Source: Gemmatimonadales bacterium (GTDB lineage: Bacteria; Gemmatimonadota; Gemmatimonadetes; Gemmatimonadales; GWC2-71-9). From it: DNA of 64,000 nucleotides. The position numbers and the translations under genes were made by a program. The stretch spans positions 1 to 64,000 of the forward strand of contig DASYCE010000031.1 of NCBI GenBank assembly GCA_036500345.1, in the 5' to 3' direction. Positions within the stretch are counted from its first letter, which is position 1. The number at the start of each line of letters is the position of its first letter. Shown here one piece after another: positions 1-64,000 of this stretch. A model generated the notes under the pieces. It had not been told where the DNA came from, did not search any database, and saw only the letters and a program-made list of their open reading frames with translations.

Positions 1-539
1 CGCCCGCCAATGCCGAAACCGAGCGCGATCGTGCCGATCTTGTTGGCGTTGACGTCGATGTGCACATCGTGGATCAACGTTGTCGGAAGGAGTTGGGCCG
101 ACCCCAGAAGGTCAACAGCAAACTGGCCGCGATGAATTCCGGGAAAGATTCCCAGCGCACCCTCAACCAGCGGCGCCGGCGCGAACAGCTTCTGCTGCGA
201 ACCGACCGTCGTTCCTTCGCCGTTGTACGAGAAGTCGGGAATGACAACCGTCGTCGCATTGGCGCGGATCGTGACGTCGAGGTGTCCGAAACCGCCGAGC
301 CCGTTGGTGGCGCCGAGGAACGGATTGCCACCGGTGATCAGCACGCCAGCTACCGGCGTGAAGAGCGACGCGCCATCAACCGCCGCGTTGCAGACGCGTT
401 CGGCCTGTCCGCTGCCGAATAGCCCGGAGCCGTATGCGGCACATTGGGCGTTTCCCTGCGCGCGCATCGGGCCGGCACCAACAGCGGCCGCCGCGGCTGC
501 CAGCGCGATGATTCCGGCTATCGAACGAAGACGTGTCAC
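1..539 (-). CDS. Secreted protein of unknown function, C-terminus cut by window edge
   Basis: I do not recognise this family. The frame stays open from a GTG start at 539 to the left edge (about 179 codons). The first ~28 residues form a Sec signal peptide: MTRLR, a hydrophobic alanine-rich core, then a likely cleavage after MRAQ. The mature part is rich in Gly, Val, Thr and Asn, with alternating patterns such as LDVTIRANATTVVIPDF, as in beta-rich outer membrane or surface proteins, and contains two cysteines near its N-terminus. The GTG overlaps the purM stop (GTGA), so translation is probably coupled to purM, although no functional link is evident. Being a beta-barrel is an inference from composition only. 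Confidence 0.7.
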   Translation of the reverse strand, partial: MTRLRSIAGIIALAAAAAAVGAGPMRAQGNAQCAAYGSGLFGSGQAERVCNAAVDGASLFTPVAGVLITGGNPFLGATNGLGGFGHLDVTIRANATTVVIPDFSYNGEGTTVGSQQKLFAPAPLVEGALGIFPGIHRGQFAVDLLGSAQLLPTTLIHDVHIDVNANKIGTIALGFGIGG

Positions 540-1558
540 GCAAACCTCGCGGCACCGGAACCGGCGACGATCGCTCCGCATCGCCAGGTCGGGACGTCCG
601 CAGCTCGCGCAGCGGATTCCACCGCCGCGACTGCATCGGCCGGAATGACGGCGATCATCCCCACTCCGAGATTGAAGACATCACGCATTTCGGATTCACT
701 GATGTTGCCGCCGTCCCCGATGAGACGGAACAACGCCGGCCACTCCCACGAGTTGGGGTCCACGACGGCATCGCACGTCGCCGGAAGAACCCGCGACAGA
801 TTCCCCGCAATGCCGCCGCCGGTGATGTGCGCCATCCCGTGGATCCGGTCGAGCACCGGCGCAAGCGCCGCGACGTAGCTGCGATGCACGGCAAGAAGCG
901 CCTCGGCCAATGTCTGCCGCAACTCGGGAACGGTCTGCTGGAGGAGGAGTCCCATCTCGTCGAGCAGCACGCGGCGCGCCAGCGTATAGCCGTTGGTATG
1001 CAGTCCCGTTGATGCATACGCGAGAAGTACGTCGCCGGCCGCGACGGCGTCGCCATGAATAGCGGCGTCTTCCTCCACCACGCCGATGATCGTCCCGGCG
1101 AGATCGAACGTTCCCTCCGGATAGACTCCAGGCATCTGGGCGGTTTCTCCACCGGCGAGCGCCATACCATGATTGACGCACCCGCGCGCGATGCCGGCAA
1201 CAATCCCCTCGATCATGTCGACCGGAAGACGGTGCCCCGCCACGTAATCCATGAACGCGATCGCCCGCGCCCCGTGCACCAGGATGTCGTTCACGGAATG
1301 ATTCACCAGGTCTTCGCCTACGGTGTCGAATACCCCCGCCGCCTCGGCCACAAGCACCTTGGTCCCCACACCGTCCGTGCTCATCACGAGGAGTGGGTGT
1401 CGCATCCCCTCGGGTACCCGGACCATCCCGCCGAACGCACCAACTCTTCCGGCTGACAGCGGCGTCCGCGTCGCGGCAACCAGTTCGCCGATCCGCGCCT
1501 TGGCGTCGTCCGCGGCCGCGAGATCCACGCCCGCCGCTGCGTATCTCGAACCGGTCAT
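536..1558 (-). CDS. purM: Phosphoribosylformylglycinamidine cyclo-ligase (AIR synthetase)
   Basis: The enzyme closes the imidazole ring of FGAM to AIR using ATP, the fifth step of de novo purine synthesis, in the cytosol. The 340-residue length fits the family. Family landmarks are present in order: the N-terminal YAAAGVDLAAADDAK segment, the STDGVGTKVLVA nucleotide/phosphate loop near residue 60, VNHSVNDILVHGA, the ALAGGETAQMPGVY stretch near residue 140 and ASTGLHTNGYTLARRV near residue 190. The ATG overlaps the stop of the upstream PfkB kinase gene by 4 nt (ATGA). Both sit at the 3' end of an fmdB-argS-kinase-purM run. The identification is secure. Confidence 0.97.
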   Translation of the reverse strand: MTGSRYAAAGVDLAAADDAKARIGELVAATRTPLSAGRVGAFGGMVRVPEGMRHPLLVMSTDGVGTKVLVAEAAGVFDTVGEDLVNHSVNDILVHGARAIAFMDYVAGHRLPVDMIEGIVAGIARGCVNHGMALAGGETAQMPGVYPEGTFDLAGTIIGVVEEDAAIHGDAVAAGDVLLAYASTGLHTNGYTLARRVLLDEMGLLLQQTVPELRQTLAEALLAVHRSYVAALAPVLDRIHGMAHITGGGIAGNLSRVLPATCDAVVDPNSWEWPALFRLIGDGGNISESEMRDVFNLGVGMIAVIPADAVAAVESAARAADVPTWRCGAIVAGSGAARFA

Positions 1559-2472
1559 CCGTCGCTCCCCGCAGGAATCCTGGTCAGTTCGACGAATTCA
1601 CGGACCCGCGATTCGACCGCCGCGACCTCGATCCCTTCGAATCCGCGCACGCCGAACCCGGCGACAGAGTACGACCCCATCGCCGAGCCGTACACCATCG
1701 CCCGACGCAGGTGCTCGGTATCGACCGCTCCCGCTCGCGCGAGATATCCCATGAATCCGCCGGCGAACGCATCGCCTGCACCGGTCGGATCGAAGACCTC
1801 TTCGAGCGGAAATGCCGGGATGTGAAAGGTCTGGCTGCGATCGATCAGCAGCGCGCCGTATTCGCCCTGCTTGATCACCACCCGTTTCGGTCCGCGATCG
1901 AGAATCCAGCGCCCCGCGCGATGGATATTCCAGTCGCCGGAGAGTTCGCGCGCCTCCGAATCGTTGACCATCAGCATGTCGACGCGCGCGAGGAGGGCGA
2001 GGAGATCATCGCGCTTCGACTGGATCCAGTAGTTCATCGTGTCGCACGCGCAGAAGACCGGCGACTGCACCTGCTCCAGCACGCCGAGCTGCAGGACCGG
2101 ATCGATATTGCCGAGGAAGACGAACCTGGCGTGCTCCGCTCCCTCGGGGAGCTTGGGACGAAAGTCGGCAAAGACGCCGAGGCGAGTCTCCAGCGTTTCC
2201 CGGCTCTGCAGGTCGTAGGAATATTTCCCCTTCCACCGGAACGACTCGCCGGGGGCGCGCTCGACGCCGCTCCAGTCGATGCCCCGACCGGCGAGACGAT
2301 CGAGTTCGTGCATCGGATAATCGTCGCCGACGACGCCGACCACTCGAACCGGGTGCAGCAACGACGCTGCGACCGCGAAATGGACCGCGGACCCGCCGAG
2401 GGCATCGGCGGTGGAACCGAACGGCGTGAAGATCGAGTCGAGTGCGACACTCCCCACGACGAGCAGCGTCAT
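1555..2472 (-). CDS. PfkB/ribokinase-family carbohydrate or nucleoside kinase
   Basis: A 305-residue member of the PfkB fold, which phosphorylates sugars or nucleosides with ATP. The N-terminal LLVVGSVALDS strand and GGSAVHFA segment (about residue 25-35) match the substrate-binding side. DPTGAGDAFAGGFMGYL near residue 240 is the anion-hole and catalytic-base signature with its Asp. I chose the ATG at 2472 because residues upstream in the same frame look like antisense sequence to argS; it leaves a 4 nt gap to the argS stop. The lack of an obvious lid and the phrase FVFLGNIDPVLQ resemble PfkB proteins of unknown substrate. Adenosine, ribose or another sugar are all possible. Neighbour purM does not settle it. 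Confidence 0.85.
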   Translation of the reverse strand: MTLLVVGSVALDSIFTPFGSTADALGGSAVHFAVAASLLHPVRVVGVVGDDYPMHELDRLAGRGIDWSGVERAPGESFRWKGKYSYDLQSRETLETRLGVFADFRPKLPEGAEHARFVFLGNIDPVLQLGVLEQVQSPVFCACDTMNYWIQSKRDDLLALLARVDMLMVNDSEARELSGDWNIHRAGRWILDRGPKRVVIKQGEYGALLIDRSQTFHIPAFPLEEVFDPTGAGDAFAGGFMGYLARAGAVDTEHLRRAMVYGSAMGSYSVAGFGVRGFEGIEVAAVESRVREFVELTRIPAGSDG

Positions 2473-2476
2473 CGAG

Positions 2477-4108
2477 TCACATCCGATCCGGCGCGGAGAT
2501 GCCGAGGAGGTTGAGACCGTTGCGGAAGACCTGCCGCGCGCCCCGCGCGAGGAGGAGCCGCGCCGCTTCAATCGCCGGTGGCTCGCCGATCACCCGGCAC
2601 GCGTGGTACCAGGCATGGCTTTCGCGAGCGAGCGTTTCGAGATACGTGGTGATCCGGTGCGGCTCATGCTCCGTGGCCGCGCGCTCGACCACCGACGGAA
2701 ACAGCACCAGCTCCTTGACCAGGTCGATGTCTGATCCGGTCAAGACGCCGAGATCGATCGCGCCGGCGACCGACTCCGGCTCGCGCCCCGCGTTGCGGAG
2801 GATGCCGCTCATCCGGGCGTGCGCCATCTGGACATAGAAGACCGGGTTCTCGTCGGTGCGGGACTTGGCCAGCTCGATGTCGAATACCAGGTGCGAGTCG
2901 CCGCGCCGCATCATGAACCAGTAGCGCGCCGCGTCGACCCCGACCTCTTCGTAGAGATCACGGAGCGTCACGAATTCGCCCGACCGCTTCGACATCTTCA
3001 CTTCTTCGCCGCCACGCACCACGCGTACCAGCTGCACCAGCGCCACGTCGAGCCATCCCTCGGGAAGGCCAAGCGCCGCAAGTGCCGCCTGCATTCGCGG
3101 GATGTACCCGTGATGATCGGCGCCCCACACATCGATCGCATGGTCGAAACCGCGCTCGAACTTGTCGAGATGATAGGCGATGTCGGGGACGAGATAGGTG
3201 AATGACCCGTCGGTCTTGCGGAGGACGCGGTCGCGATCGTCGCCGAACGCGGAGGTGCGCAGCCAGAGCGCGCCGTCTTCCGAAAAGGTCTGCCCCGCCG
3301 ACCCCAGCCGCGTCACCGCGGCGTCCACCTCGCCGGCATCGTAAATCCGCTGTTCCGACGACACGACATCGAACCGCACGCCGAAGGTCGCCAGCGTCTC
3401 GTCCTGCTCAGCCCGCTGCATCGCGAGCGCGGCGCGGCGGCACCGGGCGATTCCGTCGGCGGGATCGAGGTCGGCAAACCCTTCCCCCTCGCGCTCGAGG
3501 AGTGCGGCCGCGGCTTCACGGAGATACTCGCCGTGATACCCGCCGTCCGGAATCTCTCCGGACCGACCGACCGCCTGCTGCACGCGCGCCCACAGTGACT
3601 CGGCCAGGCGGGTGATCTGCGCCCCGGCGTCGTTGACGTAGAACTCGCGAGTGACCTCGTGGCCGGTCCATTCGAGCAGTGACGCGATCCCGTCGCCCAG
3701 CGCCGCACCACGGCCGTGTCCGACGTGAAGCGGGCCGGTCGGATTGGCCGAGACGAACTCGACGTTGATTCGGCGCCCGATGCCGGTCGCGGATCGGCCG
3801 TATTGATCTCCGTCGGCGATGATCTGCGCGAACTCCCGCGCCAGCGTGTCCTGGCCGATTCGGAAATTGATGAAGCCGGGGCCGGCGATCTCGACGCCCA
3901 CCACCGACGTCGCATCACGGTCGATCGCTGCGATGATCTGTTCGGCGATCGCGCGCGGATTCCCCCGCTCGCGACGCGCAACGACCATCGCGAGGTTGGT
4001 GGCGAGATCGCCGTGCGACGGGTCGCGAGGGCGTTCGAGGGTGAACTCGAATCCTCCGCCGAACCCTTCCGCCACGCGTGCCAGCTCGGCGCGCAACCGG
4101 TCGGTCAC
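2477..4108 (-). CDS. argS: Arginyl-tRNA synthetase
   Basis: Class I aminoacyl-tRNA synthetase that charges tRNA-Arg. The 543-residue protein has the N-terminal additional domain characteristic of ArgRS. The class I signature [12 protein letters not shown] lies at residues 121-132 and [12 protein letters not shown] near residue 375. A C-terminal DALR anticodon-binding domain ends in the short GISAPDRM tail usual for this enzyme. The ATG overlaps the fmdB-like gene stop by 4 nt, so it is expected to be co-transcribed. Nothing unusual is seen. Confidence 0.97.
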
Positions 4109-4443
4109 GCCGGATCCTTCTTGCCGGAGGGAGACGAGGGCTTTGCCTCCGCGCTCTTGGGCGTCGAGGTGTCCGGGCTCTTCGCCGGCGCGTTCTCGCT
4201 CTTTGAAGCGGACTTCTCCTCACCACCAGCGCTGCCTTCCGGCGCCTTCCGGGGCCCCTTCCCGTCCTTGCCGTAGTCGGTGATGTAGAAACCGCTCCCC
4301 TTGAAGATCACGCCCTGCCCACCCGAAATGACCCGCGACGCCCGCGCGCCACAGACCGGGCACCGGGTGATTGGTTTGTCGCTCATTTTCTGGACCCGCT
4401 CGAAGGCATGGCCCTTGTCACAACGGTACTCGTAGGTCGGCAT
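4105..4443 (-). CDS. FmdB-type zinc-ribbon regulatory protein
   Basis: A 112-residue protein. Its first ~60 residues match the FmdB/CxxC zinc ribbon: MPTYEYRC, then [27 protein letters not shown]. The ribbon cysteines are C8 and the RCPVC pair; the first motif is CDKGH, so Cys/His ligands are likely. The tail from about residue 65 is a low-complexity region rich in Ser, Lys, Pro and Ala, probably disordered. Proteins of this family are small and of poorly known function; the name derives from a formamidase regulatory gene, and no such role can be inferred here. It is the first gene of the fmdB-argS-kinase-purM run. An 83 bp gap precedes it (4444-4526) and should hold the promoter. Confidence 0.9.
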
Positions 4444-4526
4444 TCGGCTCCATCCGGGGCTAACTCACCGCGCGGTATAAAGATAGTCGCGCCGGCCGGA
4501 GTCGATTCTCGGCGGGTGGGAAGCGC

Positions 4527-5168
4527 TCAGCCGGCGAAGGTCGACAGCAACGCCCGATCGATCGTGTGACCACCCTCGAAATGGTGGACCACCACGTCGA
4601 GCCCCTCGCCGCGAAGACGCTGACCGTCCGATTCGACCCGTTCCGGAGGAACCCTGGCGTCCCGGTCGCCGACGACCAGGTGGAGCGGCTGGGGACCGAG
4701 CGTCTCGCGAAGGGCCGCGCCGTGGACGTCATCGGGGATCGCACCCGCCCAGCAGACGAGTTGGGCAACCGGTCGAGCGGGCGCGATCGACCAGCGTGCC
4801 GCCACCGAGCATCCCTGGGAAAATCCATGGATATGGAGCGCCGCATCGGGAGGGACGAGTGCCGTCACGACCTGATCGAGGTATTGCCGCTGGTCCTCGA
4901 TCTCGTGGTGCAGCTCCTCGCGAGTCGTCCATGACGCACCCACAGCACGTTTCCCCTCGCTCAGTTCGTTGTAGAAACGGGAGAGCCCCTCGGGAGCGAT
5001 CAGCACGCGCCCCGGTCGCGCCGCCGATCGGAACCAGTGCAGGATGCCGCGCGCGAGCATTCCATACCCATGCAGGATGAGCCACGCTTCGGTCGCTGTT
5101 TCCGGATCTCCCACGACGCCGACGCGCGCGTGTCGCTGCGTGATGAAGTGGCGGTACGCGGCCTCCAT
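4527..5168 (-). CDS. Alpha/beta hydrolase of the phospholipase/carboxylesterase type
   Basis: A 213-residue serine hydrolase with no signal peptide, so probably cytosolic. The oxyanion strand AWLILHGYG is near residue 30 and the nucleophile elbow GFSQG is near residue 115. The acid appears in VVGDRDARVP and the catalytic His in FEGGHTID near the C-terminus. This order matches short-chain carboxylesterases; the substrate is unknown. The frame is open further upstream, but the ATG at 5168 is preferred: it has an AAGGGA ribosome site about 10 nt upstream and begins 1 nt after the stop of the mutase gene. It is the last gene of the fbp-mutase-hydrolase run. Confidence 0.85.
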   Translation of the reverse strand: MEAAYRHFITQRHARVGVVGDPETATEAWLILHGYGMLARGILHWFRSAARPGRVLIAPEGLSRFYNELSEGKRAVGASWTTREELHHEIEDQRQYLDQVVTALVPPDAALHIHGFSQGCSVAARWSIAPARPVAQLVCWAGAIPDDVHGAALRETLGPQPLHLVVGDRDARVPPERVESDGQRLRGEGLDVVVHHFEGGHTIDRALLSTFAG

Positions 5169-5169
5169 C

Positions 5170-6735
5170 TCACCGCGTCCCTTCGGCATGGTACGTTCCC
5201 CAGGCCGCACGCAGCGTGTCGCTGATCTCCCCGAGCGTGGCGCGGGCCCGTACGGCATCGATGATCAACGGCAGCAGCGGCGTCGAACCTTTCGCCCCGG
5301 CGCTGATCGCGGCGAGGGTCGCCGTGACGGCACCCGCGTCACGACGCCGCTTCACGTCGGCGAGGCGATCGCGCTGCTCACGCTCGAGCGCGTGGTAGTC
5401 CGGAACCGGCGGTGTCACGGGGGCGGCGTTGTCGGCGAACCGATTCACACCGACCACGGTCAGCTCCCCCGATTCCTGCGCCTGCTGCGTCCGCCACGCG
5501 CTCTCGGCGATGGCGCGCTCGAAGTAGCCGGACTCGATCGCGGCCGCGGCACCCCCGATTGCGTCGATCTCCTCGATCAACGCGCGGGCATCTCCCTCGA
5601 TCCGATCGGTGAGTGATTCGACGTACCAGCTTCCTGCGAGCGGGTCGATGCTGCGCGTCATGCCGCTCTCGAACGCCAGCACCTGCTGCGTGCGCAACGC
5701 GAGCGTCGCCGACTCCGTCGTCGGCAGCGCCAGCGCCTCGTCGTAGCCGTTGGTGTGCAGCGACTGCGTTCCGCCCAGAACGGCGGCGAGCGCCTGGACG
5801 GTCACGCGCACGACGTTGTTCAACGGCTGCTGCGCCTGCAATGTCACCCCGCCGGTCTGGGTGTGAAACCGCAGCCGCGCAGTGGCGTCGTCCGCCGCGA
5901 ACCGCTCGCGCATCAGGCGGGCATAGAGGCGCCGGGCCGCGCGAAACTTCGCGATCTCTTCGAAGAGATCGTTGTGCGCGGCGAAAAAGAACGACATCCT
6001 CGGCCCGAACGCCGGGAGTGGCACACCGGCCGCGATCCCACGTCGCACATATTCGAGCGCGTTGGCGAGGGTGAACGCCACCTCCTGAACGGCCGTGGCA
6101 CCCGCCTCCCGCATGTGGTATCCCGAGATCGAGATCGGGTTGAAATTCATCCCCTCGGATACCACGAACCGGAAGAGATCGGTGACGAGCCGCAACGACG
6201 GTTCCGCGGGGTAGATGTACGTCCCCCGAGCGATGTATTCCTTGAGGACATCGTTCTGTACCGTCCCTCCGAGCGCCGATCGTGCGACGCCCTGCTCTTC
6301 CCCGGCCACGACATACATCGCCAGCAGGATCGCGGCCGTCGCGTTGATCGTCATCGACGTGGTGACCCGGTCGAGCGGAATGTCGCGGAAGAGCATGACC
6401 AGGTCGTCGACCGTATCGATCGCCACGCCGACGCGGCCAACCTCGCCCGCCGCCATCGGATGATCCGAGTCGTACCCCATCTGCGTTGGAAGATCGAATG
6501 CGGTCGAGAGTCCGGTCTGACCGGCCGCGAGCAACGCGCGGAAGCGCACATTGGTCGCCTCCGCGGTGCCGAACCCTGCATACTGGCGCATCGTCCACGG
6601 CCGCCGCGTGTACATCTCGGCGTACGGCCCGCGCGTGAACGGAAATGCGCCCGGTTCGCCGAGATCGCGCCCGGGCTCGCCGTGCCAGTCCGATGGATGT
6701 GCGAGCGGTGGCACGGTTCCGCGCGGGTCGGTCAC
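5170..6735 (-). CDS. Methylmalonyl-CoA mutase, catalytic (large) subunit without B12 domain
   Basis: Adenosylcobalamin-dependent mutase chain that interconverts methylmalonyl-CoA and succinyl-CoA, feeding propionate and branched-chain carbon into the TCA cycle. The 521 residues cover only the substrate-binding TIM-barrel part. The C-terminal cobalamin-binding domain of one-chain enzymes (DxHxxG motif) is absent, so a separate small subunit is expected elsewhere. [20 protein letters not shown] gives Tyr52 and [14 protein letters not shown] gives Arg170. By alignment from memory these match Tyr89 and Arg207 of the Propionibacterium enzyme, which select the methylmalonyl carboxylate; isobutyryl-CoA mutases have Phe and Gln there. 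The GTG start at 6735 overlaps the fbp stop (GTGA). The longer open frame upstream reads antisense-like. Confidence 0.9.
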
Positions 6736-7751
6736 GCCGGCCCCTCGACTTCGGCGATCACCGTGCTGACGTAGTCCACGTCCGCAGCGTTCCCGGCCAC
6801 GAACGGTGTCCGCTGATGCAACGACGTGGGGACGATCTCGACGATCCGCGTTCGGCCGTCGGTCGCCTTGCCGCCGGCGGCTTCGGCAAGGAACGCCATC
6901 GGCATGCACTCGTAGAGGAGGCGGAGCTTGCCGTGCGGATTTCGTGAATCAGCGGGATAGAGATAGATCCCGCCGGCAATCAGGTTGCGATGGAAATCCG
7001 CCACCAGTGACCCGATGTAACGCGACGATTTCCCCTCGATCCGCTCCGGATCGTCGCCGTGAAAGCCGCGGACGGCGCGCTGCATCCCCTTGGACCACCG
7101 GCCAAAGTTCGATTCGTTGGCGCTGTAGTACTTGCCGTGCTTCGGCATCGTGATCGATTCATGCGAAAGGAGGAATTCGCCGATGGTTGGATCGAGCGTG
7201 AATCCATGCACACCATGCCCGATCGAATACACCATCATCACACTCGAGCCGTAGAGGATATACCCTGCACCGACCAGCTTCGTGCCCGGCTGCAGCACGT
7301 CCTGCATCGTGCCCTGTCCCTTCGTACTCACCCGCGACATGATCCCGAAGATGGTACCGACCGGGCCGTTGACGTCGATGTTGGATGAACCGTCCAGCGG
7401 GTCGAAGAGGACTGCGTAGTGCCCCGCGGGATAGCCGTCGGGGATCGGGATCAGCGATTCATCCTCTTCCGACGCCATCGTGCAGACGCGTCCGGTGTGA
7501 TTCAATGCATTCTTGAGCGTTTCGTTGGCAAAGACATCGAGCTTCTGCTGCTCCTCGCCCTGGACGTTGATTGCGGATGCGCTGCCGAGAATGCTGGTGA
7601 GCCCCGCTCGCCGAATCTGTGCCGCGACGACCTTGGCGCCGAGGGCGATGTCGTACAGCAGGTTGGTGAGTTCGCCAGTGGCCTCGGAGTGCAGCTCCTG
7701 CTGCTCGAGGATGAAGCGTTCCAACGTCGTGACGATGGTGCGATCGAGCAC
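6732..7751 (-). CDS. fbp: Fructose-1,6-bisphosphatase class I
   Basis: Hydrolyses fructose 1,6-bisphosphate to fructose 6-phosphate in gluconeogenesis. The 339-residue length is typical of class I. Metal-ligand motifs are visible: ASEEDESL near residue 95, then [15 protein letters not shown] near residue 115. The substrate-binding [13 protein letters not shown] and the late [21 protein letters not shown] region follow. The start is a GTG at 7751 with a clear AGGGGAG ribosome site 5 nt upstream. It lies 19 nt after comEC and overlaps the following mutase gene by 4 nt. The fbp/mutase pairing fits a strain growing on organic acids or propionyl units, but that is inference. Confidence 0.96.
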
Positions 7752-7770
7752 GGTTGCTCCCCTGGGTGAC

Positions 7771-10011
7771 TCACGGTCGAACGGTAAATGTCGCGGTGGA
7801 TCGCGCGCCCTGCACCGTGAACGTCCTTCCATCGGTCGTCACGGTCACCAACCCCTGCTGGTCCGTTCGCCACACCGCGGCGCCGGCGTGGTCGAGGCGT
7901 GCCAGCGCGTCCGGCGACGGATGCCCGTAATTGTTGCGGCCGACGCTGACCACCGCAGCTTGGGGCTGCGCCGCGGCGAGGAACGCGTCGCTGCTGGCGG
8001 TCTTCGAGCCATGGTGGCCCACCTTCAGCAGATCGACCCGATGGAGCGCCGGCGCCATCGCCGATTCTGCCACGAATCCCGCGTCCCCCATCAACAGCGC
8101 ATCGAACGCGTTGTAGCGCACTTCGAGCACGATCGAGTCCTCGTTCAGATCATCGCCCTGCCGCGCCCACGGCGTCGGCGGATGAAGGACATGAAATTCC
8201 ACCCCATCGACCGACCACGCTGTTCCGGCGCGCGCTGCTCGCCATCGAACGTGATGCGCCGCCAGCGCGCCGAGCCAGCGGTCGTAGGCCGAATCGGAGA
8301 AGAGCTCGCCCGGTTCGAGCGCGACGTCGGTCGGGATTCGCGCCAGCACCGCGGATGCACCGCCGACGTGATCCCGATGTGCATGCGACAGCACGAACAT
8401 GTCGATGCGGTGCACACCGTGGCTGGTCAGATACGGCACAATCACCCGACGGCCAGCATCCCAACGGTCGTCGGCCGGCCCCGCGTCAACTTCGATCCAG
8501 TGATTCCTCGGTGTTCGAATCAGCGCCGCGTCGCCCTGCCCGACATCGAGGAAAAGTAACGCCAGCGTCTGCCCGTCTCCCGGCGCATCGCCGGTGGTTT
8601 TTCCGAGGAGTACCACGCAGGTCCCGGCCGTGACCACCCACGACATCCGTCGAACCGCCTCGCGCAATGTCGTGGGGCCGTAGATCACCCAGGCGAACGA
8701 CGCCGCGATGCCGATCCAGGGGAGCGCCGCGGCGAGCCCCGATGTACCAGATGGTGCGGAGCCGGGAAGGAGCGCGCCGCGGCGCACCAGCGCATCGAGA
8801 AGCACCAGGAAGCCGTTCCCCGACGCCGCCATTCCCTGCGCCACTCCCGCGAGGATGCCGTTCAATGCGATCGACAGCACCAGGAGCGGCAGCGCCATGG
8901 CAACCAACGGGATACCGACGAGCGACAGGACGATCCCGGCGGGCGCCACCTGGCCGAATGCCGCCGCGGCGAGCGGTGCCGTCGCGAGCAGCGCGCCGGT
9001 CGACGCGGAAAGCGACCGCACCAGGTAATGCCGGCTGATCGCACGATCGCTCCACCGGACGGCGAGGCTCACGCCGGCAAGGCCGAGAACCGACATCCAT
9101 CCGCCGGGCGAGGTGATCGACCACGGATCGCCGATGAGCACCACCAGCGCACTGGCGGCCGCGAGTACGCTGAGCCGGACCTGTCGCTGTCGCCAGCGGC
9201 AGAACGCCAGCACCACCAGGAGCGCGGCGGCGCGCATGGCGGCTGGTGGCCATCCGAGCGCCGCGGCGTACGCCACCATCGCGGCAGCAGCAATCGCCTC
9301 CGCTGGGTGACGCGACACCCCCGCAAGTCGAAGAATCAGCACGATCCATCCGGCGAGACACGCCAGATGAAACCCGGAGATGGCAAGGAGGTGCATCAAT
9401 CCCGCCGACGCAAACGCCGCCTTGAGATCGGGATCGAGCGCGCCGCGCCACCCCGCCACCATCGCATCGACGAGCGGCGCGCGCGGACCGTACAACGCTC
9501 GCGCCCTCCCGGCGAGCGTGTTGCGCAGCCGCTCGACCGGGATCGGTGATCCCCATGAGCTTCCGACGGTCGAGATCATGAGGATCCCGTCCGGGTGGCC
9601 CAGGGCGCCCGTCGACGGAATCCAACGCGCCACCACCCGCGCCGTGCGGCCGGCCGCGAGACTTTGGCCACGCGGCCACGCCGCCGTGATCGTACCGCCG
9701 CAGGTGAATGACACGATGCGGGCCCGCCCGGTTCCCTCTCCCGGATCGACAGCGTGGATGACGTACGAACTCGCGCCGAGCGGCATGCGAGCCGCGCACG
9801 ATTGCCGCGCGTCAGTCACGCCGTGCTGCCCCACGACAATTCCCGCGGCAATTGCCGGAAGGGCCACGACCCACCATTCATCGCGCAACAGCCATGCAGC
9901 AAACAGGAGCACCACAATGACGCCGGCCAGGTCCGGAAAACGCGCGAGGCCGGTCGCAAGACCGGCCCCGTAACCTGCTGTCACCATCAGGATCCCCGGA
10001 GGTCGGGGCAT
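7771..10011 (-). CDS. comEC: DNA internalization-related competence protein ComEC/Rec2
   Basis: Inner-membrane channel that carries one strand of incoming DNA into the cytosol during natural transformation. The 746 residues show an N-terminal pair of membrane helices, a periplasmic OB-like region, and a competence domain of many hydrophobic helices ([17 protein letters not shown] near residue 210, onward to about 480). A C-terminal metallo-beta-lactamase domain starts at [14 protein letters not shown] and carries the metal motif [12 protein letters not shown], then [15 protein letters not shown]. It follows the comFB-like gene by 5 nt. No other uptake genes are in the window. The architecture is full length and intact. 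Confidence 0.93.
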
Positions 10012-10016
10012 CAGCG

Positions 10017-10283
10017 CTACACTTTCGACCGCGGCCGCGCGGCGACAAAGCGCATCGCTTCAAGAACCTTCACGTCGATTTCGGCGCGTTGCTGCGCACC
10101 ATCGAGCGCGACCTCGGTCACCGCTTTCCCCGCGTCGGTGACGACGTAGCGCGGCGGCAGGCGATTGAGCGCGTAGACGATGACGTCCTCGCGATGCTCC
10201 GCCGAATCCGCGAATTCCTTGACCGAGGTCTTGAGGCGGTCGTACGCGTCGCGAACGTGCCGCTCCATCACATTGAGGATCAT
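10017..10283 (-). CDS. comFB: ComFB-family protein
   Basis: An 88-residue protein of the late-competence ComFB family. The core is intact: VMERHVRDAYDRL, then EDVIVYALNRLPPRYVVTDAG, then a C-terminal helix starting EIDVKVLEAM. The LNRLPPRYV segment is the family hallmark. The Bacillus version sits in the comF operon with no clear essential role, and reports in cyanobacteria propose cyclic-dinucleotide binding. Here it lies directly between miaB (4 nt ATGA overlap) and comEC (5 nt gap), so it belongs to a competence pair. The usual zinc-ligating cysteines of the Bacillus form are not seen. Confidence 0.82.
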   Translation of the reverse strand: MILNVMERHVRDAYDRLKTSVKEFADSAEHREDVIVYALNRLPPRYVVTDAGKAVTEVALDGAQQRAEIDVKVLEAMRFVAARPRSKV

Positions 10284-11590
10284 AGCACCGCGAGCGTGGA
10301 CTGTTCCACGCTTCCCATGAAGGTTGAACCTGTCGTTCCCGTCAACCGGACGTCGTGATATTCCCCGACCGACGACGGCGGGAGATCGAGCAGCACGAGA
10401 AAGTTCTGGCGCGTCCGGGCCAACATCATGTCGCCCCGCTTTGCCGGGCGCTCTACCAGCGCTTCGTGCACCTGCCCAACTCGCGCGGCGTTGCGGCGAC
10501 GGACCTGCGAGCGGACCAGATCGATCAGTCGCGCCAGGCGCTCGCTCCCCACCTCGTCGTCGACGCGATCGCGCAGGCGTTCCGCCGGCGTCCCCTCGCG
10601 CACCGAATACTTGAAGGTGTAGGCGTCGTCAAAACCAGCTTCCTCGACGAGGGTCATCGTTTCGGCGAACTGCGCGTCGGTCTCGCCCGGGAAGCCGACG
10701 ATGATATCGGTCGACATGGTGATCGCCGGCATCGCCGCGCGAAGCTCGCCCGCCACGTCGAGATACCGCTCTCGTGTATACCGGCGCAGCATGCGCCGGA
10801 GCACCGCATTCGATCCGCTCTGCACCGGCAGATGGACATGGTCGCAGACCGCCGGCGTCGTGGCCATCGCCTCGATCACCGCCGGGGTGAAATCGGTCGG
10901 ATACGGCGAGGTAAACCGGATGCGACGCAACCCATCCACCGCACCGACGGCGCGCAACAGTTCCGCGAAGTCGTGCTCGCCATCGTGGTACGAATTGACC
11001 GTCTGCCCGAGGAGTGTCACCTCGGTCGTCCCCGCGTCGGCCAGCTGCCGCACCTCGGCGACCACGTCGGCGAGTCGCCGGCTTCGCTCCGGACCGCGCG
11101 TCGTCGGTACGATGCAGAAGGTGCAGCGATAATCGCAGCCGCGCTGCACCGTCACGAATGCGGTCGGACCCGATTCACGCAGCTGCGGGATCTCTTCGTA
11201 ATGCTCCCAGCTGCGGTACTCGACGTCGACCTGGCGTTCCCCTGTCCCGGCGTGCGCCAGAAGCTCGGGGAGATTGCGGTATCCGTCCGGACCGACGACG
11301 AGGTCGACCGCGGGGACTCGTTCGAGCAGTATCGGTCCCAGCCGCTGGGCCATGCACCCGACCACGCCGAGGACCGTGCCGGGCCGCTTGTGGCGCTGCA
11401 GCTCGCCAACCCGGCCGATCACCCGCTGTTCCGCATTGTCCCGCACGGCACAGGTGTTGACCAGGATGACGTCGGAACCTTCCGGCACGGGCGACTGGGA
11501 ATAGCCGTCCCGCGCGAGGACGCCGAGCATCAGTTCGGAGTCCGCCACGTTCATCTGGCAGCCGTAGGTTTCGACGTAGATCTGCTTCAT
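10280..11590 (-). CDS. miaB: tRNA-2-methylthio-N6-dimethylallyladenosine synthase
   Basis: Radical-SAM methylthiotransferase that converts i6A37 to ms2i6A37 in tRNAs reading UNN codons. The 436 residues show the N-terminal UPF0004 domain with its iron-sulfur cysteines (ETYGCQMN, NTCAVRDNAEQ, VGCMAQRLG). The radical-SAM CxxxCxxC motif is in GCDYRCTFCIVP near residue 155, and a TRAM domain closes the C-terminus. There is no ribosome site ahead of the ATG. Instead TATACT ends 9 nt upstream, which suggests a leaderless or nearly leaderless message. It heads the miaB-comFB-comEC-fbp run. Confidence 0.96.
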   Translation of the reverse strand: MKQIYVETYGCQMNVADSELMLGVLARDGYSQSPVPEGSDVILVNTCAVRDNAEQRVIGRVGELQRHKRPGTVLGVVGCMAQRLGPILLERVPAVDLVVGPDGYRNLPELLAHAGTGERQVDVEYRSWEHYEEIPQLRESGPTAFVTVQRGCDYRCTFCIVPTTRGPERSRRLADVVAEVRQLADAGTTEVTLLGQTVNSYHDGEHDFAELLRAVGAVDGLRRIRFTSPYPTDFTPAVIEAMATTPAVCDHVHLPVQSGSNAVLRRMLRRYTRERYLDVAGELRAAMPAITMSTDIIVGFPGETDAQFAETMTLVEEAGFDDAYTFKYSVREGTPAERLRDRVDDEVGSERLARLIDLVRSQVRRRNAARVGQVHEALVERPAKRGDMMLARTRQNFLVLLDLPPSSVGEYHDVRLTGTTGSTFMGSVEQSTLAVL

Positions 11591-11599
11591 CTGGATGGG

Positions 11600-11605
11600 A
11601 GTATA
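11600..11605 (-). promoter_or_regulatory. Candidate -10 element (TATACT) of miaB
   Basis: On the minus strand TATACT ends 9 nt before the miaB ATG, with no Shine-Dalgarno sequence between. Transcription starting 6-7 nt downstream would leave a leader of only a few nucleotides. No good -35 hexamer is visible at 16-18 nt (best ACTGTC). Confidence 0.45.
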
Positions 11606-11614
11606 CTGCGGCGC

Positions 11615-11633
11615 GGTGGCAGACAGTGCCGCC
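11615..11633 (-). terminator. Possible weak hairpin after the upstream miaB-side gap
   Basis: On the minus strand GGCGGCA and TGCCACC can pair (6 of 7 positions) around a CTGTC loop, in the gap between the beta-barrel-like gene stop and miaB. There is no T-run. It could be a terminator for the upstream gene or chance in GC-rich DNA. Confidence 0.25.
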
Positions 11634-11634
11634 G

Positions 11635-12828
11635 CTACTGGCCGATCGTCGGCGGGCGGACGGAGATCCCGACGGTAATCACCGTCGCGCCCTCGGTGTA
11701 ACCGCTTCCCTGCGACCGCCAGATCCGCTCGATCGCGATATCAAAGCCGCCGCGATCGGCGGCAAACCGCCGGCCGGTACCGAGTGATACGCCGAACTCG
11801 TGAGGCTGCGGATCGGTGGCGAGCAGGAACGGGAGCGTGGTGTAGTGCGCGCCCAGGCGGAGCGGATACTTGAGCGGCTGGCGCGCGTTGCGGATCAGCT
11901 CGATGCCGCCATTGATCCCGACGGTATTGCGAGCGCCGGGCGCCCCTTCCGCCTGGATCGCGGAATCCGCGACCGACCAGTTCCGCGTGATCCCCGACGC
12001 CACCAGCGAAAGGCGTGATGTCACCGCGGCACGGATCCCGGCCGTGAACGTGGTCGGCATGGCGACCGATCCGACCGATGACGTCGGGAACTGCACCTGC
12101 CCAAGTCCGGTCGAATCGCGGTCAATCCCGACCGCGCCGTCGTGGCGAAACGATGCCGCGATCTCCACGCCGTGCACCGGATTCCAGAGCGCCCCGATGG
12201 AAACACCAGTGCCGCTGTAGGACAGTTCCGCTGTTTCCGCCGGCGAGAGATAGGTCGTGTCTTCCCAGAAGCGCCTCGATACCAACCGGTTCGACCCGGT
12301 GAGGAAGTGCACCGCGGCGCCGACCGCCAGCCTGGTGTTGACCACCCACGCGCCACCGATGCGCAGATCATCGATCCCGCCGCGCGACGACAACGTGTCA
12401 TGCACCTCGACCGGCACGCCGCGTGGCGACGCCTGTCCGTCGCTGACCACCGTGAAATCGCGGTCGGTATAGAGCGAGTAGCTCACCCCGAGGGCAATGC
12501 GCCGATGAGCGACCGGACCGCCGATGAGAATCTGGGGAAAGCGGGTGTCACGCGTCGACAGCGTGCCGGCCGGATTGGTGCTGCTCCGCCAGTCGCCGCT
12601 CGAGGTGAACAGCGCCGTCGCCGTGGAGAGGGTCCCCAGCGCCGCCGGGTTGGTTGACGACTGGCCGTCGAAGATCGACTCCGCGCCTCCCAGGCCCAGC
12701 GAATACGCCGATGCCTCGCGCCCCGGAAGTCCCAGTCCGCGGATGCCAAACTGCGACGCCTGCGCGAACGCGCGCCCGGTGATACCGAGCAGGCCGAAGA
12801 CAGCGAGCGTCGCAATCCGTTGCCTCAT
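11635..12828 (-). CDS. Exported outer-membrane beta-barrel-like protein
   Basis: A 397-residue protein with a signal peptide (MRQRIATLAVFGLLGITGRAFA, likely cut after AFA). The mature part opens with FGIRGLGLPGREASAYSLGLGGAESI. Repeated short amphipathic strands of 8-10 residues follow, and it ends with a strand-like aromatic/hydrophobic segment (TEGATVITVGISV). The opening, with a conserved Gly-rich stretch and an early STNPAAL motif, recalls the FadL/OmpP1-PorV group, where NPA near the N-terminus is typical. Cargo is unknown. It starts immediately after the stop of a lipoprotein gene (TAG then ATG), so the two are probably made together and may work as a pair at the outer membrane. Confidence 0.7.
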   Translation of the reverse strand: MRQRIATLAVFGLLGITGRAFAQASQFGIRGLGLPGREASAYSLGLGGAESIFDGQSSTNPAALGTLSTATALFTSSGDWRSSTNPAGTLSTRDTRFPQILIGGPVAHRRIALGVSYSLYTDRDFTVVSDGQASPRGVPVEVHDTLSSRGGIDDLRIGGAWVVNTRLAVGAAVHFLTGSNRLVSRRFWEDTTYLSPAETAELSYSGTGVSIGALWNPVHGVEIAASFRHDGAVGIDRDSTGLGQVQFPTSSVGSVAMPTTFTAGIRAAVTSRLSLVASGITRNWSVADSAIQAEGAPGARNTVGINGGIELIRNARQPLKYPLRLGAHYTTLPFLLATDPQPHEFGVSLGTGRRFAADRGGFDIAIERIWRSQGSGYTEGATVITVGISVRPPTIGQ

Positions 12829-14022
12829 CTAGAAGCCTCCGAAGGCAAACGGCGGACGATAGGTGATCCGGAGCGTCGGCGCCCCCACCGCGGCTCGCGT
12901 CGACCGGAAGAGCGGGAAGATGAACGTGCCGCCTTCCTGCGCGAGCGACAACCGGATGACGGATGGCGTCGGTGTCTTCCCCTGCCATGCCTGTATCAGC
13001 GGGGCGATTTCGAGCGAGACGTCCTGCGTCCCGGGGAGGAGCGGTACTGCCGCGGTGAGACCGATGATCAGCGGCGATTTTGCCCCGAAATCGGTGAGCT
13101 CCGTTCCCGCCACCAGCTGCGCGGTGTCAGCCGGTATGCCGATGACCGGCGCATCGGCGTGCAGCTCCAGCGTGGCGCGGATGATCGTGGCCGAGTCCCG
13201 GAGATACTCGGGAAGTGCGAAGCGAATGAAGCTCCGCGATACCGGAATCCCGCCCACCGCCAGCAGCGTTGCCGGCGGCGGAGGGTTGGGCGCCGAGATC
13301 GTGAAGAAGTCGCTCGCAATGCGCCCCAACGCTTGCGGCTTGAGCGAGTCAACAACACCGTTCGCTTCGACATACGTGGTGAGGAGCGGCGCAAAGGCCC
13401 CCGACGCCGGAGTCCCGATCCGCGCCGCGGTAGCGGAGTCGGCGCGGACGCGTATGCCGATTTCGAGGATCGTGCTGTCGGACGGCACGAATCCCAGGCT
13501 CGCGAGCGAGTCGCCCGAGAACGTGATATGGACGATCCCGTTCGCGGCCGACACCCCCTCGGGGACCGAGGCGATCAGGTTGGCCGGCGTCATCTGGGCG
13601 TCGACATCGGCCAGCGAGGCAGTGGAGTCGAGCTTCGGCGAGAGACGGTAGATCTCGAGGACGAAATTGTTGGTCGTCGTGTCCCGTGCCTGGAGGCCGA
13701 CTTCGAGCGCCACCGAATCAACCGTGAAGGTCCGGCTCGTGTCCGACACCAGCACCGAGTCGGTTCGCGGGAAGAAGCGAATGACGGCGCGATTCTCTCC
13801 GTAGACGCCGCCGCTCGATGTGAGCAGCGAGGTCAGGTTCGACTGCTCGATGAACCCGGTGAAGCTGGAATCGCCATTGGGGATCGGCGACAGTGTCGTG
13901 TCACGGAACACCGATTGGCCGCCCGGGCAGAACGACGGGCAGGTCCCGGGAGTGGTCAGGTGCTCGGTACAGGCAGCAGCGACCACTGCGGTGAGGACGA
14001 CGGCAGCGATGCGCCACTTCAC
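12829..14022 (-). CDS. Lipoprotein with two beta-rich repeats
   Basis: A 397-residue protein starting at a GTG (14022) that overlaps the cdd stop (GTGA). The first 17 residues are a lipoprotein signal: VKWRIAAVVLTAVVAAA followed by Cys, the likely lipidation site. Two more cysteines follow (TCPSFC). The rest is Ser/Thr/Asp-rich with two related blocks: ENRAVIRFFP...TVDSVALEVGL, near residue 70, and SRSFIRFALPEYL...IRATLELHA near residue 255. Each resembles a jelly-roll module of the type that gives IRF...A.LEL patterns in surface proteins. Function is unknown. It directly precedes the beta-barrel-like gene, suggesting an outer-membrane-anchored partner. Confidence 0.7.
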   Translation of the reverse strand: MKWRIAAVVLTAVVAAACTEHLTTPGTCPSFCPGGQSVFRDTTLSPIPNGDSSFTGFIEQSNLTSLLTSSGGVYGENRAVIRFFPRTDSVLVSDTSRTFTVDSVALEVGLQARDTTTNNFVLEIYRLSPKLDSTASLADVDAQMTPANLIASVPEGVSAANGIVHITFSGDSLASLGFVPSDSTILEIGIRVRADSATAARIGTPASGAFAPLLTTYVEANGVVDSLKPQALGRIASDFFTISAPNPPPPATLLAVGGIPVSRSFIRFALPEYLRDSATIIRATLELHADAPVIGIPADTAQLVAGTELTDFGAKSPLIIGLTAAVPLLPGTQDVSLEIAPLIQAWQGKTPTPSVIRLSLAQEGGTFIFPLFRSTRAAVGAPTLRITYRPPFAFGGF

Positions 14023-14402
14023 TTGAGCATCTCCGCCGTGAATCCGGCCGGGAGCAGCTCGCGCATCGTCCATTGCTGGCTGAGCTCGCCGGCGCAACTT
14101 TCGACGACGAGATCGGGGGCGAATTCCGACAGGACCTGGCGGCACGCGCCGCAGGGCGCCACCGGCTCCGCGGCGTCGCTCACCAGTACCATCCGGCGGA
14201 AGCGCTGGTGCCCGGCGGAGACCGCGGCGACAACCGCGCTTCGTTCGGCGCAGATCGTCAACCCGTACGACGCATTCTCGACGTTGCAGCCGGCGAAGAC
14301 GGTGCCATCGTCGGTTTCGAGTGCCGCCCCGACGCGAAAATGCGAAAAGGGAGCATACGCCCGGTCGCGGGCCGCTTCGGCCACAGCTCGCAACGACGTC
14401 AC
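14019..14402 (-). CDS. cdd: Cytidine deaminase
   Basis: Zinc hydrolase that turns cytidine and deoxycytidine into uridine and deoxyuridine in pyrimidine salvage. The 127-residue length is that of the tetrameric class. Zinc ligands and the catalytic Glu are in TICAERSAVVAAV and PCGACRQVLSEFAP. FRVGAALETDDGTVFAGCNVENASYG is the substrate loop ahead of them. The start at GTG 14402 gives the normal N-terminus and overlaps the deoB stop by 4 nt. It pairs naturally with deoB: together they recycle nucleosides and channel deoxyribose phosphate. Confidence 0.95.
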   Translation of the reverse strand: MTSLRAVAEAARDRAYAPFSHFRVGAALETDDGTVFAGCNVENASYGLTICAERSAVVAAVSAGHQRFRRMVLVSDAAEPVAPCGACRQVLSEFAPDLVVESCAGELSQQWTMRELLPAGFTAEMLK

Positions 14403-15565
14403 GCTACCCAGATATCGCTCAGGAATGACTGCCCAGCGGCAAGCGCGGGTACGCCCAGGAACTCGGCAATGGTCTGGCCGACGTCGGCGAACGTCCGGCG
14501 TTCGCCGAGATCGATGGCGCGGACGCGCGGACCGGTCGCGAGGATGGGGACGCACTCCCGCGCGTGGTCCGTCGAAGCGGTGGTGGGATCGTTGCCATGG
14601 TCGGCTGTGAAGATAATCAGGTCCTCATCACGGGCTTCCCGCAAAAACTGAGGAACCCAGCGATCGAGATCGATGAGTCCGCCCGCGAAGCCGGCCACGT
14701 CATTGCGATGTCCCCAGCTCTGATCGAACTCGATGACGTTGGCGAAGAGGAAGCCGTGGTCGAGCGCGGCCATCTTCTGATCGATCAAGGCATACGCGTC
14801 CGGATTCGTCGCCGCGTGGGTGCTGGTGATCCCCCGCCCCGCAAAGAGATCGTCGACCTTCCCCACGCCCACAACTGGAACGCCCGCAGTGGCGAGATGG
14901 TCGAGCAGCGTCGGCCGGGGCGGCTCAAGCGAAAAGTCCTTGCGGTTGGCGGTCCGCACCCAATGCCCCGGAGTCCCGCGAAACGGCCTCGCGATCACGC
15001 GCGAGACGCTGTGCGGGCCGGTGAGAAGTTCTCGCGCCGTGCGGCACGCGGCGTACAATTCGTCGAGCGGCACGACATCCTCGTGCGCCGCGATCTGGAA
15101 CACGGAGTCCGCCGACGTGTAGACGATCCACTGCCCCGTTGCGAGATGCTCCGATCCCAGTTCGTCCAGAATCGCTGTTCCCGACGCGGCCTTGTTCCCG
15201 ATCACCGCGCGCCCGGTGCGGCCGCCAAATTCGGCCAGCAGCGCCGGGGGAAATCCTTGCGGATAGGTGGGGAATGGCGTCTCCAGCACGACGCCGCAGA
15301 GTTCCCAATGCCCCGTGGTGCTGTCCTTCCCGGCGCTGGTGGGCTGGGCCCAGCCATGTGCCGCCCGCGGATGCGGCGTCTCGGGAATCCCGCTGTCGCC
15401 ACAGTGCCCGAGCCCGAGGGACTGCAGGTGCTGGAGATGCAACTCCGGCCGTGCCCGCATCACATGCCCCAGGGTGGCGCTTCCTGCATCGCCGTACACC
15501 GCCGCGTCGTGCGCCAGCCCCACACCGACTCCGTCGAGCACGATCAGTGCAGCGCGGCGCGTCAC
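14399..15565 (-). CDS. deoB: Phosphopentomutase
   Basis: Interconverts (deoxy)ribose 1-phosphate and 5-phosphate in nucleoside catabolism. The 388 residues belong to the alkaline phosphatase superfamily. LIVLDGVGVG near the N-terminus carries the first metal Asp, and the central KDSTTGHWELCG carries the phosphorylatable Thr. TADHGNDPTTASTDHARE near residue 340 carries the second metal site. The ATG overlaps the DUF1844 gene stop by 4 nt. It lies in an alr-DUF1844-deoB-cdd-lipoprotein-barrel run, mixing wall, salvage and envelope functions. Confidence 0.95.
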   Translation of the reverse strand: MTRRAALIVLDGVGVGLAHDAAVYGDAGSATLGHVMRARPELHLQHLQSLGLGHCGDSGIPETPHPRAAHGWAQPTSAGKDSTTGHWELCGVVLETPFPTYPQGFPPALLAEFGGRTGRAVIGNKAASGTAILDELGSEHLATGQWIVYTSADSVFQIAAHEDVVPLDELYAACRTARELLTGPHSVSRVIARPFRGTPGHWVRTANRKDFSLEPPRPTLLDHLATAGVPVVGVGKVDDLFAGRGITSTHAATNPDAYALIDQKMAALDHGFLFANVIEFDQSWGHRNDVAGFAGGLIDLDRWVPQFLREARDEDLIIFTADHGNDPTTASTDHARECVPILATGPRVRAIDLGERRTFADVGQTIAEFLGVPALAAGQSFLSDIWVA

Positions 15566-15813
15566 ATGACCTTCCCGGTGGCGAAGCGGAAGCGCAGTGC
15601 GGTCAGTGCCTGCTCCACCAGGCGGCTCTCATCGGCGTCGAGATTCCCGCGCGTCTTCTCCTGGAGAGCCGCCAGCGTGTCGATCAAGGTCTGCGCGAGC
15701 TGCCGCGCGTTGGTCGCGCCGGCTTCTTCGGCTCCCGGCGGCAGCTGGCCGTCGAGCGCCGCGTTAGCCTGGCCGGCAATTCCGAGGACCAGCGATGCGA
15801 AGTGCGGATTCAT
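15562..15813 (-). CDS. DUF1844-family protein
   Basis: An 83-residue, probably all-helical cytosolic protein. FASLVLGIAGQANAALDGQL, then NARQLAQTLIDTLAALQEKT and the closing RLVEQALTALRFRF are the pattern of DUF1844. This family is found next to varied housekeeping genes and has no established activity. There are no cysteines, metal motifs or signal peptide. It overlaps alr upstream and deoB downstream by 4 nt each, so it is certainly translated as part of this operon. I cannot propose a role. Confidence 0.8.
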   Translation of the reverse strand: MNPHFASLVLGIAGQANAALDGQLPPGAEEAGATNARQLAQTLIDTLAALQEKTRGNLDADESRLVEQALTALRFRFATGKVM

Positions 15814-16892
15814 TCGTGCCTGTGGTAGCGGCGTGGCAGCCGCGGACTGAGTGCGGTGAGAAGTTCGTAGCCGACCGTCCCCGCGAGCGCAGCCTGTTCT
15901 TCGAGCGTCACCAAACCGCCGAAGAGCGTCGCGACATCACCGATTGCGACCGGCAAGTCTCCCGCGTCGACGAGGATGTGATCCATCATGACGCGCCCGA
16001 CGATTCGCACCCGCTGTCCGAGGAGTTCCGCCGCACCCGCATTCGACAGCTGTCGATGGATCCCGTCAGCGTATCCGATCGCGATCGTCGCGATCGTCGT
16101 CTGATTGGGAGCGCGCCAGGTGCCGTCATAGCCGATCGGCGTCCCCGCCGGGACGCGACGGATCGCCACCACCCGCGCTCGCACCGCGACAACCGGGATG
16201 CTGTCGAGTCCGGGCACGCGCCCTCCGTACAGATGGATCCCCGGTCGCGTCACATCCCCCGCGTAGGCTGTTCCGTATGCGCCAGCGCCGGACGACGCCG
16301 CATGCAGTACCGCCGGGCGCCTTCCCAGCAACGCAATCGCCTGCTGGAATCGTTTCCATTGCTGCGCCGTCCCTTCCGCATCGTGGCCGGCCGAATGGAA
16401 CATGGTAAAGATGCCCTCCCATCCGGCAGCGTCGCTGAGCAGATTGCGGACCTGGGCGAGCATCTTGCCGTCGTTCCACACGAAGCCCGAGCGCCCCATG
16501 CCGGTGTCGATCTCCAGATGGAACGGGCCGCCACCGTGGGAGAGCCAGGCGTCGAGGGCGTCGAGATCACCGATGCTGGGCCGGGCGGCCACGGCGTTGA
16601 CGAACTCGATCATCGACGGCACCAGCGGCGTGAAGATCACGATCGGCCGGACGATGCCGTTGACGTGCAGTTCGCGGGCCTCGTCAACCGTGGCGACGCC
16701 ATATCCCCACGGTTCGACTTCGGCCAGTGCTCTCGCGACCATGAGCGCGCCAAGGCCGTAACCGTCGGCCTTCACCATCGGCAGCAGCGGAACCCGTGTC
16801 GCGGCACGGAAGGACTGGGCGTTGCGGACCAGGGCGTCCAGGTCGATATCGACCCAGGCGCGCGCGGTGTCAGGAGTCAGTCGTTTGCGCAC
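15810..16892 (-). CDS. alr: Alanine racemase
   Basis: PLP enzyme that makes D-alanine for peptidoglycan. The 360 residues show a TIM-barrel with the PLP lysine in LPMVKADGYGLGA near residue 40. LEIDTGMGRSGF is near residue 135, and the C-terminal domain carries the second catalytic Tyr in AIGYADGIHRQL near residue 260. The D-alanine it supplies is used by the murF step encoded 24 kb away. The start is a GTG at 16892 without a ribosome site. The gene diverges from mazG with only 29 bp between the two starts. Confidence 0.96.
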   Translation of the reverse strand: MRKRLTPDTARAWVDIDLDALVRNAQSFRAATRVPLLPMVKADGYGLGALMVARALAEVEPWGYGVATVDEARELHVNGIVRPIVIFTPLVPSMIEFVNAVAARPSIGDLDALDAWLSHGGGPFHLEIDTGMGRSGFVWNDGKMLAQVRNLLSDAAGWEGIFTMFHSAGHDAEGTAQQWKRFQQAIALLGRRPAVLHAASSGAGAYGTAYAGDVTRPGIHLYGGRVPGLDSIPVVAVRARVVAIRRVPAGTPIGYDGTWRAPNQTTIATIAIGYADGIHRQLSNAGAAELLGQRVRIVGRVMMDHILVDAGDLPVAIGDVATLFGGLVTLEEQAALAGTVGYELLTALSPRLPRRYHRHE

Positions 16893-16898
16893 GATGGG

Positions 16899-16927
16899 AG
16901 ACTAGGACCCCGGGGGATTGGATGCAA
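16899..16927 (-). promoter_or_regulatory. Candidate alr promoter overlapping the mazG start codon
   Basis: On the minus strand TTGCAT and TAGTCT are separated by exactly 17 nt. TAGTCT ends 6 nt before the alr GTG and there is no ribosome site, which would make alr leaderless. The -35 box coincides with the first codons of the divergent mazG gene. Matches to consensus are moderate, so this is a proposal. Confidence 0.4.
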
Positions 16928-17686
16928 GATGATTCGGCGCTTCAGCGCGCCGTGGCGATGGTGGCAGACCTGCGCGCGCGTTGCGATTGGGATCGGGTGC
17001 AGACGCGGGAGACCCTCCGGCCCTATCTCATCGAGGAAGTGCACGAACTCGATGCCGCGCTGGCGGCGAATCAGCGCGACGCGATCCGCGACGAAGTCGC
17101 CGACCTCATGCTTCACCTCGCCTGGCAGCTCGCCCTGGGCGCGGAACTGGGTGAATTCACTCCCGACGACATCGCCGACCAGCTGGTGGCGAAGATGCGT
17201 CGGCGCCATCCGCACCTCTTTGCCCAGGGCGACCGGGAAGCGTGGCAGCAGCTCAAGGCGCGTGAACGACCCCCGGGAACCGGCACCCTCGACGGCCTTC
17301 CCGCAACGCTGCCGGCGCTCCTCCTCGCCTTCCGCCTGCAGGAGCGCGCCGCCGGCGTTGGTTTTGACTGGCCCGATACCGCCGGACCGGCGAACAAGGT
17401 GCGCGAAGAACTCGGCGAGGTCGAAGCCGAACTCGGGGCGACGGCGACCGGAACCCCTCCCGATGCGCTGGTCGACGAGGTCGGCGATCTCCTCTTCGCC
17501 GTCGTCAACCTCGCGCGGAAGGCCGGCGTCCATCCGAGCCTCGCGCTCGATCGCGCCAATCGAAAATTCCGGACGCGATTCGAACAGGTCGAAGGCCTCG
17601 CCCGCGAACGAGCGATCGCCCTGGACACGGCAGGGATCGACCGACTCGATGAGCTCTGGGATGAAGTGAAACGCCGATCGCCTTGA
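16922..17686 (+). CDS. mazG: Nucleoside triphosphate pyrophosphohydrolase MazG
   Basis: Hydrolyses (d)NTPs, including non-canonical ones, to monophosphates. The 254 residues hold two MazG helical domains. The first has the metal-binding EEVHELD and DEVADLMLH pair near residues 38-65; the second has REELGEVEAEL and DEVGDLLFAVVN near residues 160-205. That is the usual two-domain housekeeping form. The ATG at 16922 is preceded by a GGGGGA ribosome site; the longer frame upstream runs through alr coding sequence. It is the only plus-strand gene in the first 20 kb, and its tail overlaps a strong hairpin shared with asnS. Confidence 0.93.
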   Translation: MQDDSALQRAVAMVADLRARCDWDRVQTRETLRPYLIEEVHELDAALAANQRDAIRDEVADLMLHLAWQLALGAELGEFTPDDIADQLVAKMRRRHPHLFAQGDREAWQQLKARERPPGTGTLDGLPATLPALLLAFRLQERAAGVGFDWPDTAGPANKVREELGEVEAELGATATGTPPDALVDEVGDLLFAVVNLARKAGVHPSLALDRANRKFRTRFEQVEGLARERAIALDTAGIDRLDELWDEVKRRSP

Positions 17687-17698
17687 GCGGCGATCGGC
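17673..17698. terminator. Hairpin between convergent mazG and asnS
   Basis: A perfect 10 bp inverted repeat (gccgatcgcc / ggcgatcggc) encloses a 6 nt loop that contains the mazG stop codon. It sits between convergent mazG and asnS (stop at 17706), so it can act in both directions. Neither side has a T-run, so it is not a textbook intrinsic terminator. Confidence 0.55.
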
Positions 17699-17705
17699 TC
17701 GGCCG

Positions 17706-19007
17706 TCAGGGATAGAGCCGGTGAATCTGGCGCGGGAAGGCGATCGCTTCCCGGATATGAGGAATGCCGCAGATCCATGCGACGGTGCGTTCGAGGCCGA
17801 GGCCAAATCCCGAGTGCATGAACCCGCCATACTTTCGCAGGTCGAGATACCACTCGTACGTCTTCGGATCGAGCCCCTGCTCGCCGATGCGCGCAAGGAG
17901 ACGGTCGTAGTCGTCTTCGCGCTGCGACCCGCCGATGATCTCCCCGTACCCCTCGGGCGCCAGGCAATCGTTGTTCAGCACCGTGCGCGGGTCGTCGGGG
18001 TTCTCCTTCATGTAGAACGCCTTGACCTGCTTCGGATAGTTCATCACGAAGAGCGGCCGGTCGAACGATTTCGCCAGCGCCGTTTCGTCGTCCGCGCCCA
18101 GGTCCGTTCCCCACTGGATGTCGCTTCCCTCGCGCTGCAACGCGGCGATCGCGTCGGTGTAGGTCATCCGCGCAAATGGTGCCTTGACCTTTTCCAGCGG
18201 CGCGATGTCGCGCTCCAGTTCGGCAAGCTCGGCACGCCGCCGCTCGAGCACGCGACCAACGAGATACGAGACGAAATCTTCCTGCAAGCGCATGTTGTCG
18301 TTGCTGTCGGCAAAGGCAACCTCGGGCTCGCACATCCAGAATTCGGTCAGGTGGCGCCGCGTCTTCGACTTCTCGGCACGGAAGGTCGGCCCGAAGCAGT
18401 AGACCCGGCCGAGCGCGGCAGCCGCCGCCTCGACGTAGAGCTGGCCCGTCTGCGCCATGTAGGCGCGCCCAAGATCGAAATAGTCCGTGGCGAAAAGCTC
18501 ACCGGCATCCTCGCCGATCGACCCGGTCAGGATCGGCGTGTCGACGCGCGTGAAACCGCGATCATAGAAAAAGTCCGAGATCGCATGCTCGATTTCATTG
18601 CGGACACGCGCGACGGCAACCTGGCGGCGTGACCGGAGCCAGAGGTGCCGGTGCTCGAACAGGAATGCCGTTCCGTGTTCCTTGGGCGAAATCGGAAAGT
18701 CGACGCTCGGCGAGGTAACGGAGAGATCGGTGGCCGTCAGCTCGTAGCCACCCGGTGCACGCGCGTCGGCGCGGACGACGCCGGTCACGACGATGTTTGC
18801 TTCCTGCGTCAGCGTGCCGAGCCGCTCCCAGGCGCCTTCGATGAGCTCGTTGCGCGGGAAAACCGCCTGGACATAGCCGCTTCCGTCGCGCAGGACCACG
18901 AACGCGATCTTCCCCGACGAGCGGGTCGTCATGACCCACCCCCGGACGGACACGATGTCACCTGGATGTGCGTGGAGGTCGGCGATCGAAGCAAAGGTCG
19001 TCGGCAT
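17706..19007 (-). CDS. asnS: Asparaginyl-tRNA synthetase
   Basis: Class II synthetase charging tRNA-Asn. The 433 residues begin with an OB-fold anticodon domain (VSVRGWVMTTRSSGKIAFVVLRDGSGYVQ, broken here by the length rule into its N- and C-halves around residue 30). The catalytic core has motif 2 in GPTFRAEKSKTRRHL and TEFWMCEPE, and motif 3 in SGFGLGLERTVAWICG near the C-terminus. HLTEFWMCEPEV distinguishes AsnRS from AspRS. No ribosome site precedes the ATG; TAAGAT ends 5 nt upstream. It follows the zinc-ribbon protein gene by 12 nt. Confidence 0.95.
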   Translation of the reverse strand: MPTTFASIADLHAHPGDIVSVRGWVMTTRSSGKIAFVVLRDGSGYVQAVFPRNELIEGAWERLGTLTQEANIVVTGVVRADARAPGGYELTATDLSVTSPSVDFPISPKEHGTAFLFEHRHLWLRSRRQVAVARVRNEIEHAISDFFYDRGFTRVDTPILTGSIGEDAGELFATDYFDLGRAYMAQTGQLYVEAAAAALGRVYCFGPTFRAEKSKTRRHLTEFWMCEPEVAFADSNDNMRLQEDFVSYLVGRVLERRRAELAELERDIAPLEKVKAPFARMTYTDAIAALQREGSDIQWGTDLGADDETALAKSFDRPLFVMNYPKQVKAFYMKENPDDPRTVLNNDCLAPEGYGEIIGGSQREDDYDRLLARIGEQGLDPKTYEWYLDLRKYGGFMHSGFGLGLERTVAWICGIPHIREAIAFPRQIHRLYP

Positions 19008-19025
19008 GGCTGATCTTACTCAGCC
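19008..19025 (-). promoter_or_regulatory. Inverted repeat and TAAGAT box abutting the asnS start
   Basis: GGCTGA and TCAGCC pair around a 6 nt spacer directly ahead of the asnS ATG, and the left arm includes the stop codon of the upstream gene. TAAGAT (19013-19018) inside it could be a -10 element for a leaderless asnS message. It could equally be a short terminator for the upstream gene. Confidence 0.3.
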
Positions 19026-20021
19026 GCCATGCTCCAGCGCCAGTCGATCCGCGATCGCCGCCAGATCCTCGGCGTCGCGCCATTGCCGTTCGAGCAGCTT
19101 GAGTTCCCCTTCCATTGCGCGCCGCTCGGTCTCTTCATGCGCCGCCATCTCCAGTGCCAGCCTCACCTCGAACGGCACGTCGCGCAGGATGTACTGCCGC
19201 TGGGTCGCAAAGCGGAGTGGACGGCCCACCACATACTCGAGCAGCCGTTGCTCGCTCCCCGCTGTCTCGAGCAGGCGCGTCGCTTCCGCCACCTGCGCGC
19301 GGGCAGCCGCTTCGTGATCGATCGCCGGGAGGACTCGCCCCAGCGTGGGGAGCAACGCCGCCCCTGCGAAGAGTCCGAGCGTGGGGACGTCCCGGATGCT
19401 GGGCAATGCCGCGCCACCAACGTGTTCCGCACCGCTGCGGTACGGCACTTCGAGCCGCCAGTCGCCGTGACTGTTCGCGCTCAGCGACGCGAGCATGAGC
19501 GCCACGAACGGCACGTCCACCAGCTGGTCGGTCCACGGATCGCGCAGGACACAATGCTGGTGCATGGCGCGCACCGCGCCGCCGGTGACCTGGAAGAATG
19601 GAAGCGAGTCGAACGGTCCGCTCCACAGCGCCGTCATGACCCAGTTCAGCACGCCGGCCGCGTCGGTCTCGGCGCGCGGCATCCGGCGACGGCGGCGCAG
19701 CATCGACCCGTAGCGCCACGCGGCAAACTCCGGTCGCAGCGCCGGACCGATCCGGATCAGGTCGGCGCCGCTCCGGTGGGAGGCCAGGCCAATGTGATCG
19801 GTGGAAAAGCGTGCGCGGGTATCCCGGAAAACCCGCTCGCAACAATCGATCGCTTCGAGACGGGAGTCGAACGGCACGAGGTTCCACTTGACGCACGACG
19901 TGCAGATGATCCAGAGCCGGCCGCGGCCGGCGTCAAAAGCCAGCCTGGATCCCACGGGAAGCGGCTCGATCACCTCGTTCCGCCCAAGATCGGCTTCGCA
20001 GTAAAGGCAGGTGTGATACAC
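19020..20021 (-). CDS. Unrecognised zinc-ribbon protein, paralog A
   Basis: I do not recognise the family. The 333-residue protein starts with a CxxC pair (YHTCLYCEADLG) and a second one near residue 40 (IICTSCVKWNLVPF), forming a zinc ribbon. A conserved block follows: RVFRDTRARFSTDHIGLA, then LIRIGPALRPEFAAWRYG near residue 95. The middle (120-230) has no motif I know. The C-terminus from about 285 is a charged helix (EGELKLLERQWRDAEDLAAIADRL), likely coiled coil. The start is a GTG with a perfect AGGAGG site 6 nt upstream. The N-terminal ~110 and C-terminal ~45 residues match paralog B at 21213-22244; the middles differ. Confidence 0.75.
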   Translation of the reverse strand: MYHTCLYCEADLGRNEVIEPLPVGSRLAFDAGRGRLWIICTSCVKWNLVPFDSRLEAIDCCERVFRDTRARFSTDHIGLASHRSGADLIRIGPALRPEFAAWRYGSMLRRRRRMPRAETDAAGVLNWVMTALWSGPFDSLPFFQVTGGAVRAMHQHCVLRDPWTDQLVDVPFVALMLASLSANSHGDWRLEVPYRSGAEHVGGAALPSIRDVPTLGLFAGAALLPTLGRVLPAIDHEAAARAQVAEATRLLETAGSEQRLLEYVVGRPLRFATQRQYILRDVPFEVRLALEMAAHEETERRAMEGELKLLERQWRDAEDLAAIADRLALEHGG

Positions 20022-20076
20022 GGCGCACCTCCTGATCGAACATCCTGCCCGGAGATATCGTGGCGCTGGCGCTCGC

Positions 20077-20092
20077 GTTACACATAGGTAAC
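20077..20092. promoter_or_regulatory. Short palindrome upstream of zinc-ribbon paralog A
   Basis: GTTAC and GTAAC form an inverted repeat with a 6 bp spacer, about 56 bp before the GTG of paralog A, in the 109 bp gap to the DUF3175 gene. It could be an operator or part of the promoter. I see no confident -35/-10 pair near it. Confidence 0.3.
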
Positions 20093-20130
20093 AGCGGGAT
20101 GACAGTAGGTCGGCCGCGGCGCGCCGGCAT

Positions 20131-20466
20131 TCAATGCCGTGGCTTCGCCTCGCGCACCGGGCGGTGGTAGAGGTCCCGGAGTTCGTCCTTGGCCCGCTCG
20201 AGGCGGCGTCGTTGCCGCGCCGCGAGCTGCGTCCCTGCGCGATTGATGTAGTAGGTGAGCATCGACATCGCCGACTGATAGGAGCCGGACTTGCGGCGCG
20301 AGCTCCGGTCGGCGGAACGCTTCAGTGACCGGGCAATAGCCCGCGGATCCGTGAGCGCAAAGACTCCCTTATCAAGATCGAGCGCGTCGCTCGTCTCGTG
20401 GACCTGCTGCGACCACCGCGCCTTGCTCGTCGTCGCTCTCGCCATGGCTCTCGCTCTCACCGTCAT
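20131..20466 (-). CDS. DUF3175-family protein
   Basis: A basic protein of 111 residues from ATG 20466, or 104 from ATG 20445; both starts are possible and neither has a strong ribosome site. The core matches DUF3175: ARWSQQVHETSDALDLDKGV, then DPRAIARSLKRSADRSSRRK, then SAMSMLTYYINRAGTQLAA and a Lys/Arg-rich helix ending in DELRDLYHRP. The family is seen in soil bacteria and has no established activity; the high Arg/Lys content suggests nucleic acid contact, which is only inference. It diverges from the DUF892 gene across about 200 bp. Confidence 0.78.
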   Translation of the reverse strand: MTVRARAMARATTSKARWSQQVHETSDALDLDKGVFALTDPRAIARSLKRSADRSSRRKSGSYQSAMSMLTYYINRAGTQLAARQRRRLERAKDELRDLYHRPVREAKPRH

Positions 20467-20477
20467 GACTGCCCATC

Positions 20478-20496
20478 CTCGTCGAGAAACGACGAG
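20478..20496. repeat. Hairpin in the leader of the DUF3175 gene
   Basis: CTCGTCG and CGACGAG pair perfectly (7 bp) around a 5 nt loop, 12 nt upstream of ATG 20466. It lies in the divergent intergenic region with DUF892 and could be an operator or a 5' leader hairpin. Confidence 0.3.
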
Positions 20497-20668
20497 TGAT
20501 ATCAATGGGACCACACTCGCGCGGCATCGGGAATTCGACGCGCCGGCAAGAGGCGAGTGAGAGCGCACCTTCATTCAACTTCTGCTGTGCACCGGAACAA
20601 TTTCGCCTCGTCCCATTCGCACGTGATGTGCCGCATCGACCTTCCACATTCACTACCAGGAGCCGACC

Positions 20669-21172
20669 ATGATGGGACCGCTGCACGAGATGTTTCTCGA
20701 CGAGTTGCGCGAGATGTACGACGCCGAGGAACAGCTGACCAAGGCACTGCCAAAGATGGTGAAGACGGCGACACACCCGGAGCTCCGGGACGCATTCGAA
20801 AGCCATCTCGAAGAGACGAAGGGGCACTACGAACGGCTGGAACGCGCGCTGGAAATGCTCGGCGAAAAGGCGAAGGGCGACACCTGCGAAGCGATGAAGG
20901 GATTGGTCAAGGAGGGTGGCGCCATCATCGATGAAAAGGGTGACATGCCCGACGCCGTCGTTGATGCCGGCCTGATCGCAGCCGGCCAGAAGGTCGAGCA
21001 CTACGAGATCGCGTCCTACGGGACGCTGATCACCTGGGCACGGATGATGGGGCACGACGAAGTCGCCCAGCTCCTCGAACAGACCCTCTCCGAAGAGAAG
21101 GCCGCCGACGAAAAGCTCAACGCGCTGGCGGAGCACGGGATCAATCAGCAGGCGATGGCGAGCGCCGCCTGA
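20669..21172 (+). CDS. DUF892/YciF ferritin-like protein
   Basis: A 167-residue helical protein of the DUF892 (YciE/YciF) group, which has a ferritin-like four-helix bundle. MFLDELREMYDAEEQLTKAL, HLEETKGHYERLERAL and EHYEIASYGTLITWA carry the Glu/His residues that would form a di-metal centre: E in DAEEQL, E in ETKGHYERLE, E-H-Y-E near residue 110. Members are often induced by envelope or osmotic stress. The ATG has an AGGAG site 6 nt upstream. It is one of few plus-strand genes here, convergent with zinc-ribbon paralog B and divergent from DUF3175, a pairing common among stress-associated small genes. Confidence 0.88.
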   Translation: MMGPLHEMFLDELREMYDAEEQLTKALPKMVKTATHPELRDAFESHLEETKGHYERLERALEMLGEKAKGDTCEAMKGLVKEGGAIIDEKGDMPDAVVDAGLIAAGQKVEHYEIASYGTLITWARMMGHDEVAQLLEQTLSEEKAADEKLNALAEHGINQQAMASAA

Positions 21173-21180
21173 TGGACCAC

Positions 21181-21206
21181 GGGGCCGCCGGATCCCCGGC
21201 GGCCCC
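21181..21206. terminator. Bidirectional hairpin between DUF892 and zinc-ribbon paralog B
   Basis: An 11 bp perfect stem (ggggccgccgg / ccggcggcccc) with a 4 nt loop fills the 40 bp gap between two convergent genes, 8 nt after one stop and 6 nt before the other. There is no T-run on either side, but stem strength and position support termination of both transcripts. Confidence 0.65.
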
Positions 21207-21212
21207 TGCAGC

Positions 21213-22244
21213 CTACTTGCGGGCCTTCAGTGCGTCGAGCTGCGAGTCGACGCCGCCGGTCGTCAGCCCATCGGCGATCGCCGCGAGTCGATCCGCCTCG
21301 CGCCACTGACGTTCCAACAGCCGCAGCTCCCCTTCGAGCCACCGCCGCTCGGCATCCTCGTTGGCCAGCATCTCGAGTGCGAGCCGCGGCTCCGCGCTGA
21401 GCTTCGAGAGCTTGCCGAGGGCGCGTCCATGATCGCTCCATTCCAGGCGCGCCTTGGTCACCAGCGATTCGAGCGTGATGTGCCGCTCGACCAGTTCCAC
21501 GGCACCGCGCACCTGGTTACGCGAGCCCGCCGTGCCGGCAATGACCGGAAGGACGTGCCCCAGTGCCGCAACGGCATCCGCATTGGTGAGGAGAATTTTC
21601 TCCTCGATCTTCTTGCCGCGAGTCCACTTGCCCTGCAGGCCGACGCGTGCCGGGACCATGAGGCCCCAGCTTGCCGGTGGACCCTCCACACGTTGCAATC
21701 GCGATTGCTTGACATCGGCCCGGGTCAGCGTGAGCGGTTCGCCACCCTCAGGGACAAATCGCGTCGCGATGCGATGGCGCTCCAGCGACTGAAACGCCCC
21801 CTGCATCAGGAACTGCAATCCTCCGACGCTCCCCGCCAGCACCTGAAGTCCGATCATGCCGCCGACAATCGCGACGCCCGCGGTGGCACCGATCACGATG
21901 TTGCGCCGCCGGCGCGACGCAAAGCGATCACCGTAGCGCCACGCCGCAAACTCCGGGCGCAGCGCGGCACCGATCCGGATCAGCTCGAGTTCACCGCGGA
22001 CACGCGCGAGGCCAATGTTGTCGGTGGAGAAGCGCGTGTGCGTGTCGCGGAAGATCCGTTCACATGCATCGATCGTCTCGAGGCGATTCTCGAACGGAAC
22101 GAGGTTCCACCGCGCGCACGAGGGACAGACGACCCACAATCTTCCCTGCGCCGCATCGAACGCGAGCCTGCGCCCGACCGGAAGGAGCTCCAGGACGTCG
22201 TTGGCGCCGAGCTGGTGCGTGCAGTAGAGACAGGTCGAGTACAC
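21213..22244 (-). CDS. Unrecognised zinc-ribbon membrane protein, paralog B
   Basis: A 343-residue paralog of the protein at 19020-20021. It has the same CxxC pairs (YSTCLYCTHQLG and VVCPSCARWNLVPF near residue 40), then RIFRDTHTRFSTDNIGLA and LIRIGAALRPEFAAWRYG. Unlike paralog A it then has RRRR followed by a hydrophobic stretch (IVIGATAGVAIVGGMIGLQVL, residues ~115-138) that looks like one membrane helix, so the zinc ribbon would be cytosolic. The C-terminal LEMLANEDAERRWLEGELRL, LLERQWREADRLAAIADGL helix matches A closely. The start is GTG without a ribosome site; it lies 36 nt after the short paralog C. Function unknown. Confidence 0.75.
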   Translation of the reverse strand: MYSTCLYCTHQLGANDVLELLPVGRRLAFDAAQGRLWVVCPSCARWNLVPFENRLETIDACERIFRDTHTRFSTDNIGLARVRGELELIRIGAALRPEFAAWRYGDRFASRRRRNIVIGATAGVAIVGGMIGLQVLAGSVGGLQFLMQGAFQSLERHRIATRFVPEGGEPLTLTRADVKQSRLQRVEGPPASWGLMVPARVGLQGKWTRGKKIEEKILLTNADAVAALGHVLPVIAGTAGSRNQVRGAVELVERHITLESLVTKARLEWSDHGRALGKLSKLSAEPRLALEMLANEDAERRWLEGELRLLERQWREADRLAAIADGLTTGGVDSQLDALKARK

Positions 22245-22280
22245 GCAGGAAAGTAAGGCGGCGGCGCGTGAACGGCGCTA

Positions 22281-22415
22281 CTATCCGGTCTCCTTCTCGA
22301 ACCGTTCGTAAACCTCGCGCCTCGCGCTCGGTCTGATCCGCCGGCCAACCGGCAGCGTGTCCAGGACGTCGTTGCGCCCCATGTCCCGATGGCAGTACAG
22401 GCAGGTCGAATACAT
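22281..22415 (-). CDS. Short zinc-ribbon paralog C (44 residues), possibly decayed
   Basis: A small frame whose first 27 residues, MYSTCLYCHRDMGRNDVLDT then LPVGRRI, are nearly the same as paralogs A and B. The match stops abruptly. The remaining 17 residues (RPSARREVYERFEKETG) are unrelated and end at TAG, so the second CxxC half of the ribbon is missing. The ATG overlaps the recG stop by 4 nt (ATGA), as in a living gene. It may be a truncated duplicate, or a small functional peptide that coordinates metal as a dimer. It precedes paralog B in the same direction. Confidence 0.6.
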   Translation of the reverse strand: MYSTCLYCHRDMGRNDVLDTLPVGRRIRPSARREVYERFEKETG

Positions 22416-24478
22416 CAGCCGACCCGGAAGAGGATCTCGGCCCGGGGATAGCGCGCCAGTGCCCGTTCCCGCAGCGCACGGTTCTCCCGTTTCGCCAGTA
22501 GCGGGTCGTCCTCGAGCACCGCTCGCGCCAGCGCGCGTGCTTCCGCGAGGAGATCGTTGTCGTCGGGAAAGCGCGCAATGCGGAAGTCGATGGCCCCCGA
22601 CTGCTGCGCGCCGAGCAGGTCGCCGTGACGCCGCTCCTCGAGATCGAGCTCGGCGATCCGGAAGCCGTCATCCGTCTGTGCGAATGCCCGCAACCGTTCC
22701 GGTACCTGCGTCGATGCGGTGAGCAGGATGCAGTGCGATTCGCGCTCGCCGCGTCCCACCCGCCCGCGCAGCTGGTGCAACTGCGCCAGCCCGAATCGCT
22801 CCGGATGTTCGATCACCATGACACTGGCGTTCGGCACGTCGATTCCGACCTCGATGACCGTCGTCGCCACCAGCACCATGACCTCGCCGTCGCGAAAGCG
22901 CCGCATCACGGCATCGCGCTCCGGTGGTTTCAGCCGGCCGTGCACCAGCCCTACGACCACGTCGGGCCATTGCGAGGTGAGCAGCGCCGCCATCGTCTCG
23001 GCAGCCCGCAAGTCGGCGCGCTCGGACTCTTCGATCACCGGAAGGACGATGTACGCCTGTCCCCCGTCGCGGACCGCCGCGCGCACGAACTCGAAAACCC
23101 GGTTGCGGTGCGCCGGCGTGCGCAGCGAGGTGCGAATCCGGCCGCGTCCCGGCGGCTTCGCCTTCAGCACCGAGGCATCGAGATCGCCGAATCGCGTCAG
23201 CGCGAGCGAGCGCGGAATCGGAGTCGCGGTCAGCAGCAGCACGTCGGGTGCATCGCCCTTGTGCATCAGCGCGGCCCGCTGCTCGACGCCGAAGCGGTGT
23301 TGTTCGTCGATGACCACCAGGCCGAGTCGCTGAAACGCCACCTGATCCTGCACCAGCGCGTGGGTGCCGATCGCGATCCGCGTCTCGCCATCGGCCAGAC
23401 GCGACCGCGCCGCCCGCTTGTCCGCCGCGCCAAGCCTTCCCAGCAACAGCTCGGGCACGACGCCGAGCGGCGCCACGAGCCGCGAAATCGAGCCGTAATG
23501 CTGCTCGGCAAGGAGCTCCGTTGGCGCCATCAACGCCGCCTGATAGCCGTTCTCGAGTGCCAGGAGCATCGCGAACAGCGCCACGACCGTCTTGCCGGTC
23601 CCCACATCGCCCATCAGCAACCGGTGCATCCGCTCGTGCTTCGTCATGTCGTCGAAGATCTCGCGGATCGCCTGCTTCTGGTCGGTCGTCAACTCCCACG
23701 GAAGATGTTCGCGCAGCGGCGTCGTCAGCGTGCGGCGGATTTCGAATTGTGTGCCCCGCTGGCCGTGCCGTGCGACGGCGCGCGCCCGCGCCAGCATCAG
23801 CTGCAGATCGAGGAGCTCATCGACGGCGAGGCGGCGGCGGCCGAGTTCCGCGGCAGCCACGGTGGTGGGACGATGCACCGCGAAGAGCGCATCGCGGACC
23901 GACGGCAGCGCAAACCGCTGGCGCAACGCGTCAGGCAGGAGATCAGCCGCCAGCGCCGCCATCGCGTCAAGATGCTGCGTGATGACGGCACGAATCTGCT
24001 TGTGCGACAGCCCCTCGGTCGCGGGGTAGACCGGAATCACCCGCCCTTCGGACTCGACGTCATCCGCGTCGCCCAGCATGACAAGTTCGCGTGGCGCCAT
24101 CTGCCTGCCATGGTAGAATCGCACCGGCCCGGCGACCAGGACGAGCTGCCCCGGCACGACCACCCGGTCGAGGAACGCCTGCCCCGGCCAGGCACACTCC
24201 AGTGTGCCGCTGGCGTCGCGCAGCACGGCGTGGAAGATCCGCAGCCCTTTGCGCGTCGGAAGCACGCCCGTACTGACCACGGTCCCGACGCACGCGACGT
24301 CATCGCCGACGCGGACGCGGGCGAGCGGCGTCACCGTCGATGCGTCGATGTAGCGGTGCGGCAGGTGGAAGAGGAGGTCCTGCACCGTGGCCACGCCGAG
24401 CCGTTCGAACGCGTGCGCGCGCTTCTCCCCGATCCCCTTGAGGAATTGCACCGGCGTGTCGAGACGGAGTGGGGGCAC
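22415..24478 (-). CDS. recG: ATP-dependent DNA helicase RecG
   Basis: Branch-migrating helicase that remodels stalled forks and recombination intermediates. The 687 residues show the N-terminal wedge/OB domain (about 1-250). Walker A is RLLMGDVGTGKTVVALFA near residue 290, followed by MAPTELLAEQHY. The DExH box VIDEQHRFGVEQRAAL is near 390 and LLLTATPIPRSLALT follows. The C-terminal helicase domain ends with the TRG-type wedge region. The start is GTG 24478; a weak purine tract but no clear ribosome site precedes it. It diverges from the toxin-antitoxin operon across 84 bp containing two palindromes. Complete and canonical. Confidence 0.95.
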   Translation of the reverse strand: MPPLRLDTPVQFLKGIGEKRAHAFERLGVATVQDLLFHLPHRYIDASTVTPLARVRVGDDVACVGTVVSTGVLPTRKGLRIFHAVLRDASGTLECAWPGQAFLDRVVVPGQLVLVAGPVRFYHGRQMAPRELVMLGDADDVESEGRVIPVYPATEGLSHKQIRAVITQHLDAMAALAADLLPDALRQRFALPSVRDALFAVHRPTTVAAAELGRRRLAVDELLDLQLMLARARAVARHGQRGTQFEIRRTLTTPLREHLPWELTTDQKQAIREIFDDMTKHERMHRLLMGDVGTGKTVVALFAMLLALENGYQAALMAPTELLAEQHYGSISRLVAPLGVVPELLLGRLGAADKRAARSRLADGETRIAIGTHALVQDQVAFQRLGLVVIDEQHRFGVEQRAALMHKGDAPDVLLLTATPIPRSLALTRFGDLDASVLKAKPPGRGRIRTSLRTPAHRNRVFEFVRAAVRDGGQAYIVLPVIEESERADLRAAETMAALLTSQWPDVVVGLVHGRLKPPERDAVMRRFRDGEVMVLVATTVIEVGIDVPNASVMVIEHPERFGLAQLHQLRGRVGRGERESHCILLTASTQVPERLRAFAQTDDGFRIAELDLEERRHGDLLGAQQSGAIDFRIARFPDDNDLLAEARALARAVLEDDPLLAKRENRALRERALARYPRAEILFRVG

Positions 24479-24518
24479 CCCGAAAACTACAGGGCCTCGC
24501 CGGGATTGCGCGGTCGCG

Positions 24519-24530
24519 ACTCATTTGAGT
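24519..24530. promoter_or_regulatory. Operator-like palindrome 1 upstream of the antitoxin gene
   Basis: ACTCATTTGAGT is an inverted repeat of 5 bp arms around TT. It shares the core TCATTTGA with the second palindrome 22 bp away (centre to centre), i.e. two helical turns, as expected for two dimers bound on the same face. Probable autoregulatory site for the Xre-type antitoxin; it could also affect divergent recG. Confidence 0.6.
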
Positions 24531-24540
24531 AATTTCAAAG

Positions 24541-24552
24541 CGTCATTTGACG
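24541..24552. promoter_or_regulatory. Operator-like palindrome 2 upstream of the antitoxin gene
   Basis: CGTCATTTGACG is an inverted repeat of 5 bp arms around TT, with the same TCATTTGA core as palindrome 1. It ends 10 nt before the antitoxin ATG, so a bound repressor would block initiation. Autoregulation by the antitoxin is the simplest reading, known for RES-Xre modules as a family. Confidence 0.6.
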
Positions 24553-24562
24553 GGATGGCCCG

Positions 24563-25000
24563 ATGGCGTCAACAGTAGCTTCGTTCCTCGGCGGGCGGCG
24601 GGTGCTTCGCGAATCGGTCACTTCCGACCTCCAGCTCGCCGCCCTGGTCCGCGCCGGACTCCCCGCCGGATCGCTCGACCACGTCCTCGACGAGCTCTCC
24701 CCCTCCGTCGCACCGCAGGCCGACATCTACCGCGTGGTCGGCAACGCCCGGACGCTGCAGCGGAAGCGGACGGCGAAGACCAGGCTCTCCCCCGACGAAT
24801 CCGATCGTCTCGCGCGGCTGGCCCGCATCGTCCTCCGCACCGAAGCGGCACTGGGGAGCACCCCGGCGGCGCACCACTGGCTCGCCCGGCCCAATCGCGC
24901 CCTCGCGGGCAAGACCCCGCTGTCGCTGCTCGACAGCGACGCCGGCTCGCTGGCGGTCGAGCAGGTCCTCGGCCGGATCGAACACGGCGTCTACAGCTGA
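24563..25000 (+). CDS. Xre/MbcA/ParS-family antitoxin of a RES-Xre module
   Basis: A 145-residue antitoxin. The N-terminal half is a helix-turn-helix (LVRAGLPAGSLDHVLDEL, about residues 28-46) in the style of Xre antitoxins. The C-terminal half is the toxin-binding MbcA/ParS domain, with the conserved HHWLARPNRALAGKTPLSLL and a terminal EQVLGRIEHGVYS that occludes the toxin active site. The toxin gene follows 4 nt downstream, giving the usual antitoxin-first order. Two matching palindromes just upstream are the likely DNA targets. No clear ribosome site is seen before the ATG. Confidence 0.92.
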   Translation: MASTVASFLGGRRVLRESVTSDLQLAALVRAGLPAGSLDHVLDELSPSVAPQADIYRVVGNARTLQRKRTAKTRLSPDESDRLARLARIVLRTEAALGSTPAAHHWLARPNRALAGKTPLSLLDSDAGSLAVEQVLGRIEHGVYS

Positions 25001-25004
25001 TCCG

Positions 25005-25460
25005 ATGCTCTGCCATCGGATCTGCCGGCGCCGGCATCGGGCCCTCGACGGCGAAGGGGCCCGCCTCTACGGCGGTCGATGGAATTCACCCGGTCTGCCG
25101 GCGCTCTACACCTCGTCGACGATCGCCCTTGCCGCCCTCGAATACCTCGTCCACCTCGACAGTGACGAGGCGCCGCACGACCTCATCGCCACTCGCATCG
25201 ACGTCCCCGACGACCTCCCGGTCACGACCATCGAGCCGAAATCCCTTCCGGCACGCTGGTACCGCTACCCGGGCCCGGCGGCGTGCCGTGCGATGGGCGA
25301 TGCGTGGCTTCGCGAGGGAAAGACCGCGGTCCTCTGCGTGCCGTCCGCGCCGGTACCCGAGGAGTGGAACTACCTCATCAATCCGCGCCACCCTGATTTC
25401 CCCAGAATTCGCCGCGCCGGTGCCCGCGCCTTCGCCTTCGATCAACGACTGATCCGCTGA
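25005..25460 (+). CDS. RES-domain toxin (NAD+-degrading family)
   Basis: A 151-residue RES toxin. The family was named for conserved Arg, Glu and Ser residues, and characterised members deplete NAD+ by phosphorolysis or hydrolysis. Visible features are the N-terminal Arg (LCHRICRRRH), the GARLYGGRWNSPGLPALYTS block near residues 18-40, and the Glu in IALAALEYLVHL near residue 48. A Ser lies in CVPSAPVPEEWNYLINP near residue 115. All key positions look intact, so the toxin is probably active. It follows its antitoxin by 4 nt and converges on a symporter gene 13 nt away. Confidence 0.9.
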   Translation: MLCHRICRRRHRALDGEGARLYGGRWNSPGLPALYTSSTIALAALEYLVHLDSDEAPHDLIATRIDVPDDLPVTTIEPKSLPARWYRYPGPAACRAMGDAWLREGKTAVLCVPSAPVPEEWNYLINPRHPDFPRIRRAGARAFAFDQRLIR

Positions 25461-25473
25461 CCGATCGACACCA

Positions 25474-26991
25474 TCACGCGTCCATCACCGCCCGGATGTC
25501 GGCATCGAGATCGGTCGCGGCGTCACTGCCTGTCACCCACGACACCACGAAGAAGGTCAACATGGAGAGGACGAGCGCGAGTCCCGACGCCGTGACGCCG
25601 ACGGGAAATGAATAGATCCTGAGGACGTTGAGTGATTCGAAGAGCAGCGTGATGGTGAGACCGACGACCATCGACGCGATGGCGCCGGCACGCGTGGCAC
25701 CAGGCCAGTTGAGCCCGATCGCCAGCGACGGCACCAGCGTCGACGCGAAGAGCCCCCAGCCGAAGATGCCGAGGACGGCGACCAGCGCTCCGCTCCAGAG
25801 CGCCAGCCACGCGGCAAGCGCCGCGATCACCACCGTCGCGATCCGGCCGACGAGGAGTTCATTCCGGATCCGGTGGCCAAAGGCGATCGGAAGATCGTGC
25901 GTGATCGCGGCGGCACCGACGTTGAGGAAGGCGTTGACCGTCCCCATCACCGCGGCGGCGATCCCGCTGAAGACGATCCCGGCGAGAAGCGGTGCGGTAC
26001 GCTGCAGCAGAAACGCTGGTGTTGCGTCATCGGCGTGCGCCAGCGGTGCCATCGCACCGGCGAAGACGCTCGCCTTGACGCCGATGCCGATCCCGAAGAA
26101 GAGGAGCAGCGTCACCAGCAGCACGAGCGTCATCAGCAGCGGATACCAGCGCAGCTGCACCGGGTCGCGCAGCATGTAGTACTTGCTGATCACGTGCGGC
26201 TGTCCCAGGGTGCCGAGGCCGAAGACGAAGAAGAACGACAGCGCGGCGAGCGGTGCGAAATGTCCCCATGGCGCCAGGAATGCCGGGTCGTGCGTCATGA
26301 TGACGCGCGACATCGCCGCAAGGCCGCCGCCGCGATGGAGTACCGAGACGAAGACGAGCACCGAGGCGAGCGCCTTGATCGTCCCCTGAAAGACATCGGT
26401 GTACACCCCGGCGAGAATCCCGCCAGTCGCGGTGTACGCCAGTACCACCAGGGTGCCGATGATCACGCCCTGCGCCAGCGTCATTCCGAAAATCGCATCG
26501 AGGACGAGGCCGAGTGCGAGGAGGTTGGTCGCCACGTAGCCGATCGTCGCGACCAGGATCGCGGCGGCACAGACTCCCTGCGCGGCAGGCGAGCGGTACC
26601 GCGCCCCCACGGCATCGGGCACGGTGATCACGCCGCGCACTTCGCGAAGCAACCGCATCCGTGTCGCCAGCGACCACGCGCTCATCGGCGTCGTGATCGA
26701 AGCGGAGAGCGAGATGAACAGCGCGCCGATTCCGCCGGCGTACAGCAGCCCGGGGCCGCCGATGAAGATGAACCCCGACAGCGTCGCGGCCATGGCGGCG
26801 AGCGTCATCGTCCAGAGGCCGATCCCCGGTCCCGCGACGAAAAAGTCTGCGGCGGTACGGGTTCGGCGCGCTGCCCACCACGCGATCCATCCGCACACGA
26901 CGAAATAGATCGCCGCAATGACGACGATCGCCGGCGCGCTCGGCGCGGGGATCGCGTGGGTCTGCGGAAGCAGCGACAGGTGCGGCAGCAT
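25474..26991 (-). CDS. Sodium:solute symporter (SSS family)
   Basis: A 505-residue inner-membrane transporter with about 13 hydrophobic helices. It has the SSS landmarks WWAARRTRTAADFFVAGPGI near residue 40, YTATGGILAGVYTDVFQGTI near residue 190 and FFFVFGLGTLGQPHVISKYY near residue 255; the last resembles the PutP/PanF group signature. The substrate cannot be named; proline, pantothenate, acetate or another solute are all possible. It overlaps the stop of a small membrane protein gene (TAATG), so the two are co-translated and may form one complex, as small partner proteins do for some symporters. Last gene of the long dcw-ftsY run. Confidence 0.88.
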   Translation of the reverse strand: MLPHLSLLPQTHAIPAPSAPAIVVIAAIYFVVCGWIAWWAARRTRTAADFFVAGPGIGLWTMTLAAMAATLSGFIFIGGPGLLYAGGIGALFISLSASITTPMSAWSLATRMRLLREVRGVITVPDAVGARYRSPAAQGVCAAAILVATIGYVATNLLALGLVLDAIFGMTLAQGVIIGTLVVLAYTATGGILAGVYTDVFQGTIKALASVLVFVSVLHRGGGLAAMSRVIMTHDPAFLAPWGHFAPLAALSFFFVFGLGTLGQPHVISKYYMLRDPVQLRWYPLLMTLVLLVTLLLFFGIGIGVKASVFAGAMAPLAHADDATPAFLLQRTAPLLAGIVFSGIAAAVMGTVNAFLNVGAAAITHDLPIAFGHRIRNELLVGRIATVVIAALAAWLALWSGALVAVLGIFGWGLFASTLVPSLAIGLNWPGATRAGAIASMVVGLTITLLFESLNVLRIYSFPVGVTASGLALVLSMLTFFVVSWVTGSDAATDLDADIRAVMDA

Positions 26992-27458
26992 TACTCCTTG
27001 CGGAGTCGTGCGCAGCGCGCGCGGAAGGCCGCGAGGGAGGCCTCATCCAGCCCACCGGCGCGGAATTCCAGCGCGAAGAGTCCCGGGAGGATCACCAGCG
27101 GGAGCAGGCCGACGCCGACGACTTCGATCGCCGCGCGGCGCGGCAGCCCGAAGAGGAGCGGCTCGGGCGATGTCGCCGGAAGGAGCAGTGCTGCGCCAAA
27201 GCCGCCGACAATGACGATCAGCAGGAAGATGACTGCGACAGCAACCAGCGGGCGACGGACTCGCGACCGCGTCGCCCCGATACCGATCATTCCCGCCATC
27301 GCGCAGGCGGATCCGACGATCATGCACCACACTCCCCACGTCGGGGCGCCGCCCGGCAACCACGCTGACGCGTCGGCCAGGGCAATGAGCGCCACGCCCC
27401 CGACCAGGATCGCGAACGACATCGGCGCATGGACACTCTGCGCAGCGTGATCGCTCAT
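26991..27458 (-). CDS. Small four-helix membrane protein, symporter partner candidate
   Basis: A 155-residue protein with about four membrane helices: residues 13-33, 40-62, 70-95, 108-130. The C-terminus is charged and cytosolic-looking (LDEASLAAFRARCARLRKE). I do not recognise a family. Its start overlaps the ftsY stop by 4 nt and its stop overlaps the symporter start, so it is translated between them. A role as small accessory subunit of the symporter is suggested only by this arrangement. Confidence 0.7.
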   Translation of the reverse strand: MSDHAAQSVHAPMSFAILVGGVALIALADASAWLPGGAPTWGVWCMIVGSACAMAGMIGIGATRSRVRRPLVAVAVIFLLIVIVGGFGAALLLPATSPEPLLFGLPRRAAIEVVGVGLLPLVILPGLFALEFRAGGLDEASLAAFRARCARLRKE

Positions 27459-28375
27459 TCGTCTTCGCCGAGGAGGATCGTCGCCATCCGTCGCGCATCG
27501 AACGGCTCGAAGTCGTCGACCGACTCGCCGGTCCCGATGTACCGCACGGGAATGTTCAGTTCACGGCGCAACGCCACCACGGCGCCACCGCGTGCGGTGC
27601 CGTCGAGCTTCGTCACGATCAATCCGGTTGGTGTGACAACTTCGGCAAAGAGTCTTCCCTGCTGCACGGCGTTCTGTCCCACCGACCCGTCGAGGACCAG
27701 CAGAACTTCGTGCGGTGCGCCGGCGATCTTCCGGCCAACGACGCGCACCACCTTGCCGAGTTCGGCCATCAGGCCGTCCTGCGTGTGCAATCGTCCGGCG
27801 GTGTCGATGAGCACCACGTCCATTCCGCGCGCAACGCCGGCTTCGGTCGCGTCAAATGCCACCGCCGCGGGATCGCCGCCGGCCCGCCCCGAGACACACG
27901 GAACCTTGAGTCGCTCGGCCCAGATCTCGAGCTGCGCAACCGCGCCGGCGCGCCAGGTGTCGGCGGCGCCGAGAAGGACGCGGCGTCCTTGCGTCGTGAG
28001 GCGATGCGCGAGCTTCGCCACCGACGTCGTCTTGCCGACGCCGTTGACGCCGATCACCAGAACGATCGCCGGCCCTTCCGCCGGTTGCGCCAGCGCACCC
28101 GGATCCGCCGGACCGCCGAGCATCGTGGTGAGCCGATCCATCAGGGCGGCGCGGAGATCATCTTCAGTCTTGAGCGTGCCGCGACGAACGCCGCCTTCGA
28201 GCGCCTCGACCAGATCGAGCGTCGCGGGGACGCCGAAGTCCGCTTCGATGAGCAGTCGTTCGATCTGTTCGAGGTCGGCCGCGTTGAGCCCGCGAGCCAG
28301 CGCGCGGACGTCGGTCAGCGCGAGTCGCTTGAGGCGCGACCAGAGCGACAGCTTTTTCCCGCCAAGACGATCCAC
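27455..28375 (-). CDS. ftsY: Signal recognition particle receptor FtsY
   Basis: GTPase that docks SRP-ribosome complexes at the membrane. It has the four-helix N domain, then the G domain: G1 VIGVNGVGKTTSVAKLA near residue 109, LGAADTWRAGAVAQLEIW, G3 VLIDTAGRLHTQ, G4 TKLDGTARGG. A Trp replaces the usual Phe in the AADTFRA motif. It lacks the long acidic A domain, being about 306 residues. I chose GTG 28375, whose G is shared with the upstream stop (TAGTG), over an ATG at 28408; either gives a complete protein. It follows the dcw cluster. Confidence 0.93.
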   Translation of the reverse strand: MDRLGGKKLSLWSRLKRLALTDVRALARGLNAADLEQIERLLIEADFGVPATLDLVEALEGGVRRGTLKTEDDLRAALMDRLTTMLGGPADPGALAQPAEGPAIVLVIGVNGVGKTTSVAKLAHRLTTQGRRVLLGAADTWRAGAVAQLEIWAERLKVPCVSGRAGGDPAAVAFDATEAGVARGMDVVLIDTAGRLHTQDGLMAELGKVVRVVGRKIAGAPHEVLLVLDGSVGQNAVQQGRLFAEVVTPTGLIVTKLDGTARGGAVVALRRELNIPVRYIGTGESVDDFEPFDARRMATILLGEDE

Positions 28376-30141
28376 TAACGCAACCCCATTCGTCGCCGCA
28401 GCATCCATTCGGTGCCAAACCCCGCGATCGCCACACCGAAGAGCCAGACCAGATCGCGCAGCGGACGTCCCGGGCCACCGGGACGCAGCGACGCCGGACG
28501 GCTGCGAAGCGTGACCGGCGAAGGGACAAGTTCGTCGGCATAGGGCTCGACCGCAAAGGTCCCGGTACCACCGCCACCGAGCGTGTAGCGATATCGCCCC
28601 ACGTCGAGCGGCAACGTCGCGTCACCGGCGGCGTCGAAGCGCAACGTATCACCGCTGGCCGCGCGCGGACCCGCGAGCGTGATCGCCACCGGGACCGGCG
28701 CACCGCGTCCGATCCACCGGAAACGGACCGGGCGGCCGCGCTCCGTCACCGGATCGACGGGGCGTGCGCGCGCACTGTCGCTCTCCGGCGCAGCAAGGAG
28801 CCACGACACCATCCCGGAAACCATCGTCCGCCAGGCCTGATTCGCGACACCACCGTGCAACGGCCACCGATACCATCCGTCTGCGGCGATCGTCACCGTC
28901 CTCGATGTGTGGTCCTCTCGACCGCCGATCACCGGGACCGGTGTTCCGCGCCGGGACCGGCGGGCCGTCGCGCCGATCCAGCCGCTGGTCGAATCGACGG
29001 CAATCGGATGGATCGCGACGAGCGCCGGAAGCGAATCGGCGTCCACGCCGGCAAAGGCATCGGCGATCGGCGAACCGTTCGTGCCACCGACATACCAGTC
29101 GCCGGGCTGATCGGCCGGTGGCCAGAAGAGGCGAGCGCGGCCATCCGTTTTCCACGGTCCCGGGTCGCCGCGCACAGCAAGCAGATCGGCATGGCGGGCC
29201 GCGTCCGCGACGACGTCGGAAGTCACCGGCGACAGATCTTCCATTCTCCGCCAGCGCCCCGCCTGCAACTGCACGAAACCGCGCACTGGAAGGTTTGCCA
29301 CGTCGACGAGGGAACGGTACAGCGCGCGCGCGTCAAAATCAGGGAGCGCGGCGAGCACCGCGATGCCGGGTGTGGGTGTCACGGTGAGCCGCCACCAGCG
29401 CACGTCATCGCCCGGTTCGTCGTCCGCCGTACCAACCCTGGTCACTTGCAGCCATCGCTCACCCGCGTAGCCGTGCGGAAGCGGCGTACTGAGGCGTACT
29501 TCCGCTCGGTGACTTCCGCTGAAGCGAAGCATTCCGTGCATCAGCGTCACCGTGCTGTCGCGCACGGCGATCTCGATCGAGTCGGGTGCACCTGATGTCC
29601 GAGTCGCCTCGATTGTCATCGCCAGCGTATCGCCAGCCGCCAGCCTCAGTGGGGCGCGGACCGCGGTGAGCGCGACATCGGGTCCCACAGGTCGCGGCAA
29701 CGCGCGGACGCTGACCTGGTCGAGGAGATCCGCCGGAATCGTCGAGAGATCGGGGATTTCGCCGTCAGTGACGACGGTCACCGCGCGCCCCGAGCTGACC
29801 GCACCGGTGAGGACGTCGAACAACGCCGACCGATCGCCAGGGATGCCCGAAGCGAGTTCGCCAAAAGTGGTTGTGTCGCCGATCGACGCCGCGAGTCTGC
29901 CCGCCTCGGCGGCTCGGCCGCCTGCGGCATGCATCGAAATCGAATTGTCGAGGAGTACGAGTGGCCGGCGTTGCGCCTTTCCGGCACGGATCGTCGGATC
30001 GAGGAGGAGAATGACGAGCGCGACGACGCCGACCCCTCGCGCCAGTACTGCAAGTCGAGCTCGTCCATCATGCCATCGGTCGCGCCAGCTCCACCATGCC
30101 AGCGCCGTTGCCAAGGCCACGGCGAGGACGAGCTGCAGCAT
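28375..30141 (-). CDS. Membrane protein with a VWA-like domain
   Basis: A 588-residue protein with two N-terminal membrane helices (residues 1-16 and about 31-48) and one C-terminal helix (about 563-580), so the bulk sits on one side of the membrane. RRPLVLLDNSISMHAAGG near residue 60 is a metal-site DxSxS motif of von Willebrand A domains, and VTVVTDGEIPDLS near residue 118 fits the later strand. The rest is Thr/Asp/Gly-rich with beta character. The layout resembles BatA-like or DUF4159-type proteins, but without the MoxR and DUF58 neighbours of that operon. It lies between the M23 gene and ftsY in the cell-division run; a division or envelope role is inference. Confidence 0.7.
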   Translation of the reverse strand: MLQLVLAVALATALAWWSWRDRWHDGRARLAVLARGVGVVALVILLLDPTIRAGKAQRRPLVLLDNSISMHAAGGRAAEAGRLAASIGDTTTFGELASGIPGDRSALFDVLTGAVSSGRAVTVVTDGEIPDLSTIPADLLDQVSVRALPRPVGPDVALTAVRAPLRLAAGDTLAMTIEATRTSGAPDSIEIAVRDSTVTLMHGMLRFSGSHRAEVRLSTPLPHGYAGERWLQVTRVGTADDEPGDDVRWWRLTVTPTPGIAVLAALPDFDARALYRSLVDVANLPVRGFVQLQAGRWRRMEDLSPVTSDVVADAARHADLLAVRGDPGPWKTDGRARLFWPPADQPGDWYVGGTNGSPIADAFAGVDADSLPALVAIHPIAVDSTSGWIGATARRSRRGTPVPVIGGREDHTSRTVTIAADGWYRWPLHGGVANQAWRTMVSGMVSWLLAAPESDSARARPVDPVTERGRPVRFRWIGRGAPVPVAITLAGPRAASGDTLRFDAAGDATLPLDVGRYRYTLGGGGTGTFAVEPYADELVPSPVTLRSRPASLRPGGPGRPLRDLVWLFGVAIAGFGTEWMLRRRMGLR

Positions 30142-30156
30142 CGATTCTGGAACGCC

Positions 30157-31416
30157 TTATTCGGTAACTGGCGTTACTGCGGCGGGCGGACCACCCAGGA
30201 GTTCCAACAGAAGCGTGCGATGGCGCTCGAATTCGGCGAGTTCCGAGCGGGGAAGTGGCGCACCCGGCTCGGAATGGATCGATCGCGGGTCACGCGCCAC
30301 GCCGTTGACGCGAAATTCATAGTGCAGATGCGGGCCGGTGGCGAGACCGGTCATCCCGACCAGCCCGATCTCCTCGCCCTGTGAGACGCGAATTCCCTGG
30401 TGAATGCCGAGGCCGATCTTGCTCAGGTGCCCGTAGCGGGTGACGATCCCGTCGCGATGTTCGATCTCGATCATCTTGCCGTAGCCGCCCGACCATCCTG
30501 CCACCCGGACCACGCCGTCGCCGGCGGCGCGAACCGGTGAGCCCTGCGCGGCTGCGAAGTCGATTCCCTCGTGCTTGCGAAAGAGACCAAGAATCGGATG
30601 GAACCGTGACAGCGAGAAGCCGCTGGAGATGTAGCGGAAATCGACCGGCGACATCAGGAACGCGCGCTTCAGCGCGGCGCCGTCGGCGTCGTAGTACGCG
30701 TCGTGACCCTCAGGACTCGGATACGAGAACGCCTGATAGACCTTGCCGCCAACCGTGAACCGGCTCGCCAGCACTCGCCCGAACCGGACTTCGCCGTCCT
30801 CGGAGATCTGGCGCTCGACCACCGAAGCGAACGGATCGCCTGGTTGCAGGTCGCGGGAGAAATCGACGGTGTATGCGTTGACGTCGGCGAGCTGATAGAC
30901 CAGACGCGTGCGCTCGTTCTTGTCGAGCGTGAGGTCGGAGACGCTGCGATCGAGCGCGTCGTACAGATTGGTGCGAATCTCTCCGTTGACCACGATCGTG
31001 TCGGTTGCCCAGTGAATCGGAATCGCTTCGCCGGTCCAGCCGGCCGCGGTCCGCACGAAGCGCAGCCGCTGATCGGCGCTCGGCCGGAACTCGAAGTGGG
31101 TCGGCGAATCGGTCGCGGCATCACGTCGAACCGAGAAGACGAGTCCCGCCTGGATCTTTCGTGGATCGAATCGGAGGAGCGCGCCGAGGGCGCGCAGATC
31201 GAGTCCGGTAATCCCCTGGCGGCGGAGAAGTGTCGTCACGCTTTCGCCGCGCTGCAGTGTGTCGCTGATTTCGCGGAACGAGGTGGTCACCAGCACCGGG
31301 CGCGCCGTTGGCACGTCGGAGAGCCGCGCCCACGGCCAGTTGCCGCGGATCCCGAACGTCGCGGTCAGGACCAGGACCGCCAAGCCGAAAAGAAAGAACG
31401 TCGCGCGGCGAATCAT
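30157..31416 (-). CDS. M23-family peptidoglycan DD-endopeptidase
   Basis: A 419-residue membrane-anchored or exported zinc peptidase cutting peptide crosslinks in murein. Residues 7-24 form one hydrophobic helix (FFLFGLAVLVLTATFGI). A LysM/OapA-like region follows (LQRGESVTTLLRRQGITG, near residue 57). The catalytic domain at about 285-375 has RKHEGIDFAAAQGSPVRAAG with the first His and Asp, then TGLATGPHLHYEFRVNG with the HxH pair. It resembles MepM/YebA and NlpD-type enzymes. The ATG overlaps the ftsZ stop (TGATG), so it is made with FtsZ. A hydrolase coupled to ftsZ fits septal wall splitting, which is inference. Confidence 0.9.
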   Translation of the reverse strand: MIRRATFFLFGLAVLVLTATFGIRGNWPWARLSDVPTARPVLVTTSFREISDTLQRGESVTTLLRRQGITGLDLRALGALLRFDPRKIQAGLVFSVRRDAATDSPTHFEFRPSADQRLRFVRTAAGWTGEAIPIHWATDTIVVNGEIRTNLYDALDRSVSDLTLDKNERTRLVYQLADVNAYTVDFSRDLQPGDPFASVVERQISEDGEVRFGRVLASRFTVGGKVYQAFSYPSPEGHDAYYDADGAALKRAFLMSPVDFRYISSGFSLSRFHPILGLFRKHEGIDFAAAQGSPVRAAGDGVVRVAGWSGGYGKMIEIEHRDGIVTRYGHLSKIGLGIHQGIRVSQGEEIGLVGMTGLATGPHLHYEFRVNGVARDPRSIHSEPGAPLPRSELAEFERHRTLLLELLGGPPAAVTPVTE

Positions 31417-32621
31417 CAGTCCATCTGCCGCCGGATGAAGGTGGGAATTTCCATATCGGAGACATCGGGTGACGCCGGACGACCGGGCGCGGGTGCCGGG
31501 CGAACGAACGGCTGCTGCGGTACCGGTCGCGTTGGCGGAGCGGCAGGGGCGGCCTGCATCGCCGGCGGCGTTGCAGGTGCGGCAGCGCGCCGCGGCGTGA
31601 ACGGCAGCACCTGCGGGTTCGCCGCACGCTCGACCACCGGCTCGCCGGTGACGGCCCGGTCGAACCCCGTCGCGATCACCGTCACGCGGACTTCCCCTTC
31701 CATTCGCGAATCGCTCCCCGCACCAAAGATGATCTGTGCCTCGTCGCCGACGGCGTCATGAATAATCTCGCTGATCTGCGTCGCTTCGCCGAGGGTCAGG
31801 TCGTGTCCGCCGATGATGTTGATCAGGACGCCGCTGGCGCCCTGGATCGAAACATTGTCGAGCAGCGGCGACGAGATCGCCTGCTGTGCCGCCTCCAGCG
31901 CCCGGTTCTCCCCGCGGCCGATTCCTGTCCCCATCAGCGCTGCCCCACCATTCTGCATCACCGTCCGGACGTCGGCAAAGTCGACGTTGATGATCCCGGT
32001 GCTGGTGATCAGCGACGCGATGCCTCGCGTGGCGTTGAGCAGCACCTCGTCGGCCTTCTTGAGCGCATCCTGGAATGGAATCCCCTTCCCGACCACGGCC
32101 AGCAAACGCTCATTCGGTACGACGATCATGGTGTCAACGTTGCGGCGGAGCTCGGTGATCCCCATTTCGGCCTGCTTCATCCGCTTGCGGCCTTCAAAGA
32201 GGAACGGCTTGGTCACGATCCCGACCGTCAGCGCGCCGATGTCCTTGGCGATCTGCGCGATGATCGGCGCCGCCCCGGTGCCGGTACCGCCACCCATGCC
32301 GCAGGTGACGAAGACAAGATCGGCTCCCTGGAGATGCTCGAGCACCTCGTCCCGATTCTCCTCGATCGCCTGGCGCCCGATTTCGGGGCGGGCACCGGCG
32401 CCGAGACCACGGGTCAGCTTCTTCCCGATCTGGACCTTCACGTCCGATCGCGAGCCGGCCAGCGCCTGGGCATCGGTATTGACCGAGATGAATTGGACCC
32501 CGGCGAGGTATTCCTCGATCATCCGGTTGACGGCATTGCCGCCGCCGCCGCCAACGCCAACCACTTTCATCCGGGCATTCTGCCCGGGTTGTTCTTCCAG
32601 CTCGAACGTCATGTCTGACAT
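31416..32621 (-). CDS. ftsZ: Cell division protein FtsZ
   Basis: Tubulin-like GTPase forming the division ring. The 401 residues carry MKVVGVGGGGGNAVNRM near residue 20 and the tubulin signature GGGTGTG at 110-116. ISVNTDAQAL and the T7-loop region NVDFADVRTVM follow. A Pro/Ala-rich linker (about 320-385) leads to a C-terminal peptide, EIPTFIRRQMD, the site that binds FtsA and similar partners. The ATG has a GGGGAGG ribosome site, which can be hidden in a 5 bp hairpin. It lies 22 nt after ftsA. Confidence 0.97.
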   Translation of the reverse strand: MSDMTFELEEQPGQNARMKVVGVGGGGGNAVNRMIEEYLAGVQFISVNTDAQALAGSRSDVKVQIGKKLTRGLGAGARPEIGRQAIEENRDEVLEHLQGADLVFVTCGMGGGTGTGAAPIIAQIAKDIGALTVGIVTKPFLFEGRKRMKQAEMGITELRRNVDTMIVVPNERLLAVVGKGIPFQDALKKADEVLLNATRGIASLITSTGIINVDFADVRTVMQNGGAALMGTGIGRGENRALEAAQQAISSPLLDNVSIQGASGVLINIIGGHDLTLGEATQISEIIHDAVGDEAQIIFGAGSDSRMEGEVRVTVIATGFDRAVTGEPVVERAANPQVLPFTPRRAAAPATPPAMQAAPAAPPTRPVPQQPFVRPAPAPGRPASPDVSDMEIPTFIRRQMD

Positions 32622-32626
32622 GGTGA

Positions 32627-32641
32627 GCCTCCCCGAGAGGC
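32627..32641 (-). promoter_or_regulatory. Hairpin masking the ftsZ ribosome binding site
   Basis: On the minus strand GCCTC and GAGGC pair around a 5 nt loop. The 3' arm contains the GGAGG ribosome site of ftsZ, 6 nt before its ATG. The ftsA stop lies at 32644, just upstream, so ribosomes finishing ftsA could open it and couple the two genes. The stem is short. Confidence 0.4.
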
Positions 32642-32643
32642 GT

Positions 32644-33900
32644 TCAGAAAAAGTCCTGCAGCCAGCGCTTTACCGGTCCCAGTACACGATCAACCGCCGG
32701 CGACGCGCGGCCGCCAGCGCCAAAACCGGAGCCGGTCGCCACCTGGCGAGCGCCCCAGAGGGCAAGCCCCACCGGAACCGCGAGTCCCGGTGCTGCCACC
32801 CGGTCAACCAACCCCCGCAAACCATCGGCCGGAAATCCTACTCGAACCGGCGCCGCGAAAACATCCCGCGTCAACTCGACGATCCCCGGCGTCGACGCAC
32901 CACCACCAGTCAGGACGACGCCGGCAGGGAGCCCCGCCATCCCCCATCCGGCCCGGCCGACTTCATCGGCGGCGAGTTCGAGCACCTCCTGAAAGCGCAT
33001 TCCCATGATGTGGGCCACGAGCTTGCGCGGTGCCCGGCGAGCCTGCAGCCCGCCGGTTCCCGGCAGTTCGATCATCTCGACCTCCGGGACCATCGCCTCG
33101 TAGGCGCTCCCGAAGGTCTCCTTGATCCTCGCCGCTTCTGCCTGGGTAATCTGAAGCCCATGAACCAGGTCACTGGTGACATGGCCGCCGGCGAATCGCA
33201 GCGCCGCCGTGTGCCGGAGCTTCCCTCCCTGAAAGATGGCGACAGAGGTACTCCCCGCGCCAAGCTCGACCAGGACCACGCCGGCCTCTCGCTCCGCCGA
33301 CGTCAGCACTGCCAGCGACCCGGCCAGCGGTTCGAGGACAAACTCTCCGACGTGCCATCCGGCCTTCTCGATCGCCTTGCGCTGGTGTGCGATGGCACTG
33401 GAGCGGACGGTGACGAGATACACCTCGGCCTCGACCCGCTCGCCCGACATGCCGATCGGGTCGGCGTACCCCGGCGCGCCGTCGACGCGGTAGTCATGCG
33501 GAATGGCGTGGAGCAGTTCCTGGTCCTGTCCGAACGAAATCGCGCACGCCACGTCGTTGACCCGGGCGAGATCGACGGTGCGAATCTCGCTGCCCGGAAT
33601 ACTCGCGACGCCATGCGAGACGCGCTGTGCCGCGTGCACACCGGAGACGCCGCAATACACCGTGCCGACTTCGAGACCGGCGATCTGCTCGGCGCCCTTC
33701 ATCGCGCGGGTCACGGCGCGCACCGTTTCATCAAAATCGCGGATCGCGCCGCGGCGCATGCCAACCGACTCCTCGATCGCCACGCCCAGCACGCGCAGCC
33801 CCCACGATCGTCCGTCGCCGGTCACTTCGCCAATGAGGCCGGTGATCTTGCTGCTGCCGAGATCGACGGCGGCGACGAGTCGCTGCACCGGAACGCTCAC
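32644..33900 (-). CDS. ftsA: Cell division protein FtsA
   Basis: Actin-like ATPase that tethers FtsZ to the membrane. The 418 residues show actin-fold motifs: AAVDLGSSKITGLIGEV near residue 12, VLVELGAGSTSVAIFQGG near residue 205 and VLTGGGASTPGIVEL near residue 325. The SHS2 subdomain lies at about 85-160, and a C-terminal amphipathic helix (RVLGPVKRWLQDFF) serves as membrane anchor. The GTG at 33900 overlaps the ftsQ stop by 4 nt; the longer frame upstream lies within ftsQ. It belongs to the ftsQ-ftsA-ftsZ core of the division cluster. Confidence 0.95.
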   Translation of the reverse strand: MSVPVQRLVAAVDLGSSKITGLIGEVTGDGRSWGLRVLGVAIEESVGMRRGAIRDFDETVRAVTRAMKGAEQIAGLEVGTVYCGVSGVHAAQRVSHGVASIPGSEIRTVDLARVNDVACAISFGQDQELLHAIPHDYRVDGAPGYADPIGMSGERVEAEVYLVTVRSSAIAHQRKAIEKAGWHVGEFVLEPLAGSLAVLTSAEREAGVVLVELGAGSTSVAIFQGGKLRHTAALRFAGGHVTSDLVHGLQITQAEAARIKETFGSAYEAMVPEVEMIELPGTGGLQARRAPRKLVAHIMGMRFQEVLELAADEVGRAGWGMAGLPAGVVLTGGGASTPGIVELTRDVFAAPVRVGFPADGLRGLVDRVAAPGLAVPVGLALWGARQVATGSGFGAGGRASPAVDRVLGPVKRWLQDFF

Positions 33901-34583
33901 GTGGCCCCCGTCCGTACGAAGATCCGCGACTGGTACCGCGCGTCGATTTCTCGCCACGCAAGCCCGTGCTGCGTCAGGTAACTGCGAACGCCGATCACTG
34001 CGCGAAGCATGTCATCATCGGCGCCGGGGCGATAGCGCACGGTGCGGGCACCCTGCTGGACCACCACGTCGCCGTGATCGCGGCGGGCAGATTCCGCGGC
34101 GTCATATCCATCAGGATCGGCGCGGCGCAACCGGTCGAGGAGTGCGGCGGTGAGCGAATCGCGATCGGCGATCGGCAGCGACGCCGGCAACCGCACCGGA
34201 TCGAACGGGAGCACCCGACCGCGCGCATCCATCAGCGCGAGATGGTCGCCCTGCGTCACCAGCGCCACCGGACTTGACTCGTCGACCGTGACCCGCAGCG
34301 TCCCGGGAAAGCGCCGCGTCACCCGGGCACGAATGACACCGGGAATCGCGGTGGCGGCACGTTCCATTGGCGCGAGCGGGTCGAACATGCTGGTGGTGTG
34401 GCGCACGCCGAGGCGCCGCGCGACGTCCACCGGATCGAGGTATCGCGCCCCGACCACTTCCACCGAGCGGACCTGGAAGAAGCGCAGCCGCCTGATCGCG
34501 CGTGGCGCGAAGACCGCTATAGCAACGACCACTATGGCGACGATCCCTGCCGCCGCCCAGCGGCGCATCGCGGTCACCGTCAC
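33897..34583 (-). CDS. ftsQ: Cell division protein FtsQ/DivIB
   Basis: A 228-residue bitopic division protein. Residues 9-28 are the single membrane helix. A POTRA domain follows (RFFQVRSVEVVGARYLDPVD, residues ~33-110), then a beta domain ending near LAWREIDARYQSRIFVR, which is the usual FtsQ tail. It links the ring to the FtsL-FtsI septal synthase. The start is a GTG overlapping the murC stop (GTGA); an in-frame ATG five codons later is possible. Sequence is divergent, as is typical for FtsQ, but order between murC and ftsA is decisive. Confidence 0.9.
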   Translation of the reverse strand: MTVTAMRRWAAAGIVAIVVVAIAVFAPRAIRRLRFFQVRSVEVVGARYLDPVDVARRLGVRHTTSMFDPLAPMERAATAIPGVIRARVTRRFPGTLRVTVDESSPVALVTQGDHLALMDARGRVLPFDPVRLPASLPIADRDSLTAALLDRLRRADPDGYDAAESARRDHGDVVVQQGARTVRYRPGADDDMLRAVIGVRSYLTQHGLAWREIDARYQSRIFVRTGAT

Positions 34584-35992
34584 CGTGCCTCCAGCAACTG
34601 ACGCACTTCGGCGCCGACATGCGTGATGTCGCCGGCGCCGAGGGTCAGCAGTACGTCGCCGTCGCGGAGGACCGCCGTCACCTCTGCCGCGAGTTCAGTG
34701 CGTCGTGGTTCGTAGAGCACGAAGCCGCCCGCCGCGACCGCCGCGTCGGCCACCAGCTTGCCGGTGATCCCGGGCTCGGGCTGTTCGCGCGCGGCATACA
34801 CGTCGGCCACGACCACGACGTCAGCCGCCGCCAGCGCCTGTCCCATGGTGGCGCCGTGTTCGCGCGTGCGCGAGAAGAGGTGCGGCTGGAAGACCGCGAC
34901 CAGGCGCCGATCCGGGAATGCCTGCCGCGCGGCGGCGAGAGTCGCGCGAAGCTCGGTCGGGTGGTGGGCGTAGTCATCGACGAAGGTTACGCCGTGCGCG
35001 TCGCCGAGGCGGTCGAAGCGGCGGCCGACACCGGTGAATCCCGCCAGCGCGTCGAGAACTGCGGCAATGTCGCTGTCGAGTGCCACGGCGACGGCGAGCG
35101 CGGCTGTCGCGTTGCGGAGGTTGTGCATGCCCGGCACCTGCAGCCGCAGCGTGACGGTGCGCCCGCCCGGAAGGGTGATTTCGGCGGTCGAACCGGTGGG
35201 CGCGAGGTCCTGGGCGGTGATCGTGAAATCAGTCGCCGCAGTGCCGAAGCGCCAGGTCGGGGTCCGCACGGCATGCGCGACCCGGTCGCTGCCGGCGTCG
35301 GCGGTGCCGATGATCGCCCGTCGCGCGCGCGCCGCGAAGTCGACGAACGCCGCTTCGAGCGCGTCGACCGAGCCGTAGCATTCGAGGTGGTCGGCTTCGA
35401 CATTGTTGACCACGGCGATCGTCGGGTGCAGGGTGAGAAACGCCTGGTCGTATTCGTCGGCCTCGACGACGAACACGCGGTCGCCATCGAGCCACGCGTT
35501 GCCGTGCCACGCGGTGACGCGGCCGCCGGCCAGCCCCGACGGGTGCAATCCGGCTGCGCGAAGCACTTCGGTGGTCATGACCGTCGTCGTCGTCTTGCCG
35601 TGCGTGCCGGCGATCGCGACGAGCGTCGTTCCGTTGACGAGATCGGCGAGCGCGTCCTTGCGGCGGACCACCGGAATCCCGGCCGCCCGCGCAGCGGTAA
35701 TCTCCGGGTGATCGTCGGGCGCAGCCGCGGTGGCGATCACGGCACGCGCCCCCGACAGATGGGCGGCGTCGGATCCTTGCCAGACTGTCGCACCGGCAGC
35801 CGCAAGATCGGCAAAAGCCGTAATATCGGGATCGCAGCCTGTGACGGCGACGCCGCGACGACGAGCGGCGAGCGCCAGCGCGCTCATCCCCGCACCGCTG
35901 ATGCCGAGGAAGTGAATCGGACGTGAATCGTCGGGATCGAACAGGCCGGCCACAGGGGCAAGATAAGAAGCCGTCGCCCCCTTGGGGAGCAC
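34580..35992 (-). CDS. murC: UDP-N-acetylmuramate--L-alanine ligase
   Basis: ATP-dependent ligase adding L-Ala to UDP-MurNAc, first step of the murein stem peptide. The 470 residues show an N-terminal UDP-binding domain (IHFLGISGAGMSALALAARR near residue 26) and the central ATP loop VAIAGTHGKTTTTVMTTEVL near residue 128. VVEADEYDQAFLTLHPTIAV near residue 178 follows. The C-terminal domain has VDDYAHHPTELRATLAAAR near residue 340. It lies 5 nt after murG and overlaps ftsQ by 4 nt. murB and ddl, often beside it, are not in this cluster. Confidence 0.96.
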   Translation of the reverse strand: MLPKGATASYLAPVAGLFDPDDSRPIHFLGISGAGMSALALAARRRGVAVTGCDPDITAFADLAAAGATVWQGSDAAHLSGARAVIATAAAPDDHPEITAARAAGIPVVRRKDALADLVNGTTLVAIAGTHGKTTTTVMTTEVLRAAGLHPSGLAGGRVTAWHGNAWLDGDRVFVVEADEYDQAFLTLHPTIAVVNNVEADHLECYGSVDALEAAFVDFAARARRAIIGTADAGSDRVAHAVRTPTWRFGTAATDFTITAQDLAPTGSTAEITLPGGRTVTLRLQVPGMHNLRNATAALAVAVALDSDIAAVLDALAGFTGVGRRFDRLGDAHGVTFVDDYAHHPTELRATLAAARQAFPDRRLVAVFQPHLFSRTREHGATMGQALAAADVVVVADVYAAREQPEPGITGKLVADAAVAAGGFVLYEPRRTELAAEVTAVLRDGDVLLTLGAGDITHVGAEVRQLLEAR

Positions 35993-35997
35993 GGTGG

Positions 35998-37092
35998 TTA
36001 CGCCGAACGCGCCAGCGCGCTGACCCGCAGCGCGATCACTTCGGCCGCGTGCGGGCGACCGCGCTCGCGCGCAGCAGCTGCGATCTCTCCCCGGCGACCG
36101 GGATCAGCCAGGAGCGTGGTGACGGCGGCAATCAATCCCCCACCGGGAAGGTCGTGCTGCGGGACCGTGACCGCGGCACCGGCGCGCTGCATCGCGAGCG
36201 CATTGTGGGTCTGGTGATCGGCGGCCGCGGTCGGCAGTGGCACCAGAATCGACGGAATCCCCCACGCGCACAATTCCGCGAGCGTCATCATCCCCGCGCG
36301 CGCAATCGCGAGATCGGCGACGGCCCACGCGTCTGCCATCGGATCGATGAAGGGAATCACGTGAACGTTGGGCGGGTCGTGGAGCGCGGCGAACTCCGGA
36401 TGCGTGCCGCGGCCGGTGGCCCAGATCAGCTGCACCCCGCTGGCGCCGCCGCTCGCTATCCATTGCGCGATCGCCCGATTGACCGCCAGCGCGCCCTGTG
36501 ATCCGCCGGTGACGACGACCACCGGCCGCCCGCCGCGGATGCCGAAACGCCGCACGGCGGCGGCGCGGCGCGCAGGATCCGGGACCTCGATCGGTGCACC
36601 GGTTGTTGTGGCGTGATCGCGCGCCGATCGCGGCAGTGCGTCGAATGCCTCGGGGGCAGCGAGCCAGACGTCACGCGCCCGTCCCGCGACGAGGCGAGTC
36701 GCGAGCCCGGGCCGCACATCGAGTTCGAGGATGCCGGTCGGAATCCCGCGACGGGCGGCGCGACGCAGCACCGGCGCACTCACGTAGCCGCCGGTGCCGA
36801 CCACCACTGCGGGCTGCTCCAGATCGAGGACGGCGTCGATCCCGCGATTGAGGGCGGGGAGGAGGAATGGCCATCGGACATTCTTCCACCATTGGCGCCG
36901 ATACAGCGGGTGGAACGGCAGCAGATGGTGACGCAGGTGTCGCTCCGGAAGGACCGACGCTTCGATCCCCCGCTCCGCCCCGACAAAGACGCATTCCCAT
37001 TCCGGATGCAGCCTGCGTGTCGCGGCGGCGACCGCGAGCGCCGGCATCAGGTGACCGCCGGTCCCGCCCCCCGCCAGAAGAATCGTCGTCAC
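35998..37092 (-). CDS. murG: Lipid II synthase MurG (GlcNAc transferase)
   Basis: GT28 glycosyltransferase that adds GlcNAc to lipid I on the cytosolic membrane face. The 364 residues hold the N-terminal GGGTGGHLMPALAVA loop near residue 8 and HPLYRRQWWKN. The acceptor-side GTGGYVSAPVLRRA is near residue 98. The C-terminal donor domain has VVTGGSQGALAVN near residue 190 and ARAGMMTLAELCAWGIPSIL near residue 265; the latter, with Glu, binds UDP-GlcNAc. The GTG at 37092 overlaps the ftsW stop; the longer upstream frame is antisense-like. Confidence 0.95.
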   Translation of the reverse strand: MTTILLAGGGTGGHLMPALAVAAATRRLHPEWECVFVGAERGIEASVLPERHLRHHLLPFHPLYRRQWWKNVRWPFLLPALNRGIDAVLDLEQPAVVVGTGGYVSAPVLRRAARRGIPTGILELDVRPGLATRLVAGRARDVWLAAPEAFDALPRSARDHATTTGAPIEVPDPARRAAAVRRFGIRGGRPVVVVTGGSQGALAVNRAIAQWIASGGASGVQLIWATGRGTHPEFAALHDPPNVHVIPFIDPMADAWAVADLAIARAGMMTLAELCAWGIPSILVPLPTAAADHQTHNALAMQRAGAAVTVPQHDLPGGGLIAAVTTLLADPGRRGEIAAAARERGRPHAAEVIALRVSALARSA

Positions 37093-38243
37093 GACGCGCG
37101 AGCGGGACGGCCGCGCCGCTGGCCGATCGAGACGAGCACTCCGGCAGAAAAGAGATAGAGGATCAGCGAGACGCGACCGACCGACATGAACGGCAGCGTG
37201 AGGCCGGTTGGCGGCATCAGCCACGTCACCACCGCGGCGTGCATGAACGCCGTCACCCCAACGGCGACGGTGAGTCCCGCCGCGAGAAAGGTCCCGAATG
37301 GATCCTTCGCGGTGCGGGCGATCCGGAATCCCATCCAGCAGAAGATGACATAGCAGAGCGCCACGAAGGCGACGCCGAGGAACCCCCACTCTTCGCCGAT
37401 CACGGAGAGGAGAAAGTCGGAATACGCTTCGGGAAGGGGCCCCAGCTTCTGCGTCCCGCGACCGTAGCCCACACCGATCACGCCGCCGTTGCCGAAGCCG
37501 ATCAGCGATTCACAGGTCTGCTCGACGGTGCACTGGATCGACGCCGTGCGAAACGAGCGTTCACGCTTCGACCGGACCGCATCGAACTTGAGTACCAGGA
37601 ACACCGCGGCGCTGGCGAGTGCCGCGACCGCGATCAGGTGAGGAACCCGGGCTCCGGCGGTGAAGATGACGGCGAGGCCAATCACGGTGAGGACGATCGC
37701 CATCGACATGCTCGGCTCGAGGTAGACCAGTACCGCGACGCCGCCGATGATCGCCATCAGCGGCGCAAACCCATCCCGGAAATTTCGCACCTTGGTGCCG
37801 AGCGACGCGGCAAATGCGGCGACCCATGCCGCCATGGTGAACCGCGCCAGTTCGGAGACCTGCACCTGCATTCCGACCTTGATCCACCGATGGGCACCGT
37901 TGAGATAGGGAAACATTCCGTCGAGCGCGCCCGTTGCATGCCGGCCGCGCCAGATGATTCCCACCATCGCGAGTGCGACGAGACCGGCAAGCGTGAGGAG
38001 AAAGAGCGGCAGCGCTGCGCGGCGCCAGATCTGATAGTCGAGCCGGGCCACAACCAGGAAGACGACCCCGCCGATCAATGCGGCGACCGCCTGCTGCGAC
38101 GCCTCGTGATACCACGCCGCGAGATAGGTTCCCGAGGCATAGCAGCTCGCGATCCCGATCGCAGTGAGGAGCAGCGTCGTCACCGCGAGGAGACGGGTCT
38201 CCCATCGGTATTCGCCGGGGTGACGCACCGCTGGCGTGCTCAC
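37089..38243 (-). CDS. ftsW: Septal SEDS glycosyltransferase FtsW, with an atypical motif
   Basis: Lipid II polymerase of the septum working with FtsI, an inner-membrane protein of about ten helices. The 384 residues show the SEDS features NGAHRWIKVGM and VQVSELARFTMAAWVAAF near residue 125. The periplasmic loop lies at about 235-280, and EEWGFLGVAFVALCY is near 290. The usual final signature (LPFISYGGSSL-like) reads LPFMSVGRVSL here, so the paired glycines are replaced. The Asp implicated in catalysis on the long loop is not confidently placed by eye. Overlaps murD and murG by 4 nt each. Confidence 0.92.
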   Translation of the reverse strand: MSTPAVRHPGEYRWETRLLAVTTLLLTAIGIASCYASGTYLAAWYHEASQQAVAALIGGVVFLVVARLDYQIWRRAALPLFLLTLAGLVALAMVGIIWRGRHATGALDGMFPYLNGAHRWIKVGMQVQVSELARFTMAAWVAAFAASLGTKVRNFRDGFAPLMAIIGGVAVLVYLEPSMSMAIVLTVIGLAVIFTAGARVPHLIAVAALASAAVFLVLKFDAVRSKRERSFRTASIQCTVEQTCESLIGFGNGGVIGVGYGRGTQKLGPLPEAYSDFLLSVIGEEWGFLGVAFVALCYVIFCWMGFRIARTAKDPFGTFLAAGLTVAVGVTAFMHAAVVTWLMPPTGLTLPFMSVGRVSLILYLFSAGVLVSIGQRRGRPARAS

Positions 38244-39604
38244 ATCCCCTCCACGAGCGCGCGAAAGACCGCCCCGCGCTGCTCGTAGTTGTCGAACATG
38301 TCGTAACTCGAACAGGCAGGCGACAGGAGCACCGCTCCCCCCGGCGGCGCGAGCACCCGCGCCTTCGCCACCACATCCTCGAACGTCGTTCCGCGCACCA
38401 CGCGAATGGCGGGAGACAGGTCCTGCTCGATCAGGTCACCCGCCTCGCCATAGGCGATCACGGCAAGACCGCGCGCACAGAGCGGCCCGACGAGATCGGT
38501 GTACGGCTCGCCCTTGTGCCGGCCACCGAGCAGCAGGATGAACGGCCGATCCATCGCCTGGATCGCCACCCGCGTCGACGCGACGTTGGTCGCCTTCGAG
38601 TCGTTGATCCAGAGGACCCCTTCGACCTCGCGCACCGGTTCCATCCGGTGGCGCAAGGCACGGAAGGTCGCCAGCCCGTTCGCAATCGATCGGCGGTCGA
38701 CGCCGGTGGCGTGAACGGCGAGCGCCGCCGCCAGCGCGTTGGCCACGTTGTGGTCGCCGAGCAGCGGCAGGTCGTTCCTCGCCAGGAGCGGCTCGCCCGC
38801 GAGCATCAGTTGATCCGCGTCGCGATCAAACCACCCGTCGGCGCGCACCAGCGTCGAGAACGCGAGGTGACGACCGGGAACGCCGCGGATCATCCTCCGC
38901 GAATCGATATCATCGAGGTTGGTGACCCAGATCGACGCGGGACCGGCGTTGGCGAAGAGCCGCGCCTTGTCGGCGTAGTACGCATCCAGGGACGGATAGC
39001 GGTCGAGATGATCGGGCGCGAGGTTGGTCAGCACGCCCACGGCCGGGGCGAGATCGGGAGCATCGTGCAGCTGGAACGACGACAGCTCCACGGCGAGCCA
39101 ATCGGGAAGCGGATCGGCCAGCGCGACCGTCGAGAGCGGATGACCGATATTGCCGGCGGCAACACTCCGCCGCCCGCCGGCGCGGAGCAGGTGCTCGACG
39201 ATGGCGGTGGTGGTCGTCTTGCCATTGGTGCCGGTCACGACGATCGCCGGGATGTCGGCCATGGCACCGAGCCCCAGTTGCGCCTCCGCGAGCACCGGAA
39301 TGCCGGCCGCTCCGGCCGCCTCGACCACCGGGGATTCGGGCGGAATCCCCGGCGAGAGGATCAGGGCGGCACTCCGGGCCACCCGATCAAGGTCGTGGCG
39401 GCCTATATCAACGGATACCACAGCGCCGCCGTCCGCGGCCAGCGCGTCCGCCGCGGCGTGCAGCACGCCGGTGTCTCCCTGATCGGAGAGGTAGACCGCG
39501 ATCCCGTTGGCGCGCAGAAGATGGGTCGCCGCCAGGCCGCTCCGCGCCATCCCGGCCACGCTGACCTCGCGTCCCGACGCGCGCCATGACGCGAGACGGT
39601 TCAT
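38240..39604 (-). CDS. murD: UDP-N-acetylmuramoylalanine--D-glutamate ligase
   Basis: Adds D-Glu to UDP-MurNAc-L-Ala. The 454 residues show the N-terminal Rossmann-like domain (VSVAGMARSGLAATHLLRAN near residue 15), the ATP loop VVTGTNGKTTTTAIVEHLL near residue 122 and VELSSFQLHDAP near residue 172. LTNLAPDHLDRYPSLDAYY and the C-terminal INDSKATNVASTRVAI near residue 340 complete the family pattern. The ATG overlaps the mraY stop by 4 nt. Confidence 0.96.
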   Translation of the reverse strand: MNRLASWRASGREVSVAGMARSGLAATHLLRANGIAVYLSDQGDTGVLHAAADALAADGGAVVSVDIGRHDLDRVARSAALILSPGIPPESPVVEAAGAAGIPVLAEAQLGLGAMADIPAIVVTGTNGKTTTTAIVEHLLRAGGRRSVAAGNIGHPLSTVALADPLPDWLAVELSSFQLHDAPDLAPAVGVLTNLAPDHLDRYPSLDAYYADKARLFANAGPASIWVTNLDDIDSRRMIRGVPGRHLAFSTLVRADGWFDRDADQLMLAGEPLLARNDLPLLGDHNVANALAAALAVHATGVDRRSIANGLATFRALRHRMEPVREVEGVLWINDSKATNVASTRVAIQAMDRPFILLLGGRHKGEPYTDLVGPLCARGLAVIAYGEAGDLIEQDLSPAIRVVRGTTFEDVVAKARVLAPPGGAVLLSPACSSYDMFDNYEQRGAVFRALVEGM

Positions 39605-40728
39605 CGCAGCTTGAGCGTGGTCAGCGCCACGAGCGCGCAGAAGATTCCCAGGATCCAGAACCGTACGACGACGGTCGATTCCTTCCAGCCGAGCTTCTCG
39701 AAGTGATGATGCAGCGGTGCCATGCGGAAGACGCGATGCGCGTCGGCGTACTCCCGGCCCCGAGTCCGCTTGAAATACTTGTAGGTGCCGGTCTGGAGCA
39801 TCACCGACACCGCTTCGGCGACGAACACGCCGCCGATGATCACCAGCAGGAACTCCGACTTGAGGAGAATCGCCACGGTGCCGAACGCGCCGCCGATGGC
39901 GAGGCTGCCGGTGTCACCCATGAACACCTGCGCCGGATAGGCGTTGAACCAGAGGAATCCCAGGCAGCCGCCCATCAGCGCGGCGCAGAAGATCGCCAGT
40001 TCGCCGGCGCCGGGAAGGTAGAAGAGATTGAAATACGTGGTGGCGTCGACGCGGCCGAGGACGTAGGCGAAGAGCGCGAAGCCGGCCGCCGAAATCAGCG
40101 ACAGGCCGGTCGCGAGACCGTCGAGGCCGTCGGTCAGGTTGACGGCGTTGGAGAACCCGGTGACAACGCCGGCGACGAAGATCACGAAGACCGCCGGCAC
40201 GAACACGACCACGAGGTACTTGAAGAACGGCACGGTGGTCGAGGATGCCGGCATCGTCGCCGGTGAGACGACCGGCCAGACCAGGAGCATCACGCCGAGG
40301 GTCACGCCGAAGGAAACCTGCGCCACCAGCTTCCACTTGGCGACCAGGCCGCGCGATCGTCCTTCCACGACCTTGAGGTAGTCGTCGACGAATCCGATCG
40401 CGCCAGTCCACAGCATGGCGACGACGGTGACTTCGATGAACCGGTTGTCGAGTTGCGCCCAGAGGAGCGTCGGGATCACCGTGGCCGCGATGATGATCAC
40501 CCCGCCCATCGTCGGCGTGCCGCGTTTGACCTGGTGGTTGGCCGGCCCTTCGGCACGAATCACCTGCCCGACCTTGAGCGCTCGCAACCGGCCGATGATC
40601 CATGGCCCCACGGCAAAGGCGATGATCAGCGCCGTCACCATCGCTCCGGCGGCGCGGAACGAGATGTACGTGAAGAGGTTGAAGAGGAGATGTGTTTTCC
40701 CGAGCGGGGCAAACAGATGATAGAGCAT
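39601..40728 (-). CDS. mraY: Phospho-N-acetylmuramoyl-pentapeptide transferase
   Basis: Integral-membrane enzyme making lipid I from UDP-MurNAc-pentapeptide and undecaprenyl phosphate. The 375 residues contain about ten helices. The family motifs are clear: KRGTPTMGGVIIIAA near residue 68, FVDDYLKVVEGRSRGL near residue 112, NAVNLTDGLDGLATGLSLIS near residue 190, VFMGDTGSLAIGGAFG near residue 268, and APLHHHFEKLGWKEST near the end. The catalytic Asp and His are therefore intact. It follows murF by 6 nt. Confidence 0.97.
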   Translation of the reverse strand: MLYHLFAPLGKTHLLFNLFTYISFRAAGAMVTALIIAFAVGPWIIGRLRALKVGQVIRAEGPANHQVKRGTPTMGGVIIIAATVIPTLLWAQLDNRFIEVTVVAMLWTGAIGFVDDYLKVVEGRSRGLVAKWKLVAQVSFGVTLGVMLLVWPVVSPATMPASSTTVPFFKYLVVVFVPAVFVIFVAGVVTGFSNAVNLTDGLDGLATGLSLISAAGFALFAYVLGRVDATTYFNLFYLPGAGELAIFCAALMGGCLGFLWFNAYPAQVFMGDTGSLAIGGAFGTVAILLKSEFLLVIIGGVFVAEAVSVMLQTGTYKYFKRTRGREYADAHRVFRMAPLHHHFEKLGWKESTVVVRFWILGIFCALVALTTLKLR

Positions 40729-40734
40729 CCGTCC

Positions 40735-42087
40735 TCAGGGTGTCGTGGCCGCGCGAGCCAGGATCGCGGGAAGAATACGCTCCAGAGTGACGCCGCGTGA
40801 ACCCTTGAGGATCACGAGCTCGTCCCCGCGGAGGGAATTCGCCAGGAGTGGGGCCATCGCATCGGCGTCGGGAGCGGTGAGGAGTTCGCCGCGGAAGTGA
40901 TCACGAACCGGCGCAAACGCGTCGACGAAGTCTCCCACCAGCGCCAACACGTCGGGGGCGAGATCGGCGAGTGCTACGGCCACTTCGTGATGCAGCGTCA
41001 CCGAGTGCTCGCCGAGTTCGCGCATGCTCCCGGCCACGAAGACGAGGCGCCGGCCGGTGCGGAGTTCGGATGCGAGCGCCATCGCCGTGGCGAACGACTG
41101 GGGGTTGGCGTTGTATCCGTCGTTGATGACGGTGAGCTCGCCGTGTTGCGACCATTCGCCTCGGCCGCCGGGGACGGTGAACTGTTCCAGCGCGCGCGCC
41201 GCCGCCTGGTGATCGAGGCCAAGCTCCCGCACGATCGTCCAGGCGAACATCGCGTTGCCGGCCTGATGGCGGCCGCGTGCCGCGAGGGTGAAGGTCACGT
41301 CGTCGACTGTCACGCGAGGGCGACCGTCGGGCATCATCGTGACGCTCGACGGGCCCGCGTCGGCGCCGTCCAGCCCCGCAGTGATCACCCGGCGGGCAAG
41401 CGCGCGCCCTCGCGGGGCGAGCGATGGCGGGGTCGTCCCGATGATCGCCAGCGGAACGTCGCGCGCGAGCGAGAGTTTCTCGCGGATCACTCCTTCCACT
41501 GACCCGAACCCTTCGAGATGTCCCGCGCCGGCATTCAGTACGATCGCGATGTCGGGGTCGATGATCTCCCGGTACCGCGGAATCTCGCCGGGGAGATTCG
41601 CCCCTGCCTCGACGACAAGCGCTTCAGTGCCGGGCGGCGCTTCGAGGATGGTCATCGGGACGCCGACCAGGTTGTTGAGGTTGGCGCGGGTCCGGTGCGT
41701 CTTCCAGCGCGTCCCCATCACGGCTCCGACCATCTCCTTGGTCGATGTCTTGCCGTTCTGCCCGGTGATCGCAATCACCGGCGCGGCGAAGCTCTTCCGA
41801 CGCAGCGCGGCCAGATCGCCGAGGGCGCGCAGGGTGTCGGCGACGTGATAGAGCTCCAGTCCCGGGACCGGCGGCGTCCCCGCGCGAACCACGGCGCCCG
41901 TGGCGCCGGCATCGCGCGCCTGCGCCAGAAAGTCGTGCGCGTCGAATCGTTCGCCGGCAAGCGCCACGAACAGCGAATCGGGACCGAGGGTGCGGCTGTC
42001 GGTGACGATCGCGTTGTATCCGATCGCCTTGTGCCCGGGGAGTGACAGCGCGCGGCGAACCCAGCCGTCGTCCAAGCGCCACGTCAT
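40735..42087 (-). CDS. murF: UDP-MurNAc-tripeptide--D-alanyl-D-alanine ligase
   Basis: Adds D-Ala-D-Ala to complete the pentapeptide. The 450 residues show the N-terminal substrate domain (VTDSRTLGPDSLFVALAGER near residue 28) and the ATP loop VIAITGQNGKTSTKEMVGAV near residue 106. Glu and His ligands lie in VLNAGAGHLEGFGSVEGV near residue 186, and INDGYNANPQSFATAM lies near residue 310. GQNGKTSTK rather than GTNGKTTT is common for MurF. Overlaps murE by 4 nt. Downstream user of D-Ala from alr. Confidence 0.96.
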   Translation of the reverse strand: MTWRLDDGWVRRALSLPGHKAIGYNAIVTDSRTLGPDSLFVALAGERFDAHDFLAQARDAGATGAVVRAGTPPVPGLELYHVADTLRALGDLAALRRKSFAAPVIAITGQNGKTSTKEMVGAVMGTRWKTHRTRANLNNLVGVPMTILEAPPGTEALVVEAGANLPGEIPRYREIIDPDIAIVLNAGAGHLEGFGSVEGVIREKLSLARDVPLAIIGTTPPSLAPRGRALARRVITAGLDGADAGPSSVTMMPDGRPRVTVDDVTFTLAARGRHQAGNAMFAWTIVRELGLDHQAAARALEQFTVPGGRGEWSQHGELTVINDGYNANPQSFATAMALASELRTGRRLVFVAGSMRELGEHSVTLHHEVAVALADLAPDVLALVGDFVDAFAPVRDHFRGELLTAPDADAMAPLLANSLRGDELVILKGSRGVTLERILPAILARAATTP

Positions 42088-43529
42088 CGGAGCAGCGCCT
42101 GCACGATTTCCCGTTCGTCGAAGTGGCGTTTGACGTCGCCTTCGATCTGATATGTCTCATGACCCTTGCCGGCGAGGAGAACGGTATCGCCCGGGCGCGC
42201 GATTCGCAGGACGTGCGCAATCGCTTCCTCGCGATCCGAGATGCGGTCGTACGAGTCGCGCGGCATCTCTGCCACGATGTCGTCCATGATCTGCTCGGGA
42301 TCTTCGTGTCGCGGGTTGTCGGAAGTGATGATGACGCGGTCGGCCATCTGCGCGGCGAGGCGCCCCATGATCGGCCGCTTTCCCTTGTCGCGATCGCCAC
42401 CACAACCGAACAGCACGAAGAACTTCCCCGGCACGAGCGGGCGGAGCATCCCCATGACCCGCTCATAGGCATCGGGAGTGTGCATGTAATCGCGGAGTAC
42501 GACGAACGGCGCGTCGGCGAGCCGTTCCATTCGTCCGGGGACCTGTGGTGCCGATGCGAGCCGGTCGACCACGGTGTCGACCGGCAGCCCGCAGCCGAGG
42601 GCGGCGACGGCCGCGCCGACCGCGTTGGCGACGTTGAATTCGCCGAGGAACGGCACCGTGACCTCGCGAATCCCGAACCGCCCGCCGATGGTGAACGTCG
42701 AACCAGCGGACGTGAAGATCTGATCTGCGACCGTCACGTCGCTGGCCGGCGCGGTCCCCCAGCTGATCGCCCGCCGGTCGGTCGCGAGCGGCGTCCACGC
42801 GGGATCGTCGGCGTTGATCGACAGCACGCCGTCGGAGGCGACGAGATCGGCAAGACGGAGCTTTGCCGCGTGATACTGCTGCATCGTCCCATGGTAGTCG
42901 AGATGTTCGCGCGTGAGGTTGGTGAAGACTCCCGCGCTGAAGGAGATGCCGTCGAGCCGCCGCTGGTCGAGCGCGTGCGACGACGCTTCCATCGCGACAT
43001 GGCGGACGCCGTGATCAAGGAGACCGCGAAAGGTCGCCTGGAGATCGAGTGGTCCCGGGGTCGTCAGTGCACCGGCCGACGACGCAACCATATCCCCTGC
43101 CCCGTCGAAGGCGCCGAGCGTTCCGATACTTCCTGCATCACCGGCGACGTTGAGCAGGTGGCGCATGATCGCGGTGGTGGTCGTCTTCCCGTTGGTTCCG
43201 GTGATCGCCACGATGTCGAGACTTCGTGCAGGAAAGCCGTACCAGACTTCGGCCACGACCTGCGCCGCGCGCTTGCCGTCGCGGACAACGATGACCGGCA
43301 CCTGGGCATCGACCGCGTTCTCGGCGATCAGCGCCGACGCCCCGCCGGCGAGCGCTTGCGAGATGAAGCGGTGGCCATCGGAGACGGACCCGCGGATTGC
43401 GATGAACAGCGTCCCCGGCGCCACGGCGCGCGAATCGACGTCGATCGCCCGGATTTCGACATCGGCCGCGGGCTCGCGCGCGACGAGGTCGTGACTGCGG
43501 AGGGCGCGAACCAGTTCGGACAGTTTCAC
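42084..43529 (-). CDS. murE: UDP-MurNAc-dipeptide--meso-diaminopimelate ligase
   Basis: Adds the third stem residue. The 481 residues show an N-terminal domain with IRAIDVDSRAVAPGTLFIAI near residue 28, the ATP loop AITGTNGKTTTTAIMRHL near residue 110 and TREHLDYHGTMQQY near residue 205. The amino-acid specificity loop reads ITSDNPRHEDPEQIMDDI near residue 400. The DNPR sequence is the mark of meso-diaminopimelate-specific MurE (lysine enzymes differ), so the wall is predicted to contain mDAP. The GTG start overlaps the ftsI stop. Confidence 0.96.
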   Translation of the reverse strand: MKLSELVRALRSHDLVAREPAADVEIRAIDVDSRAVAPGTLFIAIRGSVSDGHRFISQALAGGASALIAENAVDAQVPVIVVRDGKRAAQVVAEVWYGFPARSLDIVAITGTNGKTTTTAIMRHLLNVAGDAGSIGTLGAFDGAGDMVASSAGALTTPGPLDLQATFRGLLDHGVRHVAMEASSHALDQRRLDGISFSAGVFTNLTREHLDYHGTMQQYHAAKLRLADLVASDGVLSINADDPAWTPLATDRRAISWGTAPASDVTVADQIFTSAGSTFTIGGRFGIREVTVPFLGEFNVANAVGAAVAALGCGLPVDTVVDRLASAPQVPGRMERLADAPFVVLRDYMHTPDAYERVMGMLRPLVPGKFFVLFGCGGDRDKGKRPIMGRLAAQMADRVIITSDNPRHEDPEQIMDDIVAEMPRDSYDRISDREEAIAHVLRIARPGDTVLLAGKGHETYQIEGDVKRHFDEREIVQALLR

Positions 43530-45463
43530 AGGGACGAATCGGCGTAGAGGGTCACCGTCGCGCCGTGAGGCAGCGAATCTCCCACCGCCGGCACGGTGGA
43601 CCGGACGCGTGCGCGGCCGACGAGGCGGACTTCGAATCCGGCGCGCTGCAAGGCAACGACCGCGGCGCGGAGATTCAATCCGGCAATCGCGGGGACCGCC
43701 ATCCGATCGGATGGCGGCACGGCGGGCCGCACGGGCAGCGTCACCGTCTGCGTCGAGACGCTTTCGGCGGCGACCGGTCGCGATTCGGCGATGTTGACGT
43801 GCGCCGTGAGCCGACTCCGGTCGAAGAGGGACTCCGACGATGCCAGCGCTTGCAGGATGATCGACCGCACCGCCGGCGCTGCCACGTCACTGCCGAAAAA
43901 GACGCCCTGGGGATGATCGATCATCACGTAAATCACCACCTGCGGATTGTCTCCCGGAAAGATCCCCGCGAACGAGCCGCGATAGCCGTGGTCCTTGGTC
44001 TTGGCGGTCCCCGTCTTTCCCGGCACGGCGTAGCGCACCAGCTGCGCCTTCTCCCCGGTGCCGCCGCTATCGGTCACCATCTCCAGATATGCCATCAGTT
44101 GCCGGGCGACGCCTTCCGGTACCGCGTGCCGCAAGGTGTCGAGACGATGCCGCCAGAGCACCGCGCCACGGTCGTTCCGCACTTCGGAAATCAGCGCCGG
44201 AGCCATCACCACGCCGTGATTGGCGATGACACCGTACCCCGCCGCAAGTTGCGCCGCGGTCGCTTCCCATTCGTATCCCTGGCCGAGTGACGGCTGGGTG
44301 TACTCCCGATTGGCCCAGAGCGACGGTCGCTGCAAGAGCCCGGGCGCTTCGCCGGGAAATCCGGTCGCCGGCGCGGCGCCGAACCCGAAATCCCGGATCG
44401 TCTCGTACTGCTCGGCCGGTGTGAGTCGCATCGCGAACTGGGAGATCGCGATGTTGCTCGAAAAGCGAACGGTTTCGCCGAGGGTGACGGGGCCGTGCAA
44501 TTTGTGTTCGTCCTGGATGCGACGCGTGGTGCGGCCGATCGGCATGCGCCAGTCGCCATCTTCGCCGTTGACCGGCGTGGTGTCGCGGTTGGCGCGCAGC
44601 AGCGCAGCGATGGTGAAGAGTTTGGATGTCGAGCCCGGTTCGTTCGGTTCCACGAATGCAGACGACGTCGAGACTTGCTTCCCCGACACGGTGTCGGTTC
44701 GCACCGATGCCACCGCGAGAAACTCGCCGGTTCGAACGGCCATGATGACCACGTCGCCGCCGCGCGCGCGGCTGGTGTCGATCGCATGACGCAACGCACC
44801 CTCGGCGATCGCCTGGAGGTTCGCGTCGATCGTGAGATAGACGTCGTCGCCGGCCACCGGTGCGATCGCCGGCGGCCCCGGCGCTTCGAGGCGGTTTCCC
44901 TTGGCATCGAGGAGGTAGTGCGTCTTCCCTGGCCGACCCTGCAGCAGCGTGTCGAGCGCCTTCTCCATCCCTTCGATGCCGCTGGTCCCGTTGTCGTCGA
45001 GCCGGCCGAGGATCCGGTCGGCGAGCGTTTCCATCGGATAGATCCGGCGGTACACCACCTGAAGCGACACGCCGCGGATCGAGCGGATCGGCTCGATCGC
45101 CTCGGCGCTGAACGGGCCGTTGAAATAGGGATAGTCGTTGCGGAAGGCGGCGTCGACCCGGGCGGCCGGAAGATTGAGATCGCGGATGAGATGGGTGCGC
45201 AGGCCCGCGGTATCACGGACCTGATCGAGGGCGATGGAGACGCGGTATTGCTCGCCCGTCACCGCAAGCGGATGTCCGTGTCGATCGAGAATCCGTCCAC
45301 GGCGCGGCGCGACGATCCAGTCACCACTCCGTCGCTTGCTGGCGCGCGCATGCCAGGTGGCGTGCTGCAGTACCTGCACCTGAAAGCTGCGCCCGAGGAC
45401 GAGCAACGTCGCTGCACCGAGCATCGCTTCGAGCACGAGGATCCGCGCGGCGGGTTTCGCCAT
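43526..45463 (-). CDS. ftsI: Septal transpeptidase FtsI (PBP3-like) with a C-terminal PASTA domain
   Basis: A 645-residue monofunctional class B penicillin-binding protein crosslinking septal murein with FtsW. Residues 10-25 form the membrane anchor. The N-terminal dimerisation domain has RRGRILDRHGHPLAVTG near residue 55. The transpeptidase domain carries EPGSTSKLF with the nucleophile Ser278 and Lys281, then RFSSNIAIS and VPGKTGTAKTKD. After about residue 580 a single PASTA-like module follows (AVPAIAGLNLRAAVVALQRA, then VTLYADSS). PASTA tails are typical of SpoVD/PBP2x forms of Firmicutes and of some other phyla. The start overlaps ftsL (TGATG). Confidence 0.95.
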   Translation of the reverse strand: MAKPAARILVLEAMLGAATLLVLGRSFQVQVLQHATWHARASKRRSGDWIVAPRRGRILDRHGHPLAVTGEQYRVSIALDQVRDTAGLRTHLIRDLNLPAARVDAAFRNDYPYFNGPFSAEAIEPIRSIRGVSLQVVYRRIYPMETLADRILGRLDDNGTSGIEGMEKALDTLLQGRPGKTHYLLDAKGNRLEAPGPPAIAPVAGDDVYLTIDANLQAIAEGALRHAIDTSRARGGDVVIMAVRTGEFLAVASVRTDTVSGKQVSTSSAFVEPNEPGSTSKLFTIAALLRANRDTTPVNGEDGDWRMPIGRTTRRIQDEHKLHGPVTLGETVRFSSNIAISQFAMRLTPAEQYETIRDFGFGAAPATGFPGEAPGLLQRPSLWANREYTQPSLGQGYEWEATAAQLAAGYGVIANHGVVMAPALISEVRNDRGAVLWRHRLDTLRHAVPEGVARQLMAYLEMVTDSGGTGEKAQLVRYAVPGKTGTAKTKDHGYRGSFAGIFPGDNPQVVIYVMIDHPQGVFFGSDVAAPAVRSIILQALASSESLFDRSRLTAHVNIAESRPVAAESVSTQTVTLPVRPAVPPSDRMAVPAIAGLNLRAAVVALQRAGFEVRLVGRARVRSTVPAVGDSLPHGATVTLYADSSL

Positions 45464-45744
45464 CAGTGCCCGCTGGCGATCGGCAGCTGGATCATTTCGG
45501 TATCGAGCGCCATGCGGAGCCCGAGCGGCCGCACGCGCGGCGCGAGCTCCTGTGCCGTTTCCAGCGCGGTGATGCGCGCCTGCAGATCACCTTCGCGGCT
45601 CTGCAGCGCCTTGATCTGGTTGTCGAGCTGATCGAGACGACGCTGCGCCGGAAATCCCCGGTCGTCGCGCCAGACCACGACGCCAACTGCCGCGAGAAAG
45701 ACCGCAGTCCAGGCCAGAACGAGGTAGCGTCCCTTAACCCGCAT
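45463..45744 (-). CDS. ftsL: Cell division protein FtsL
   Basis: A 93-residue bitopic division protein. MRVKGRYLVLAWTAVFLAAV is a short basic tail and the single membrane helix. Residues ~45-75 form the periplasmic coiled coil (LDQLDNQIKALQSREGDLQ, leucine-rich heptads). It would bind FtsB and FtsQ; no ftsB gene lies in the window. The ATG at 45744 lies inside the end of rsmH (11 nt overlap). Assignment rests on position between rsmH and ftsI and on the topology, since FtsL sequences are poorly conserved. Confidence 0.85.
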   Translation of the reverse strand: MRVKGRYLVLAWTAVFLAAVGVVVWRDDRGFPAQRRLDQLDNQIKALQSREGDLQARITALETAQELAPRVRPLGLRMALDTEMIQLPIASGH

Positions 45745-46648
45745 GATCAATCCGGAAGAATCGGAGCTTGGCACTGCGTGCGCGTGGATTGGCAGCGATC
45801 TCCGCCGCGAGCGGGATGATCGCCTTCCGAGGCTCGGCCCGGCCGAACGGAGTCTTGCCGCAGATGCATTGCGGCAGCCCGGGCGGGCAGGTACACCCCT
45901 GCTCCCAAGCGCGGAACTCCTGCTTGACCAGTCGATCCTCGCCCGAATGATAACTGATCACGGCGAGGGTACCGCCGGTCGGCAACGCCGACCGAAAGGC
46001 CGGCAGGGCGCGTGCGAGGCCGCCGAGTTCGTCGTTGACGGCGATGCGGATCCCCTGGAAGATGCGGGCGAAGTCCGGAGGACCGCTACGGGGGCCGAGG
46101 ACGGCGCGGATGGCGTTGACCAGATCATCGCTCGTGGCAAATGGAGCGTTCGCCCGACGGCGGATGACCTCCCGCGCGAGCCGGGATGCGCGTGGCTCGT
46201 CGGCATAGTGACGAAGCGCTGTTTCCATGTCGCGTTCGTCGGTTTCGGCGAGCCAGTCGGCGGCCGTCGCGGCGTCGGGGCCCATCCGCATGTCGAGCGG
46301 CGCCCCTGGCCGGAAGGAGAAGCCGCGAGCGCCGTCATCGAGCTGGCGCGAGGAAACGCCGAGGTCGAGGAGGATGAAGTCGGGGCGGAAGGCCGCGACA
46401 GCCGCGATCGCTGCATCCGAACCGTACGGCGACTGGAGGAATGTCACGGCACGCCCGGCAAGCCGGTCGCGCGCCGTCGCGAGCGCGTCCGGGTCGCGAT
46501 CGATGCCAAGGAGTTCGGTGCCGAGGTCGAGGAGTGCCGCGGCGTGACCACCGTGGCCCAGGGTGGCGTCGACGACTCGGCGGGCGCCGCGGGCGCGTTC
46601 GATGATCGGGGTGAGAAGAACCGGAACGTGAAAGGGCGCGTCGGGCAT
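45734..46648 (-). CDS. rsmH: 16S rRNA (cytosine-1402-N4)-methyltransferase
   Basis: SAM-dependent enzyme methylating C1402 in the ribosomal P site, usual head of the division cluster (formerly mraW). The 304 residues contain VVDATLGHGGHAAALLDLG near residue 22 (SAM site) and PDFILLDLGVSSRQLDD near residue 90. RGFSFRPGAPLDMRMGP and TLAVISYHSGEDRLVKQEF follow. A CxC cluster near 250 (GCTCPPGLPQCICGKTPFG) is a normal family feature. The ATG at 46648 is preferred over a TTG one codon upstream. No mraZ precedes it. Confidence 0.96.
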   Translation of the reverse strand: MPDAPFHVPVLLTPIIERARGARRVVDATLGHGGHAAALLDLGTELLGIDRDPDALATARDRLAGRAVTFLQSPYGSDAAIAAVAAFRPDFILLDLGVSSRQLDDGARGFSFRPGAPLDMRMGPDAATAADWLAETDERDMETALRHYADEPRASRLAREVIRRRANAPFATSDDLVNAIRAVLGPRSGPPDFARIFQGIRIAVNDELGGLARALPAFRSALPTGGTLAVISYHSGEDRLVKQEFRAWEQGCTCPPGLPQCICGKTPFGRAEPRKAIIPLAAEIAANPRARSAKLRFFRIDHAG

Positions 46649-46667
46649 CAAGGTTCCGGAAACAGAT

Positions 46668-46693
46668 CACCCCGTCCGATCTCGAACGGGGTG
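46668..46693 (-). terminator. Hairpin between tRNA-Asp and rsmH
   Basis: CACCCCGT and ACGGGGTG pair perfectly (8 bp) around a 10 nt loop, 4 nt after the tRNA 3' end and 20 nt before the rsmH ATG. A short run (ATCTGTTT) follows on the minus strand, weakly terminator-like. It could end the tRNA transcript or attenuate read-through into the division cluster. Confidence 0.5.
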
Positions 46694-46697
46694 GATA

Positions 46698-46772
46698 CGG
46701 GGCTGACGGGGCTCGAACCCGCGACCTCCGCAGTGACAGTGCGGCACTCTAACCAAACTGAGCTACAGCCCC
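46698..46772 (-). tRNA. tRNA-Asp (anticodon GTC)
   Basis: A complete cloverleaf on the minus strand. Acceptor stem GGGGCTG pairs with CAGCCCC. The D arm has AGTTTGGTTA, the anticodon stem CCGCA/TGCGG holds loop CTGTCAC with anticodon GTC, and the T arm is GCGGG-TTCGAAC-CCCGT. The discriminator is G, as expected for Asp. CCA is not encoded. Confidence 0.97.
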
Positions 46773-46779
46773 TCAACGT

Positions 46780-46805
46780 CCGGACGCGAAGCTAATCGCG
46801 TCCGG
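46780..46805 (-). terminator. Hairpin after the secreted TPR-like gene
   Basis: A perfect 9 bp stem (CCGGACGCG / CGCGTCCGG) with an 8 nt loop lies between the stop of the secreted protein gene (46822) and the 5' end of tRNA-Asp (46772). There is no T-run; position and strength suggest a terminator. Confidence 0.6.
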
Positions 46806-46821
46806 CAGCATTGGGGAGGGG

Positions 46822-48615
46822 TCAGGGCGTCTTGCAGAAGGCCGACTTCATCGCCGGAATCTGCGTTCGTTCCTGCTGAATCGGGGCCACGAATGCCGTG
46901 CCGAACGCCGCGATGTTTTGATTGGAACTCGCCGCGATCGCCGTCACCGACGGCTCGAGGAGGTCGAGGAACGCCACATACTTGTTGACGGTGTCACATG
47001 ACTTGTCGCTGCGCACCTGTTGCGACAGGACCGACAAACCTGGACGCAGTCCGAGGACGATGAAGTAGTTGGCGTATTCCACGAGCTGCTTGTTCGACGG
47101 GCTGATGTCGAGCACCGCCTGGCTCAGGTGGACCATGGTGGAATCATCGCTCGCCGTGTGCTTGGTCGAATCGGCCGCGCGTACCGATGCCGAATCGGCG
47201 AACTGGATCAGGAGGCCGGAATACTTGTTCTTGGTATCGTCGTCGGACTTCTTGATCTGCGGCACGAACGCGAGCGCGGCGCTGTCCCGGTGCGCGTTCA
47301 GCAGCGACAAGGTGACGAGCAGCAGGGGCTTGGTGTTCGTCGGGTCGAGCCGGACCAGCAGGTTGGCCAGGCGAACGGCAGAGTCGATCTGCCCCGCCCC
47401 GGCAAAGAGCTGCATTTCGAGCTGGAGCGGATCGGGGTTGTTGGGATACTTCTTCACATACCGCTGTGCGAAGGTCATCGAGTCCTGACGGGTCCCGGCG
47501 ACGAACTCGATCTTCTGGAAGAACAGGGTGTCCGCACGTTCGGGGTCGAGCTCGTACTCATGGGCAAAGGCATCGAAGGCGCACTTGTACTTCGCCTGCT
47601 GCTGTGCCGGAACCGTGTCATTGGCGCCTTGTGCGGCGCAGGCATTCCCCTGCAGATCAGGCCAGTCCGGGTTGGTCGGATCGAGCTTGCTCTGCTGATC
47701 GACAACCTGGGCGGCCGCTTCGGGGTGTCCGTACGCCGTGAAAATCCGGATCGCGTCGTTGGCGAGCTTGGTGTTGGTCGGCGCGATGGTGATCATCTGC
47801 TGGTAGTCGCTGACGACGGCCGAGGAGTCGTGCTTCCGGCTGTCGATGGTGGCGAGCTGGAAGACTGCCTGGAGCGACATCGGGTCGGCGGTGACGGCGT
47901 TCTTGAAATGCTGCAGCGCCTCGCCCGATGACGAATCCTTCGCCTGGGCGATTTCCCCGAGGCAGAATTCCGCCGTGCCGAAGCCGGGGACGGTCTTGAG
48001 CGCCTTGTTGGCGGACTCGATCGCCTTCGACGGATTGCTGGTCTGGTTGTCGTTGCAGGCCTTGGCATCCGCGTACGCCTTGAAAAGGATCGTCACCTGG
48101 TCGGCGAGCTTCGATCCCATGTCGTTGAGCTGCTGACCCGCCGCCTGTGTCGACTTGATCACATGACCGGCGCCGTCGTTGGAGCCGCTGAAGCGCGTGT
48201 TCGCGACATACCGGCCATCGGCTCCCTTCGAGAGGGCCGTGCTGACCAGGACGCGGGCGCTGAGCTGATTCTGGACGGTGCGGGCCAGCTCGGGCGGCAG
48301 GAGCGCGTCGGCGCTGTAGCCCCACTGCACCAGCGAGTTGTTCATCTGCAACCGGGTGATGACCTGCCAGTCACCGCCGTCAATTGCCCGTGCCAGCTTG
48401 TCGCGCAACCCATTGCCGAGGAGCACGGCGTTGGTCGAGTCGGTCGGCGAGGGGGGATAGACCGACGGGAACGGCGTGGCGACGAGCACCTTGGTGGCGG
48501 GGATGGCGATCACCGCGGCGCAGTTCACGCAGGAACCGGCGCGAATCCCCTGCGATGACGCAGGCGGGACCGCCATGGCGGCCAGTAACGAAATCGACAG
48601 CACCTGTTGCAGCAT
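46822..48615 (-). CDS. Exported tetratricopeptide-like protein of unknown function
   Basis: A 597-residue protein beginning at ATG 48615, after a GGGGG tract. A signal peptide (residues 1-22, SISLLAAMAVPPASSQ) precedes a short Cys pair (GSCVNCAAV). The region of about 30-130 has strand-helix character (VLVATPFPSVYPPSPTD, LLGNGLRDKLARAIDGGDWQ), like FlgO/LpoB-type curli-related domains. From about 165 onward there are helical pairs resembling degenerate TPRs (PSKAIESANKALKTVPGFGT, EALQHFKNAVTADPMSLQAV, PDPLQLEMQLFAGAGQIDSA). Many cysteines are scattered. No enzymatic motif is seen. It stands alone between the two tRNA genes; role unknown. Confidence 0.7.
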   Translation of the reverse strand: MLQQVLSISLLAAMAVPPASSQGIRAGSCVNCAAVIAIPATKVLVATPFPSVYPPSPTDSTNAVLLGNGLRDKLARAIDGGDWQVITRLQMNNSLVQWGYSADALLPPELARTVQNQLSARVLVSTALSKGADGRYVANTRFSGSNDGAGHVIKSTQAAGQQLNDMGSKLADQVTILFKAYADAKACNDNQTSNPSKAIESANKALKTVPGFGTAEFCLGEIAQAKDSSSGEALQHFKNAVTADPMSLQAVFQLATIDSRKHDSSAVVSDYQQMITIAPTNTKLANDAIRIFTAYGHPEAAAQVVDQQSKLDPTNPDWPDLQGNACAAQGANDTVPAQQQAKYKCAFDAFAHEYELDPERADTLFFQKIEFVAGTRQDSMTFAQRYVKKYPNNPDPLQLEMQLFAGAGQIDSAVRLANLLVRLDPTNTKPLLLVTLSLLNAHRDSAALAFVPQIKKSDDDTKNKYSGLLIQFADSASVRAADSTKHTASDDSTMVHLSQAVLDISPSNKQLVEYANYFIVLGLRPGLSVLSQQVRSDKSCDTVNKYVAFLDLLEPSVTAIAASSNQNIAAFGTAFVAPIQQERTQIPAMKSAFCKTP

Positions 48616-48694
48616 CCCAAGGACCCCCGTCAAGTATTTGCTTCAAGTGAGTACGTCCCGCACCCTCGCGGGGCTGAGGCGCTACGCACGGCGA

Positions 48695-48768
48695 TGGGCG
48701 AAGAGGGACTCGAACCCCCGACATCCTGCGTGTAAGGCAGGCGCTCTAACCAGCTGAGCTATTCGCCC
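48695..48768 (-). tRNA. tRNA-Val (anticodon TAC)
   Basis: A complete cloverleaf on the minus strand. Acceptor GGGCGAA pairs with TTCGCCC; the anticodon stem CCTGC/GCAGG holds loop CTTACAC with anticodon TAC; the T arm is GGGGG-TTCGAGT-CCCTC. Discriminator A. CCA is not encoded. Its 5' end is only 4 nt after the stop of the small membrane protein gene, so it may be cut from that transcript. Confidence 0.97.
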
Positions 48769-48772
48769 GACG

Positions 48773-48970
48773 TCAGGCCAGCAACGCCAGCGGAAAGAGC
48801 ACGCAATACCCAACCACCAATAGGACGGATGCCGCCTCCGCAGCCCCACTCCCGGAACTCAGTACCACATAACCTGCGGCGATGGTCAGCACCGCCGCGC
48901 CAAGCAGGGCGAGGTTGCGACCCCCGAACTGCCGGGGCCGGGCGTCTTCAGTCGGATTGGTGGGTGGCAT
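48773..48970 (-). CDS. Small two-helix membrane protein, DUF3098-like
   Basis: A 65-residue protein. A basic/polar N-terminus (TEDARPRQFGGRNL) leads to two membrane helices (residues 21-38 and 46-64) joined by a short SGSGAAEAA loop. The FGGRNLALLGAAVLTIAAGY start and GYCVLFPLALL end resemble DUF3098 proteins of Bacteroidetes and relatives. No function is known. It lies 33 nt after the peptidase gene and 4 nt ahead of tRNA-Val, on the same strand, so may be the tail of the long signalling operon. Confidence 0.6.
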   Translation of the reverse strand: MPPTNPTEDARPRQFGGRNLALLGAAVLTIAAGYVVLSSGSGAAEAASVLLVVGYCVLFPLALLA

Positions 48971-49003
48971 TGCTTTGGACGCTAGCGCCTCAGGTGCGGG
49001 CGG

Positions 49004-49957
49004 TCAAGTTGAATGTGGTCCAACCTCTTGAATCGTAATCGTTTCGTCATCTTCTGGCGGTTCGGGCCACCCCTCGTCCAGCGCGGCACGCCGCGGTGCG
49101 TCACGACCGCGCCGAGTCGCTGCGGCCCAGCTCAGCAACACCGTCACCACCAACCAGAGTCCGCCAGTCGCCAGCCAGACCACCACGTTGTAGCGCCCGC
49201 GAACCGACCGCTGCCACGCCTCCTCGAACCGATCGGGACTGAGCCCGGCGCCGATCGAGAGCGCGCTGTCAAAGGGAACACCCCGCTCCAGCAACGCCAC
49301 GAATTCGCTCAGGTGCCCATTCCGACTTCTCCGTCCCACCTCAGCCACCGCCGACCCGGCAAGCGCATACGCCGTCTCGGCGTCCAGGCTGCTTCCACGT
49401 AACGCCCCGTCGAGCGCGCGGAGTTCCGGGACATGGCCGGTCGCGACGGCAAGGTTCAGTCGAAGGACGGCAAAGCGATCGTATTCCTGCGCCGCAAGCA
49501 CCGCGTACCCCTCGTCAAACCAGAGCGGCACTCGTTCAGTGACCGACTGGTGCAGGACGACGTGCGCGAGTTCGTGACGCAGCGTCTGGTATGGGTCGCC
49601 GGCATTGAGGCGGATGATGACGACGTGGCTCGCGGGAAAGGTGACCCCGGCCCCCCACCCCGGCACCCGGCCACGGGAGAGCCGCATGAAGTCGTTTTTG
49701 TCGCGGGCGAGAAAGATCAGCAGCGGCCCGACGTCTGTCCTGCCGATTGCCAGCCAGTCGTGTGGTTCCGATGCGGCTTCGGCGAGCGCGGTTCCGAGAG
49801 CGAGGTGGGCGGAATCGGCAACCACCGTGATATCACCAACGGTGACGTGACGCACCGGGTCAGCGGGGCTGCCAAGCTGCAGCAGGAGTCCGATCAGGCG
49901 AAGGGCGAACGTGGCGGAGTCCCTCCGGCCGCCATGGTGTCGAGCAATTCCCGGCAC
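49004..49957 (-). CDS. Membrane-anchored gluzincin metallopeptidase (peptidase MA type)
   Basis: A 317-residue protein with HELAH zinc motif (RHELAHVVLHQS, about residue 128), then a Glu in WFDEGYAVLAAQEYDRF that can be the third ligand. This is the gluzincin/peptidase MA-like arrangement. Near the N-terminus (residues ~16-28) is a hydrophobic stretch behind basic residues, probably a signal peptide. The C-terminus has one membrane helix (about residues 258-277), then an acidic cytosolic tail. I chose GTG 49957, giving a signal-like start; a start farther upstream (50002) or near 49897 is possible. It overlaps the upstream TPR gene by about 64 nt. Last large gene of the signalling run; substrate unknown. 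Confidence 0.72.
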   Translation of the reverse strand: MPGIARHHGGRRDSATFALRLIGLLLQLGSPADPVRHVTVGDITVVADSAHLALGTALAEAASEPHDWLAIGRTDVGPLLIFLARDKNDFMRLSRGRVPGWGAGVTFPASHVVIIRLNAGDPYQTLRHELAHVVLHQSVTERVPLWFDEGYAVLAAQEYDRFAVLRLNLAVATGHVPELRALDGALRGSSLDAETAYALAGSAVAEVGRRSRNGHLSEFVALLERGVPFDSALSIGAGLSPDRFEEAWQRSVRGRYNVVVWLATGGLWLVVTVLLSWAAATRRGRDAPRRAALDEGWPEPPEDDETITIQEVGPHST

Positions 49958-50727
49958 CGCGCCGCGTGAGGCGAATGACGGATCGCCGCGCCGACGGCCC
50001 ACGCTTCACGTGCGCCGTCATGCTGGCCTTTGCGCCAGAGGGCGCGCCCGAGTTCGGCCCACCCTTCCGCGAGGTTCGGGCCGAGTGTCACGGCGCGCCG
50101 CAGCATCTCGATGGCATCGGAGGGCATGTCGCGTTCGAGGTAAGCCACGCCGAGCCAGAAATTGGCGTAGAGCGCAGCGCGCGCATCACCGCTGCGTGCC
50201 GCCGCGCGCGAGAGATGCTCGATCGCTTCACCGAGAATTCCCTTGCGCAGGCAGATGGCACCCACGGCAACGCGCGCGAGCCCGTGCTCGGGTTCCCGCA
50301 GCAACACCTGCAGACATAGCTGCAACGCCTCGTCATTCCGGTTCTGATACATCAATGCCCAACCCAGCAACGCTTCCGCAGTGGTACTTGTCGCGTCGAG
50401 CGAGATGGCGTGCCGCAGTTCGGCCTGCGCCGTGGTCCAGTCGCCGCCCGCGAGTGCCGTCCATCCCCGCTCCACATGTGTCGAGGCGCCGATATGATCG
50501 TGCCGTGCCGTCGCCGCGCCGTCCTGGGGCAACGCCTTGAAGCGCTCGACCAGTTCCCGGATCCGTTCCTTGAATGCAGCGAGGTCGGTGATCGTCGACT
50601 CGGTCCGCTTGAAGAGTGCGACGATGGCGCCCCGGACCGCCGCGCGATCGGCGGGCGCGACCGGCTGGCGCATCGCTTCCTCGAGTCGATCGAATTCCTC
50701 CTGCAGCGCCGGAAACTCGTCGCTCAT
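49894..50727 (-). CDS. TPR protein of the signalling cluster
   Basis: A 277-residue cytosolic protein. The N-terminal 80 residues are a charged helical region (ALQEEFDRLEEAMRQPV, FKERIRELVERFKALPQ). About four TPR units follow, e.g. GWTALAGGDWTTAQAELRHA, ARVAVGAICLRKGILGEAIE and LGVAYLERDMPSDAIEMLRR. TPRs are protein-binding scaffolds; no catalytic motif is present. The ATG at 50727 overlaps the DUF4388-TPR gene by 4 nt. Conserved place between this gene and the peptidase suggests a scaffold for the same pathway. Confidence 0.78.
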   Translation of the reverse strand: MSDEFPALQEEFDRLEEAMRQPVAPADRAAVRGAIVALFKRTESTITDLAAFKERIRELVERFKALPQDGAATARHDHIGASTHVERGWTALAGGDWTTAQAELRHAISLDATSTTAEALLGWALMYQNRNDEALQLCLQVLLREPEHGLARVAVGAICLRKGILGEAIEHLSRAAARSGDARAALYANFWLGVAYLERDMPSDAIEMLRRAVTLGPNLAEGWAELGRALWRKGQHDGAREAWAVGAAIRHSPHAARCRELLDTMAAGGTPPRSPFA

Positions 50728-52346
50728 GCAGCGGCTCCGGCGCCGGCGAGGTTGGACCGCGCCAGGGCGTGCTCGGGGTTGAGTCGGATCGCCTCTTCCC
50801 AATGCCGGCGCGCCGCCGCGAGGTCCCCACGCCGGCACGCGAGATTGCCGAGCTTGAAGTAGATGTCGTCACCCAGGCCCGGGGCGAGCTTGGTGGCGCG
50901 ATCATACGCCTCTTCCGCCTCGTCCCAGCGCCCGGCACGATAGAGGAGGTCGCCGAGATTCTTGGAGATCTGCGGGATCGTCGGATCTTCGCCGAGCGCG
51001 TGACGGAGATGTGCTTCGGCTTCGCCGACCTCGCCGGTCCCCTCGAGGAGCACGCCGAGGGTCGTGCGGAGCACTGGATGATCGGGAAAGGCCTGTACTC
51101 CCTCACGCATCGTCGCGACCGCATCGGGCCACGCCTCCGACAGCCCCTGGGCCCACCCGCATCCCCAATACCACCGCGCCGGCGGCTGCGCCGCGCCGAG
51201 GAGGTCACGCGCCCGCGCAAAGCGTTCGAGCGCGTGGGCCGGATCGACGCGACGAAGCGCGAGGAGGCCGAACGCAGTCCACAGCCGCGGATCGTGAGTG
51301 TTGCGCTGCAGCGCTTCGGTGAGCGCCGCTTCGGCGTCGTCGAGCCGGCCCGACGCTTCGAGTGCCAGCGCGAGATTGTGCAACACCGCGACGCGGGAGG
51401 AATCGCGCTCCGCCGCGCGCTGGAAGAAGTCGACAGCGTCGGTCCACCGCGCCTGACGCAGGGCGATCAGTCCGAGGTAGAACGGCGCCATCGCATCGGT
51501 GGGGCGCAGTTCATTCACGCGACGGAACTCACGCTCTGCTTCGGCGAGCATCCCGGTGCGATAGAACGCAATGCCGAGATTGCGATGCTCGTCGATCCGC
51601 GACAGGTCTTCCCGGGGCGGCGGCGGCGGTGCCGTCGAGACGCGCCGCAGGCGACCCGCGGTGAGCAGGCCGAAGAGGACGCGGCAGATTTCGAATTCGC
51701 TGAGGCCGGTGCCGTCAACGATCTCACGAACCGTGTTGATCCCGTTGATGAAAGGGAGGACTCGCCGTTCCGACTCCACCAGCTGGGCATCGTCGTCGAC
51801 CGCGGCGCGCGGCTCGCCGTCCACGGCATAGACCGCATCGACAGTGGTGATCTTCTTGGCGATAACGCTCCACTCGTCGACACGTCGCGCCCCCTCGAGG
51901 AGCAACCCTTCCGGATTGAGGCGGAGCACGGCATCGGGGACGTCGGGATCGGCGCCAACTTCGAACGAGAAGGTGCCACTGGTCCATGAGAAAAGCGTGT
52001 AGATGCACTCCTCGACCTGGCGACGGAGTTCGCTCTCGAGTTCGCCGGCGGTGACCAGCCCGAGATGGACCAGCATCTCGCCGAGACGTCGTCCCGGCAT
52101 AGCGACCTGTGCCGCGATCGCTTCCTCGAGCTGCGCGGCGGTGATCCGGCCCGCGGCGACAAGCCGCTCGCCGATCCGGTCGATGCGTGACACCATCCCC
52201 GCGAAGGTGATCCATCCTTCGTCGAACCAGATCGAGCCGAAGTTGTGCTCGCTCGCCACCGAGAGACATCCGGTGCGCCGCCCGAGGAAGAGCAGCTGCA
52301 CCACATCGGGAAGCGACGCCTCCTTGAGTGAGCCCTTGATCGCCAT
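50724..52346 (-). CDS. DUF4388 (PATAN-type) protein with C-terminal TPRs
   Basis: A 540-residue protein. Residues 1-130 form the DUF4388 domain (MAIKGSLKEASLPDVVQLLF, then RTGCLSVASEHNFGSIWFDE), known from PatA-like regulators next to response regulators and MglA. A second conserved segment follows at about 100-160 (LGEMLVHLGLVTAGELESEL). TPR units run from about residue 255 to the end: LGIAFYRTGMLAEAEREFRR, APFYLGLIALRQARWTDAVD and GDLLYRAGRWDEAEEAYDRA. The start overlaps the AAA+ gene stop (TGATG). A tight place beside the tandem AAA+ and GTPase genes suggests an output or scaffold role. Confidence 0.82.
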   Translation of the reverse strand: MAIKGSLKEASLPDVVQLLFLGRRTGCLSVASEHNFGSIWFDEGWITFAGMVSRIDRIGERLVAAGRITAAQLEEAIAAQVAMPGRRLGEMLVHLGLVTAGELESELRRQVEECIYTLFSWTSGTFSFEVGADPDVPDAVLRLNPEGLLLEGARRVDEWSVIAKKITTVDAVYAVDGEPRAAVDDDAQLVESERRVLPFINGINTVREIVDGTGLSEFEICRVLFGLLTAGRLRRVSTAPPPPPREDLSRIDEHRNLGIAFYRTGMLAEAEREFRRVNELRPTDAMAPFYLGLIALRQARWTDAVDFFQRAAERDSSRVAVLHNLALALEASGRLDDAEAALTEALQRNTHDPRLWTAFGLLALRRVDPAHALERFARARDLLGAAQPPARWYWGCGWAQGLSEAWPDAVATMREGVQAFPDHPVLRTTLGVLLEGTGEVGEAEAHLRHALGEDPTIPQISKNLGDLLYRAGRWDEAEEAYDRATKLAPGLGDDIYFKLGNLACRRGDLAAARRHWEEAIRLNPEHALARSNLAGAGAAA

Positions 52347-54358
52347 CAGCTCCACTCCTCGAGCATGCGTTCGGCGATATCGGGCCACGTCGCAATCATC
52401 TTCTCACGCGAGCGGATCGCACCGCTTCCCGGCGCCAGCAGTCCGCTGCCGCGCCGATGCGGGCGCGAGGACGGCGTCGCGGTGCCGTCGAGCAGCGTGC
52501 GCGCCAGCTCGACCGTGAGCGGGGTCTGGCGATCCTCCGCGGCGCCGATCAGGCGCTGGACGAGTTGCTGCACCTCGCGCAGTGAGGCGGCGGGGCGCGA
52601 CGCCACGAAGTCGACGAGGTCGGGATCGACCGGCGCCGGCCCTCCGCCGAGCAGCCGTTCAACCTCGAAGATCCGCGCTTCGCGGTCGGGCGCACCGAGC
52701 TCGAGGACCAGCCCTCCGGAGAGACGCGTCGCAAGGCGCGGTTCGATGCCGGGGAGCTGCGCGGGGGCGGCCGGCGCGGTGAACGCCATCTGCAGGCCGG
52801 CCTCGAGCATGATGTTGTAGAGCTGATACAGCTCTTCCTGGCTGCGTTCCTTCCCCGCCACCGCGCTGACATCGTCGATCAGCAGCGCCTGACAGCGGCG
52901 CAGCCGCTGGCGCCACCGCCCGATCGACCCGCTGCCGAGCGCCGTCACCAGGCCGTCGACAAATTCCTTGCCGTCGAAGACCGCGACCCGCGTCAATCCC
53001 GCCGCGCGCAACGCGTGAGCAAACGCGTGCAGCAGGTGGGTCTTGCCGACCCCGGGGCGGCCGACGATCACCAGCGGGTTGTATCGCTGGCCCGGCGCGG
53101 CCGCGGCCTGGCGAATCGCCTCGACGACGGGCCGGCTCGACGGACCTTCGGCGAATTGCGCCAGCGCATAGCGCGGCGACGGGCCCGGCAGTGGATCCCC
53201 TGCTTCGCGCGCCTCAACCACCAGCAGCTCTGCCTCGGCGACCCGGTCGGGATCGTGCAGCACGGTTTCGACCAGGAGCGATGGTGCCACGATCTCGAGC
53301 TCGTCCTGCAACTGGCGCAGTGCGCTCACATCAGCATCGAACGCCGCCAGCGCTTCCGCCGGATCGACCGCAATTTCTTCGGCGAGGATGGCGTCGAGCC
53401 GCGCGGTGTGAAATCCCTCTCCGCGATACCTGAGCGCGGCCTCGGTGACGCGCTGCCGCCAGCGATCGACCTGCTGCGACACGGCGTTCGATACATCGGA
53501 AAGGAACGCATCGAATTCGCCGTCCATCGTATCGCCGCGCGCCGCGGGCGGCCGTCCCTCCGGCGCGCCGCTCGACCGCTGCGTGGCGACAGTGCCGGCA
53601 GACGGACTTGCTGGTGCGACGGCGCCCGGCGGCTCGTGATGCCCGAGGGTCGCGAGGACACGCCGCGCTTCGTCGGCGGTGATCGGCGACGATGCCACCG
53701 CCTGCTGGGCGATGAGCCGATTGAGCGCTCCGAGCAGCTCGCGGACGGTCCCGATTCGCAGCTCGGCTACGGCCGCGAGGACCTCCGGAAAGAACTCGAT
53801 CTGCCGTTCGCCGGCGCGGCGCGACAGAATCGCGAGGCGCGTCTCGTAATCCGGCGCCCCGATGTCGATGACGAGGCCGCCGGCAAAACGGCGGATCAAT
53901 CGTTCATCGAGCGACTGGATCTCTTCGGGCGGTCGGTCGCTGGCCAGGACGATCTGCCGGTCGGCCGCCATCAACAGGTCGATGAGCCGCAGCAATTCCG
54001 ATTGCAACTCTCGCTGGTCACTCAGCAGCTGCGCATCGTCGACGAGGACGAGATGGGCTTCGGTGAAGCGGCGTCGATATGCCTCGGCCTGCCCCGCGGC
54101 GAGCGCCGCGTGATACGCCTCGACGAAATCGTCGACCGTGACGTATTCGACGATCCGCGCCGCGTCGATCGACTGCGCTTCGTGGCCGATCGCGGTAAGC
54201 AGGTGCGTCTTGCCGAGACCCGGCCGCGCGTAGAAAAAGAGCGGGTTATACGCGGCCCCCGGCGCCTCCGCCACCGCCTTCGCCGCGGTCGCCGCCAGTC
54301 GATTGGACGATCCGACGACGAATGAGGCAAACCGCGCGTGGGGATTCAGCATCGGCAT
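52346..54358 (-). CDS. Protein with two DnaA-type AAA+ ATPase domains and no DNA-binding domain
   Basis: A 670-residue protein carrying two DnaA-like AAA+ domains. Domain 1 (about 6-240) begins FASFVVGSSNRLAATAAKAV and has Walker A YARPGLGKTHLLTAIGHEA at 43-61, Walker B HLVLVDDAQLL and a sensor/Arg region ERLIRRFAGGLVIDI. Domain 2 (about 400-625) has Walker A VGRPGVGKTHLLHAFAHAL, Walker B CQALLIDDVSAV and PRLATRLSGGLVLEL. Both have intact Lys, Thr and Asp. A linker of about 160 residues is partly low complexity. The C-terminal DnaA DNA-binding domain and its GRDHTTV signature are missing. It is therefore not the initiator; a nucleotide switch or chaperone in the surrounding signalling pathway is likelier. 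Confidence 0.88.
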   Translation of the reverse strand: MPMLNPHARFASFVVGSSNRLAATAAKAVAEAPGAAYNPLFFYARPGLGKTHLLTAIGHEAQSIDAARIVEYVTVDDFVEAYHAALAAGQAEAYRRRFTEAHLVLVDDAQLLSDQRELQSELLRLIDLLMAADRQIVLASDRPPEEIQSLDERLIRRFAGGLVIDIGAPDYETRLAILSRRAGERQIEFFPEVLAAVAELRIGTVRELLGALNRLIAQQAVASSPITADEARRVLATLGHHEPPGAVAPASPSAGTVATQRSSGAPEGRPPAARGDTMDGEFDAFLSDVSNAVSQQVDRWRQRVTEAALRYRGEGFHTARLDAILAEEIAVDPAEALAAFDADVSALRQLQDELEIVAPSLLVETVLHDPDRVAEAELLVVEAREAGDPLPGPSPRYALAQFAEGPSSRPVVEAIRQAAAAPGQRYNPLVIVGRPGVGKTHLLHAFAHALRAAGLTRVAVFDGKEFVDGLVTALGSGSIGRWRQRLRRCQALLIDDVSAVAGKERSQEELYQLYNIMLEAGLQMAFTAPAAPAQLPGIEPRLATRLSGGLVLELGAPDREARIFEVERLLGGGPAPVDPDLVDFVASRPAASLREVQQLVQRLIGAAEDRQTPLTVELARTLLDGTATPSSRPHRRGSGLLAPGSGAIRSREKMIATWPDIAERMLEEWS

Positions 54359-54359
54359 C

Positions 54360-54965
54360 TCAGCGCGACCGGGCGCGTGCCGGCGCGAGTTGCCGCATCA
54401 TCAGCATGATCGCCGCGTGGAGCGCTTCGAGGACCCCATCGCCCCGAAGCGGCGAACAGGGAAAGCTTGGCTGGCCTTCCGGATTGAGTTCGGCGTCGAG
54501 CGAAGCCGGCGTGAGCAGCAACTCTTCCGGCAGGTCGCGCTTCGTCTGCAGGAAGACGATCGGGACCGTCCGCGGATGGCCGTCGTGATCGTCGAGATTC
54601 TCCCGCAGCGACGCGAGTGCGGTGATGTTTTCGGTGAGGCGTCCTGCCTGCGAATCCGCCGCGAAGAGCACCGCGTCGGTGTCGGCGAGAATCAGGCGGC
54701 GCGTGGCGTCGGCGTGGCGTTGATCGGGAACGGCGTAGAGGTGCACGCGCACGCGCCATCCTCCGATGGTTCCGAGATCGAGCGGAAGCCAGTCGAGAAG
54801 CGGCGCCACCGACACGTCGGTGCCGAGCGGCGTGAAAGCGCCGCGGCGCTCGGGCGCGACGCGATCCTGAATGCAGTGGAGGATCGTCGTCTTCCCGGAT
54901 TGCGGCGCGCCATACACCACCAGCGTCGCGGCGATCTCCTGACGGTCGGTATCGAGGCGCGCCAC
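54360..54965 (-). CDS. MglA-like small Ras-family GTPase
   Basis: A 201-residue GTPase of the MglA group, which controls polarity and motility in Myxococcus and relatives. The P-loop GAPQSGKTT lies at 19-27, the switch region DWLPLDLGTIGGWRVRVHLY at 58-77, and VPDQRHADATRRLIL from 79. The last matches MglA VPGQxxYDASRRLIL except Gly81 is Asp. AADSQAGRLTENI and FLQTKRDLPEEL (base recognition, 139-148) follow. The GTG at 54965 is 1 nt after the stop of the roadblock gene; upstream frame is antisense-like. Roadblock proteins encoded beside it are the usual GAP/regulators (MglB-like). Confidence 0.92.
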   Translation of the reverse strand: MARLDTDRQEIAATLVVYGAPQSGKTTILHCIQDRVAPERRGAFTPLGTDVSVAPLLDWLPLDLGTIGGWRVRVHLYAVPDQRHADATRRLILADTDAVLFAADSQAGRLTENITALASLRENLDDHDGHPRTVPIVFLQTKRDLPEELLLTPASLDAELNPEGQPSFPCSPLRGDGVLEALHAAIMLMMRQLAPARARSR

Positions 54966-54966
54966 G

Positions 54967-55434
54967 TCAGTGCGCTCCGAAGAGTGCGCGGAGCGAGTCG
55001 TCGAGTTCGCGCTCGAATCCTTCGGCCAGCACTTCGCGCACCGGGACTGTCGGCGGCGTGGCCGCCACGATCTGTTCGGCAAACCGGGTGAAGAAGAGCC
55101 GCACCAGGCCGACCGACGACTCCCCGCCGAAGACCACCAGGCCGATCCAGCGCCCGCGCGGCGTGTCGAACCCGGCGAGCCACACGCCGCGACCGATCCC
55201 CTGATGCACCACAGCACCGAACCCGTCGCGGGTCCCGAGCAGCGTGGCGAGCTCGCCGGTCGTCGCGAGAATGCCGGCGCCGAGCGCGGCAGCAGCCATG
55301 ACATCGAGCGAGCGCGTGAATCCATGCTGCGCAATGACCTGCCCGGAGCTGGTCATCACCAGCGCGACGCGCGCCGACGATTCGCGGAGAAACTCCGCCA
55401 GCGGTTCACCCACCCACGGTTCGAGGACGCGCAT
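54967..55434 (-). CDS. Roadblock/LC7-domain protein (MglB-like), longer form
   Basis: A 155-residue protein with a roadblock fold: EFLRESSARVALVMTSSGQV and IAQHGFTRSLDVMAAAALGA in the first half, then WLAGFDTPRGRWIGLVVFGG and SVGLVRLFFTRFAEQIVAA. A helical tail follows (VREVLAEGFERELDDSLRAL). MglB is the GAP and polarity partner of MglA, and this gene sits directly before the GTPase gene. The start ATG overlaps the previous roadblock stop (TGATG). Whether it activates or inhibits the GTPase cannot be told from sequence. Confidence 0.83.
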   Translation of the reverse strand: MRVLEPWVGEPLAEFLRESSARVALVMTSSGQVIAQHGFTRSLDVMAAAALGAGILATTGELATLLGTRDGFGAVVHQGIGRGVWLAGFDTPRGRWIGLVVFGGESSVGLVRLFFTRFAEQIVAATPPTVPVREVLAEGFERELDDSLRALFGAH

Positions 55435-55805
55435 CAGCCGAGGGCACCCGCGAAGTCTCGCAACAGCACGCGCAACCGGCCGAGTTCCGCGTCGGGTCGC
55501 GCGACCGCCACGAGCCAGAGCGGCACCACGCCCGCGACGGCGAAGATCGCACCACCCTCCGCGACGAACTGCACCGACGTCGGCGCCGATCCGTCCACGC
55601 TGGAGGTCGCGCGGCCGGCGCGCGCGATGATGGCGGCAGCGAGTGCGGCAACATCCGCTGTCGCGAGATCGTCCATCGCGGTTTCGGCGACGATCAGCCC
55701 GTCGTCGGACGAAATGACCAGCGCGCCGCGGACACCGGGAATTCCGGTCACCTCGCGCATCGCCGCATCCCATGGGGCAGCCGTCACCGCATCGTCCCCA
55801 GCCAT
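55434..55805 (-). CDS. Roadblock/LC7-domain protein, short form
   Basis: A 123-residue protein of one roadblock domain: AAMREVTGIPGVRGALVISS, DDGLIVAETAMDDLATADVA, then QFVAEGGAIFAVAGVVPLWL. This is the normal MglB length. It overlaps the TPR-roadblock gene by 22 nt and the next roadblock gene by 1 nt. Two tandem roadblock genes before a GTPase suggest a heteromeric regulator, as such domains dimerise; this is inference. Confidence 0.83.
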   Translation of the reverse strand: MAGDDAVTAAPWDAAMREVTGIPGVRGALVISSDDGLIVAETAMDDLATADVAALAAAIIARAGRATSSVDGSAPTSVQFVAEGGAIFAVAGVVPLWLVAVARPDAELGRLRVLLRDFAGALG

Positions 55806-56542
55806 TGCCGCGCCGCAAACATCGCGCGTTCGCCGTGCGCGAGAAGCCGGCCGATCGGAATTGCCGCCGGGCGATGCAGGATCAGAGCAGCATCGTCGGT
55901 GACCGGGAGCATCGCGATCGTGGCGCTCGGCGACTCGATGGCGACGTAGCGCACCACGCCCAGCTCGAGCAGCCGCGCCGCACGGCTGGCTTCGCGCGTG
56001 AGTCCCGCACCTTCGGCCGCAAGGAGATCTGCATCCGATGCGTCGTCACCCGCACCCCCGCCGGTGAGCCGCATTCCCTGCGTGTCGTATAGCAGCGTCC
56101 CGTGCATCGGATCCGCGAGGCGCGCCGGCTCGTCCACGCTGGTCGATGGTCGCAGGGCGCGGACCCGGTCGAGGGCGGCAAGTACCGTGGCGTCATGCGG
56201 TGCGCGCATCGCGGCGAGTTCGAGATGCCGCTCCGCCGCGCCGAAGTCATGCGCCCTGAACGCCACGAACGCGAGCCCCTTTCGCGCGCCGATGTGGGCC
56301 GGATCGCACTCGAGCGCTGCACGCCATGCCGCGACCGCGGCCGCATCGTCTCCCTGATCGGCGCGAATCCGGCCGAGGAGATCGTGCGCATCCGCGACCG
56401 ACGGATAGTGCCCGAGGCCCGCGAGCGCGACCGCCGCGGCCGCGGCAAACTGACCACGCTGGCGCAGGCGTTCGCCAAGTTCGAGGAAAGCCAGCCGCTG
56501 CGGAAGGGAGTGGGTGGTGCCAGGAAGGGAAGCGTCAGTCAC
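55784..56542 (-). CDS. TPR protein with a C-terminal roadblock-like domain
   Basis: A 252-residue protein. Residues ~15-125 are three TPR units (LGERLRQRGQFAAAAAVAL, LLGRIRADQGDDAAAVAAW, AFRAHDFGAAERHLELAAMR). After a short linker, residues ~145-250 resemble a roadblock fold: GTLLYDTQGMRLTGG, AAEGAGLTREASRAARLLEL, VRYVAIESPSATIAML, and DDAALILHRPAAIPIGRLL. The order (strand, helix, strands) and phrases fit roadblock proteins of Mgl systems. That would give three roadblock domains in this operon. The final part overlaps the short roadblock gene by 22 nt. Confidence 0.7.
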   Translation of the reverse strand: MTDASLPGTTHSLPQRLAFLELGERLRQRGQFAAAAAVALAGLGHYPSVADAHDLLGRIRADQGDDAAAVAAWRAALECDPAHIGARKGLAFVAFRAHDFGAAERHLELAAMRAPHDATVLAALDRVRALRPSTSVDEPARLADPMHGTLLYDTQGMRLTGGGAGDDASDADLLAAEGAGLTREASRAARLLELGVVRYVAIESPSATIAMLPVTDDAALILHRPAAIPIGRLLAHGERAMFAARQWLGTMR

Positions 56543-57461
56543 GGGCGTCGCGAAGCGCCTCCATCATGGTCCGGGCCGCCTGCATCAATGCCGTCGCCTC
56601 GTCGCGGCGATCCGGTTCGTCCTGTTGCCAGCTGCGCCACGCGTCGATGGCATCTTCGAAGCGACCGGCCCCGATCTCGGCCAGCCCGAGCGCGCGCCAC
56701 GACTCGGCGTCGTGCGGATGCGCCGCGAGACGGTCGCGAAGGAGCCGCGCCGCTTCTTCGTACCGTCGAGCCTCGAGCGCCATCCGTGCTGCCAGCAGCG
56801 GGTTGCTCCGTGCCGGTCGCAGCTCAAGTATAGTGGCGGCGCAGAGCGACTGAATCCGCTCGGCCACCTCTTCCAGTGGTTCGTCGAGCGCCGCAGCAAG
56901 CTCCGAGAGATCGCGAACCCCGTCCACGCGATCCAGAATGCGCCAGTCAAGCGGCACCAGTGCCGGCACCGCGCCCGCCGCCAGTTGATCGGCCGGGACG
57001 AACGCCGGCACCACGTGGAATTCATCGAGGACCGGCGCCAGCTCGACGCGGCGGGTTTCGGCCGCGACCAGCGCGAAGACGAGGTCGTCGGTCGAGATCG
57101 AGAGCGCACCATCGGCCGGCGCGGTCTCCTGGAAATCGAATCGCCCGCGATGCCAGTGCAGCATCGCCGTGATCGCGCGGTGCGCCAGCCGCGTCCGCAT
57201 CGCGCGCGCCCGCGGACGCCGCAGGACCTCCGCATCGTCGCGCGCATCGGTCGATGTGATGACGTGACGATCGATCAATGCCCGGCGAGTCGCCTCGTCA
57301 CCGGCATCCGGTTCGACCGCCACGATCGCCCCGTCGGTGATCCGCAGCAGGCACGGCGGATCGACGTCGCTTCGGCTGACGCGCAGCACACCGCTGCGCT
57401 TGCCGCGTTCGAGCAGCTGCAGGACCTCGATCAGACCGATCTCGCTCAATGGTCCGTGCAT
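56535..57461 (-). CDS. DUF4388 (PATAN-type) protein
   Basis: A 308-residue protein. Residues 1-100 are a DUF4388 domain (MHGPLSEIGLIEVLQLLERG, then RSGVLRVSRSDVDPPCLLRI and ITDGAIVAVEPDAGDEATRR). Its DNA-binding or winged-helix segment lies in the middle (DWRILDRVDGVRDLSELAAA, about 170-195). Two short TPR-like pairs end it (AARMALEARRYEEAARLL, LGLAEIGAGRFEDAIDAW). It shares domain style with the DUF4388-TPR protein at 50724-52346, so the cluster holds two such proteins. The start overlaps the TPR379 stop (TGATG). Confidence 0.78.
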   Translation of the reverse strand: MHGPLSEIGLIEVLQLLERGKRSGVLRVSRSDVDPPCLLRITDGAIVAVEPDAGDEATRRALIDRHVITSTDARDDAEVLRRPRARAMRTRLAHRAITAMLHWHRGRFDFQETAPADGALSISTDDLVFALVAAETRRVELAPVLDEFHVVPAFVPADQLAAGAVPALVPLDWRILDRVDGVRDLSELAAALDEPLEEVAERIQSLCAATILELRPARSNPLLAARMALEARRYEEAARLLRDRLAAHPHDAESWRALGLAEIGAGRFEDAIDAWRSWQQDEPDRRDEATALMQAARTMMEALRDARD

Positions 57462-58600
57462 CAGGCCCCCGCGAAGAGCGTGGCGAGTTGCCGCGCCGAT
57501 CGTGCGTGGCGGCGGCTGGCCAGACCGAGATCACCCGCGGGATCAACCCGGCCCACGGTGGCCCAGTCATCAAACGCTTCGTCGTAGCGTCGCAGCTTTG
57601 CCAGCACGACCCCGCGGTGGAAGAGCGCGGCGGTCTGTGACGGCTGATGGGCCAGGACCTGATCGAACACTGCGAGCGCTTCGCCGAGGTGCGCAGTCTG
57701 CAGCAGTGATCGCCCGAGGGTCAGGAGCACCTCGTCGGTGTGCGACGCCGACTCGCCGTCGCCGCTCTCGGCCGGGAGCTCGACCAGGGTTCCAGCGGCA
57801 TCGCGCTCGAGCAACCAGACTTGTGGCAAATACCATGGAGAGATGAGCAATGCCCGGCGGATGGCAGCGAGCGCGTCGCCGTGCATTCCCATCCGCTCGA
57901 AGGCGAGGCCAAGAGTGAAGTGCGCCCGCGCCGAATCGGGATCTGCCGCAGCGGCAGCGGCCAGCAGCGGCAAAGCCTGGGCCGGATCCTGGTCCGCCAG
58001 CGCCGCGTAGCCGGCGAGAAAATGCAGCTGCGGTTCGATTGGCGATCGGTCGAGTCGCGGGGCGAGCACGGCCCGGGCGCGATGCGGAAACCCACGCCGC
58101 AACATCGCCAGCGCACGGTTGTGCGCGGCAGCCGACGAGTGCGCCGCGAGCGCCCGATCCCACGCGGCGTCTGCTGCGACGCGTTCGTGTCGCTGCTCGT
58201 GCAGGACCGCGAGCCCGTTCCACGCCTGCGTGGCAACCTCCGGATCTTCGATCGCCGCGCGGTAGCACGCTTCCGCCACCGCGGATTCCTGCTGCCGATG
58301 GGCGGCAACCGCTGCGGCAAGCGGATTTCCGGTGGGCCGCCGATCGCTCGGTGACTCGTCGTCCGCCGCGAGGAGGATCCCGTCGGTGCGCCCGGCGGCG
58401 AGCCGTTCGAGGGCGCGGATCGCGGATGCGGGCGCGTCCGGCATCGCGACGGCGCGCCGCGCGGCATCGAGCGCCGTGGCGTGCTCGCCGCGGCGCGCGG
58501 CGAACCAGGCGAAATTGTTGAGGGTCGTGGCACCGGCACGAGCAAGTCGACGGCTGAGTGCCGCCACGATCAGCAGATCCTGCGCCCGCTCGCCCGGCAC
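57461..58600 (-). CDS. TPR protein of the signalling cluster, 379 residues
   Basis: A cytosolic, almost wholly helical protein of TPR units: NNFAWFAARRGEHATALDA, WNGLAVLHEQRHERVAADAA, LGLAFERMGMHGDALAAIRR and LFHRGVVLAKLRRYDEAFDD near the end. A Ser/Asp-rich linker is at about 280-290. No catalytic motif. The GTG at 58600 lies 1 nt after the CheC-like gene stop. It probably scaffolds the kinase-side genes (cheW, cheY, cheA, cheC) to the GTPase-side genes, an inference from position. Confidence 0.75.
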   Translation of the reverse strand: MPGERAQDLLIVAALSRRLARAGATTLNNFAWFAARRGEHATALDAARRAVAMPDAPASAIRALERLAAGRTDGILLAADDESPSDRRPTGNPLAAAVAAHRQQESAVAEACYRAAIEDPEVATQAWNGLAVLHEQRHERVAADAAWDRALAAHSSAAAHNRALAMLRRGFPHRARAVLAPRLDRSPIEPQLHFLAGYAALADQDPAQALPLLAAAAAADPDSARAHFTLGLAFERMGMHGDALAAIRRALLISPWYLPQVWLLERDAAGTLVELPAESGDGESASHTDEVLLTLGRSLLQTAHLGEALAVFDQVLAHQPSQTAALFHRGVVLAKLRRYDEAFDDWATVGRVDPAGDLGLASRRHARSARQLATLFAGA

Positions 58601-58601
58601 G

Positions 58602-59225
58602 TCACTCGATCCGGATCGCCTCGAGAATCGCGCGAATCGATGCCTGGTCAGGCATCAACAGGAAGGCACCGGTCAGGGGCTCACCGGTCCCTTCGGCGCG
58701 GAACGATGTATCGACGCAGAACACCAGATCGCCTGGCGCCTCCCTCGGATCGGCGGTCGATCCGATCGCCTGCGCCGTCGGTCCGATCGTCAGCGAAGGG
58801 ACCGACGGCAGGAGCATCATCCCCATGAAGTTGCTCAGGGCGGTGAGATATGCCGAGCAGACGATGTTGCCGACCTCCTTGAGCCCCGACTGCTCGAGCT
58901 CGCCGAGGGCGCGCGGCGGCCCGGGAGGGCGCCGGAGAATCAGGTCGCACAACCGCGTGGCGTCGTACTCTCCGAAGGTGAGCAACGCCCGGCCGGTGAG
59001 ATCGCCGAGCATTCGCATGGCGACGACCGCGACATGATCGCCGAAGGCGCGCACCATCGTCGGCACTTCACCGAAGTGCACCCGGCGCACGCTGGGCACC
59101 GAGATCATGATGCGCTGATCGGTGAGCTGCGAGAGTGCGGTCGCGGCGTGCCCCGCGCCGATCGTCGCGACTTCGCGCAGGCCGTCGTGCCGGAGCGCTT
59201 CGATGTCGTTCGGAGTCGAGGTCAT
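58602..59225 (-). CDS. cheC: CheC-like chemotaxis phosphatase, one site degenerate
   Basis: A 207-residue CheC/CheX-type protein, which dephosphorylates CheY-P. CheC has two active-site copies with the pattern ExxN. The first copy here is GLREVATIGAGHAATALS, with Glu18 but Thr21 in place of Asn, so it is likely dead. The second is SGLKEVGNIVCSAYLTALS, with Glu117 and Asn120 intact. GAFLLMPDQASIRAIL near the end is the usual CheC tail. It follows cheA by 31 nt without a strong ribosome site. CheD, CheR and CheB, common partners, are absent here. One active site would still allow dephosphorylation. Confidence 0.85.
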   Translation of the reverse strand: MTSTPNDIEALRHDGLREVATIGAGHAATALSQLTDQRIMISVPSVRRVHFGEVPTMVRAFGDHVAVVAMRMLGDLTGRALLTFGEYDATRLCDLILRRPPGPPRALGELEQSGLKEVGNIVCSAYLTALSNFMGMMLLPSVPSLTIGPTAQAIGSTADPREAPGDLVFCVDTSFRAEGTGEPLTGAFLLMPDQASIRAILEAIRIE

Positions 59226-59256
59226 GAGAAAGTCCGGTCAGGAGTCGTCGGGCGAG

Positions 59257-60759
59257 TCATACCACGCTCGCCAGGTCCATCATCAGCGCCGGCAAACCGT
59301 CATCCAGCACCGTCGCACCGGTAATCCATCGTGCCATCCCCGCCGGCCGATCGATCGGTTGCACCACGGCGTCGACCTGGCCGTGCACCGCATCGGCGAG
59401 GAGCGCCACGCGCTGGCCGTTGGCCTCGACCACGACCACCGGGCGATGCTGCGGCGGATCGTCGCCGCGATACTGCAGCAAGCGACGCAGGTCGACGATC
59501 GGCAGTGCGTCGCCGCGAACGAAGAGCACCGCTCGGCCATCCTGCTGTCCGATCGATCCGGCTTCCGCCGCCACCAATTCCACCACATGCGTCAGCGGCA
59601 TCACATACCGCTCCGACCCGATGCTGGTCACCAGTGCCCGCACGATGCCGAGTCGCGTCGGAAGCCGGATGCCGAAGATCGTCCCCCGGCCCGGCACCGT
59701 CGACAGCGAGAGGGACGCGCCCATTTCGCGCAGCCGCGCGACGACCACGTCGAGCCCGACACCGCGTCCCGACACCTCGGTGACCTGCGACGCGGTGCTG
59801 AATCCCGGTCGCTCCAGCACCGAGAGCAGCCCGTCGTCGGTCAGCACGGCGCGACTGTCGAGCATCCCCATCTCCCGGGCACGGCGCGCGACAGCGTCAC
59901 GATCGATTCCGCGCCCGTCGTCACCGACCTCGACCACCACCGCGTCACCGTCGCGGCGCGCGACGACCGTGATCCGCCCGGCGGGGCGTTTCCCTGCCGC
60001 GCGCCGCTCGTCCATCGTCTCGATCCCGTGGTCCACCGCGTTGCGCATCAGGTGCAGCAACGGATCGGCGAGTTGATCGAGAATCGCGCGGTCGACTTCG
60101 AGCCCCTCGCCGGTGATCTGCACCTGCACTTCGCGACCGAGCTGACGCGCCAGATCCCGAACCATCGGCGGCACGCGCTCGAACACTTCGGCGAGCGGCG
60201 CCAGGCGGACGTCGAGGATGCGCGATTGCAGCGTGTCGAGCCGCCGGGCCATCCGGAGCGCCGCCTGCGAGATCGTCGAGAACGGGTCGATTTGTGCTCG
60301 CCGCTCGAGCTCCTGCCGCGCCGTCACGAGCGCGCCGAGATCTCCGAGCAGTGCGTCGAGCCGATCGAGATCGACGCGAACGATTCGTGCACCCCGTACC
60401 GGTGCAGCTGATTCGGTATCGGCCACCTCGCTCGATGCAATTGCCGCTTCGCATGCGAGCGTCACTTCATCGAGCTCGATCGCGAAGGCGCGCAGCCACG
60501 CCGGTGTCGCCACCTGGCCGCCGCGGCGAACATCGCTCAGCCGCGTTTCCGTCGCGTGAACCAGGTCGGTCGCGGCCGCAAACTCCAGCGATGCCGCCAT
60601 CCCCTTGACCGTGTGCAGCGCGCGGAAGATCTCCTCGGCCGGCTCACGCTCGGCGGGTGTGTCGATCCACAGGTCGAGCGCGCGACGTGCGCCGCTCAGC
60701 AGCGACCGCGTCTCCGACGCGAAGAGAGCGACGTAACGTGCGCGGCGCGGATCGGTCAT
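59257..60759 (-). CDS. cheA: CheA-like histidine kinase
   Basis: A 500-residue CheA-type kinase. The HPt domain has the phospho-acceptor His49 in FRALHTVKGMAASLEF. The CheY-binding P2 domain is absent or very short. Dimerisation and kinase domains follow: MRNAVDHGIETMDERRAAGK (N box, about 260), VGDDGRGIDRDAVARRAREM (G1), VSGRGVGLDVVVARLREMGA (G2). A CheW-like domain ends the protein (RALVTSIGSERYVMPLTHVV). The ATG overlaps the cheY stop by 4 nt. The short form without P2 resembles those of minimal or alternative chemosensory pathways. Confidence 0.92.
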   Translation of the reverse strand: MTDPRRARYVALFASETRSLLSGARRALDLWIDTPAEREPAEEIFRALHTVKGMAASLEFAAATDLVHATETRLSDVRRGGQVATPAWLRAFAIELDEVTLACEAAIASSEVADTESAAPVRGARIVRVDLDRLDALLGDLGALVTARQELERRAQIDPFSTISQAALRMARRLDTLQSRILDVRLAPLAEVFERVPPMVRDLARQLGREVQVQITGEGLEVDRAILDQLADPLLHLMRNAVDHGIETMDERRAAGKRPAGRITVVARRDGDAVVVEVGDDGRGIDRDAVARRAREMGMLDSRAVLTDDGLLSVLERPGFSTASQVTEVSGRGVGLDVVVARLREMGASLSLSTVPGRGTIFGIRLPTRLGIVRALVTSIGSERYVMPLTHVVELVAAEAGSIGQQDGRAVLFVRGDALPIVDLRRLLQYRGDDPPQHRPVVVVEANGQRVALLADAVHGQVDAVVQPIDRPAGMARWITGATVLDDGLPALMMDLASVV

Positions 60760-61121
60760 CCACCCAGTACGCGCTGAACCGCTTCGAGCACCCGCGCCGG
60801 CTGAAACGGCTTGACCACGAAGTCCTTGGCGCCGGCCTGGATCGCTTCCACCACCAGCGCCTGCTGGCCCATCGCGCTGCACATCAGGATCCTGGCCGCC
60901 GGATCGGCCGCGACGATCGCGCGGACCGCATCGATGCCGCCCATGTCGGGCATCACGATATCCATCGTGACGAGATCGGGCTTGAGCACCTTGTAGCGGT
61001 CGACCGCCTGCAGGCCGCTTTCCGCCTCGCCGACCACGTCATAGCCGGCACCGCTCAGGATGTCGGCGATCATCGTTCGCATGAAGATCGCATCGTCGCA
61101 GATCAGGATCCGGTGCGCCAC
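60756..61121 (-). CDS. cheY: Single-domain response regulator CheY
   Basis: A 121-residue receiver domain with acidic pair Asp9-Asp10, phospho-acceptor Asp54 (LVTMDIVMPDMGG), Ser82 in the switch position (MCSAMGQQALV) and Lys104 (DFVVKPFQPA). No output domain. The start is a GTG at 61121 with a GGAGGA ribosome site 7 nt upstream. It lies between cheW (22 nt gap) and cheA (4 nt overlap). Its likely target is an element of the downstream operon rather than a flagellar switch, since none is here; that is inference. Confidence 0.93.
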   Translation of the reverse strand: MAHRILICDDAIFMRTMIADILSGAGYDVVGEAESGLQAVDRYKVLKPDLVTMDIVMPDMGGIDAVRAIVAADPAARILMCSAMGQQALVVEAIQAGAKDFVVKPFQPARVLEAVQRVLGG

Positions 61122-61143
61122 GCAAAGTCCTCCGGCTGAAGAA

Positions 61144-61506
61144 TCAGGCGAAAATCGCGGATGCGATCCGGCCCAGGTCAATTTCTGCAAGGCCCGTGCG
61201 AGCCTCCCCGACCAATTCCACCACGGCGTCGGCGACCAGACCGAACCGGCGGCCCTCCCATTCCACCACCACGATCTCGGAGCCGGTGGCACCACCGCCG
61301 CCAAGCTCGAGCGCCCGCACCGCGTCGGCGACCACCAGGATCCGGCCGCGGTGATTGGCCATCCCCCGAACGGCCTGGGCTCCCCCGGGCACCCGCACCA
61401 TCCGCGCGTCGCGCAGGACCTCGATCACGCTGACGACCGGGATGTACCAACGCGATCCGGCCATCTGCACCACGAGGCCGCCGACCCGCAGTCCCCCCTC
61501 AGTCAT
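61144..61506 (-). CDS. cheW: CheW-like coupling protein
   Basis: A 120-residue CheW domain: LVVQMAGSRWYIPVVSVIEV, then VRVPGGAQAVRGMANHRGRI, then VVVEWEGRRFGLVADAVVEL. It normally bridges receptors and CheA. It opens the che-GTPase run; its ATG overlaps the rluD stop (TGATG), so the signalling genes are transcribed behind the ileS-lspA-rluD block unless an internal promoter exists. No receptor gene lies in the window. Confidence 0.9.
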   Translation of the reverse strand: MTEGGLRVGGLVVQMAGSRWYIPVVSVIEVLRDARMVRVPGGAQAVRGMANHRGRILVVADAVRALELGGGGATGSEIVVVEWEGRRFGLVADAVVELVGEARTGLAEIDLGRIASAIFA

Positions 61507-62504
61507 CAGTCGTCCGACCCGAAAAAGCCGAGGGACTGGAGCGCCTCGTCGGCACCCGGCACGGCACCGGAACCCGCCACCATCTCGAGCATCGGCCAGA
61601 GATCAGCCGGCCACGGGGAAGTCAGCCGCAGTGCCTCCCCGGTCACCGGATGGCGGAACGCGAGAAGTGCTGCGTGAAGCGCCTGCCGGGGAGCGATCTC
61701 CTCCAGTCGCCGCGCCGCCATCCGGGCATTCCCGCCGATCCGCTTCGACCCTCCCGCCCCATAGACCGGGTCGCCCACCACCGGATGGCCGATCGATTCC
61801 AGGTGCACCCGGATCTGGTGGGTCCGTCCGCTGTGCAGTTCAAGCCGGACGAGGTCGGTCGACCCAAACCGGCTCACCGCAATGACATCGGTCCTCGCCC
61901 CACGCCCTGTGGGAAGTATCGCCATCCGCTTCCGGTCACGAAGGTCTCGGCCGATGGGGGCCTCGATCGAGAGGCGGTCCTCGTCGAGGTGCCCCCAGAT
62001 CAGCGCGGCGTAGATTCGCGTCACCCGGCGCGCCGCAATCATCGCACCGAGCTTCCGGTGGGCGAGATCGTTCTTGGCCACGATGATGAGCCCCGAGGTG
62101 TCGCGGTCGAGCCGGTGCACGATGCCGGGCCGCCCCTCGGCGCCGCTGGCAAGGGTCGTCCCCCGGGCGATCAGCGCGTTGACGAGCGTGTCGTCCCAAT
62201 GCCCGGGCGCGGGGTGCACCACCAGGCCAGCCGGCTTGTCGATCACCGCCAGGTGCTCGTCCTCGAAGACCACACGCAACGGAATCGGGTTTGGAGCGAG
62301 AACGCGCGCAGGTTCGGCGGGGACGTCTGCAAGGACGACCACATCCCCGCGCACCAGCGTGTGCGAGGCGCGAGCGGCGGCTGCGTTGACCGTCAGCGCG
62401 CCTGCAGCGAGCAGGCGCGCCGACTGGGTCCGCGAGATGCCGAGCTGATCGGCGAGAAAACGATCGAGTCGCTCAGTCCGCGCGACGGTGACGGAGAACG
62501 TCAC
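61506..62504 (-). CDS. rluD: Pseudouridine synthase of the RluD/RluA family
   Basis: A 332-residue enzyme that isomerises uridines in 23S rRNA or tRNA. An N-terminal S4 RNA-binding domain (ERLDRFLADQLGISRTQSAR) precedes the catalytic domain. Motif I/II region PAGLVVHPAPGHWDDTLVNA and the catalytic Asp in GIVHRLDRDTSGLIIVAKND are intact. HSGRTHQIRVHLESIGHPVV is the conserved later motif. The GTG at 62504, with a GGCGGA site before it, is preferred over a further upstream frame. Its neighbour lspA is common in many genomes. RluD is the closest match by context; the exact target site cannot be settled. Confidence 0.9.
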   Translation of the reverse strand: MTFSVTVARTERLDRFLADQLGISRTQSARLLAAGALTVNAAAARASHTLVRGDVVVLADVPAEPARVLAPNPIPLRVVFEDEHLAVIDKPAGLVVHPAPGHWDDTLVNALIARGTTLASGAEGRPGIVHRLDRDTSGLIIVAKNDLAHRKLGAMIAARRVTRIYAALIWGHLDEDRLSIEAPIGRDLRDRKRMAILPTGRGARTDVIAVSRFGSTDLVRLELHSGRTHQIRVHLESIGHPVVGDPVYGAGGSKRIGGNARMAARRLEEIAPRQALHAALLAFRHPVTGEALRLTSPWPADLWPMLEMVAGSGAVPGADEALQSLGFFGSDD

Positions 62505-62514
62505 TCCGCCGCGA

Positions 62515-63021
62515 TCAGGCTGCAGCGCGGGAGGCGGCGGCGCGCCGGGCATCTTCGCGCCAGAGTGAAAGGGCCAGCGCAATGGCGCCGCAGGTCACGG
62601 CAATATCCGCGACGTTGAATGTCGGCCACCGCAACGTGCCCGCGCCGATGTCGATGAAATCGACTACGCCGCGCGCCGAGAGAATGCGGTCGATCGCATT
62701 CCCCGCCGCACCACCGGCGACGAATGCCACCGCGAACTGTCGCAGGTGATCGCCCGGCACCGCCTGTCGCGCGGCGAGGTAGAGCCACACGATCGCCGCA
62801 ACGGCGATCGCCAGGAAGATCCATCGCTGCCAGACGCCGAGGTCGAGTCCGAACGCGGCACCCTGATTGTGGACGAGCCGGAACTGCACCGCATCCCCGA
62901 TCACCGACACCACCCGCTCGCCCAGGCTCCGCTCCGCCACCAGCTTGGTGATCCGGTCGAGCACGATGGTGATCAGCATGATTGCCCAGAACGGGCGATT
63001 CCCGTTACCGCCGCTTGGCAT
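62515..63021 (-). CDS. lspA: Prolipoprotein signal peptidase
   Basis: A 168-residue inner-membrane aspartyl protease (type II signal peptidase) cutting lipoprotein signals such as that of the lipoprotein encoded at 12829-14022. About four helices. Family motifs: IVLDRITKLVAERSLGERVV, FRLVHNQGAAFGL, and the catalytic Asp pair in GNAIDRILSARGVVDFIDIG. The ATG 63021 lies inside the end of dksA (17 nt overlap) but has an AAGGAAGAGG site just upstream; a second ATG at 62979 is an alternative. It follows the usual ileS-dksA-lspA order. Confidence 0.93.
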   Translation of the reverse strand: MPSGGNGNRPFWAIMLITIVLDRITKLVAERSLGERVVSVIGDAVQFRLVHNQGAAFGLDLGVWQRWIFLAIAVAAIVWLYLAARQAVPGDHLRQFAVAFVAGGAAGNAIDRILSARGVVDFIDIGAGTLRWPTFNVADIAVTCGAIALALSLWREDARRAAASRAAA

Positions 63022-63388
63022 CCTCTTCCTTTTCCTTGCACGCGATGCAGAGCCGCGCGTGCGGCAGCGCATCGAGCCGTTCGAAATCGATCTCGACGCC
63101 GCACTGATGGCACCGTCCGAATTTGTCGGGCTGGTTGTACATCCGGCGCAGCGCTTCGTTGATGTGCCAGAGGTACCGCCCCTCCTGCGACGCGAAGAGG
63201 AACTGCTTTTCGCGCTCCATGGCGTCGGTGCCCTGGTCCGCCATGTGGAACGAATACGAGGAGAGGTCGCCGTCCGACGATTGCAGCGTCGCATTGAACG
63301 ACTCGTCGTAGTACCCGAGCTCCTTCATGACGCGCGTGCGTTCCTCGAGCAGCCGCTTCTCGAGGTGCTTCAACTGGGTCTTCGTCAC
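63005..63388 (-). CDS. DksA/TraR-family zinc-finger protein
   Basis: A 127-residue protein. Residues 1-80 are a long helical coiled-coil region (LEKRLLEERTRVMKELGYYD, then MEREKQFLFASQEGRYLWHI); residues ~88-120 are a C4 zinc finger (FGRCHQCGVEIDFERL, then ARLCIACKEKEED). Acidic tip residues typical of true DksA (DxxDxA) are not clear, so I would not assert an RNA polymerase role; it could be a DksA-like regulator of ribosomal or stress genes. It sits between ileS (4 nt ATGA overlap) and lspA. Confidence 0.88.
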   Translation of the reverse strand: MTKTQLKHLEKRLLEERTRVMKELGYYDESFNATLQSSDGDLSSYSFHMADQGTDAMEREKQFLFASQEGRYLWHINEALRRMYNQPDKFGRCHQCGVEIDFERLDALPHARLCIACKEKEEDAKRR

Positions 63389-64000
63389 AGGCTGTCCGGA
63401 TGTGGTGGGCCGGAAAGGGTCCGGCCGTCCCCGACCTGCCGCACCGCAAGCGTCGCGGCAAGGTCATCGATCGTGATCTCTTCGCTTCGGTCGTGCGCGT
63501 CCAGTGCATCGCCGGTACGGAATTCTCTCGCCAGTGTTTCCGCGCCGATGTGGTCGCGGTGGTGCCGGGCCGCATCAATCAGTGCGGGATCACCGATGAC
63601 GGATACCGCGATCCGCGCCGACACATCGTAGCCCGCGTCCTTGCGCAGCCGCTGGATGCGGTTGACCAGCTCGCGCGCCAATCCTTCGCGAATCAGCGGC
63701 GGCGTAAGCTCAGGGTCGAGCGCCACGACGAACGGGCCGTCGGTCGCGACCGGCCAATCGGTGGCGACGTCGCGCTCGACCACCACATCTTCGGGGAGCA
63801 GTTCCACCGTCTCGCCGCCGATCGTGAGTGGGCACGGATCGCCGTGCTCCAGCCGCTGCAGGCCGGTGCGGTCGAGCTGCGCCACCGCCGCCGCAATCTC
63901 CTTGACCCGCGATCCGAATCGCTTGCCGAGGGTGCGGAAGTTCGGCTTGCCACGCAGCCGGACGAGGTCGGCGTCGCTCGCCACGACGTCGATCTGCTTG
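63385..64000 (-). CDS. ileS: Isoleucyl-tRNA synthetase, C-terminal part (window edge)
   Basis: The frame is open from the right edge; about 205 codons are visible, so the N-terminus is missing. This part is the C-terminal anticodon-binding and tail region of IleRS: LRGKPNFRTLGKRFGSRVKE, then IREGLARELVNRIQRLRKDA and GYDVSARIAVSVIGDP. RELVNRIQxxRKDAG is a strong IleRS signature. No zinc-binding C-terminal CxxC finger is seen, as in the long (eukaryote-like, type 2) bacterial form. It leads the ileS-dksA-lspA-rluD block. Confidence 0.93.
   Translation of the reverse strand, partial: KQIDVVASDADLVRLRGKPNFRTLGKRFGSRVKEIAAAVAQLDRTGLQRLEHGDPCPLTIGGETVELLPEDVVVERDVATDWPVATDGPFVVALDPELTPPLIREGLARELVNRIQRLRKDAGYDVSARIAVSVIGDPALIDAARHHRDHIGAETLAREFRTGDALDAHDRSEEITIDDLAATLAVRQVGDGRTLSGPPHPDSL

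Follow-up and report, generated by a model that had tools for sequence, protein, structure and literature searches.

In the window, by which we mean the whole 64,000-nucleotide stretch analyzed, the minus strand between positions 52346 and 54358 carries a gene for a tandem DnaA-like AAA+ protein of 670 amino acids (aa), with its ATG at 54358 and its TGA at 52348-52346. The first-pass annotation of this DNA had placed two DnaA-type cores in a single chain here, and its coordinates were exact. Pfam Bac_DnaA matched the protein twice, the two matches summing to 275.7 bits. Core 1 (residues 4-238; 53645-54349, minus strand) is a DnaA domain III-type AAA+ module with its lid, and has Walker A (K50/T51), Walker B (D107/D108), sensor I (D141), an Arg finger (R157), and sensor II (R206). 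It is about 40% identical to domain III of Bacillus subtilis DnaA (phmmer E value, 1.9e-49), and its AlphaFold model superimposed on a DnaA structure with a Z score of 32 and an rmsd of 1.2 Å over 237 residues. Core 2 (residues 392-626; 52481-53185, minus strand) is a DnaA/Hda-like AAA+ module that was matched by Hda models and Hda structures in profile and phmmer searches. It has Walker A (K439/T440), Walker B (D495/D496), an Arg finger (R545), and sensor II (R594). The resemblance of the protein to DnaA is far beyond chance. The Walker motifs that had been read from both cores are present, but the description of both as complete holds only for core 1: the sensor I of core 2 is degenerate (FTAPAAP versus SDRPP in core 1), though R545 and R594 are kept.

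The AlphaFold model of the full protein had a pTM of 0.57. A p97-like stack of the two cores was considered and rejected, as the double-AAA matches in the fold search were found only at rmsd values of 12 to 18 Å. Between core 1 and the linker domain is a variable stretch (residues 241-278; 53525-53638, minus strand) with a pLDDT below 50 over most of its length, and core 2 is followed in the model by about 45 low-confidence residues with a conserved end.

The helical linker domain (residues 279-392; 53183-53524, minus strand; EFxxFLxxV...WRxxV...) had no convincing match in Pfam (best E value, 0.0039, to ABC_tran_CTD). A sequence-profile search of the PDB gave a best E value of 0.37, and Foldseek gave one of 4.8; because the domain is small and helical, the missing match is weak evidence. 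There is no second copy in the host genome. The linker appears to be a new domain.

The conserved C-terminal tail (residues 648-670; 52349-52417, minus strand) reads SREKMIATWPDIAERMLEEWS, and its motif was absent from the other open reading frames (ORFs) of the window. Across relatives, the parts that are kept are the first linker helix (EFxxFL; EFxxFLxxV) and the tail W-[ED]-WP. In an alignment of 45 tails, which was anchored on the Trp before the Pro, that Trp occurred in 45/45, the first Glu of the terminal EE pair in 44/45, and a Glu six residues before the Trp in 42/45. The W-WP part survives even in relatives that have no AAA+ core. The codons of the EE pair, GAGGAG, are placed where they probably serve the next gene downstream as its ribosome-binding site, and a purely protein-level reason for the EE was accordingly rejected in part. 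The Trp-Pro part is too distant from the next start codon to have that role.

The tandem gene lies in a chemosensory operon. Immediately upstream (54360-54965, minus strand) is a gene for an MglA-type Ras-like GTPase that begins with GTG; its product matched solved MglA chains at 2.4e-29, which bears out the earlier description of this neighbor as MglA-like. Immediately downstream (50724-52346, minus strand) is a gene for a protein with DUF4388, which we take to be the PATAN domain, and tetratricopeptide repeats (PATAN-TPR). Its start codon and the stop codon of the tandem gene overlap in a TGATG (within 52344-52365), an arrangement also seen in relatives. Domain matches identified two Roadblock/LC7 proteins and a TPR-Roadblock protein at 54967-56542, and DUF4388-TPR, TPR, CheC, CheA, CheY, and CheW proteins, the rest of the conserved operon, at 56535-61506, all on the minus strand. 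The MglA of the operon looks degenerate: its G3 is VPDQ instead of VPGQ, its G4 is TKRD instead of NKRD, and its switch I is altered. The MglAs of relatives in the genus share the nonstandard G3 and G4 residues. Elsewhere in the host genome is a second MglA, which is canonical, near a Roadblock gene.

MglA, Roadblock, Che, and TPR proteins also occur together in the Myxococcus MglA/MglB/RomR/Frz polarity modules, which have SgmX and FrzS as effectors. A survey of prokaryotic small GTPases noted PATAN neighbors for some MglA genes and mentioned no DnaA-type protein like the one in the module described here (PMC4316618). The PATAN proteins PixG, LsiR, and PixE of Synechocystis are similar in that the domain has ties with chemosensory systems as well as with pilus motors (PMC7690835), but the PATAN-TPR partner in our operon has no receiver domain and is coupled to a DnaA-derived protein. 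Literature searches returned nothing relevant on MglA with DnaA, DUF4388 with DnaA, tandem or paralogous DnaA, or MglA in Gemmatimonas.

The first-pass annotation had held that the protein cannot be a replication initiator, and our results agree. Neither DnaA_N (domain I) nor Bac_DnaA_C (domain IV, with the helix-turn-helix [HTH]) matched at an E value of ≤0.1 in Pfam, and core 1 begins as early as residue 4. The host genome has an ordinary DnaA on contig 12, with a domain IV-type C-terminal sequence. Because domains I and IV are absent and there is a separate DnaA, an initiator role is, from sequence, well supported as excluded in practice. Like DnaA domain III, the protein has the AAA+ fold, Walker A and B, the box VII Arg finger, and sensor II; unlike DnaA, it has two cores per chain, no domain I or HTH, and an added helical linker and tail. 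In profile comparisons with the DnaA and Hda families, the cores were of DnaA/Hda type. Hda has one AAA+ core and a clamp-binding motif. The tandem protein shares with Hda/HdaA a DnaA-type AAA+ module without an HTH, but it and its relatives have two cores or fewer, a pattern search found no recognizable clamp-binding motif in it, and its gene lies within a Che/MglA operon. The NCBIfam equivalog models illustrate a trap for annotators. The Hda model (TIGR03420) scored 161.8 bits over two stretches, below its cutoff of 194.8, and the DnaA model (TIGR00362) scored 397.9 bits, a total summed over two matched stretches, against a cutoff of 343.9. Because the summed two-domain score exceeds the TIGR00362 cutoff, automatic annotation may label the protein DnaA.

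A peptide-pattern scan of species genomes, which detects near relatives only, gave seven close relatives, those named being all Gemmatimonadetes/Gemmatimonadales metagenome-assembled genomes (MAGs); other phyla may also have the gene. Within the phylum, copies are widespread in the Gemmatimonadales, and other orders of its class have scattered copies. In many Gemmatimonadota genomes, DnaA is present but there is no copy detectable at an E value of ≤1e-60, the cutoff used for the phylum counts, which misses diverged copies. Each of six genomes scanned from another class gave one match, at the strength of ordinary DnaA. Outside the Gemmatimonadota, coverage consisted of short peptide patterns plus plasmid and phage collections; the matches in the collections were all partial and of the ordinary DnaA-like kind, and none reached 80% coverage of the query. 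The statement that no named family has this plan stands so far as literature and databases were searched, the search outside the phylum being shallow.

The order CheW/CheY/CheA/CheC ... Roadblock, MglA, tandem gene, PATAN-TPR was held across 30-odd loci, throughout the Gemmatimonadales and in further families. In nearly all loci the tandem gene is directly 3′ of MglA; the exception is family f5, in which MglA is outside the cluster and the PATAN-TPR gene is still next. In all loci the gene occurs with PATAN-TPR, mostly in a Che operon, and replication genes are never adjacent. In several lineages CheR and CheB (and CheD and CheW) come next after the conserved operon. In two Gemmatimonas-type loci (L063 and L068), MglA and a tandem-type gene are present, and tblastn did not detect Roadblock between PATAN and MglA.

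The slot is constant, and what fills it varies. Two full cores are found in families f1 and f3 and in most of f2. Core 2 lacks its lid in Gemmatimonas-type genera and f4; in f5 it has no Walker A and mostly no Walker B (8/8 examined). Families f6 and f9 have a single core in a protein of about 390 to 400 aa, and one further locus (L095) has a single partial core. In genome G109, the protein consists of a strongly diverged core 1, the linker, and the tail; in G180, of linker and tail with no core; and in G039, G092, G060, G124, and G338, of about 70 residues, namely the first linker helix and the tail. Both cores have thus been lost in six genomes of four genera, giving products of about 70 to 200 aa in an unchanged position between MglA and PATAN-TPR. 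The first-pass annotation had taken two intact ATPase cores as the defining trait. That does not hold, since relatives in the same slot have one core, a dead second core, or none, and the essence of the protein does not lie in its tandem arrangement. In three loci without an AAA+ core (L119, L120, and L123), the PATAN-TPR protein is shortened, to 430 to 477 aa versus about 540.

In a tree of the PATAN-TPR proteins, the zero-core states were nested inside the mostly two-core f2 clade, requiring at least two changes; because of this nesting, we regard the loss of the cores as derived. In a tree of the AAA+ domains, the core 1 sequences formed a single clade (97/97), as did those of core 2 (81/99), and each clade was separate from the DnaAs of the same genomes, the host DnaA included. 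This tree has long branches and is compatible with core 2 having come either from core 1 or directly from DnaA. Almost all members conserve the Walker A and B motifs of core 1.

We consider it somewhat probable (about 0.58) that the protein is a DnaA-derived adaptor or scaffold of a chemosensory-MglA polarity module and not a replication protein. The reading rests on the finding that the enzyme cores can drop out of a protein whose helix and tail remain, encoded between an unchanged pair of genes. Of the two roles suggested earlier, an ATP-driven switch or a scaffold, the scaffold is the better, and it is strengthened by the AAA+-less relatives; for the accompanying idea that the protein mimics DnaA interactions we found nothing, there being no domain I, domain IV, or clamp motif. 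The linker helix and tail would bind operon partners, most likely MglA or the Roadblock proteins plus the PATAN-TPR protein. We infer that the AAA+ cores may be an optional ATP-dependent assembly device. By analogy with DnaA domain III, they would bind ATP and form head-to-tail assemblies, with the Arg finger of one core acting on the ATP of its neighbor in the same chain or another, and the assembled cores would cluster the partners at one site, e.g., a pole. The function that they most likely add is ATP-dependent clustering, because the residues of the ATP site and the Arg fingers are mostly kept in the cores. The near-universal retention of Walker A and B in core 1 suggests that ATP binding matters wherever that core exists.

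The probable output of the module is type IV pilus control, as with PATAN proteins and MglA-SgmX elsewhere. Cyanobacterial PATAN regulators have been linked to pilus motors (PMC7690835), and two reports on Myxococcus describe stimulation of pili by MglA via the TPR protein SgmX (PMC7519303 and PMC7668184). Among several T2SSE-family ATPase genes in the host genome, two lie side by side, as PilB and PilT genes often do, and the genome also encodes two methyl-accepting chemotaxis proteins (MCPs).

Four points count against the adaptor model. If the protein were a passive adaptor, core 1 would have no need of its kept ATP site; the ribosome-binding site accounts in part for the EE of the tail; in f5, MglA is not a neighbor of the gene; and the short core-less ORFs may be what remains of a gene undergoing decay instead of working minimal forms. 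The fuller account is that a DnaA ATPase was recruited, often doubled, as an ATP-controlled assembly device of the chemosensory-MglA-PATAN polarity system, so far only in the Gemmatimonadota, and was later lost on more than one occasion, with the essential linking still being done by a remaining tether of about 70 residues; we regard the chances for and against this account as evenly balanced. If true, it would be a clear case of a replication initiator ATPase that moved out of replication into cell polarity signaling, and the natural versions with two, one, and no cores would be a ready test of what the AAA+ oligomer contributes to an adaptor.

The operon position raises the alternative that the AAA+ cores are the active part of an ATP-driven regulator of MglA, whether GEF-like, GAP-helping, or an effector ATPase. 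The adjacency to MglA outside f5, the well-conserved ATP site of core 1, and the presence of the gene in Gemmatimonas-type clusters although Roadblock genes were undetected there are what such a regulator would lead one to expect. But several genera retain MglA while both cores vanish, the f5 gene lives without a neighboring MglA, and the MglA of the window's own genus has the nonstandard VPDQ and TKRD, so that we think this alternative unlikely.

It is also improbable that the protein is an Hda-like replication regulator, with cores that insert into DnaA oligomers and so tune initiation to the chemosensory/MglA pathway. The relationship to DnaA and Hda is real: the cores are of that type with Arg fingers kept, Hda models and structures match core 2, a PF00308 search of the host genome gave above the cutoff only DnaA and the tandem gene, and in most f1-f3 members core 2 has residues (V/I471, K503, and R505) that align with V211, K243, and R245 of Escherichia coli DnaA. 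Set against this are the absent clamp-binding motif, the constant company of PATAN-TPR and mostly Che genes with replication genes never as neighbors, the many Gemmatimonadota that have DnaA and no detectable copy, and the lineages that keep the remainder of the protein without either core. Those same three residues would suit a role in DNA binding or control of transcription, in which the protein would apply the initiator-specific helix of core 2 to single-stranded DNA, but f4 and f5 have Thr in place of K503, core 1 mostly has Glu at the position aligned with R245, f6, f9, and the AAA+-less forms lack core 2, and Pfam found no HTH domain, which makes this reading very improbable.

At two f6 loci, L092 (6859-8170) and L094 (9243-10405), a gap of about 1.2 to 1.3 kb separates MglA from the single-core protein.
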